The notes under the pieces were generated by a model, which did no database searches, was not told where the DNA came from, and was given only the letters and a program-made list of their open reading frames with translations. From a virus: DNA of 30,450 nt. A program made the position numbers and the translations under genes. Location: positions 1 to 30,450 of IMG/VR virus record IMGVR_UViG_3300030450_000230, one strand, 5' to 3'. The stretch's first letter is position 1; each line of letters opens with the position of its first letter. Positions 1-30,450 of the stretch are shown here, one piece after another.

Positions 1-99
1 ATCAGTTCCCTGTATAAATAAATCTTGGTCTGATTCACTTGCTCTGATAATCAAACCTGCACTATGATGTATAAATCTTCCAAACTCAGTTCCACCATC
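1..99. repeat. 99-bp terminal direct repeat, left copy
   Basis: These 99 bases are identical to 30352-30450. The reading frame of the long fibre gene runs without a break from position 1 into 30351, so the two ends are the same place on a circular map. An exact overlap of 99 bases is typical of a de Bruijn graph assembly of a circular or circularly permuted molecule. A real packaged terminal repeat of this length inside a fibre gene would be unusual. Confidence 0.95.
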
Positions 100-525
100 T
101 TTTAATGTAATATCTCCACCATCAGCATCAAGAACGATGTCACCTGATGCGTCTAACGTAATATCTCCTGATGCGTTTGTTACATTAGATGATGATAAAG
201 TACCGCTAACACTTGCATTTACAAAATTACCATCTGCTCCACCTTCTATTCTCTGCCATGCTGTGCCATTGAAGAAACAGTAATCACCTACACCCCAGTT
301 TGTAACACCATCCAGGTTAGTTGTACCTGCTACGCTAACAATATAAAACTCGCCTTGCGTACCAGTTCCTGATGATAATGTTGGGCTGTTTGTACTTGCG
401 TTCCAGCTACCGTTGAAGTCTAAACCTGTAAATGTCTCACCATTTAAGATCAAATCACCTTCAATCGTTACATCATTGAATGTGGGATTTCTTCCAAAAA
501 CACCGCCATTTTGTTTAATAGTCAT
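1..525 (-). CDS. Long repeat tail fibre, N-terminal part (continues at 30351)
   Basis: This is the first 175 codons of a 1256-residue fibre; the rest lies at 30351-27106 once the circle is closed. The start ATG at 525-523 follows an AGG element about 8 nt upstream and lies 18 nt after the stop of the preceding fibre-base gene. The N-terminal piece begins MTIKQNGGVFGRNPTFNDV and contains Gly/Thr/Ser-rich beta segments, including a stretch of the type GDITLDASGDIVLDA that is common in phage fibres near the repeat region. It has no catalytic motif. It probably anchors the fibre trimer to the virion through the preceding gp17-like protein. The broken appearance is only an effect of where the map was opened. 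Confidence 0.85.
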   Translation of the reverse strand, partial: MTIKQNGGVFGRNPTFNDVTIEGDLILNGETFTGLDFNGSWNASTNSPTLSSGTGTQGEFYIVSVAGTTNLDGVTNWGVGDYCFFNGTAWQRIEGGADGNFVNASVSGTLSSSNVTNASGDITLDASGDIVLDADGGDITLKDGGTEFGRFIHHSAGLIIRASESDQDLFIQGTD

Positions 526-542
526 AGCATCAACCTACTTTG

Positions 543-1187
543 TTATTTAGCAACCCAACCAGTATTACCTGATCCAGATTCTTTTACGTAAAAACTTGTG
601 TTTGAACCACCGTCTGTTCTTAAAAATATAGAACCTACCGATGCTGTTACTGATCCCTCTGGTGTGCCTGTACCGCTTGATATAAGCGATAATGCAGTAG
701 AACTCACCGTTGCTGCTGGCAAACCATCTGAATCAAATGATAATAATTTGTTAACTCTATCTGCCTTTAGGGGCAGTTCCATATCTTTTGCTACACCACC
801 TACTACTGGTGTGGGGTCTACATTTTGCAAATGAATACTTCTCTCAATAGTATTCTCATTCTGAATAGCACCTATATACATTTTATCAAAGTCACCATTT
901 ACATCTGATGCTAAGAAATCACCGCTATTCTGAAAATCTGTTGTTCTAGTAAGCGGCATAGCTAATACAAGACTTACTACGTGCCCGTTAGTTTGACCAC
1001 TACTAAATACTACTGTGCCACCTGTAACAGTACCTACATTGTTTACAGTAAAACCAGACGTTTGTTTTACTCCATTGACATAAACTTCCATATCAGATGC
1101 AGCTAATACACGAAAAGTATACGTAAAACTTGTCTGACCACTTGTTGAAGTAATGTCATTTCTTGTAACTAATTGTGATACTGTCAT
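543..1187 (-). CDS. T7 gp17-like tail fibre N-terminal (fibre-base) protein
   Basis: This 214-aa protein resembles the tail-attachment domain of T7-type fibres. Near its start it has a segment with the pattern SFTYTFRVLAASDMEVYVNG, matching the family's YxFxfxxxxDxxVYVNG, and then a run ending in the typical TRTTDFQNSGDF segment near residues 80-90. In T7 this domain binds the tail tube (gp11/gp12) and trimerises. Here the domain is almost the whole protein, so the receptor-binding part must be supplied by a separate gene, most likely the repeat fibre that starts 18 nt downstream. The C-terminal region (from about residue 170) is Gly/Ser/Thr-rich. The start ATG has AGGG about 7 nt upstream. 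The role is inferred from the family and from position after the ejection proteins. Confidence 0.75.
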   Translation of the reverse strand: MTVSQLVTRNDITSTSGQTSFTYTFRVLAASDMEVYVNGVKQTSGFTVNNVGTVTGGTVVFSSGQTNGHVVSLVLAMPLTRTTDFQNSGDFLASDVNGDFDKMYIGAIQNENTIERSIHLQNVDPTPVVGGVAKDMELPLKADRVNKLLSFDSDGLPAATVSSTALSLISSGTGTPEGSVTASVGSIFLRTDGGSNTSFYVKESGSGNTGWVAK

Positions 1188-1217
1188 TGTAAAACCCTAT
1201 ATATTTTGCCGATTATA

Positions 1218-4200
1218 CTATTTATCTCTTTCTATTTCATTAATACGTTTAGAAAACTTAGTTACTGTAGATTCTGCTATATTAAACAATTTTTTATCAA
1301 ATGCTTCTTGTCTTTTTGTTTTTTCTTCACCTGATAAAACTGTGCTTTCTAACATTTCATTTTTTTGCTTTGTAATTTTTCTATAATTTCTAAGTGATCT
1401 TGATATTGTATTTTCAAATTGAAACAATATTTGATTATCTTTTTTGTATTGACGTAATTTATCACCTTTATATTTTTTTGCAGAATTTACTTTCATTTGC
1501 ACTTGATCAGCAATATCAAACATATTTTGCACATATTGAGAGTTTGGGCTTCTAGGTGGTGAAACTAAAAAACTCCTTATGATAGGATTATTCATTCCGC
1601 TTTTTGCTTTTTCAGATACTTCAACATTATTAAATTCTTTTATCTCATTTATAATTTTATCTGCTGCTGCTGTGACATATCGTTCCGTATTAGGAATAGT
1701 AGATTGCAATACTTTATCTATCATTACAGGCGATATATTGAATGCCTTGCCAGCTTCTTTAGAAAGCTCAGATGTATATCTTGTTGCTCTAAGTTCAGGC
1801 TCTAATTTATCTAAATATTCTGGATAAATATCTCTTCCTGTAAAAAAATCATAATTAGCAGCTATTTCAACACCTAATTTTGGTAAAGGCCCAAGTAAAA
1901 CTGTAGGATCAACTACTGGACTTAATGAAGATAACATCCCTTTACCAATGTCAGTATAAAAATTCTGGCCTTGTGGTTTGTTGCCTTCATACATCCATAC
2001 CATAAATTTTTCAGGTATTGATCCAAAAATATATCCTGGCGCAAAAGGTTTTGGTATTCGCTTCCAACCATCTTTTGTTTTGTAAACCCAATGCGTATCT
2101 TTTAGCCATTGTGGTATGTTTAAATATTCTTCTCTCTCATCATCATCTGCTTCATACAAATAATATCCTGTAATTAATATACTAGGTAATGTTATAGTGG
2201 ATAAAGCGATAGCCGTTGCAGTCTTAGGATTATCAAGAAACCTTCTTACAAGTTTATCTGTGCCTTGTATGCCAGCATTTAAAAACGGTATGTATCTATT
2301 TAATCTTTGTCCTATAACACCAGACCTACCAAAATCCACAGTAGCTTGCCTTGATTCAAGTGCAGCCGCTAAATCAGATAACCCATTTTTTTTATTCGCT
2401 AAATAAACTCCAACTCTGACTGATTCTTCTGCTTTTTGTGATATATCAAAAAATGGTTTTAGAGGATTTTTAAGTGTTTTTATAAAATATCCTTCATTTT
2501 TATAAAGCTCTTTGTTTGCATCATACAATCCAGAATCACTTAAATCCATGTACGTTCCATAAGAAGCCCCTGATGCCCTCCAATCTTGATACAACTGAGT
2601 ATCGCCCATAATAGCTGTCAAACCTCTTACTGTATCTATTGGTGTAGAAATGTTTTTAGATTGCAAAGACGAAGTGAAGCTATCTCTAATTAAATTTCTT
2701 ACAACAAAATCTATTGTGGTTGTTGCTGCTCGTCTAAAAATAAAAGATGGCACTATAAAAAACTTTTGTAAAAATCCTATTTGTTCTGCTCGCAAACCTT
2801 TCATAGCTTGCAACAATGGTTTTGAAACTTTAAAAAATTTCTTTTTTCCGTCTTGATATACTGCAATCGTGCCTTTTGGCTCTAATGGAGATGGCCTAAA
2901 AACTTCTTTACCGTCAACCATAAATTTTTGCATTAAAGGTTTTACAGGTTGTATATATTCAGGCAACACATCTTTTAATGCTACCACTGAGTTTGCAACA
3001 CGATTTCTATAAGAGATATCCATAATCTTTACTGTGTTTGCAATAATAGAATTTATAGGGTCTTTTATTTCTTTTTCTGATCCAACGAGTTTTTTTATTA
3101 TTGATTTTGCAGATTTATTTGAAAATAAAGCACCGCCTACATTGCCACTAAGCTGTTCTGCATTTTCATCTAATATTCTTTGAAATGGTATGTAATTTGG
3201 GTTTGCTTTAATAATATCTTCAAACTGTTTGCCTGTTAAATTACCAGATTGAACAAATAAATTTAATATTCGTTTTTGAAATTCATAAATTTCTTTTGCT
3301 GTAGAATCAAAAAATTCAATAGCATCGCCATATTTTGCAGTAATGTTTGCCATATCACTCAAAGATTTTTCAACTTGAGCGTCAGTTACTTTTTTATCTT
3401 CTTGCAAATCATTAAGACTTCTTCTAGCAATTAAATAATCAATTAAATCTTGTCTGCGTACATTTTGATCTTTTTCATATGGAATAATAGTAGCGTCAAA
3501 ATCATCAAGAATAGGTTTTAGACCATTTCCTGTATCAATTTTGTTCCCTCTTTCATCAATATAAAATGTTTTATTTTCTAAAACATATTTACTCATTCCT
3601 GTAATTCCAGAAAATGAACTAATTAAAAGAGTTGGATTTAATCCTTCTTTTATAGAAGCTCCACGCTCTAAAGCTTTTTTTACTAATCTGTTTACTCCGT
3701 CAAACTTGTCAACAAACAGACGATAAAAAGACGCAAATGTATTTTGTGTATTATCAATTTGTGCGGTAGGAACTTCATTTTGTTTTGTTTTAGGAATATC
3801 TACAAAATTACTAAACAAAGGTCTTATATATTCAGATGACTTTACTAAACCATCTGTTTCATTTACATATTCGTTAAATTCATCAAGATAAATATTGTAT
3901 GCAGCTTCATCTAAATTATCTGCAAAAACAATTTCATTTGCTTCATTAAATACTGGCACTAAATTATCATTTGTTTCAGCTACATCTTTGTAAGTGTCAA
4001 AAAAATAATTTTCTAAATTAGTTGCATCCATTTGTGCAAGGTCTGCAACTTCTGCATTTATTTCATTAATTTGACCATTTAAATCTGCTTCTAAAATAAA
4101 ATTGTCGTTTCCATTAAATAATACTCCTAATAAATCTAACATATCATTATCATCTAATGCGCGATCTTGTGATGATCCTGTTCTTGCATTTGGATCAAAA

Positions 4201-5777
4201 AGATTCATGCGTTCATTGTATCTTTCTGTAAGATCAGATAATGTTTGTTGACCGTTTTTTGCAAAAACTCTTTTAAAATCTTTTGCTGTAGCTAAACTTC
4301 TGCTTTTAAAAATTTCTGGATCAAATCCTTGCCTAACAAGTTCTTCTGTATTTAAAGCTCCTCCACTTGCTATAAAATCTTTAAATGTTGTTGCCTGTTT
4401 TCTTATAAGTTCTACATCTTTTTCAAGAGACCTAATTACTTTATCTCTTTTCTTTTCAATAGGATCATTAGCTGTTTCTTCATATTGATTTAAAAGTTTA
4501 TTGTTAATATCACTTACAATTTCAACATTAGGTTCTATAGTTAAATTATCTTCTAATACCGCTTCTCGTTCTTCATTTGTAAGCAAATCATCTGCATCTT
4601 GTGTGTTTTCTGGCGTTTTGTTGTCTTGATTTATAAATTTATCTATCGCAACAACAGTTGTTTTGACACCACCTAATGTTCCTATCAAACCAGCTTCAAT
4701 TAAAAATTGATCTTTTGACGGAACTAAAGTATCCCATACTTGATCTACAGTTAATGTTTCTCCAAAACCTGCATCAACATATAATCTTAAAGCATCAGCA
4801 ACACGCTCTTCACCAAGTTCATTCAACATGCCATGCCATCCAGCTCTTGTAATAATTTCTTGCATTGTTGCGTTAGGCTTAACAAATTCTCTAAATGTAT
4901 TTAATAAACCAGTAAGCAATCTTGGCGACAAAGTGTTAATAGCAGTATATGCAGAAGTGGAAATTTTATTTGTTACAGGGTCAATTATATATTTACCAAG
5001 TCTTGCACCTGATATTTCACTTGCTAATTCTGCATTTGTATATGCAAAAGCCTTTAAAGCAGTAGTTGCTGGTTTTAATTCTGCGTCTTTTAAAATAGCT
5101 ACGCCATCTTGCGTTAAACCAACTTGCTGAGTTAAAGTCGTTTCCCCAGCATTTCTAACATTCATAGGAATCATAGCTGCACTTCTTGCTGCTACATTGG
5201 CGGCTGCCCCAGCTACTTCTGTTGTTGCTGACTTTACTGCTGCGAATTCAGCTGTTTTTTCTAAACTTTTAACTGCTGCTGTTTGTGCGGTTTTACCTAT
5301 ACCGCCTGTCAAAAAAAATTCTGTAATAAATGCTGGTAATGGTGCGCCATAATATTTCATGCCACCACCCCAACTAAACCCTCTTATATTTTTTTCTATA
5401 TATTTATCTAAAAATTGATTAAATTGTTCATTTTCTGATTCACTTAACTCTTCATTATTAGCTCTTTTTTTTGCAAGTGCAGAAAGCTCTAATGCTTCAT
5501 AACCTTTTATTAATCCACCGCCTGGAACGATATCTGCCGCTTCAATAAATTTATTAGCTTCACTCCAACCAATAGGATTATTTTGCCATTCTTTGATTTG
5601 TTCTGGCGAAAATCTTTGAATAGCAATATTAAGTAACTGTTGCTCTTGCTCTTCTACTACATCATCAACAATTTTCTTTTCATCTACAGTAAAATTAGGC
5701 ACTAAACTCATGCTCAAACGCTGTCCATTAATTTTACTAAAATCAGATGCTTCGTTAATTTGTGGAGGAAAAGACAT
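1218..5777 (-). CDS. Giant internal virion (ejection) protein with LPD38-like domain
   Basis: At 1519 aa this is the largest gene and sits where T7 has gp16, after gp14- and gp15-like genes and before the fibre-base gene. Residues about 140-205 are an Ala/Gly-rich, membrane-prone stretch that includes LPAFITEFFLTGGIGK. Residues about 1000-1270 resemble the large polyvalent protein-associated domain LPD38, with a FIFRRAATTTIDFVVRNLIRD segment split over the domain core and later RYIPFLNAGIQGTDK. They are followed by a hydrophobic segment near 1190-1212 (ALSTITLPSILITGYYLYEA). The C-terminus is Lys/Glu-rich helix. I see no lysozyme or transglycosylase motif like that at the N-terminus of T7 gp16. 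The likely role is to leave the capsid at infection and form part of the DNA channel across the envelope. The LPD38 assignment is from memory of the family. Confidence 0.75.
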   Translation of the reverse strand: MSFPPQINEASDFSKINGQRLSMSLVPNFTVDEKKIVDDVVEEQEQQLLNIAIQRFSPEQIKEWQNNPIGWSEANKFIEAADIVPGGGLIKGYEALELSALAKKRANNEELSESENEQFNQFLDKYIEKNIRGFSWGGGMKYYGAPLPAFITEFFLTGGIGKTAQTAAVKSLEKTAEFAAVKSATTEVAGAAANVAARSAAMIPMNVRNAGETTLTQQVGLTQDGVAILKDAELKPATTALKAFAYTNAELASEISGARLGKYIIDPVTNKISTSAYTAINTLSPRLLTGLLNTFREFVKPNATMQEIITRAGWHGMLNELGEERVADALRLYVDAGFGETLTVDQVWDTLVPSKDQFLIEAGLIGTLGGVKTTVVAIDKFINQDNKTPENTQDADDLLTNEEREAVLEDNLTIEPNVEIVSDINNKLLNQYEETANDPIEKKRDKVIRSLEKDVELIRKQATTFKDFIASGGALNTEELVRQGFDPEIFKSRSLATAKDFKRVFAKNGQQTLSDLTERYNERMNLFDPNARTGSSQDRALDDNDMLDLLGVLFNGNDNFILEADLNGQINEINAEVADLAQMDATNLENYFFDTYKDVAETNDNLVPVFNEANEIVFADNLDEAAYNIYLDEFNEYVNETDGLVKSSEYIRPLFSNFVDIPKTKQNEVPTAQIDNTQNTFASFYRLFVDKFDGVNRLVKKALERGASIKEGLNPTLLISSFSGITGMSKYVLENKTFYIDERGNKIDTGNGLKPILDDFDATIIPYEKDQNVRRQDLIDYLIARRSLNDLQEDKKVTDAQVEKSLSDMANITAKYGDAIEFFDSTAKEIYEFQKRILNLFVQSGNLTGKQFEDIIKANPNYIPFQRILDENAEQLSGNVGGALFSNKSAKSIIKKLVGSEKEIKDPINSIIANTVKIMDISYRNRVANSVVALKDVLPEYIQPVKPLMQKFMVDGKEVFRPSPLEPKGTIAVYQDGKKKFFKVSKPLLQAMKGLRAEQIGFLQKFFIVPSFIFRRAATTTIDFVVRNLIRDSFTSSLQSKNISTPIDTVRGLTAIMGDTQLYQDWRASGASYGTYMDLSDSGLYDANKELYKNEGYFIKTLKNPLKPFFDISQKAEESVRVGVYLANKKNGLSDLAAALESRQATVDFGRSGVIGQRLNRYIPFLNAGIQGTDKLVRRFLDNPKTATAIALSTITLPSILITGYYLYEADDDEREEYLNIPQWLKDTHWVYKTKDGWKRIPKPFAPGYIFGSIPEKFMVWMYEGNKPQGQNFYTDIGKGMLSSLSPVVDPTVLLGPLPKLGVEIAANYDFFTGRDIYPEYLDKLEPELRATRYTSELSKEAGKAFNISPVMIDKVLQSTIPNTERYVTAAADKIINEIKEFNNVEVSEKAKSGMNNPIIRSFLVSPPRSPNSQYVQNMFDIADQVQMKVNSAKKYKGDKLRQYKKDNQILFQFENTISRSLRNYRKITKQKNEMLESTVLSGEEKTKRQEAFDKKLFNIAESTVTKFSKRINEIERDK

Positions 5778-5779
5778 AA

Positions 5780-7441
5780 TTATTGATTTTGCTCAGATTT
5801 TACAGTAATTATTTCTAACAATTTTTGCCTACGATCATTATTTATTGATGTAATAGCTTGAGCTATATATTGATTATAAATGTTTGTTTTTTCTTCTTCA
5901 GTCAAATTCACTCTATTTTGTTCTCTTTCACTTAGAGGTGGCAAGCCGCGCTCTTTTCTATCTTTATTTTGTTCATCTATTTTTTTTAACCTTAATCTTT
6001 CTACTTCGGGCTCTGCTTCTAAAAACAAACCTCTCATTAATGTTCCTGCTAATTCAGGCCGATTTGGTAATGCTATTTTGACCGCATTGCTTGCAAGTTC
6101 ATAACCTAAAGAAAGATCGGAACCTGCTTGAGCATTGCGTTTATTAGTTAAATTTTGTATTTGATTCGTTACTTTTTCATATTCTTCTGGCAATATTTTC
6201 CCGCTAGCCCTCATTAGAAGTAAGTCATTTTGAATATTTTGTATACCTTTTAAATAAATTTCATCTTCAGGTATTTCTAAAACGTCATATACTTGCACTA
6301 TTGTTCTATCAATCAAACCATCATCATTTATTGCATTGAGCGCTTTATCAGAATTTATATAATTAATTAATGCAGATTCTTGTGCATCATTTATTTGATT
6401 TGTAAGTCTTGCAAATCTAACATTGTTTTCTTTTTGAGCAAAATTACCTAAATTGTCTTCTGATACAAGTTGATCACGCAAGTTATTAAAGTTATCAATT
6501 TGTTCTTTAAATGTTGCTACTTGAGCATTTTGTAATCTTCTTTTATCTCTGCTAAACGCATTTGTCCTTGAGGTTTTGACATAATTTCGTGCAGCTTGCT
6601 GATCTTCAGGCGAAAAATCTTTAATAAGGTCTGTTAATTGATCTTCAACTTTATCAAATTCTTTAGCTCTTTGATCAATATCTAATTCTTCATTATCAAC
6701 AATATTATTTATTTTTGCTTTAAATGTAGTAATATTTTTTTTGTTTTCTAAATCAAGCGTATCTTGTATCACTTTGTCTTCTGTAATAATGTCATTTTCT
6801 ATAAATGGTTTCATTGTTAATGCAAAATTTTCTTTAAGTATTTGCTGTAATTCTGCATCATCATCTTGATATGCTTTATTTAATTCTTTTGTAAATTGAT
6901 CTTTTATGCGAACATAAGATGCTTTTCCTGCTTGCTTAACTTCATCATCAATGGTTTTTTGTATATTTTTTGATGATGTTTTAAATTTCGCAGAATATTC
7001 TTTTAGTAATTTAGTTCGTGTTTCAAGCGATGAATTTGCTGTTATTTCTTGCAATAAGGCCTGTGATTTTTCTGTAAATTGCTGCAAATCATTTGGGTGT
7101 AATTGTTCATATTCGTCTAATTTTTCATCAAGATAAATTGACTTAGAACTATCATAAATAGACAAAGCAAGTTTATTTGTTGCACTTGCTCCATATCCTT
7201 TTGCTTCAGGTAGCTTTCCAAAAGTAACTTCACCTGTTTCTGGGTCTGTTTGTATAGCTTCTTCGACTGCTGCTTGTGCTTTTTCTGGTGCTTCTTCTGC
7301 TGCTCTAGCTTCACCAAATGCTCTAGCAGTTTGAGCAATACCACCTGCAATCCCTGCAAGTTGCTCCATCCTACGAACCCTGGACTCATCAATAGGTGAG
7401 GGCCGAAACTTGCCGTATCTTTCTATTCTTTGTATAGCCAT
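5780..7441 (-). CDS. Internal virion protein, T7 gp15-like
   Basis: This 553-aa, largely helical and highly charged protein has long stretches of Glu/Lys/Gln heptads and no membrane segment. It lies between a gp14-sized protein and the giant gp16-position protein, the standard order of the T7 ejectosome genes. The N-terminus (MAIQRIERYGKFRPSPIDES) followed by a short Ala/Gly-rich helix is typical of such internal proteins in marine podoviruses. The ATG at 7441 overlaps the stop of the upstream gene as TGATG, so translation is probably coupled. An in-frame TTG one codon upstream is less likely. It probably forms the periplasmic part of the DNA ejection tube. The assignment rests on order, size and composition rather than a motif. 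Confidence 0.7.
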   Translation of the reverse strand: MAIQRIERYGKFRPSPIDESRVRRMEQLAGIAGGIAQTARAFGEARAAEEAPEKAQAAVEEAIQTDPETGEVTFGKLPEAKGYGASATNKLALSIYDSSKSIYLDEKLDEYEQLHPNDLQQFTEKSQALLQEITANSSLETRTKLLKEYSAKFKTSSKNIQKTIDDEVKQAGKASYVRIKDQFTKELNKAYQDDDAELQQILKENFALTMKPFIENDIITEDKVIQDTLDLENKKNITTFKAKINNIVDNEELDIDQRAKEFDKVEDQLTDLIKDFSPEDQQAARNYVKTSRTNAFSRDKRRLQNAQVATFKEQIDNFNNLRDQLVSEDNLGNFAQKENNVRFARLTNQINDAQESALINYINSDKALNAINDDGLIDRTIVQVYDVLEIPEDEIYLKGIQNIQNDLLLMRASGKILPEEYEKVTNQIQNLTNKRNAQAGSDLSLGYELASNAVKIALPNRPELAGTLMRGLFLEAEPEVERLRLKKIDEQNKDRKERGLPPLSEREQNRVNLTEEEKTNIYNQYIAQAITSINNDRRQKLLEIITVKSEQNQ

Positions 7442-7881
7442 CAATCTGTTTCTTTTTCGCTAAATATTGTTTCAAAATCTGTTTTTAGGTCAGGTGCTGA
7501 CTGTAATAAAGTAGATACTGCTTGCAAATTTGCTGATCTTCTTGCATCTCTACCTGACTGAATTATATTTCTTTGTCGCAATCTGTCTGTCAAACCAATA
7601 AGTGCTTCACTTTCACCTATAGTTTTTGCTTGCTCTAATGCAATACTTGCTGGTGTTCCTTCTGCTGCTATACCAGATGTTGCTTGAGATAAAATATTAG
7701 ATGCTAGAACTCTGTTAAGTTCTTCTCTTCTTTTTAGTTCTTCTGCTTGTGCAGCGATTCTTTCTTCTTCTGCTCTACGCTCTGCGGCTTCTTCTGCTGC
7801 TTTACCAGCTTCAACAGTAGCAAACACTTGTCCTGCTGTACCTGCGATTCCCAAAGCTGCTGCAATTATTCCTAAACTCAT
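7441..7881 (-). CDS. Internal virion protein, T7 gp14-like
   Basis: This 146-aa protein opens with a hydrophobic Ala/Gly segment (MSLGIIAAALGIAGTAGQVF) followed by a long Ala/Glu/Arg coiled coil over residues 25-65. The central block ASNILSQATSGIAAEGTPAS is characteristic of podoviral gp14-type proteins. In T7 this protein sits in the capsid core and inserts into the outer membrane first during ejection. It starts with ATG after an AGAGG ribosome site about 7 nt upstream and lies directly after the tail tube gene. An extended -10 element just upstream (7900-7907) could give the ejection genes their own transcript. Confidence 0.75.
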   Translation of the reverse strand: MSLGIIAAALGIAGTAGQVFATVEAGKAAEEAAERRAEEERIAAQAEELKRREELNRVLASNILSQATSGIAAEGTPASIALEQAKTIGESEALIGLTDRLRQRNIIQSGRDARRSANLQAVSTLLQSAPDLKTDFETIFSEKETD

Positions 7882-7899
7882 TGTTAAACCTCTATCTCA

Positions 7900-7907
7900 A
7901 TTATATC
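7900..7907 (-). promoter_or_regulatory. Candidate extended -10 promoter before the ejection genes
   Basis: On the minus strand the sequence reads TGATATAAT, which fits the extended -10 consensus TGnTATAAT, in the 27-bp gap before the gp14-like gene. No good -35 hexamer is present upstream (ATGAAG at 17-bp spacing). The predicted start would leave a leader of only about 12 nt that still contains the AGAGG ribosome site. Confidence 0.35.
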
Positions 7908-7908
7908 A

Positions 7909-10746
7909 TTACGAAGATTGTACTTCATATTCAATAGCTTGTACGTGAAATGGTGTAGGATTTGGTACAGTTATTTCTGGTACTACTTCTATATTCCAAC
8001 CATTACCACCATTATTGTCTTGTATTACACCTGTTAACTTAGGTAGATTGCTATCAAGTGGTGAGTTAGATGATGTACCAAATTGTCTTATAGGCACAGG
8101 ATTTCCATCTATAACCACCCCTGATGTTTCAAATACACGTAAGTTCATGCGTGTAATCTTTTTATCTCTCATTTGATTTTGACCAGCAATATTACCTGCT
8201 GTTGTATTTAAGGGCATAGATTTAATCTTAGGTGTAAAATTAAATCCTATTTCAACATCTGCCACTGATGCTTGAGCTAAAATAAATGTTTGTTCTTCGT
8301 CAGATAAAGTTACAAATGATCCATCTTCACTGGTTTGTACCACTCTATTAGAAAGTGTATTACCTCTTGCAACAACACTTACTGTCAATCCATCTAAATG
8401 AGTGGTTACACCAGCAGAGGGTAAAAAACATTTATTGCTACTTATACTTCCTTTATTTGTTTGTTTTACAGAAGCATCAAGCAGATGTTCTTGATTCCAC
8501 ATTTCTATAGTATAAGTTGTTGTTGTATCAGTAGTTCTTTCATTTACAAAAAATAAATTATTATTCACTGTTGACGTAGAAACAAGTTTCAAAGGATATG
8601 CGGTATTTGTATCGCCATTTGTCCACTTTGTAAATCCATTTATATCTTGTGATCGCAATGTGTTGAGTATTGCAGCAGAACCATCTTGATTAATTATAAC
8701 GACATAGTTTGCATCTTCTGTTGTAGACCCTGATAACACACCTACATCTAATGGACTATCAATTAAATGAGAAGAAAGTACCGATATATCAACAGAATTG
8801 TATGCATCTTCGTTATAGTTATACAAATATTGTCTTAATGTCTTTCCGTTTTTATCTACAAATAATGTAGCACCGTCTAAAGACTTAGCTTCTAAAAACT
8901 TTGAACCATGCTGTGTTTGTGCTTTTATAGATACTGTTGCTGGTGTATTACCTGTTAATAAAAACTCTGCACCTGATGTAAATATCTGTAATCCCCTATC
9001 TGGATTTATATCTACTATTTCAGTTAGATTTCTTGCAGATATTGTTACAAATATACCCTCGTCATCATCGCCTTCTTCTGTAAAAAAATCAAAAAACGAT
9101 CCAGCCCTTGATGCAAAAACACTTTGACGTTTTGATTTACTGCCACCAAACCAAAGTCTGCCTTCAAAAAATGTCGCTGTTCTTGGATATCCTCTTGTAT
9201 CTGACCAAACATCTTCTGATCTAGGTACACCAGCCGTAGTCTGTGTAAATGTTATTGCTTGTGTAGATTTGCCACCTGTTATAAATGCAGAAAACAACTC
9301 ATAAGTGCCTGATGAATTACCGTCTAAAGTAATTGTATATTCTCTTGTTCCTGTTCTTGTAACCGTTATGCCATCATCACCAAAAATAGGCATATCTTGT
9401 AAATTTTTTCTTATGTTTTCTATTGTTGAAGATTGATCTGTTGACCCCGAATCACCTGCAAAAGTAATATTTTTGCTCAACACACCTTCAACATCTATTT
9501 GAAATCTATCACCTATTTGTATATCTGATGGAAATGTCATTACCTGTACAGCTGCCGTAGGCGTAGGGCTAGATGAATCATTAAAATCAAACTGAGGTAT
9601 ATTTAAAAATGGTATATCGTCAATTTGAAATTCTGTGTCAGAAGTATTAATAATTCTTTTTGGAAAATGTTCCATGTGGAACATCAACATAACATTTTCT
9701 GTTTGTACATCTCTTACGTCTTGTACTTCTGTATGTGCAAAAGGTGCAGTCAAAAATGCTACAGGCTGAAAAAATGATACTGTAGTATCTGTAATTCTGT
9801 AATATGCAAGATGACCAAATGAATTAGCTCTAACAACCGCACTATAAGTAAGTGTTGGCGTACCTGCTAATGTACCTGATGATGGTGGTGTTGTAGTCCC
9901 AGATATTTTTTCTGCTCTTGCTACGCTGCTAACAACTGATAATACACGATACGTTGATGAGTTTACTGTATAACTGTTGCCTACTGTTGGTGTTCCAGAA
10001 CTAATAGTAAATTTATAAACTTCAAAACCACCTGTTAACACGCTTAGATAATGTCTATCTGACTCAATGCTAAAATCAAATGTTTTTGCTGTAGATGCGG
10101 TAGTTGTTTCAAATAAAACATTAAATTCTGTTAAAGATATTACAAGAGTACCCAAATCAACTGTATCAGATGTTGCTCTTGATATTTTAAAATATTTCCA
10201 GTTCTGTGAATCTGAAACTTTAAACTTAAATGATTGTGCATCTTTTGTAACTGTAATTGTTCCTACAGTAGTTTTTGTTGAAAAATTACTTTCTACTCCT
10301 GCAACAACTTCAAAAGTTCCTGTTAATGCTGATGTGGTTGCACCGCCACCAGAAGCAGCTAACTTTATGTCTTTTACTTCTATAAATCTTCCTAAAGAAG
10401 ATTGACTACTTAAATCATAAGAAATTACCACATATCCGCTAGTTGTACTTAATCCAGTTGTAGTGACAAATGTGGTAGATGCATCAAAATCATTTGCATT
10501 TGCAGCAGTGCCATTATTAGGTGTAGAAATAGTCATTTGCGTTGTAACAAATGGCTGTTGAATATTAGATGCGGTATCTACGTGTTGAGTGCCAGGTCTA
10601 CGCTTCAAACCACCTTGAGGTACAATGACTACGTTTTCAGCAGTTTGCATACCTTTATAGTATTGATCTATGTCTACTCTTCCTTTTATCAGAGGAGAAA
10701 GCTCTCCACTCATAAATGCACTTTGGAAAAACTTAGACATGGGCAT
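7909..10746 (-). CDS. Tail tubular protein B (T7 gp12-like nozzle)
   Basis: This 945-aa beta-rich protein has the hallmark N-terminus of the T7 gp12 family. FMSGELSPLIKGRVDIDQYY is followed by an ENVVIVPQGGLKRRPGT segment, which together match the family pattern gELSPxlxGRvDxxxY...GGxxrRPGT. In T7 it forms the hexameric nozzle that closes the short tail and carries the fibres. The length is within or slightly above the family range. The large Thr/Ser-rich central region (about residues 60-330) is probably an inserted beta domain. It starts with ATG at 10746 right after the gp11-like gene. A second Met two codons on (MSKFFQ) is an alternative start. Confidence is high from the N-terminal motif and gene order. 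Confidence 0.88.
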   Translation of the reverse strand: MPMSKFFQSAFMSGELSPLIKGRVDIDQYYKGMQTAENVVIVPQGGLKRRPGTQHVDTASNIQQPFVTTQMTISTPNNGTAANANDFDASTTFVTTTGLSTTSGYVVISYDLSSQSSLGRFIEVKDIKLAASGGGATTSALTGTFEVVAGVESNFSTKTTVGTITVTKDAQSFKFKVSDSQNWKYFKISRATSDTVDLGTLVISLTEFNVLFETTTASTAKTFDFSIESDRHYLSVLTGGFEVYKFTISSGTPTVGNSYTVNSSTYRVLSVVSSVARAEKISGTTTPPSSGTLAGTPTLTYSAVVRANSFGHLAYYRITDTTVSFFQPVAFLTAPFAHTEVQDVRDVQTENVMLMFHMEHFPKRIINTSDTEFQIDDIPFLNIPQFDFNDSSSPTPTAAVQVMTFPSDIQIGDRFQIDVEGVLSKNITFAGDSGSTDQSSTIENIRKNLQDMPIFGDDGITVTRTGTREYTITLDGNSSGTYELFSAFITGGKSTQAITFTQTTAGVPRSEDVWSDTRGYPRTATFFEGRLWFGGSKSKRQSVFASRAGSFFDFFTEEGDDDEGIFVTISARNLTEIVDINPDRGLQIFTSGAEFLLTGNTPATVSIKAQTQHGSKFLEAKSLDGATLFVDKNGKTLRQYLYNYNEDAYNSVDISVLSSHLIDSPLDVGVLSGSTTEDANYVVIINQDGSAAILNTLRSQDINGFTKWTNGDTNTAYPLKLVSTSTVNNNLFFVNERTTDTTTTYTIEMWNQEHLLDASVKQTNKGSISSNKCFLPSAGVTTHLDGLTVSVVARGNTLSNRVVQTSEDGSFVTLSDEEQTFILAQASVADVEIGFNFTPKIKSMPLNTTAGNIAGQNQMRDKKITRMNLRVFETSGVVIDGNPVPIRQFGTSSNSPLDSNLPKLTGVIQDNNGGNGWNIEVVPEITVPNPTPFHVQAIEYEVQSS

Positions 10747-10748
10747 GG

Positions 10749-11306
10749 TTAGCCCCTTACATTAACAAATGGATTACTAGCAATAGGTTGTACAGGGTAT
10801 TGTTGCGAGTCAGTATATCTAGCCATGCGTGATGCATTGACGTACTGCCTTGCGTTTGCATCCATAGCACCACCGCTATCTCGTATAGATGGTGCAAAAT
10901 CCATAGCTAGTGCATATTCTATCATCTTACTAAAGTATACAGGCCATGTAGATTCTGGTGCGTTGTAAATGTAATCTACATATAAAGCAGATTTTGTGTT
11001 TGTGTATAGTTTGTCACCGTACAGATTGTAAGGGACAAGGGGATTTACTCTAATTAAAAACAACATATCAGCAGGTAGTTGATAAATAGACTGCCACTCT
11101 GTACCTACTGGACTGTCTACAGTTAAATCAATCTGTGCTTTTTTGCGTGCAAAACCCCAAGTAAACTTTGTAAGTTCACTCTGCACAATGTTGTCATAAA
11201 GATTATTAGCTACAGTCTGCGCCCTTGTATTACCATCTAGCGATGTAATGGGTAAGTCACCAATCAAAATTAAAGCATTTGATATTAGCTCTATCTTTGT
11301 AGCCAT
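10749..11306 (-). CDS. Tail tubular protein A (T7 gp11-like adaptor)
   Basis: This 185-aa protein has the gp11-type opening MATKIELISNALILIGD followed by the T-RA-xxANNLYD motif near residues 28-40 and FTWGFARKKA near residue 50. These features recur in podoviral adaptor proteins that dock under the portal and connect it to the nozzle. It lies between the capsid cassette and the gp12-like gene, as in T7. It is the first gene after the strong minus-strand terminator at 11319-11341, so it is transcribed either by readthrough or from a promoter not recognised here. The function is well supported by family and position. Confidence 0.85.
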   Translation of the reverse strand: MATKIELISNALILIGDLPITSLDGNTRAQTVANNLYDNIVQSELTKFTWGFARKKAQIDLTVDSPVGTEWQSIYQLPADMLFLIRVNPLVPYNLYGDKLYTNTKSALYVDYIYNAPESTWPVYFSKMIEYALAMDFAPSIRDSGGAMDANARQYVNASRMARYTDSQQYPVQPIASNPFVNVRG

Positions 11307-11318
11307 AATTTACCTTTT

Positions 11319-11341
11319 AAGAAAGGGGGGATAAACCCCCC
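11319..11341 (-). terminator. Terminator after the capsid-decoration gene pair
   Basis: On the minus strand a GGGGGG-TTTAT-CCCCCC hairpin (6 G:C pairs, 5-nt loop) is followed by TTTCTT. It lies in the 51-bp gap after the decoration gene. The T tract is imperfect, so partial readthrough into the tail genes is likely. T7 has its T-phi terminator at the equivalent place, after gene 10. Confidence 0.8.
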
Positions 11342-11357
11342 ATTCAATTTATATTAC

Positions 11358-11624
11358 TTATGATGCCGCTATAGTTGTTCCAGCCGCAGCAGTAATGCTT
11401 GTAGCTGTCAATGTTTTAATATAAGTAATAGTAACTACTGGTGCAGTAGCAGTGGTGGTATCTTTACAAATTACTAAATCACCGATTTTAAACTCGTCAA
11501 TAGCATCTAAAAAGTAGTCTGCATTATCAACAACAGTTTTTGCATCAGTTGAAGTGTATTGCCAAGTGTTACCGCCAGTACCAGAACCACCAATTCTACA
11601 TAATCCATCTCTTGAAAAAGCCAT
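11358..11624 (-). CDS. Putative capsid decoration or head protein
   Basis: This 88-aa protein follows the major capsid gene by 11 nt and precedes a strong terminator, so it is made with the capsid at high level. It is rich in Thr, Ala and Gly, with beta-prone C-terminal repeats of the kind TYIKTLTATSITAAAGTTIAA, and has no membrane segment. The segment DEFKIGDLVICKDTTT looks like a small beta-barrel strand pair. Size, composition and position suit a head decoration or stabilisation protein, but I recognise no defined family. A minor structural role at the head-tail joint is the main alternative. Confidence 0.55.
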   Translation of the reverse strand: MAFSRDGLCRIGGSGTGGNTWQYTSTDAKTVVDNADYFLDAIDEFKIGDLVICKDTTTATAPVVTITYIKTLTATSITAAAGTTIAAS

Positions 11625-11635
11625 TCTAGTTCTCC

Positions 11636-12469
11636 TTACACGTTATCTTTATATTCAACTTTAATAATACCGTCAGCATCCCTGACTACTGCGCCAGCTT
11701 TCAACATTCCGTTACAAAGGAATGATGTACGCTCTGGTATATAGTCAATAGATGTTTTCATTTCTATACCGATAGCAAGTCCTACTGCTTCTTTGTGATA
11801 GAAATATGAATCAACAGTATTAGAAGTTACAGTCAAACCACCTTCTGTTCTTGTTCCAACAACATGAACCGCAAAACCAGCAAGTGTATTTATATCACCT
11901 GATACTAATGCTTTAATTGTTTGGAAATCAGAAGAAGTTGCTTTTGTATCTTTTAAAAGACCTTTTAGACCGTCACCATTGATAGCTGCATGAAGATCAG
12001 TGCTAGGAACATTTTGCTTGCGCAAAGTAGCTTGTGCTTCAATTACTTTATCCATAGTTAAAGCAGCACTTCCATGAGCTATAGTTGTTGGTGATGCTCC
12101 ATTCATAACATCAATAATAAGCTGATCTTCCCTTCGGCTTAAAGCACCAGCAATAGTTGTTGCTAGTTCTTGCTTCTCGTCAAAGTTTACTTCGGCTTGG
12201 TCAAAAATGTCTGTGAATTCTGGAGCGTTCCAGTTCTGCATAGTTGCAGTTTGTACTTCGTGAGTAACATCCATTGGAGTTACAAGATCAGAAGTTGATT
12301 TTTGATTGGCAAGTCCTTTGCCCATTTTACGAAACTTATATGTTTCGCCTACTACATTATTTCTAACAGTTACGGAGGGCTTAAGTAGTCCCATGCCAGC
12401 ATATGCGTGCTTAACTAATGAGTCAAACTCAATTACCGCTACCGCAGTTAGTCCAAGATTAACACTCAT
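11636..12469 (-). CDS. Major capsid protein
   Basis: This 277-aa protein lies directly after the scaffold gene, has its own promoter and structured leader, and is followed by the decoration gene and a terminator. These are the usual marks of the major coat gene. The body contains the pattern GETYKFRKMGKG near residue 42, a DVTHEVQTATMQNWNAPEF segment and a C-terminal DIKTSIDYIPERTSFL-like block seen in podoviral coat proteins of the HK97 fold. The length is short for the family (300-350 is common) but acceptable. The ATG at 12469 has GAGG 8 nt upstream, and that ribosome site lies in the 3' arm of a hairpin. The fold is inferred. Confidence 0.8.
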   Translation of the reverse strand: MSVNLGLTAVAVIEFDSLVKHAYAGMGLLKPSVTVRNNVVGETYKFRKMGKGLANQKSTSDLVTPMDVTHEVQTATMQNWNAPEFTDIFDQAEVNFDEKQELATTIAGALSRREDQLIIDVMNGASPTTIAHGSAALTMDKVIEAQATLRKQNVPSTDLHAAINGDGLKGLLKDTKATSSDFQTIKALVSGDINTLAGFAVHVVGTRTEGGLTVTSNTVDSYFYHKEAVGLAIGIEMKTSIDYIPERTSFLCNGMLKAGAVVRDADGIIKVEYKDNV

Positions 12470-12477
12470 AATTACAT

Positions 12478-12511
12478 CCTCAAAAAGAGTAAATTAAATA
12501 TTTTTTTGAGG
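12478..12511 (-). promoter_or_regulatory. Capsid leader hairpin covering the ribosome site
   Basis: On the minus strand CCTCAAAAA (12511-12503) and TTTTTGAGG (12486-12478) form a perfect 9-bp inverted repeat around a 16-nt AT-rich loop. The closing arm contains GAGG, the Shine-Dalgarno element of the capsid gene 8 nt before its ATG. Pairing would hide the site. Loading ribosomes or helper factors would have to open it. Confidence 0.6.
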
Positions 12512-12524
12512 TTTTAGCTGAGTA

Positions 12525-12562
12525 CCCAGTAAATGGTCAGCATCCAACCTAAATTTACTGGG
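12525..12562 (-). promoter_or_regulatory. Capsid leader hairpin near the mRNA 5' end
   Basis: CCCAGTAAAT (12562-12553) and ATTTACTGGG (12534-12525) are a perfect 10-bp inverted repeat with an 18-nt loop. It lies about 20 nt after the predicted transcript start. It is not followed by a T tract, so it is not a terminator. A 5' stabilising hairpin or a control element is more likely. Confidence 0.65.
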
Positions 12563-12587
12563 CGATATACGGTATCCAGTTGTCCCG

Positions 12588-12617
12588 ATTATAACTCGTA
12601 TTTTGTATAAATATCAA
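12588..12617 (-). promoter_or_regulatory. Sigma-70-type promoter of the capsid gene
   Basis: On the minus strand TTGATA (12617-12612) and TATAAT (12593-12588) are separated by 18 bp. The -35 box overlaps the stop codon of the scaffold gene. The predicted start near 12581 gives a leader of about 110 nt that carries the two hairpins. Confidence 0.75.
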
Positions 12618-13330
12618 TCAGTTCCAGCAAATGCTTCTAACATTCGTTTTACTTTGCGATCATGCTCAATATTTACACTTCTAAGAAGATTACCATGTTC
12701 ATCTTTCTTAAACATTTCTTCTTCTATCATTTCCATAGTAAGACCTTCAGGATTAGGCCCACCATCAATCGGTAACTTGACTGGTGCAGTAGCTTGCACA
12801 AGCATTTCTACTAGCTCTATATTGTCAGCAGTTGTAACTAATGATCTTGCTCTTTCATAAGTATCTGGATCAAGATTGTTTTTCATAAAGCCTTCAACAT
12901 TTTTTATCCTAGTTTGTGCATTATCACCAAGTTTTTGTAACTCTAATTCTTGGCTGACTTCTTCTACTGCTTGCTCTTGTGCTGTCAATAACTCCCATGC
13001 TTCGCTAAAAGCATCTGCGCTCATGTTTGTTTTTGTAGCGAACGCTTCTAACTCTTGATATAAAGCGTCATCTTTTTCAACACCTTCTGGCGGTTGGTAT
13101 CCATCTTTTGGTGATCCTTTAAATGCTCCAAACTTTTTAGATAGTTCCGCATAACCTTTTGCTTGATCTGAAACGGTCTTGTACTTTTTATCTAACCACT
13201 CTGGGGCTTCACCGACTCCCTTGATACCTTCTGCTAAAAAGTATTCTCCTTCTGCCAATGTTGGTTCAGCTTGATCTAGCAGGGTATCGTTTGTTGTTTC
13301 TTCAACGGCCTGTTCAACTTCTTCTGACAT
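12614..13330 (-). CDS. Capsid scaffolding protein
   Basis: This 238-aa, strongly acidic and helical protein lies between the portal and major capsid genes, the usual place for the scaffold. The N-terminus is Glu-rich and disordered. The middle has EAPEWLDKKYKTVSDQAKGY, a pattern typical of podoviral scaffolds (p-WL--KY-s--dqakay-el-kklG-f-gaP). The C-terminus (from about residue 210) is a basic helix, expected to be the part that grips the coat protein. The start ATG has GGAAA 7 nt upstream. It would chaperone prohead assembly and leave before DNA packaging. Confidence is high. Confidence 0.85.
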   Translation of the reverse strand: MSEEVEQAVEETTNDTLLDQAEPTLAEGEYFLAEGIKGVGEAPEWLDKKYKTVSDQAKGYAELSKKFGAFKGSPKDGYQPPEGVEKDDALYQELEAFATKTNMSADAFSEAWELLTAQEQAVEEVSQELELQKLGDNAQTRIKNVEGFMKNNLDPDTYERARSLVTTADNIELVEMLVQATAPVKLPIDGGPNPEGLTMEMIEEEMFKKDEHGNLLRSVNIEHDRKVKRMLEAFAGTD

Positions 13331-13340
13331 TGTTATTTCC

Positions 13341-13622
13341 TTAAAGTATTTCTGCTTGTTTGAGTTGATTAATTATAAATTTTACTACACCTGACTCGCC
13401 ATCATGGTATGCAGCTTCATAATTAATGTTTGTAGAACCAAACTGTGTATCGTTTTCATAGATAAACCGTTTAGTTAAGTCCGACAAAATACTTTGTCCG
13501 TCCTCAGATGTAAAGACTCTGTGATATTTTTTTGCAAGCTCTTTGTGATTTTGCTTGCGGATTTCTGATTCTTTCTTAGCTTGTTTTGCTAATTCAGGAT
13601 CATCTATGTTTGTCCAACTCAT
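13341..13622 (-). CDS. Bbp19-like small head protein
   Basis: This 93-aa protein starts within the portal stop codon (ATGA overlap) and resembles the Bbp19-type proteins that follow podoviral portal genes. The central motif KYHRVFTSEDGQSILSDLTK matches the family's RvF-s-dG--vL-dL core. The rest is a basic helical N-terminus and a C-terminal helix ending QLKQAEIL. The biochemical role of this family is not known to me. Its position between portal and scaffold suggests a virion or assembly function. The identification comes from the motif and the context. Confidence 0.7.
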   Translation of the reverse strand: MSWTNIDDPELAKQAKKESEIRKQNHKELAKKYHRVFTSEDGQSILSDLTKRFIYENDTQFGSTNINYEAAYHDGESGVVKFIINQLKQAEIL

Positions 13623-15190
13623 TGTTGTGGCATAGGCCTTTCAGATGTTTTCATACCTGCTGCTTCTGCTTGTGCACCAGCCTGTATAGCTGTTTCTTTT
13701 TCTGCCTGTGATCTAACAAGTTCGGCTGGCATACCTGTTTTAGATGCAACCCAAGCTGCAAAATCTTCTAGCTTAAATCCAATCAATGCTTGATCTGGCC
13801 CTGCGTTTTGCATAACAAACTGTACTGCTTGTTGCACATTAATAATATCTTCGCCATCTTGTGCTTTTGCAAGCGGTGATAAAAACTTAATCTCAACATC
13901 TCTGCCGTCTAACTGTATTGGTTGTAATAAACCTCTACGTGTAAGAATAAAAGTTACTCGTTTAAGTATAGGTATGAGCACTTCTGTTTGCAGTCTACCA
14001 AATGCTGATCCTATTCTTCTTGCTAGTTCTCTTGAGTCTAAAGCTATTTCTGTTGCTGATCTGACTGGCCCTGTCGGATCACGTAAGTCATTGAACAATG
14101 TTTTCTTTATAGCGTTTTGTAAATCTTGTACTTCAAACTGTACTAAAGATAAGTTTGTGCCTGTATCTAATCGCTGTATAGATGGATTTGATGAATTATT
14201 GGAGCCTACAGGTATAACGACCCCAGGACTAATTACTATGTTGTATGGATTAGTTACACCATCATCTGTCGCTGTATACATACCTGACAAATCAATAGCT
14301 GCTTTTTGTAATACAAACTCTTTTACTTTGTTGAGAGAACGCACATCAGGTAATGCTTGTACTGCTGGCCCTCTACCACGTATCTCACCTGCTGTTTTTG
14401 AGTATCTTCCTGTTACCCATGGACTAGACTTACCATAATCTTCCATCCAACTTATGCGATCATCTTTATCACTCCATACAAGACCGTAATACTTTTCTTT
14501 TTTAGGATCAAAAATTACACCTTCTCGTATATCGCACTCAGTATCTGGCTTGCTTTCCATAATAGATTGCATTTTTTGTGTAGGCTGATAACCTCTGTAC
14601 TTGCGAGGTATATCTCTTGCCTTCATCTTAAATCTGCGCCAGTGTGTTTCTACAGTTCCGTATGGGCCTTCTTCAAATGCAATGCCTTTCTGCGGTATAG
14701 CTGTAAATACAATAGGCATATCATTGTCATCAGCTTCATCAATACGCAATGTGCCTGTGCCGACAAGTAAATCTAGTGCGTGTTCAAAAAACTGTGTAGC
14801 AAAGTTTGATCTGTTTATGTAATCAAAGACTATGGTTGCTTGATTCTCTAGGTTTTCGCGTATGTCTTTTTCTGTAACGTCAAAGTCACCTGTTGCTAGT
14901 TCGTTTAGAATCTCATTTGATGGCGCAAACGTAGCCCAACGTGCTTGTATAGGTGCAATGTTTTCTTGAAGTTTGCTTGCTGCTTGTTGTATTGCTTCCA
15001 TAGCGGTTGAATCAAAGATGCGATCCATCTTCTTTTGACCTTTTGCAAAGTCATCAAACAAGTTTCTATTAGGAAGAAAGTATTCATAGACATCATCTAA
15101 CAGGTCATGCCAGTTTGACATCCTTTTAAATGCGTCTTGCTCTCTTCTTTTTATATCATCGTATGATCCAAGCTCTTTTGGAATTTGCAT
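13619..15190 (-). CDS. Portal (head-to-tail connector) protein
   Basis: This 523-aa protein matches the podoviral head-tail connector family. Near residues 20-60 it has WHDLLDDVYEYFLPNRNLFD, followed by RIFDSTAMEAIQQAASKLQ, both typical of the family. The centre carries GRGPAVQALPDVRSLNKVKE near residue 270, a conserved portal clip/stem block, and GPVRSATEIALDSRELARRI near residue 390. The length is close to T7 gp8 (536). It forms the dodecameric ring through which DNA enters and leaves. The C-terminal tail is Ala/Gln/Glu-rich. Identification is very secure. Confidence 0.93.
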   Translation of the reverse strand: MQIPKELGSYDDIKRREQDAFKRMSNWHDLLDDVYEYFLPNRNLFDDFAKGQKKMDRIFDSTAMEAIQQAASKLQENIAPIQARWATFAPSNEILNELATGDFDVTEKDIRENLENQATIVFDYINRSNFATQFFEHALDLLVGTGTLRIDEADDNDMPIVFTAIPQKGIAFEEGPYGTVETHWRRFKMKARDIPRKYRGYQPTQKMQSIMESKPDTECDIREGVIFDPKKEKYYGLVWSDKDDRISWMEDYGKSSPWVTGRYSKTAGEIRGRGPAVQALPDVRSLNKVKEFVLQKAAIDLSGMYTATDDGVTNPYNIVISPGVVIPVGSNNSSNPSIQRLDTGTNLSLVQFEVQDLQNAIKKTLFNDLRDPTGPVRSATEIALDSRELARRIGSAFGRLQTEVLIPILKRVTFILTRRGLLQPIQLDGRDVEIKFLSPLAKAQDGEDIINVQQAVQFVMQNAGPDQALIGFKLEDFAAWVASKTGMPAELVRSQAEKETAIQAGAQAEAAGMKTSERPMPQQ

Positions 15191-15203
15191 AATAAATACT
15201 CAG

Positions 15204-15518
15204 TTAGGCGCTGGTCATCCTACCGCCTTCAGTTCTATTTGTTGACATACCTCTACTGCCATAAGTGCCACCGCCACGAGTTCCAAGCATACTACCTCTG
15301 CTTCCTCTCATAGAGCCGCCAGTTCTTTTGGTTGATCCACCAGATTTTTGTATGCCAGGTGCAAGCAAAGATGCTGTGCCTAATCTTCCACGTGCAATCG
15401 CTTTTAGTCTTTTTTCTTGCTCTTCTATCTCTTCATCAAGCCGTCTTGATTGTCTTTCAACAACCGCAAGTTCTTGTGCTGTAGGCTCTGGAGCTTTGGG
15501 TCTTTTTAAAAATCCCAT
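15204..15518 (-). CDS. Short coiled-coil and Gly/Arg-rich head-region protein
   Basis: This 104-aa protein has three parts: MGFLKRPKAPEPTAQE, a charged coiled coil over about residues 18-45, and a low-complexity Gly/Ser/Arg/Thr tail with repeated RGS- and RTGG-like units. Genes of this layout often lie next to the portal in marine podoviruses, but I know no established function. The start ATG follows a good GAGGAAG ribosome site, and the gene sits 13 nt before the portal gene. The basic tail could contact DNA or other head proteins. That is inference from composition only. Confidence 0.6.
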   Translation of the reverse strand: MGFLKRPKAPEPTAQELAVVERQSRRLDEEIEEQEKRLKAIARGRLGTASLLAPGIQKSGGSTKRTGGSMRGSRGSMLGTRGGGTYGSRGMSTNRTEGGRMTSA

Positions 15519-15520
15519 GA

Positions 15521-15856
15521 TTACTTCCTCATGTGCTTTAATAATTGATATGGCGTTAAGATAAATGGATTATCTATTCCTAGCATCTGTTTTATATGGC
15601 CTACACAAGTGTTTAACATAAATAATGACCTTTTTTTCTCTACAGGAACGTAATCCACAATCGCAAAGATGTCTTGGATTATACTATCTTGGTCTTTAAC
15701 AGTAAATAAATCAAAACCTTGCTGTCTTTTGCCATGAATTATGTAGCCATTAGGCGATGGTTTGACTAAATAACAATGCCGACAGCCTTTTTTTAGTAAC
15801 CAAGACCACCAATTTGTCTTGTCATCTTCAAAAATTACAAAAACTTTGCTGATCAT
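15521..15856 (-). CDS. Conserved phage Cys/His protein, possible permuted papain-like fold
   Basis: This 111-aa protein lies between the large terminase (stop/start overlap TGATG) and the portal-adjacent genes. It fits a widespread phage family of unknown function that is recognised by two blocks. The first is KKGCRHCYLVKPS near residues 22-34. The second is NTCVGHIKQMLGI followed by FILTPYQLLKHM at the C-terminus. The order His first, Cys later, inside an NxC helix start, resembles circularly permuted papain-like (NlpC/P60-related) enzymes, so a thiol hydrolase or transferase activity is possible. The similarity is by eye, the active site is a guess, and a structural role cannot be excluded. 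Confidence 0.6.
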   Translation of the reverse strand: MISKVFVIFEDDKTNWWSWLLKKGCRHCYLVKPSPNGYIIHGKRQQGFDLFTVKDQDSIIQDIFAIVDYVPVEKKRSLFMLNTCVGHIKQMLGIDNPFILTPYQLLKHMRK

Positions 15857-17313
15857 CAGAATACGCTGACTTGCACTTTGGCTGTGGTAGGCTTGGAAAA
15901 GTTTGTAACCCTAGACAACGCGGCTCTGCCTTCACCTTCACCCTGTAATGCGTACTCCAATGCTTCAACTGGGTGTGAATATTCGTTTTTATCAGGCTCA
16001 TCAGTGTATTTTTCGCCCTGTGTTTGTACTCTGCGGTAACAAAACCCACCCTGTAGTCCTTTTCTTATCATCGTAGCTTTGGGTAAGACTAAAAATCTAG
16101 GCTTGCCATCCATACACATCTCTTTCATAGGCACTTCTAAAGCTGCTCTGCGTTTCATAGGGTCATTCGTCTGTGTTGGTTGACAGGGTATGCCAGCAGC
16201 GCGAAGTATTTGAAAAGGTGTATCAGAGTTTGCTTGGTTTCTATTGTTACCAGAGGGATCACCCCAACCTTTGAATGTGTTTTCTGGATAATGTTCTTCA
16301 ATATACCGCTTGAGTGATGGCGCAAAGTCTATTGCACCTGAATCTTGCTGTACAAATTCATCAAAACAAACCCATCTGCCCATAGATGTACGCTGTAAAA
16401 ACGCACAAGCTGGTGTTCTACCAAAATCAAAGCCTAAAATGACAGGTGTAGACCTATCTAAAGCAAAATCTATATGCTGACAGTGCACAGAATCTGTATA
16501 CATAGGATGCACAGGCTTGCCGTTAGACACAAATCCATACTCGTTTGCTAGATTAACCTTTATCCAGTCATCAGATTTACCTTGCATACCACGATCATAG
16601 TAGCCATCAGGTAGATTTTTTATGTTTTCTGCTTGTCGGTTGACAGCCCAACTCTCTCCATCTTTGTATACACCGCCAGGTTGTCTAAAAAATGACCAGT
16701 TATCAGGTCGTTCTATCTCTGCAAGTTTAAAATACCAATGATCTTCATCAGGAGCGTTAGAATCGCCTATAATTCCATGATGAGTAGCCGTACATCCTTC
16801 TTTATTTGATGGGTATCTGCCATGTCGTAGGTCTAACATGTCCAAAACGGCCTTAGAATGCTCTTTCGTCTCGTTTAGCCACACCCAAGTAGTCTGGATA
16901 CCCCTAGCCTTTTTAACGTGCTCTGGGCGATCAAATGCGATAAAAACCACATCACAATGAACGTATGTTCCGTCTTCAAGTTTAAATCTTATAAAATGTG
17001 TGGGTGGTTCTTTATTACCTTGTTTGAACTCACCCAACTCGCCATGTATTTCTAACCAGTCTTTGATGGTTGTAGAAAAGAGTTCTGAGTAGGTATTTCG
17101 TGCTGCGATAATACGAGATAGTCTTACACCGTAGTTTTTATGTGTTTTTCTGCTAACAGGCGCTTGTTCACACATCAAATCAAATAATTTAAGAATACAT
17201 TGTACGGTTTTACCTGATCCAAGCGGCCCCATGATAAAAGAATTACGCGCACGACAATCATTGAACTCTTGAAGCACTTTGCCTTGGGGCATCAAGTTAT
17301 ATTCAATACGCAT
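15856..17313 (-). CDS. terL: Terminase large subunit
   Basis: This 485-aa protein is the packaging motor ATPase and nuclease. Walker A is GPLGSGKT at residues 29-36. A Walker-B-like strand with a catalytic acidic residue appears as TTWVWLNETKE. The C-terminal RNase H-like nuclease shows VILGFDFGRTPACAF, then GWGDPSGNNRN and a late EYSHPVEALEYAL acidic/His block. It would cut concatemers and pump DNA through the portal, working with the small terminase encoded upstream. It starts with ATG overlapping the stop of the preceding tiny gene by one base. Which packaging mode it uses (headful or defined ends) cannot be told from the sequence. The seamless circular map fits circular permutation. Confidence 0.93.
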   Translation of the reverse strand: MRIEYNLMPQGKVLQEFNDCRARNSFIMGPLGSGKTVQCILKLFDLMCEQAPVSRKTHKNYGVRLSRIIAARNTYSELFSTTIKDWLEIHGELGEFKQGNKEPPTHFIRFKLEDGTYVHCDVVFIAFDRPEHVKKARGIQTTWVWLNETKEHSKAVLDMLDLRHGRYPSNKEGCTATHHGIIGDSNAPDEDHWYFKLAEIERPDNWSFFRQPGGVYKDGESWAVNRQAENIKNLPDGYYDRGMQGKSDDWIKVNLANEYGFVSNGKPVHPMYTDSVHCQHIDFALDRSTPVILGFDFGRTPACAFLQRTSMGRWVCFDEFVQQDSGAIDFAPSLKRYIEEHYPENTFKGWGDPSGNNRNQANSDTPFQILRAAGIPCQPTQTNDPMKRRAALEVPMKEMCMDGKPRFLVLPKATMIRKGLQGGFCYRRVQTQGEKYTDEPDKNEYSHPVEALEYALQGEGEGRAALSRVTNFSKPTTAKVQVSVF

Positions 17314-17498
17314 TACTTACGATTCCAATTTATCTTATCGTAGTTATCTTCAAAGCGTTGTCTGGTTGTTTTAGTAGAGGTTCGTGCATGACTACCTTTA
17401 CCTCCGTTATATTCTGGAAAATATCTATCACGTGTTTCTTTATCTAAACTATGAACGTGATTTGGGCCTTTTTTGCCCCGACTACTCATTGATGTCAT
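17313..17498 (-). CDS. Small basic hypothetical protein before terL
   Basis: This 61-aa, hydrophilic and strongly basic protein contains Gly/Lys/Arg-rich segments (SSRGKKGPNHVHS, YNGGKGSHARTSTKTTRQRF). It overlaps the upstream small gene by 17 nt and terL by one base, so it is part of the packaging operon. AGGA lies 6 nt before the ATG at 17498. An internal ATG at 17489 is an alternative. There is no recognised family. A nucleic-acid binding helper in packaging would fit charge and position, but this is unproven. Confidence 0.6.
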   Translation of the reverse strand: MTSMSSRGKKGPNHVHSLDKETRDRYFPEYNGGKGSHARTSTKTTRQRFEDNYDKINWNRK

Positions 17499-17691
17499 AA
17501 CTCTTCCTCATCCATGCCCCACACGTACACCTTTGCTCAAGACAAAGACAATCCTTACTCATTCGCTCATCTAGTATATACAAAACCTCTCTCATAGCAA
17601 TAACATCCCTATCCACCAAAGCAGTATAAAACGCTTCTATTAACTCATAATCAACATCACTTATAACCTCATCTGTATTAAGAGAAATCAT
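17482..17691 (-). CDS. Small acidic hypothetical protein with a Cys cluster
   Basis: This 69-aa protein is acidic over residues 1-45 (helical, DVDYELIEAFYTALVDRDV) and then has a compact cysteine cluster CLCLEQRCTCGAW near residues 49-61. Four cysteines could bind one zinc ion. It is the first gene after the perfect TTGACA promoter at 17760. No clear Shine-Dalgarno sequence precedes the ATG at 17691; the leader is A-rich. Nothing in it identifies a function. Confidence 0.55.
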   Translation of the reverse strand: MISLNTDEVISDVDYELIEAFYTALVDRDVIAMREVLYILDERMSKDCLCLEQRCTCGAWMRKSYDINE

Positions 17692-17731
17692 AAAAAGGTT
17701 TTTTTAGGTAAATTTTTTTTTGAGAGGGATA

Positions 17732-17760
17732 TATATACATATACATACGCGCACTGTCAA
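17732..17760 (-). promoter_or_regulatory. Strong sigma-70-type promoter for the packaging and head genes
   Basis: On the minus strand TTGACA (17760-17755) and TATATA (17737-17732) are separated by 17 bp. It lies just after the putative small terminase gene and drives towards terL. The predicted start is near 17725. The leader contains A and T tracts. Confidence 0.75.
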
Positions 17761-17772
17761 AGGGGGGTGCTG

Positions 17773-18081
17773 TTATTCTGTGCTAGTACTATCTGTGCCT
17801 GTGTCAGCACCTGAGTAATCTTTTCTATTGATACTAACAACCAATTCATCCTCCATTTTGATCTCTTGGCTGCGAAGTTTCGGGGTCAGATATTCTGCCA
17901 CCTTTGACCACGAGGTGATGCTTTTCTCACAGTTAATAATAGACGGCTCTTGTTCTACTAATTCATCAAGTTTAACGGCTTGCTTTACCATCTCAATGAC
18001 AGGATTAAAATCTTTTCCCATCATCTGCTGTAGTTTTCGGTGAATAAACGCACGATTCTTCCCCAATCCTCTAGTATTCAT
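17773..18081 (-). CDS. Putative terminase small subunit
   Basis: This 102-aa protein is the first gene of the late block. It contains LQQMMGKDFNPVIEMVKQAV near residues 18-37 and later WSKVAEYLTPKLRSQEIKM. This matches the podoviral small-subunit pattern in which a pYNPv--ma-ia block is followed by a k-vA-Yv-PqLkSvei block. Small terminase recognises phage DNA and feeds it to the large subunit encoded three genes downstream. ATG at 18081 is chosen because GAGGTGA lies 5-6 nt upstream; the open frame extends further but without a start of this quality. The C-terminus is a Ser/Thr/Asp/Gly tail. The assignment is by motif and gene order. Confidence 0.62.
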   Translation of the reverse strand: MNTRGLGKNRAFIHRKLQQMMGKDFNPVIEMVKQAVKLDELVEQEPSIINCEKSITSWSKVAEYLTPKLRSQEIKMEDELVVSINRKDYSGADTGTDSTSTE

Positions 18082-18120
18082 AATTGTCACCTCAATATAT
18101 ATGTATTTTGCTTCTAACTG

Positions 18121-18149
18121 ATTGTAATCATTGAATAAATAAAACACAA
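18121..18149 (-). promoter_or_regulatory. Candidate late promoter (minus) in the divergent region
   Basis: On the minus strand TTGTGT (18149-18144) and TACAAT (18126-18121) are separated by 17 bp. The -10 matches 5 of 6 consensus positions but the -35 only 3 of 6. The predicted start near 18114 gives a 33-nt leader to the putative small terminase gene. Confidence 0.5.
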
Positions 18150-18217
18150 TAAAAACGCTCTTTATATGTATCTTTCCCCTATATATTAGACATATGATAA
18201 TTATTTTCTCTTTGCTC

Positions 18218-18246
18218 TTGTACTCTCTGTACAAATAGTATATAGT
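18218..18246 (+). promoter_or_regulatory. Early promoter with an embedded palindromic operator
   Basis: TTGTAC (18218-18223) and TATAGT (18241-18246) are separated by 17 bp, and the predicted start near 18253 leaves a 29-nt leader to the Ocr-like gene. The -35 box is the left arm of a perfect palindrome TTGTAC-N5-GTACAA (18218-18234), so a dimeric repressor bound there would block RNA polymerase. The same half-sites flank the -10 box of the minus early promoter at 20853. Confidence 0.7.
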
Positions 18247-18281
18247 AACATCTCAATCAATTAAAAAAGGAACGTAACACC

Positions 18282-18632
18282 ATGAAAGACGAACTAAAAG
18301 ATTTAATTATAGAAACCATTAACAAAGATGAAGTTTATACAGATTGGTATTTTTTATATGAGGATTTAGATTATAACGGCTCAGTACATAGCATAATTGA
18401 TTCTAATATAGACATATATTATTACGATCTTAGACAATGGGCTGTGAATAATTGGGAATGGGTTGATCAAGCAAAAGATGAAGGATTATGTTCACCTGAT
18501 GCCGATTATCACGCAATGATTCAAGCGGGGCAATATGTCGCATTACTTGAAGAGGCTCAACAATACATCAAAGAATTATTCAATGAGATGAATGGCGAGT
18601 ATTTCAACATTGATCAAACTAAAACAGCATAA
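18282..18632 (+). CDS. Acidic early protein, candidate Ocr-like DNA mimic (anti-restriction)
   Basis: This 116-aa protein is the first gene of the early operon. It has 25 Asp/Glu against 7 Lys/Arg (net about -18), and many Tyr and Trp. T7 Ocr, the DNA-mimic inhibitor of type I restriction enzymes, is 117 aa, very acidic and also the first early gene. By eye the block IIDSNIDIYYYDLRQWAVNN resembles the family pattern IHEIADSxVPxYxxDLxxxAxxN, and DEGLCSPDADYHAMIQAGQY matches the later Ocr segment around its SGLMPD turn. It should act at once after DNA entry. The start ATG follows AAAAGGA with good spacing. The relationship is distant and unproven. Confidence 0.5.
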   Translation: MKDELKDLIIETINKDEVYTDWYFLYEDLDYNGSVHSIIDSNIDIYYYDLRQWAVNNWEWVDQAKDEGLCSPDADYHAMIQAGQYVALLEEAQQYIKELFNEMNGEYFNIDQTKTA

Positions 18633-18642
18633 GGGGGAAACA

Positions 18643-18876
18643 ATGACTTTTCAAAAAGAAATTATTAATTATGGATATGGATGTGATGAAACAAATTCAA
18701 TAGCTATTGTTTGGTGTATTGATGATGTTAAAAGCATAAGACCTGATTTACTAGCTGATGAATGTATGCACGTCCTTAAATATGCAGAAAGAAAGCATGA
18801 CCCTGAACTTGGGTTATCTTGGGAGACACTTGAATGGATTGCAGAACAAAGATATCCAAAAAGGAGGAAAGCATGA
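18643..18876 (+). CDS. Conserved small phage early protein, function unknown
   Basis: This 77-aa protein has a good ribosome site (AGGGGGAAACA) before ATG at 18643. Longer in-frame starts upstream lie inside the preceding gene and are not needed. The core SIRPDLLADECMHVLKYAER followed by a KHDPELGLSWETLEW segment is a pattern I associate with small early proteins scattered through phages and plasmids, without a known role. It is mixed-charge and probably helical, with no metal or nucleotide motif. It is translationally coupled to the next gene by an ATGA overlap. Confidence 0.6.
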   Translation: MTFQKEIINYGYGCDETNSIAIVWCIDDVKSIRPDLLADECMHVLKYAERKHDPELGLSWETLEWIAEQRYPKRRKA

Positions 18877-19097
18877 CCAGTAAAACTTGGGACATACCAA
18901 CAAGGAACGCCAGAGCACTCAGATACTTGGCAGCTAAGAAACAACAGGCCGAAAAACGCCATATACGTTTGATACGCAACCGTAAACGGATTACAGGTGT
19001 CATAGTATCCCGTTTAGGTTTAATTGCTCTAATGGCTTTAATTTCAATCGGATCTTATGCGCTTGTATATTTTTTAAATATCTTAATAAGGGGATAA
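18873..19097 (+). CDS. Small single-pass membrane protein with basic cytoplasmic head
   Basis: This 74-aa protein starts with ATG at 18873, after a perfect GGAGG, overlapping the previous stop (ATGA). Residues 10-45 are strongly basic (AAKKQQAEKRHIRLIRNRKR). They are followed by one hydrophobic helix LGLIALMALISIGSYALVYF near residues 48-67. By the positive-inside rule the basic head stays in the cytoplasm. No family is recognised. Early expression from the first operon suggests host take-over or membrane-linked exclusion rather than lysis, but nothing proves it. Confidence 0.6.
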   Translation: MTSKTWDIPTRNARALRYLAAKKQQAEKRHIRLIRNRKRITGVIVSRLGLIALMALISIGSYALVYFLNILIRG

Positions 19098-19101
19098 AGT
19101 A

Positions 19102-19362
19102 ATGAAACTATCAGTAAAACAAGCATTATATGAAGTAATGAAAGACGGAAATCTTTACACAATCTGGGACTTAAAAAAATTGATTGAATTACGTTATGAA
19201 GTTTACGCAATGGAGACCTCAATCAGTGCGGTGATGAGATCGTTTAGATGGGATGAGAATCGCGCCAGATTTAATTTACCTAGAGATATAAATGTTGAGG
19301 TATTAGTAAAACAAAATCGACCAAATGGTAAAGGATATCTTTATAAACTAATAACTGACTGA
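19102..19362 (+). CDS. Winged-helix-like small protein, putative DNA-binding regulator
   Basis: This 86-aa protein is predicted to contain a winged helix. MKLSVKQALYEVMKDGNLYT forms helix 1 and a strand, IWDLKKLIELRYEVYAMET and ISAVMRSFRW give helices 2 and 3, and a wing ends in KGYLYKLITD. Such domains occur in phage proteins that act on helper genes or on host transcription. It is the last gene of the first plus operon, 4 nt after the membrane protein and 21 nt before the terminator hairpin. The ribosome site is weak (GGGGATAAAGTA). The target is unknown. Confidence 0.5.
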   Translation: MKLSVKQALYEVMKDGNLYTIWDLKKLIELRYEVYAMETSISAVMRSFRWDENRARFNLPRDINVEVLVKQNRPNGKGYLYKLITD

Positions 19363-19382
19363 TTACTCAAAACGTAACGAGT

Positions 19383-19407
19383 GGGGGCTATATGCCCCCT
19401 TTTTTTA
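19383..19407 (+). terminator. Intrinsic terminator of the first early operon
   Basis: GGGGGC-TATAT-GCCCCC followed by an unbroken run of seven T is a textbook plus-strand terminator. The T tract runs to the last codon of the SSB gene on the other strand. On the minus strand the hairpin is followed by no T run, so it should not stop the SSB operon. Confidence 0.9.
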
Positions 19408-19698
19408 CCATGGAACATCGTCATCAAAACTATCATCAGCTATCTTTGGTTTAGTGTAGGACTCTTGACCGCCATCTGTATAGAACACATTTACATTACC
19501 CAATATTGGAGTTTGTAAATTTTGTTCTCTTTCTTCTTTTGTTGTTGACTGGCTTATAAATCCGTTGGCATCGTATTGATTTTTTGCCATTGTATCAATG
19601 AACGTAGTCAAGTTTAGATAGTTTCCTTTAGCACCTTTGTACATTCTTGACTTGTCAATCTTGTTGACGTTGATTTGAATATTTAATCCTAGTTTCAT
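19405..19698 (-). CDS. ssb: Single-stranded DNA-binding protein
   Basis: This 97-aa protein has the small OB-fold layout: beta strands in MKLGLNIQINVNKIDKSRMY, then KGNYLNLTTFID, a loop, and TPILGNVNVFYTDGG. An acidic tail ends DDDVPW. Tails of the form DDDxPF are the docking tip of SSB proteins, and the terminal Trp here is an aromatic substitution. It would coat single strands during host-assisted replication and present them to the annealing protein encoded just upstream. The start codon lies 1 nt from the stop of that gene. It is shorter than cellular SSB, as is usual in phages. Confidence 0.75.
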   Translation of the reverse strand: MKLGLNIQINVNKIDKSRMYKGAKGNYLNLTTFIDTMAKNQYDANGFISQSTTKEEREQNLQTPILGNVNVFYTDGGQESYTKPKIADDSFDDDVPW

Positions 19699-19699
19699 G

Positions 19700-20443
19700 T
19701 TACCCTGCCATAAGTTGTTTGAGTTGATTTGATTGCTGCTTGTCTATGATCGTGTGCAAAAACTTCAAGTCAAATGCACTAAGGTTTTCTACTTCATTGA
19801 CTACATCAAAGTAAGCATCTGGGTCAGACAACCCCACTTGCACATCATCTTTCAGCTTCTTCCATTGACTACTGCCATGGCTGGTTAACTGTCTGATCTT
19901 ATCTTTTTTGGCACTTACCTCGCCACGTCTGAACGAATTAAACAGTCCAGTAGCTTGATCTTCTGTACATTGTGCCATCAATGCGTGCATAGTTAGACTG
20001 TCATTACGTTGCAGCGCATCATCAAGCATAGCCTTTTGTTCTAATGTGTAAGATGGTTTTACAGAGAAATCGTCAGCTTCATCCTCTGAATACACATCAC
20101 CATGTAATCCGACTAGCTTCAGAATTACCCTATCTTTAGCACGTTTCTCAGCCATAGCAAACGGATAGCTATTCTTACAGTTGTATGGTGCTGACTCACC
20201 TACTGACCACTCCGACTTGTTGCCTAGATGACCAGTGACTAACACCGCTACTTCTTTGTTTTTGATGCTGACCTCTATAAACTCTGGCTTATCAAACTGT
20301 ATACCCTTAAACGCTGCTAACTTCTCAAGTGTTTTATGTTTGATAACCATAGTTCCATGACAATCCCATAAGTTATTATGGTCTGGTTTGATTCCCATTT
20401 CTTGGAATACTTTCTTTACACTATCTGGTATGTTTGTTTTCAT
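19700..20443 (-). CDS. Putative ssDNA-annealing recombinase (ERF/Rad52-type)
   Basis: This 247-aa protein has an N-terminal domain with beta strands (FIEVSIKNKEVAVLVTGHLG) and then the block NSYPFAMAEKRAKDRVILKL, which ends in GLHGDVYSEDEADDF. A conserved A-xKRAxxR-xxxxxG helix of this type is the mark of phage annealing proteins of the ERF/Sak group. The C-terminal half is helical and probably makes partner contacts. It stands in an operon with SSB, a common pair for annealing-based recombination and concatemer formation. No nuclease partner is visible. The family link is made by eye and is moderate at best. Confidence 0.45.
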   Translation of the reverse strand: MKTNIPDSVKKVFQEMGIKPDHNNLWDCHGTMVIKHKTLEKLAAFKGIQFDKPEFIEVSIKNKEVAVLVTGHLGNKSEWSVGESAPYNCKNSYPFAMAEKRAKDRVILKLVGLHGDVYSEDEADDFSVKPSYTLEQKAMLDDALQRNDSLTMHALMAQCTEDQATGLFNSFRRGEVSAKKDKIRQLTSHGSSQWKKLKDDVQVGLSDPDAYFDVVNEVENLSAFDLKFLHTIIDKQQSNQLKQLMAG

Positions 20444-20444
20444 C

Positions 20445-20801
20445 TTATAAGCCCAATAATTCTTCGTTAAATTTATTTAATGGTTCAAGTTTTGCGTCAT
20501 CCATCTGTTGTTTTGCGTACCTAGCACCATAAGCCCAGTCATATTCTTTTGATTGTCCTGGCATATGTGGTTTACCTAACTGACAGTCAGCGTCACCGCG
20601 ATCAAAGTCATTTAACCTTTGAAGTAATTTGTACTCATTTTCAGTCAGACAATCGTGGCACACGTAAGTTGATCCATCGTCAAAGTCTCTTTTGTTGCTG
20701 CATATACCGTAAACATCAGACGTTACATACAAGTAACTATCTCTGTATTCACAGCATCTATCACAATGAGTGATCTCATCATTTGGAAATTGCCATCCCA
20801 T
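20445..20801 (-). CDS. Zinc-ribbon-like hypothetical protein
   Basis: This 118-aa protein starts at ATG 20801, chosen because AAGGAG lies 7 nt upstream. Upstream frame extension would run through the promoter. It has CDRCCEYRDS near residue 15, GIC near 35 and VCHDCL near 50. These CxxC pairs suggest one or two zinc sites. The C-terminal half carries the segment EYDWAYGARYAKQQ, seen in short phage proteins of unknown role. It is the first gene of the operon with the annealing protein and SSB, so DNA metabolism is a reasonable guess. Confidence 0.55.
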   Translation of the reverse strand: MGWQFPNDEITHCDRCCEYRDSYLYVTSDVYGICSNKRDFDDGSTYVCHDCLTENEYKLLQRLNDFDRGDADCQLGKPHMPGQSKEYDWAYGARYAKQQMDDAKLEPLNKFNEELLGL

Positions 20802-20845
20802 TTTACTGCTCCTTTTAATAATTGATTGAAATAATGTTTTACACA

Positions 20846-20882
20846 TTGTACCATTATAAATACAATTAGTACAACAAGTCAA
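20846..20882 (-). promoter_or_regulatory. Strong early promoter (minus) with flanking operator half-sites
   Basis: On the minus strand TTGACT (20882-20877) and TATAAT (20858-20853) are separated by 18 bp. The -10 box is bracketed by GTACAA (plus, 20869-20874) and TTGTAC (plus, 20846-20851), an inverted pair with a 17-bp spacer. The arms are the same as those of the palindrome in the 18218 promoter. The predicted leader to the ATG at 20801 is about 45 nt. Confidence 0.75.
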
Positions 20883-20892
20883 AGGAAGAAGA

Positions 20893-20918
20893 ATGTTTTG
20901 GTGACATGATCAAAACAT
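20893..20918. promoter_or_regulatory. Palindromic candidate operator ATGTTTTG-N10-CAAAACAT
   Basis: A perfect 8-bp inverted repeat with a 10-bp spacer, just upstream of the -35 box of the minus early promoter and 150 bp before the HTH gene. Size and symmetry suit a dimeric HTH protein. A hairpin role in RNA is also possible. Confidence 0.45.
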
Positions 20919-20929
20919 AAAAATTAAGT

Positions 20930-21022
20930 TGATGATATGCCAGGTGGTCATCACTTAAAGGCTGACCCTACCTCCTTAGGGTAGCTAGGAAGGCTTGATC
21001 CACCTTTAGCCGAAACGGATCA
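20930..21022. other. Structured non-coding segment (several inverted repeats)
   Basis: The 266-bp gap between the two divergent operons holds four elements in 93 bp. They are TGATGA-N12-TCATCA (20930-20953), ACCCTA-CCTCCT-TAGGGT (20965-20982), GGCTGA with TTTAGCC (20960-20965 with 21006-21011, one G-T pair), and TGATCC with GGATCA (20996-21001 with 21017-21022). The loop of the second element and its flanks read ACCTCCTTA on the plus strand, identical to the anti-Shine-Dalgarno tail of 16S rRNA. The last stem interleaves with a GGCT/AGCC pairing (20992-20995 with 21008-21011), so a pseudoknot is possible. No open frame of note is present. It could be an RNA or a replication/control site. Confidence 0.45.
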
Positions 21023-21067
21023 TTTTATTGACAAAACGTGCCAATCAAAAAAACTTAAAGGAATATT

Positions 21068-21268
21068 ATGGATATTAGTAAAGCAATGAATCATTACATG
21101 AATGAATTAAATCTTAATCAATCTCAGTTTGCAGTCAAATGTGGTATGTCAATATCTATGACTTCAAAGATTGCTAGAGGTGAAAGAATACCATCTGTTA
21201 GCACGTTACAAAAGATATCAGATACTTGCGAAGTAAAGCTATCGGAGTTTATTAGGGCTGCTGAATGA
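21068..21268 (+). CDS. HTH repressor, Cro/CI (XRE) type
   Basis: This 66-aa protein is almost wholly an XRE-family helix-turn-helix. LNQSQFAVKCGMSISMTSKI gives helices 2 and 3 (Gln-Ser-Gln start, Cys-Gly-Met turn), then ARGERIPSVSTLQKISDTCE gives helices 4 and 5. There is no C-terminal cleavage or oligomerisation domain, so it is more like Cro than CI. It lies next to the divergent control region and leads the replication operon, and probably binds the palindromes at 18218, 20846 or 20893. AAAGGA lies 5 nt before the ATG. ATGA overlap couples it to the next gene. Confidence 0.8.
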   Translation: MDISKAMNHYMNELNLNQSQFAVKCGMSISMTSKIARGERIPSVSTLQKISDTCEVKLSEFIRAAE

Positions 21269-21891
21269 GTAATTATAATTTTGTGAAGCCAAACTATTAT
21301 GCAGTCATACCAGCTAGTGTCAGATATGATGACAAGATTTCAGCTAATGCAAAATTATTGTATGGTGAGATAACTTCACTGTGCAACAAAGAAGGTAAGT
21401 GTTGGGCTACAAATTCTTACTTTGCAAAGTTATACAACGTGCATAAAAAAACAATCAGTGCTTGGGTTAGCAGCCTTGTTGATGCAAAGTACATAGAAAT
21501 AGAAATTATTTATGCAGAAAATTCTAAAGAAATCGTAAACAGGTATCTACGAATTTGCGGTGAGGGTATCCATGAAATCACTCCTACCCCTATCCGTAAA
21601 ATCGCGGAGGATAATAATACAAGTATTAATATTAAATTTAATAAACCTACGGTTGATGAATTAGAAGAATATAAAAATGAAAAGGGTTATCAATGTGACG
21701 TACAACAATTTTTTGATTACCATGAATCAAAGGGATGGGTTGTTGGTCGTGTAAAGATGAAAGATTGGAAGCGTGCATTGTCTTACTGGGAATCAAACGA
21801 TAAAAAAAGGAGAAACAACTATGGAAAAACAACAGCTAAAACAACTTATGCAGCAAGCATATACAACTACGAAAAAGCCACAGACTTTTAG
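21265..21891 (+). CDS. Replication initiator, lambda O-like (HTH_36 domain)
   Basis: This 208-aa protein opens with a winged HTH of the HTH_36/replisome-organiser type: FVKPNYYAVIPASVRYDDKI, then SANAKLLYGEITSLCNKEGK and CWATNSYFAKLYNVHKKTIS, ending in a strand (YIEIEIIY) and RYLRI. The C-terminal half is helical, with a conserved-looking YHESKGWVVGRVKMKDWKRAL segment that often ends such initiators. It would bind the origin and bring in the helicase loader. Iteron-like repeats followed by an AT-rich stretch lie inside the gene (21522-21660), as in lambda O. It overlaps the next gene by 71 bp, which is unusual. Confidence 0.7.
   Translation: MSNYNFVKPNYYAVIPASVRYDDKISANAKLLYGEITSLCNKEGKCWATNSYFAKLYNVHKKTISAWVSSLVDAKYIEIEIIYAENSKEIVNRYLRICGEGIHEITPTPIRKIAEDNNTSINIKFNKPTVDELEEYKNEKGYQCDVQQFFDYHESKGWVVGRVKMKDWKRALSYWESNDKKRRNNYGKTTAKTTYAASIYNYEKATDF
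21522..21603 (+). repeat. Iteron-like repeats, candidate replication origin
   Basis: Four related units start at 21522, 21544, 21567 and 21591, spaced 22-24 bp. The best two are TATCCATGAAATC and TATCCGTAAAATC (11 of 13 identical). TATCTACGAATTT and TTCTAAAGAAATC are weaker. An AT-rich stretch follows at 21611-21652. Repeats of this spacing inside the initiator gene next to an AT-rich block are the plan of the lambda origin. Confidence 0.45.
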
Positions 21892-22276
21892 CAAATACGA
21901 AAAAGATGTAATTGCTTATTTCTTTTTTAGATTGCAAAACACTTATGGCATATCACGTATGCAAGCACAATGGCCTGATGACAACTCATTGTCACTAGCA
22001 AAGAGAGAGTTTGGTAAGTCAATAGCCAAGATGTGCAGAGAAGAGATCAATGCATTGTTTGATGAACTTCATGCAGAAAGACAAAAGGGAAATGATAAGT
22101 TTACGTTCCCAGATATTGATGCAATACTCAGTTTACAAAAAACAAAGTACAGGATAGCTAGTTATCATAAACTATATATACCGCACCAGTTGCAGCCAGA
22201 TAGTCAGAAAGAAAGGCGTGAAAAAAATATTATTGCACTAGCTAAACTCAAAGAAGAGCTTGGAATGAATGCGTGA
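21821..22276 (+). CDS. Helicase loader, lambda P-like (putative)
   Basis: This 151-aa protein starts at ATG 21821, which has a perfect AGGAG 6 nt upstream, inside the end of the initiator gene. Features that fit phage replication protein P are MQAQWPDDNSLSLAKREFGK near residue 47, helical REEINALFDELHAERQ, and KFTFPDIDAILSL, which corresponds to the family's fpPs--eFl-lc block. Such proteins carry the host DnaB helicase to the phage initiator. With no helicase, primase or polymerase in this genome, a loader is expected here. The motif match is loose, so context carries much of the weight. Confidence 0.5.
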   Translation: MEKQQLKQLMQQAYTTTKKPQTFSKYEKDVIAYFFFRLQNTYGISRMQAQWPDDNSLSLAKREFGKSIAKMCREEINALFDELHAERQKGNDKFTFPDIDAILSLQKTKYRIASYHKLYIPHQLQPDSQKERREKNIIALAKLKEELGMNA

Positions 22277-22529
22277 AAAAACTATTTACAGAGTATACAA
22301 GGGGCGAACTCGTAAACTTAGTTACGGTGAAAAGTATTCTGTGCTAGATATTGCAAAAGCATTTGACAGATCACCAACATTTGTAAGAAAAAAACTTAAG
22401 GGCAAAGACTGGTTTGATGATAAAGATATGGAGAAACGAAAGTATAAACCGTTTGTTAGCAAGAAAGAAAAAAATCAATACAATCAAGAACTTAGTAAAA
22501 AATGGTTAAGTAAAAAACTGGTGAAGTAA
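22269..22529 (+). CDS. Small basic protein with HTH-like segment
   Basis: This 86-aa, very basic protein (many Lys/Arg) contains YSVLDIAKAFDRSPTFVRKKLKGK near residues 23-46 (two helices with a tight turn), which reads as a helix-turn-helix. The rest is a Lys-rich tail. It overlaps the loader gene by 8 bp and precedes the NinB-like gene by 1 bp, so it belongs to the replication/recombination operon. It is a plausible DNA-binding accessory factor. I recognise no named family. Confidence 0.5.
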   Translation: MREKTIYRVYKGRTRKLSYGEKYSVLDIAKAFDRSPTFVRKKLKGKDWFDDKDMEKRKYKPFVSKKEKNQYNQELSKKWLSKKLVK

Positions 22530-22530
22530 T

Positions 22531-22953
22531 ATGGCGCGACATTGGCACGTAAACAACGATCACAAAAGAGAATGTTTTAAAAAGTTTGTTGATGAGATAT
22601 GCGAAGAACATGATTTTGTTACCTTTATTTGTAAGACAGGGAAACCAAGATCACCCAAACAACAAGCGGCACTTGAAGTTTATTTTAGAAATGCAGCTGG
22701 TATGTTGAATGATGCTGGTTACTATCACCAACTTAACGCAGACTTTCTTAGAGATTCTATTGAAATACCCTGGACACAAGAATCATTTAAAGAGTTTTGG
22801 CGATCAATACAGAACACGATGTACGGTGTATCATCAACTACAGATATAGAATCAGACAAAGTATCTAAGGTTTATGACGCTATCAACTCAGCATTGAGTG
22901 AGCGTACAGGCATACACATACCGTTTCCATCTAGGCCAATGACAGACGAATGA
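22531..22953 (+). CDS. NinB-like recombination protein
   Basis: This 140-aa protein resembles the NinB (lambda Orf) superfamily. After a first strand (HDFVTFICKTGKPRSPKQQA) comes the RSxxQxxAL motif at the start of a long helix. The later block SIEIPWTQESFKEFWRSIQ and a C-terminal TGIHIPFPS segment occur in phage members of this group. Lambda Orf binds SSB and single strands and helps load recombinases. Here an SSB gene and an annealing gene are present elsewhere in the genome. It directly precedes a NinG-like gene (ATGA overlap), the same pairing as in the lambda nin region. The relationship is distant. Confidence 0.55.
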   Translation: MARHWHVNNDHKRECFKKFVDEICEEHDFVTFICKTGKPRSPKQQAALEVYFRNAAGMLNDAGYYHQLNADFLRDSIEIPWTQESFKEFWRSIQNTMYGVSSTTDIESDKVSKVYDAINSALSERTGIHIPFPSRPMTDE

Positions 22954-23354
22954 GTCAAAAACTACGCAAAAAATGTCTGACTGCCCTACAAAAGTTAGCA
23001 AGAATATCGGCTGCTGACCAGCTTGGCATGGTGCAATGTGTATCATGCGACAAAAAATTGCATTGGAAAGACGCAGATGGCGGTCATTATATAGCCAAAG
23101 GTAGTTCATCATACTGGGCGTTAGAAGTAGAGAACGTGCATCCGCAGTGCAAAGGTTGTAATTGTTTTGGTATGAGTAAAGGCAGCGCAGAGGGACAGTA
23201 CACACTATGGATGATTGATATGTATGGTGAAGACTTTGTTAGACAGATGCATCAAGACAAACGCAAGATCAAAAAACTATACAAAAAAGATTATGAAGAT
23301 ATGCTGCAACACTTCAATGAATTAATTAAATACCATGAAGAAAGATTATCTTGA
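22950..23354 (+). CDS. NinG/Rap-like recombination endonuclease
   Basis: This 134-aa protein matches the lambda NinG (Rap) family. It has a Cys pair at C30/C33 (CVSC), DGGHYIAKGSSSYWALEVEN with H46, then VHPQCKGCN with H64, C67 and C70, and a LWMIDMYGEDFVRQ segment after it. The Cys/His set suggests a zinc-bound HNH-like core. In lambda, Rap cuts D-loops and Holliday junctions and improves annealing-based recombination. It is the last gene of the plus replication operon, followed by the promoter-terminator region at 23384-23473. The length is shorter than lambda NinG (about 200), the missing part being the N-terminal extension. Confidence 0.75.
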   Translation: MSQKLRKKCLTALQKLARISAADQLGMVQCVSCDKKLHWKDADGGHYIAKGSSSYWALEVENVHPQCKGCNCFGMSKGSAEGQYTLWMIDMYGEDFVRQMHQDKRKIKKLYKKDYEDMLQHFNELIKYHEERLS

Positions 23355-23394
23355 CCCCAAGTGGATATAATAAAAAAAGGGTGTTGACTTGGGG
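23355..23394. promoter_or_regulatory. Inverted repeat CCCCAAGT...ACTTGGGG around the -35 region
   Basis: CCCCAAGT (23355-23362) and ACTTGGGG (23387-23394) are perfect inverted arms separated by 24 bp, and the second arm overlaps the -35 box of the promoter at 23384. The left arm sits just after the NinG stop. It may be an operator for a dimer bound across two turns, or fold as RNA from upstream transcription. Confidence 0.45.
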
Positions 23395-23413
23395 ACAGAT
23401 ATGAATATATACT
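23384..23413 (+). promoter_or_regulatory. Strong promoter upstream of the basic-protein genes
   Basis: TTGACT (23384-23389) and TATACT (23408-23413) are separated by 18 bp, the same design as the minus early promoter at 20853. Transcription should begin near 23420. A terminator stands only about 30 nt further on, as at lambda pR'/tR'. Confidence 0.75.
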
Positions 23414-23448
23414 GAAAGTCCTTTTTTTAAGATTGATTGTACCCCCTT

Positions 23449-23473
23449 AAAGCCCCACACAGGGGCTTTTTTT
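23449..23473 (+). terminator. Intrinsic terminator 30 nt after the 23384 promoter
   Basis: AAAGCCCC-ACACA-GGGGCTTT is followed by more T (7 in all from the stem's edge). The stem is 8 bp with 4 G:C pairs in a block. It would end both the NinG operon and the short transcript from the promoter at 23384, leaving an RNA of about 50 nt unless transcription is made processive. Confidence 0.88.
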
Positions 23474-23481
23474 GTTATAAT
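23474..23481 (+). promoter_or_regulatory. Extended -10 element giving a possible leaderless mRNA
   Basis: TGTTATAAT matches the extended -10 form TGnTATAAT, directly after the terminator. The predicted start is at about 23488, the A of the next gene's ATG, so the transcript may be leaderless. No -35 box is present. Confidence 0.5.
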
Positions 23482-23487
23482 CGGGGC

Positions 23488-23775
23488 ATGGAAAAGAAAA
23501 GTTTACTCAAACGTATTGGTGTATCAGGCTATAACAAGCCAAAACGTACACCAAATCACCCTACCAAATCTCACGTTGTTGTTGCAAAAGTTGGCGATAA
23601 GGTTAAAACTATACGTTTTGGACAACAAGGAGCTAAGACTGCTGGCGCACCAAAAGCAGGTGAGTCAGACAGGATGAAGAAGAAACGTGCAAGTTTCAAA
23701 GCAAGACACAGAAAGAACATAGCACGTGGAAAAATGTCTGCTGCATGGTGGGCAGATAAAGTTAAATGGTCATAG
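23488..23775 (+). CDS. Small basic conserved phage protein (ESDRMKKKR type)
   Basis: This 95-aa protein is strongly basic. It has HVVVAKVGDKVKTIRFGQQG near residue 32, and the block GESDRMKKKRASFKARHRKN, ending in SAAWWADKVKWS. The same block, with a C-terminal WW/YW-x-K-W end, is common in small proteins of cyanophages and other marine phages, some annotated as virion proteins. The start is placed at MEKKSL; an upstream in-frame extension would run back through the terminator. It is first in a set of six short basic genes. A DNA-binding or virion role is a guess from charge. Confidence 0.65.
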   Translation: MEKKSLLKRIGVSGYNKPKRTPNHPTKSHVVVAKVGDKVKTIRFGQQGAKTAGAPKAGESDRMKKKRASFKARHRKNIARGKMSAAWWADKVKWS

Positions 23776-23785
23776 GAGATTAATC

Positions 23786-23848
23786 ATGCCATATCATAAA
23801 GGCTCAAAGAGCAAATCAAAGCCAAAGAAAAGTAAGCCAAGGAAGTAA
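23786..23848 (+). CDS. Lys-rich 20-residue peptide gene
   Basis: This tiny open frame (20 codons plus stop) has a strong AGGAG site 7 nt upstream of its ATG and sits between two real genes with short gaps. The peptide starts MPYHKGSK and has 8 Lys and 1 Arg in 20 residues. Short MPYxKGxKxKKK peptides recur in marine phages. Charge suggests nucleic acid contact. It is too short to support a claim beyond that, but its ribosome site and place argue that it is translated. Confidence 0.55.
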   Translation: MPYHKGSKSKSKPKKSKPRK

Positions 23849-23849
23849 C

Positions 23850-24023
23850 ATGGCAAAGGGAACAAAACATTACTTTGCTGATGGCAGAGAGTACACAGGT
23901 GGCACTCACAAAATGCCAAATGGTGAAACACATAGTGGTTCTATGCATACAAAGAACAGTAAAAAGTTGTTTCATTTCAAAGACTTATCAGAAAAAGCTA
24001 AGAAAAAAGCTATGGGTAAATAA
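23850..24023 (+). CDS. Small basic phage protein
   Basis: This 57-aa protein starts 1 nt after the stop of the tiny peptide gene and overlaps nothing downstream. GTKHYFADGREYTGGTHKMP near the N-terminus and TKNSKKLFHFKDLSEKAKKK near the C-terminus fit a small marine-phage protein group with a YTG-x-THKMPNG motif. It is basic, His- and Lys-rich, and has no cysteine. The ribosome site is AAGGAAG. Function unknown. Confidence 0.6.
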   Translation: MAKGTKHYFADGREYTGGTHKMPNGETHSGSMHTKNSKKLFHFKDLSEKAKKKAMGK

Positions 24024-24025
24024 CT

Positions 24026-24148
24026 ATGGATATGAAGAGAAAGAAAAAACTTACTGCACGACAAAGAAAACTTGCAGCTATGTATGGTGATAAAAATAAA
24101 ATTACTCGCGGTGATGTGATTGCTGCTGCTAGGAAACGGAAGAAATGA
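24026..24148 (+). CDS. Small basic phage protein (LTARQRKLA type)
   Basis: This 40-aa protein contains KKLTARQRKLAAMYGDKNKI followed by TRGDVIAAARKRKK. A LTxxQkxlAxxaGdknkIt block recurs in very short proteins of cyanophages and other marine phages. It is half Lys/Arg/Ala helix. The gene starts 2 nt after the previous stop and ends in an ATGA overlap with the next one. No function is known to me. Confidence 0.6.
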   Translation: MDMKRKKKLTARQRKLAAMYGDKNKITRGDVIAAARKRKK

Positions 24149-24321
24149 AGCAAAAGTCACGAGTCAATGAAGCTGGTAACTACACCAAGCCTAGAATGAG
24201 AAAAAGTTTGTTTGAAGCTATCAAACGTGGCGGTAAAGGTGGTAAACCTGGGCAATGGTCAGCACGTAAAGCACAGATGTTAGCAAAACAATACAAAGCT
24301 AAAGGTGGTGGATACAGATAA
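24145..24321 (+). CDS. Small basic conserved phage protein (KSRVNEAGNYTKP type)
   Basis: This 58-aa protein contains QKSRVNEAGNYTKPRMRKSL near the start and KGGKPGQWSARKAQMLAKQY near the end. Both blocks are highly conserved among short proteins of marine cyanophages and related viruses (from memory). It overlaps both neighbours (ATGA before, TAATG after), so the group is co-translated. It is basic and Gly-rich. It may be a virion or DNA-binding component. The true role is unknown. Confidence 0.7.
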   Translation: MKQKSRVNEAGNYTKPRMRKSLFEAIKRGGKGGKPGQWSARKAQMLAKQYKAKGGGYR

Positions 24322-24572
24322 TGGCACTCAGGAAGCCACAGAAATCGCTTTTAGACTGGGGTAAACAAGATTGGGGTACTAAGTCAGGTAAACCATCTAC
24401 CGTTGGCCCTAAGGCCACAGGAGAGCGTTATTTGCCACGTAGAGCTAGACAGGCACTATCGGCTCAAGAATATGCAGCGACCAGTAGAAAGAAAAAGAGA
24501 GACACTAAAGCTGGTAAACAGTTCTCTAAACAACCCAAACGTATAGCAAAGAAAACATCTAGGTATCGTTAG
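24321..24572 (+). CDS. Small basic conserved phage protein (DWGKQDWGTKSG type)
   Basis: This 83-aa protein has the block LLDWGKQDWGTKSGKPSTVG, then GERYLPRRARQALSAQEYAA, and a basic tail. The same DWGxQxWxTKSGKPS and ERYLPxxAxxxLSxxEYAAT words recur in short marine-phage proteins (from memory). It starts in the stop of the previous gene (TAATG). Its own stop overlaps that of the convergent endolysin gene by 2-3 bases. There is no terminator in the overlap, so the two transcripts must run into one another. Confidence 0.7.
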   Translation: MALRKPQKSLLDWGKQDWGTKSGKPSTVGPKATGERYLPRRARQALSAQEYAATSRKKKRDTKAGKQFSKQPKRIAKKTSRYR

Positions 24573-24910
24573 TAAGACCACATAACAGATTCTGTAGTTC
24601 TGTTATCAACATGTATAAATGTTTTGGCTATACCTATACCATTGAATCCCATCTCTACAGCGTTCTTTACAATCAAGTATCTTTCCATACCATTGTTTAC
24701 TTTTATATCAGATGCTATGCCTTGTGCATGAGTGCCAGGCTTATCTTTCTTTGATTCAATACTATGTGATGGGCTTCTATATCCGCTTGTAATGATAAAC
24801 GGAAAGCCACAGACATCACGTAGATTGTCTAACTTAGATAGAAACTCAGGACACATTTCATTCTCGCCTGTCTCCTGACAATCAAAGTCTGTTATATCAA
24901 AGTATTTCAC
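24569..24910 (-). CDS. Endolysin, M15-family peptidase (peptidoglycan L,D/D,D-peptidase)
   Basis: This 113-aa, M15_3-type zinc peptidase cuts peptide links in the cell wall at lysis. Metal ligands are visible: GTHAQGIASDIK with H61 and D68 (HxxxxxxD), and FIHVD with H100. IITSGYRSPSHS near residue 40 is the usual family opening. There is no signal peptide, so it depends on a holin to reach the wall. It starts with GTG overlapping the stop of the previous gene as GTGA, so translation is probably coupled. The length is near the minimum for the fold. It is the last gene of the minus late block. Confidence 0.9.
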   Translation of the reverse strand: MKYFDITDFDCQETGENEMCPEFLSKLDNLRDVCGFPFIITSGYRSPSHSIESKKDKPGTHAQGIASDIKVNNGMERYLIVKNAVEMGFNGIGIAKTFIHVDNRTTESVMWSY

Positions 24911-25107
24911 TTGGTAGGCTTTTTCTTTTTTGCTACTGCTTTCTTTTTTGGTGCAGCTTTCTTCTTACGTACTGTTTTGTAGGCTTCATTCTTGTTGGGT
25001 GTAGACTTGTCATCAGCTACATACTGTCCCTTGTCATTGCGGTTACGTACTGTGACATCTTCTGAGTTTGTAAAAAAGTTTACAATATTTCTAAATAGAC
25101 CCATCAT
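24907..25107 (-). CDS. Small protein with a Lys/Ala-rich tail
   Basis: This 66-aa protein starts MMGLFRNIVNFFTN (amphipathic) and continues into a polar middle and a tail KKKAAPKKKAVAKKKKPTK, like the tails of histone H1-type and AlgP-type proteins. GGGAGA lies 5-6 nt before the start at 25107. Upstream in-frame extension to 25212 is possible but would cover the small membrane gene. It sits between a holin-like set and the endolysin. The tail could bind DNA or the acidic cell wall. Function unknown. Confidence 0.55.
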   Translation of the reverse strand: MMGLFRNIVNFFTNSEDVTVRNRNDKGQYVADDKSTPNKNEAYKTVRKKKAAPKKKAVAKKKKPTK

Positions 25108-25250
25108 TATTCTCCCGTATCTGGTATTACTTCTTTTGTTTCTGGCCCGAAGAAAAACATTATAGCCCACAATATACCAAGGAGTACAAATAATCCAACA
25201 ACATGATACCATCTGGTCTCTGCACCATTATAATCTTGCAGCCATCCCAT
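25107..25250 (-). CDS. Small single-pass membrane protein (holin or spanin candidate)
   Basis: This 47-aa protein has WYHVVGLFVLLGILWAIMFF as one hydrophobic helix (about residues 14-34), flanked by a short N-terminal polar part and a C-terminal ETKEVIPDTGE tail. It overlaps its neighbours (TAATG at its end), which supports real translation. Location between the 3-TM holin-like gene and the endolysin makes a role in lysis likely. It could also be a membrane anchor. Confidence 0.6.
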   Translation of the reverse strand: MGWLQDYNGAETRWYHVVGLFVLLGILWAIMFFFGPETKEVIPDTGE

Positions 25251-25251
25251 A

Positions 25252-25623
25252 TCATTTTCTCAGACTCATTAACTTGCTAACACCACGTATACCAAAGCTA
25301 GAACTTATCGCTATAAATAGCAAGTATTGATACCAATCTGGGAGATTGGATAATGCATCAAAGCCTAAATGCACTCTGTCAATGACAGTAGTATCGCCAC
25401 TTGCTATCGCATAGCCCACCATAAAGATGGGTATGCTTAAAATAATAGTCCAGAATTCGTCTTTCCAGCTATCTTTAGACGATTCTGCCATGATCTGTTC
25501 CCAGTTGGCATCATTCTGTATGACATTCATTTTGGCTTGATGCTTGGCTTGCTTTTCTTCTTTCTTGTTATTGAGCCATGTACCTACAAGATTAGATACT
25601 GGGCCTATAAAGTTATTCAGCAT
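25252..25623 (-). CDS. 3-TM holin-like protein (GTA-holin type)
   Basis: This 123-aa protein has a basic N-terminal helix (LNNKKEEKQAKHQAK), then SWKDEFWTIILSIPIFMVGY (TM1), and a YQYLLFIAISSSFGIRGVSK segment (TM2/3). The DSWKDEFWTIxLSIP...LPxWYQYLLxxxxSSFGIRG pattern fits the holin-like family linked to gene-transfer-agent release. It lies with the endolysin and the T7-type holin in the late block. Several starts (25632 TTG, 25629 ATG, 25623 ATG) are possible. 25623 is preferred because GGAGG lies 9 nt upstream. A second holin-like protein in one genome is common in such phages. Confidence 0.7.
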   Translation of the reverse strand: MLNNFIGPVSNLVGTWLNNKKEEKQAKHQAKMNVIQNDANWEQIMAESSKDSWKDEFWTIILSIPIFMVGYAIASGDTTVIDRVHLGFDALSNLPDWYQYLLFIAISSSFGIRGVSKLMSLRK

Positions 25624-25855
25624 CTTCATCAACCTCCGGCATAGGTATTACATTAAGACGTGTGACTTTTGTATCATCTGCCACCCATTCAGGACGGCAA
25701 AATATAGAGCCTTCTTCAAAACCTTGAAAATATTTACGTTCACGTGTCATTTCTTGAGCGATCCACTCACAATGCTGTGCGTTTATAAAGTATGTTTTCT
25801 TGGTGTCATCTTCCACACCGTTAATGATGACCACCAACGCAATCACCAGTTTCAA
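25613..25855 (-). CDS. Hypothetical protein with N-terminal membrane or signal segment
   Basis: This 80-aa protein starts with TTG at 25855, preceded by AAAGG 8 nt upstream. No ATG is available near. It has a short hydrophobic N-terminus (LVIALVVIING) and then a polar part with two cysteines (QHCEW, IFCRPEW). Export or a membrane anchor is likely. Overlaps with both neighbours place it in the lysis/late cassette. An outer- or inner-membrane spanin is conceivable, but no lipobox is seen. Function not recognised. Confidence 0.5.
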   Translation of the reverse strand: MKLVIALVVIINGVEDDTKKTYFINAQHCEWIAQEMTRERKYFQGFEEGSIFCRPEWVADDTKVTRLNVIPMPEVDEDAE

Positions 25856-25857
25856 CT

Positions 25858-26160
25858 CTATCGCCTTTCTTTAAGCATTATCTCTATAAGTGTGCCAAGT
25901 TTCTCGTCAGTAGCTTTACTGATTTCAGTCTGTGCAGCCAAACCATCAGCTATAGTTTGTATAGCTTGTTCATTTAGTTTTGTGCGTACAGCGTTGTCTG
26001 TCGTTGTTGTCTCAAGTTTCTCTACAACTTTAGATACTTTAGCAACTTCTTCATCAGTAGCTTGTGCTTGAGCTTGCATAGTACCCCATGCGATAGCCGC
26101 AGGTATGATTGCTGCAACTAAGGGTACGGCCCATGATGGGACTTTTATTGATTCACTCAT
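25858..26160 (-). CDS. Membrane-anchored coiled-coil protein
   Basis: This 100-aa protein has one hydrophobic helix near residues 9-28 (WAVPLVAAIIPAAIAWGTMQ), followed by a long Ala/Glu/Lys/Thr coiled coil to the C-terminus. This N-in, coil-out layout resembles Rz-type inner-membrane spanins and other lysis accessory proteins. It overlaps its upstream gene by 8 bp and is followed by the TTG-started gene after 2 bp. A spanin role is a reasonable guess but lacks a partner with a clear lipoprotein signal. Confidence 0.5.
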   Translation of the reverse strand: MSESIKVPSWAVPLVAAIIPAAIAWGTMQAQAQATDEEVAKVSKVVEKLETTTTDNAVRTKLNEQAIQTIADGLAAQTEISKATDEKLGTLIEIMLKERR

Positions 26161-26362
26161 TGACTGCTTCCTCTTTATCTTCTACAACTTCAACTGAGTT
26201 CTTGATAGATGCAGCGTATGTGTGAATGAGGACTTTCTTTTCTTCAAGTATCATTTGCAAACTAGCTGCTTCTCTTCGTAACTCGTTTATGCGCTCCACA
26301 TGAACTTTTGAAACGTCTGATAATTGATCTTCTGTATATGTAACATCATCTATAGTAATCAT
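26153..26362 (-). CDS. Small coiled-coil protein (DUF6447-like)
   Basis: This 69-aa protein begins MITIDDVTYTEDQLSDVSKV, with INELRREAASLQMILEEKKV as a coiled coil and IHTYAASIKNSV after it. This matches small marine-phage proteins of the type ITIDGxxYdxdqLsdexkxxxxxxxxxxxxxxxLxxxxxxxxxaxxaY (DUF6447, from memory). ATG at 26362 is preferred (GGAG 6 nt upstream) over an upstream GTG. It overlaps the holin stop as ATGA. The role is unknown; it may be structural. Confidence 0.6.
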   Translation of the reverse strand: MITIDDVTYTEDQLSDVSKVHVERINELRREAASLQMILEEKKVLIHTYAASIKNSVEVVEDKEEAVNE

Positions 26363-26520
26363 TTCTTTCTCCACGATTGTACTGTTTTAGTCTCCCAGAT
26401 ACGTATACCTGTGTAGATGATTGTAAACAATGCAGCTATAGGTGGCAACCAGCCAAACAAACTCATAACAGCCGTTGAGCCAGCAACAACGTCTAGCGTA
26501 TCTTTTGTTGAATCTACCAC
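26359..26520 (-). CDS. T7-type (class II) holin
   Basis: This 53-residue frame is not preceded by an ATG; it begins with GTG at 26520, 1 nt after the stop of the upstream gene. SLFGWLPPIAALFTIIYTGI is the main hydrophobic block, followed by RIWETKTVQSWRKK. The LPxIAALFxIIxTGIRIxExKTVQ pattern is a strong sign of the small phage holins of marine podoviruses. The holin forms lesions that free the endolysin. No clear ribosome site precedes it, so it may be translated through coupling. An in-frame ATG 18 codons on gives a shorter form, a possible antiholin. Confidence 0.75.
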   Translation of the reverse strand: MVDSTKDTLDVVAGSTAVMSLFGWLPPIAALFTIIYTGIRIWETKTVQSWRKK

Positions 26521-26521
26521 G

Positions 26522-26836
26522 TTATGTATTAGCTATCGGTGGATTTTTCCAAGCACCACCAAGCCTGATAGTAACATTAGAACCTGAACCAAACTCACCT
26601 GTCTTTACGCCTACTTTGTAAGACATGCCTTGCTCTGGTTCAAATCCAACAAACTCACCAACTGCTGTAAACACATCAACATCATGAAATGTAGAGCCGT
26701 CAATGCTTCTTTGTGCTGTTACTTTAGTTCCGTTAGCAAACGTGCCAGATATAGATAGATTAAAATTACCGTCAAAAATAACCACATCGCTAAATGTGTT
26801 TTGTGCAGTAATGTTTTTAGTTACATATGTAGCCAT
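26522..26836 (-). CDS. Small beta-rich structural protein (putative)
   Basis: This 104-aa protein has the repeating strand-and-turn composition of phage virion proteins: MATYVTKNITAQNTFSDVVI, then GNFNLSISGTFANGTKVTAQ and SNVTIRLGGAWKNPPIANT. It lies in the fibre-lysis part of the late block. It is rich in Thr, Val, Gly and Asn and has no membrane segment or cysteine. Similar short proteins next to marine phage fibre genes are thought to be tail or fibre accessories. That is by analogy only. Confidence 0.5.
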   Translation of the reverse strand: MATYVTKNITAQNTFSDVVIFDGNFNLSISGTFANGTKVTAQRSIDGSTFHDVDVFTAVGEFVGFEPEQGMSYKVGVKTGEFGSGSNVTIRLGGAWKNPPIANT

Positions 26837-26849
26837 TCATTTCACCTAA

Positions 26850-27104
26850 TCAGTAATCGTTAGCAGCAGTAATTGCGGCATTGATAGATGACATATCTTC
26901 TGAACCCCAATCACTTAATGCTACACCCATTTCAAGATAGCCAGAGCTACGCATAACTCTTTCTTTCTTTTCTTCTTTAGTCATGTCATTACAAAAATCA
27001 TTGCTATCATCTAAGCAATTTGTAATTACGCTTACACTTCCTAACATCGCAGAATACATTTGTGCTTTTTCTTCTGCGGTTCTTTCTACTGCTTCTTCAC
27101 TCAT
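26850..27104 (-). CDS. Small acidic hypothetical protein after the fibre gene
   Basis: This 84-aa, acidic helical protein (MSEEAVERTAEEKAQMYSAM, later KEEKKERVMRSSGYLEMGVA) has two cysteines near residues 30 and 38. Its AGGAG ribosome site lies inside the last codons of the fibre gene. Position suggests a fibre accessory such as a chaperone or base protein, but the fibre already has its own chaperone domain. I recognise no family. Confidence 0.55.
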   Translation of the reverse strand: MSEEAVERTAEEKAQMYSAMLGSVSVITNCLDDSNDFCNDMTKEEKKERVMRSSGYLEMGVALSDWGSEDMSSINAAITAANDY

Positions 27105-27105
27105 T

Positions 27106-30100
27106 TTACTCTCCTTCTAATGCTGTGATTCTAGCGGTTAATGATTCAATTAAAGTTTGCTGTTCTTGTATTGCTTTAGTTAATATAGGTATTAGTTTTT
27201 CATACTGCATACCATACTGCTTGCCATCTTCTGACATGGTAACAGCAAGATTAGTTTTATTTGCTTTGTCATAACCTGCGGCTTTCTCAAGTGCTTCAAC
27301 TTCTTGTGCTTTAAATCCAACATCTAACCAATCTTCTTTGTGAGTACCATCGGGTGTTTGAGCGTTTAAGTCATAATCATCTGCTGTTTTATCACCATAC
27401 TTAGAACGCTTGTCCCACTTGTATGTGTAAGGCTTGAGTTGCTTAACAAAATCTAAGCCGACATCTAAGGCTGTAAAGTCTGTTTTATCTCGCTCATCAG
27501 ATGCTACTGTTAATGATACTTGAGCATTCAACGATGTAATATTTTCGTCACCTAACCCTATAATATTTGATTGCGTTGTGACAGAACCGCCCGGTGACCC
27601 TGAAGCACCTGCATCGTGACCTATCAAAACATTATTACTTCCAGATGTAACTGTTGATCCAGAATCTTTTCCTAAGAATGTATTATCATTACCTGTGCCT
27701 ACTAATATTCCTGATTGATGCCCTATTGCGGTATTATGAGTACCCGTAGTATCACGTAAAGCCATGCGACCCAATGCAGAGTTACCATTACCGCAATTTG
27801 CACTTAATGATTGATATCCTATAGCTGTATTTTCTGCACCGTCATCAGTGCCATCACCTGCTAAACCACCTACAAAAGTATTTTCTATGCCTGTGGTTAC
27901 GCTTTCACCTGCGTTATCACCTACGGCAACATTAAAAACATCTGTTGCTGTTGTAAAGTTTTGAACAAGTAAAGCAGATTCACCTATTGCTACAGATTTT
28001 TGACCTTTTGTATCAGACCCTAATGCCGCATATCCAATGGCAATGTTTTGAGTACCTGTGGTTAGGGCATCACCTGCTAAACTTCCCACAATAGTGTTAA
28101 ATTGACCTGTGGTTATATTTTCACCAGAGTTGTGTCCAATAGCAATATTGTGCATATCAGCGGCACTGGCGGGATTTTGTCTTAAAAGTGCATTCGCTCC
28201 AATCGCAACACTTCGCGAGCCTACAGTATTTGTTCCCAAAGCAGATGTTCCTACTGCTACGTTAGCATCAGCGTCAGTCATAGCGTCGCCTGCCAAACCG
28301 CCAATAAGAGTATTAGATACGCCTGTAGTTATGCTTTCACCCGCCATCCTGCCAACAGCTACGTTATAAACATTATTGCTACCAGTAAAATTTTGGTTTT
28401 TTAATGCATTTTCACCAATAGCTACATTATACCTTCCCGTAGTTTCACCGCCTAAAGAATTTACACCCATAGCGACGTTGCCTAATCCTGTTGTTAAAGC
28501 ATCACCTGATAAGCCACCGATGAAGGTATTGCTTGTTCCTGTGGTTACATCATTACCTGCGTGGAATCCCACAACAGTATTGTAAGACTCTGTAGCTGAA
28601 GTAAAGTTTTGTGCTTTTAAAGCTTCGTATCCAATTGCTACAGACCTTGAACCTAACGTGTCTGTGCCTAAAGAGTTATAACCTATCGCTACATTTAAGT
28701 CTGCATCCGTAAGTTGGTCACCCGCATTGCCACCGATTAAAGTGTTTTGCACTCCTGTGGTTACATTACTTCCTGCACCATATCCAACTGCCACGTTGTA
28801 GATTTCTGACCCGTCAGTAATATTTTGAGAGGATAAAGTAAAAGCTCCAACCGCTACAGTCCTTTGTCCTGTGGTTTCTGCGCCTAACGCTCCACGTCCA
28901 ATGGCTGTGTTTCTACTTGATGTCGTTAATGCATCACCTGTAAGACCACCTATAAGTACATTGTCTGTACCTGTGGTTAGGTTAGTACCTGATTGAAATC
29001 CAACTGCTGTGTTGTAAGAATTTGTAGCTGAAGTAAAATTTTGTGACCTTAAAGATGCCCATCCAACTGCCGTACTTCTTGAACCTAAAGTATCCGTTGT
29101 AAGAGCTTCTTTGCCAACAGCTACGTTATAGTCTGCATCTGTAAGAGCGTCACCTGCTAAACCACCGATGATGGTGTTATCAAAGCCTGTGGTGAGTGAA
29201 GCTGCTGCTTGCGAACCTACAGCAGTGTTATACATATTTGTCGCACCAGAAGGATTTTGACTCGTAAGTGCGATGTATCCGATTGCAACACTTTGACTTC
29301 CTACAGTGTTGTCACCCAAGGCTTGTGAGCCAACCGCTACGTTAAAATCTGCATCTGTAGTTGCATCTCCTGAACGACCACCAATAAAAGTGTTTTCAAC
29401 ACCTGTGGTTACAGAAAGACCTGCATTGTTTCCAACTGCTGTGTTGTAAGAATCTGTTGAAGAAGCAAAATTTTGTGATGCTAAAGCAGAGTCACCAACG
29501 GCTGTTGAACGATTTCCAACATCGTCATTGCTTAAAGCTCCTGTTCCAATAGCAACATTTTTTTCGCCAGTTGTAAGGGAATCGCCTGTTAGTCCACCAA
29601 TAAGTGTGTTTCTCGTTCCTGATGTAATTAGTCTTCCTGCTGAAGTTCCAATAGCAACATTGTAAATAGACGTTGCTGAAGTATTTTGTGTGGTTAAAGC
29701 CTCTGTTCCGATAGCTACGCTATCTCCACCTACTGTTTCAGCACCTAAAGCACCATAACCAATGGCAATATTCTGAAAGCCTGTTGTTAAAGCATCACCT
29801 GCTAGACCACCCATGATAGTGTTTAGTGTGCCTGTGGTAATATTTATACCTGTGTTGTGTCCTATACCAATATTATAAGCGTTGACATCACCTGCATTTT
29901 GTAGTTTTAACGCAGATGAACCAATAGCTATGGAACGACTTCCTGTATCTTCAGTTTTAAGTGAGTTATAGCCAATAGCTACATTTTGATCACCCGTAGT
30001 AATCGCAGTGCCTGATTCATCACCTATAAGAACATTATAATTACCACCACTTACAATACTGTTACCTGCGTTAACACCAAAGCGTACATTGTTTGTGCCT

Positions 30101-30450
30101 AATGTTGGGGTGGATAAAGAGCCGTCTGCGGCTATGTTAAAACGATAGACACTATTTGTGTCATCAAAAATACCAAACGCTCCATCATTATTTATAATAG
30201 AGTAATCAGAGTTGTGATTTGTGTCTGTTAATTTAATTCTAGGATAATCATAAACAAGCTCTAAATTGCCCCCTAAAGTCACCGTTGAATTGAATGTAGC
30301 CGCACCTGCCTCTGACATATCAAAAGTAAGCGCGTTGATAGTTGAACCAGCATCAGTTCCCTGTATAAATAAATCTTGGTCTGATTCACTTGCTCTGATA
30401 ATCAAACCTGCACTATGATGTATAAATCTTCCAAACTCAGTTCCACCATC
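27106..30450 (-). CDS. Long repeat tail fibre with self-cleaving chaperone domain (C-terminal part)
   Basis: This holds codons 143-1256 of the 1256-aa fibre that starts at 525; bases 30352-30450 repeat 1-99. Residues about 298-1015 (27832-29985) are ten 71-72-aa repeats rich in [NS]xA[IV]GxxAL words, like the beta-roll heads of trimeric adhesins. A degenerate part follows, then the C-terminal S74 chaperone (intramolecular endosialidase type) from about residue 1126, beginning SDERDKTDFTALDVGLDFVK. In this family the chain cuts itself just before such a Ser-Asp after trimer folding. Later marks are LKPYTYKWDK, FKAQEVEALE and a final helix IQEQQTLIESLTARITALEG. It is the likely receptor-binding fibre. 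Confidence 0.88.
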   Translation of the reverse strand, partial: DGGTEFGRFIHHSAGLIIRASESDQDLFIQGTDAGSTINALTFDMSEAGAATFNSTVTLGGNLELVYDYPRIKLTDTNHNSDYSIINNDGAFGIFDDTNSVYRFNIAADGSLSTPTLGTNNVRFGVNAGNSIVSGGNYNVLIGDESGTAITTGDQNVAIGYNSLKTEDTGSRSIAIGSSALKLQNAGDVNAYNIGIGHNTGINITTGTLNTIMGGLAGDALTTGFQNIAIGYGALGAETVGGDSVAIGTEALTTQNTSATSIYNVAIGTSAGRLITSGTRNTLIGGLTGDSLTTGEKNVAIGTGALSNDDVGNRSTAVGDSALASQNFASSTDSYNTAVGNNAGLSVTTGVENTFIGGRSGDATTDADFNVAVGSQALGDNTVGSQSVAIGYIALTSQNPSGATNMYNTAVGSQAAASLTTGFDNTIIGGLAGDALTDADYNVAVGKEALTTDTLGSRSTAVGWASLRSQNFTSATNSYNTAVGFQSGTNLTTGTDNVLIGGLTGDALTTSSRNTAIGRGALGAETTGQRTVAVGAFTLSSQNITDGSEIYNVAVGYGAGSNVTTGVQNTLIGGNAGDQLTDADLNVAIGYNSLGTDTLGSRSVAIGYEALKAQNFTSATESYNTVVGFHAGNDVTTGTSNTFIGGLSGDALTTGLGNVAMGVNSLGGETTGRYNVAIGENALKNQNFTGSNNVYNVAVGRMAGESITTGVSNTLIGGLAGDAMTDADANVAVGTSALGTNTVGSRSVAIGANALLRQNPASAADMHNIAIGHNSGENITTGQFNTIVGSLAGDALTTGTQNIAIGYAALGSDTKGQKSVAIGESALLVQNFTTATDVFNVAVGDNAGESVTTGIENTFVGGLAGDGTDDGAENTAIGYQSLSANCGNGNSALGRMALRDTTGTHNTAIGHQSGILVGTGNDNTFLGKDSGSTVTSGSNNVLIGHDAGASGSPGGSVTTQSNIIGLGDENITSLNAQVSLTVASDERDKTDFTALDVGLDFVKQLKPYTYKWDKRSKYGDKTADDYDLNAQTPDGTHKEDWLDVGFKAQEVEALEKAAGYDKANKTNLAVTMSEDGKQYGMQYEKLIPILTKAIQEQQTLIESLTARITALEGE
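27109..27501 (-). other. S74 (endosialidase-type) intramolecular chaperone domain
   Basis: This covers the final 131 codons of the fibre. The Ser at codon 1126 in SDERDK is the expected start of the released fragment. The end forms a helical bundle. The mature fibre would end near residue 1125. Confidence 0.85.
27832..29985 (-). repeat. Ten tandem 71-72-codon repeats in the fibre
   Basis: Units begin with N[VIT]A[VIM]G and have lengths 71, 71 and then 72 codons eight times (213-216 bp). Each holds four short words, near unit positions 1, 18, 39 and 56, ending in a GGLAGDALT-like turn. The eighth unit has NVAMG, and the eleventh (at 27831) is degenerate. DNA copies differ at many third positions, so this is an old array, not a recent duplication. 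Confidence 0.9.
30352..30450. repeat. 99-bp terminal direct repeat, right copy
   Basis: Identical to bases 1-99 and joined in frame with the fibre gene. Removing one copy closes the circle to 30,351 bp. Confidence 0.95.

Follow-up and report, generated by a model that had tools for sequence, protein, structure and literature searches.

The question raised by this locus is what a 93-base gap (20930-21022), crowded with inverted repeats, does in a phage genome and where it came from. It lies in an IMG/VR record of 30,450 nucleotides (IMGVR_UViG_3300030450_000230), analysed over its whole length and hereafter called the window. The inverted repeats listed in an earlier, sequence-only reading were present as placed (TGATGA/TCATCA, AGGTGG/CCACCT, ACCCTA/TAGGGT and TGATCC/GGATCA), and exact inverted pairs were more frequent in the gap than expected from shuffles: 32 vs 16.2 for 4-mers (P = 0.0005) and 5 vs 1.04 for 6-mers (P = 0.02). 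Of the 980 steps at which 93-nt stretches of the window were folded, the gap ranked 1-3 in stability, in part through its higher GC content (49% vs 37%); against its own shuffles the stability was modest (z of -1.8 on the plus strand and -1.2 on the minus strand).

The window genome appears complete, circular or circularly permuted, with a length of about 30,351 bp; its ends are identical over 99 bases (1-99 and 30352-30450), and contig L022 runs on across the joint of this terminal overlap. The phage is podovirus-like (about 30.35 kb) and encodes a T7-type head-tail connector (PF12236), whose closest annotated relatives, from Methylophilales phage MEP301 and a pelagiphage, share about 34% identity with it. 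A search of the window for tRNA and tmRNA genes found none. The gene at 18282-18632 resembles ocr-like anti-restriction proteins (phrog_2568, E 5.7e-06). The coordinates of the features at the locus are collected in Table 1. The sequence of the rightward early promoter is also found in relatives (e.g. L004, L010), and at 20838-20882 the overlapping divergent promoters are accompanied by an inverted repeat, TTGTAC...GTACAA, which is likely the operator of the HTH protein.

Table 1. Positions of the features in the window and the evidence for each.
Feature	Position	Strand	Evidence or remark
Likely promoter of the rightward early operon (TTTACA, 17 nt, TACAAT)	20838..20866	+	consensus scan only
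Leftward promoter (TTGACT/TATAAT)	20882-20853		consensus scan; overlaps rightward early promoter
Insertion relative to related phages, net 176 bp	20889..21056	+	alignment with L004/L010/L026/L031/L013/L027; ends approximate
Window-specific 5' part of the insertion	20889..20956	+	without match in L049, L050, L051
Conserved 66-nt element (core unit)	20957..21022	+	common to window, L049, L050, L051
Helix P1, 5' strand AAAGG	20957..20961	+	complementarity only; invariant in four copies
Hairpin P2 (GCT-G-ACCCTA / TAGGGT-AGC), loop CCTCCT, variable	20961..20985	+	comparison of copies
Helix P4, 5' strand TGATCC	20996..21001	+	complementarity, RNAalifold consensus; invariant
Helix P1, 3' strand CCTTT	21003..21007	+	complementarity only; invariant in four copies
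Helix P4, 3' strand GGATCA	21017..21022	+	complementarity, RNAalifold consensus; invariant
ACAAAACGTGCCAATCAAAAAAACTT, same as the sequence after the element in L050/L051	21031..21056	+	sequence comparison
Small HTH (Cro-like) regulator, gene downstream of the element	21068..21268	+	PF01381, E 1.7e-11
Replication initiation protein (DnaD-like), next gene in the HTH operon	21265..21891	+	phrog_19658, E 1.5e-28; PF13730

Relatives of the replication protein were encoded by 20 IMG/VR contigs. In L004, L010, L026, L031, L013 and L027, a short leader connects the promoter with the ribosome-binding site (CAAAGGAA in L004, L010 and L026; ATAGGAAT in L031, L013 and L027), the HTH gene follows at once, and the element is absent. 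These contigs align with the window to 20890 and resume at 21049 or 21056; the identity to L004 is 94.7% up to 20890 and 88% from 21049. The window thus carries an insertion, which has an imperfect repeat of the ribosome-binding site on either side (CAAAGGAA near 20881-20889, TAAAGGAA near 21056-21063). L022, a contig with 99.7% identity to the window, has this insertion unchanged. Upstream of the structured region (20881-20904), the original ribosome-binding site is followed at normal spacing by ATG TTT TGG TGA (Met-Phe-Trp-stop), possibly a leader peptide or a chance frame. Among the relatives, the HTH regulator exists in two versions (about 62% identity) with differing upstream operators (window 21068-21268 and L002, L003, L009, L015): some relatives have a replication protein that is 94-95% identical, with an HTH protein of only 62% identity and a different operator region. 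To judge by these comparisons, the HTH locus is prone to modular exchange. In the distant relatives L018/L033 and L019/L037, a pentapeptide-repeat-like coding stretch lies directly 5' of the HTH gene.

Part of the insertion recurs elsewhere. A pattern scan for GGYTTGATCCACCTTTAG retrieved three further IMG/VR contigs, L049, L050 and L051, carrying copies of a unit that starts with AAAGG, ends with GGATCA and measures 65-67 nt across the four copies. The boundaries drawn by the sequence-only reading were accordingly too wide: the recurring unit is 20957-21022, and 20930-20956 lies outside it. The homology between L049 and the window begins and stops exactly at the two ends of the unit. With a covariance model built from the four copies, which makes their own matches a matter of construction, the window scored 100.6 bits and the relatives 97.4, 91.5 and 91.0 bits; the next-best match elsewhere (33 phage loci) reached at most 16 bits.

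The L049 phage (49.6 kb) carries the unit between the gene of a 223-aa protein and that of a 135-aa protein, just before the ATG of the latter. The 135-aa gene matches phrog_2165, annotated there as DNA helicase; against that annotation, we read the protein as a putative nuclease. L050 and L051 derive from related phages with an HK97-type capsid, and in both the unit precedes the prohead protease gene (PF04586); the L051 copy shares bases with the stop codon of a preceding 89-aa ORF. In all three gene settings (HTH/replication, putative nuclease, prohead protease) the unit is on the coding strand and 5' of a gene, which leaves the free small RNA and the replication site proposed earlier without support. 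The window's connector and HTH protein had no relative in the L049-L051 records, two of which are fragments, and the carriers are phages of at least two unrelated kinds. The next start codon lies at differing distances from the unit (45 nt, 11 nt, and about 15 nt to a GTG), so that no single mechanism of translational occlusion fits. In L055 (the L049 phage, about 1762-1800, minus strand), a 9-bp hairpin, CTAACTAAC/GTTAGTTAG, stands directly 5' of the element; the window has the hairpin TGATGA/TCATCA just before the element, unrelated in sequence to the L055 hairpin.

The earlier statement that no gene explains the gap holds. The plus-strand translation (MPGGHHLKADPTSLG, stop, LGRL...) was ruled out as coding by its stop and by one-base indels among the copies (65, 66, 66 and 67 nt), because of which no reading frame is conserved, and tblastn gave one match (E = 2). 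What the copies do conserve is uneven. The 3' half of the element has one variable position (A/G) in 34 across the four copies. L050 and L051 agree at 76% of positions in the hairpin half and at 100% in the 3' half of the core, while neighbouring 67-nt windows range from 0.37 to 0.97 (mostly 0.7-0.9). These two phages share another identical run of 83 nt outside the element, so identity alone is no proof of constraint.

Hairpin P2 varies among the copies: two of its pairs are broken, one change is compensatory (C-G to U-A), and two replace a standard pair by a wobble (G-C to G-U and U-A to U-G). Such a wobble preserves the pair only in plus-strand RNA; on the minus strand the change would break it. 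Compensation in the hairpin is thus limited, and covariation, proposed earlier as the check, was no greater than in shuffles (130/500); four copies, two of them from related phages, are too few for it. Helices P1 and P4 are invariant, and covariation cannot test them for that reason.

The element may fold as an H-type pseudoknot, with P1 (AAAGG/CCUUU) and P4 (UGAUCC/GGAUCA) around P2. The two helices (5 bp and 6 bp) stand in crossing order in a regular arrangement, with 1 nt between them, P2 within loop 1 and a third loop of 9 nt, AGCCRAAAC. A pseudoknot had been suggested from TGATCC/GGATCA and GGCT/AGCC; the former pairing was retained with AAAGG/CCTTT as its partner, while the latter leaves 0 nt between the 5' strands, is sterically poor and may represent an alternative or added contact. 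The single-sequence fold of the core was unremarkable (z of -0.5 to -1.0). The window-specific 5' part of the insertion contains a hairpin, ATGTTTTG/CAAAACAT, and a strand, AGGTGGTCA (20942-20950, window only), which could on folding pair with TGATCCACCT and thereby disrupt the core. The competing folds of the window leader were predicted at -41.2 and -40.5, a difference of 0.7 kcal/mol. A fold switch through AGGTGGTCA is conceivable in the window and would not be a property of the family; the predicted competition with the conserved fold counts against a cis-acting leader in the window.

The exposed nonamer of the sequence-only reading, ACCTCCTTA, is indeed present, once in the window (20970-20978), but its first A and last TA are in the stem and only CCTCCT is predicted to be exposed; likewise, the minus-strand loop, described as a full AAGGAGGT, is predicted to expose AGGAGG only. 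The loop reads ACCTCCTTA in the window and L049, ACCTCCGTT in L050 and GACTCCTTA in L051: CUCC is kept in 4/4 copies, CCUCC in 3/4 and the full nonamer in 2/4. Since no more than CUCC of the loop is common to all copies, the anti-Shine-Dalgarno interpretation has weak support. The more general proposal of a structured non-coding element acting at the RNA level, possibly with a pseudoknot, gained from the copies in unrelated phages, and a riboregulator is still among its possible forms.

Searches beyond these phages covered several collections. The window and the homologous loci had no match in Rfam 15 at gathering thresholds, and permissive thresholds gave chance matches only. Distant blastn against annotated phages, plasmids and E. 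coli gave no match or chance matches only. A pattern of the 31-base core had no match in bacterial genomes (84,980 species genomes scanned by pattern), and a looser pattern gave 75 matches there, none extending into the core. The covariance-model scans covered about 1,300 bacterial genomes in all, with no convincing copy: in two classes (385 + 274 genomes, centred on a Rhodospirillaceae and a Pseudomonadales genome) there were 7 matches at E <= 0.01 vs about 6.6 expected, and in two groups centred on a Paludibacteraceae and a cyanobacterial genome there were none at E <= 5e-4. Two further pattern scans gave no copies beyond L049, L050 and L051, and a literature search for the core sequence gave no match. 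Several candidates were rejected: L048 as a homologue (an 18-mer shared by chance, inside a coding-looking stretch); the matches of the element to L025 and a tail spike (chance); HDV-like, hammerhead, attC and IS200/605-end readings, whose helix order or conserved bases do not fit (by eye); and an HDV-like/theta ribozyme, whose nested double pseudoknot comprises P1, P2 and a P3 hairpin, with a catalytic C in J4/2, since only 6 nt lie between TGATCC and AGCC, which leaves no room for that hairpin (by hand, from the order of the helices).

The direction of transfer can be read from the sequence behind the unit. In L050 and L051, ACAAAACGTGCCAATCAAAAAAACTT is continuous with the prohead-protease frame (V P I K K T ...), in which Leu codons differ synonymously between the two (CTA/TTG); in the window, it leads into no gene. 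As the fragment in the window corresponds to the start of the protease and is a dead end there, the window copy probably came from an L050-like phage. On the minus strand of L050 (4960-5060) and L051 (5520-5620), the protease frame reaches upstream to the element with coding-type changes; L050 has an in-frame TAG where L051 has AAG, and recoding of the protease frame is possible.

The reading that we prefer, with a probability of about one half, is that the unit is a structured RNA of 66 nt, working in cis on the transcripts of phages and passed horizontally between unrelated ones; most likely it constitutes a new family of cis-acting RNA of phage mRNA leaders. The element, together with a fragment from the start of a probable donor's prohead protease gene, was inserted into the 5' leader of the early HTH/replication operon. 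On this account, transcription would reach it after about 80-90 nt of the message, and its fold would control the expression of the gene just downstream, through translation, processing, antitermination or self-cleavage. Its partner is more likely the host ribosome, RNA polymerase, a ribonuclease or a small molecule than a phage protein, because no regulator shared by the carriers was found.

An unlikely alternative places the activity in the DNA: a REP-like or recombination site, bound as hairpin DNA and spreading by insertion, to which the RNA fold is incidental. Sharp ends, an invariant sequence, three unrelated places and an insertion with a short repeated target (AAAGGAA) would suit such an element; it is opposed by the wobble changes, which keep pairing only in plus-strand RNA, by the coding-strand orientation in 3/3 settings, and by a non-exhaustive search that saw no transposase or integrase nearby. 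It is improbable, too, that the copies are a non-functional stretch left by recent exchange between phages. Their small number and near identity could be explained by recent transfer alone, the locus is prone to recombination (two HTH versions with their operators among close relatives) and the window carries a piece of a donor gene, but neutral hitchhiking is opposed by an L049 homology that begins and ends exactly with the unit, and by a hairpin that diverged while the core stayed constant, a contrast found also between L050 and L051, which have different flanks.

Phages often carry anti-defence genes, and the ocr-like gene in the same genome, with the CUCC loop of all copies (predicted exposed in the window), would fit an RNA that acts in trans, either as a small RNA or decoy pairing with ribosome-binding sites or by blocking host defence. 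We hold this to be improbable: L050 and L051 do not retain the nine-base match to the 16S tail, genes follow directly upon the unit (which in L051 overlaps the preceding stop codon), and consensus scans of the window, weak evidence in themselves, detected no promoter within the unit and no terminator. It is unlikely as well that the unit is a self-cleaving ribozyme, or an RNA-processing site of another kind, from a class absent from Rfam, with a pseudoknotted core that cuts or marks the transcript between genes. In favour of this, the unit is small and sharply bounded, its core is highly conserved with a single variable hairpin, and its intergenic contexts are unrelated; small ribozymes such as theta ribozymes occur in phages and provide a precedent (PMC10879173); however, the helix order of HDV-like ribozymes is not reproduced (a P3 hairpin is missing from the stretch that separates the first strands from the return strand), none of the Rfam ribozyme models gave a match and no cleavage site could be named.

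Known systems resemble the element in part. HDV-like minimal and theta ribozymes are likewise small pseudoknotted RNAs in phage intergenic space (PMC10879173); unlike them, the element has no P3 hairpin, no tRNA in the window and no Rfam match. Like the put RNAs of phage HK022, the element would be a short, structured RNA found in an early-operon leader of a phage, presumably acting in cis without a phage protein. The put RNAs are cis-acting antitermination leaders of lambdoid phages, consisting of two plain stem-loops; by contrast, 2/3 settings of the element are between genes and not in a leader, and the likeness was drawn by description only. H-type pseudoknots also occur in leaders and riboswitches (the T4 gene 32 leader, preQ1 and SAM-II classes), which the element resembles in its possible H-type pseudoknot 5' of a gene and in its A-rich third loop (RAAAC), and from which it differs by the hairpin in loop 1, the lack of an Rfam match, of a common metabolic gene and of a fixed distance to the ribosome-binding site.

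A protein gene is part of most mobile units known from phages. A 66-nt RNA found almost unchanged before an early regulator gene, a putative nuclease gene and a capsid-protease gene in unrelated phages would amount to a portable control part relying on host machinery only. It is possible, though doubtful, that the unit is the founding example of a hitherto unknown functional class of phage RNA, one that moves between unrelated phages as an independent genetic part. It would then be either a new self-cleaving ribozyme or a protein-free element of antitermination or translation, driven by the host machinery. The unit is small enough for direct reporter work, and the covariance model offers a handle for finding further copies.
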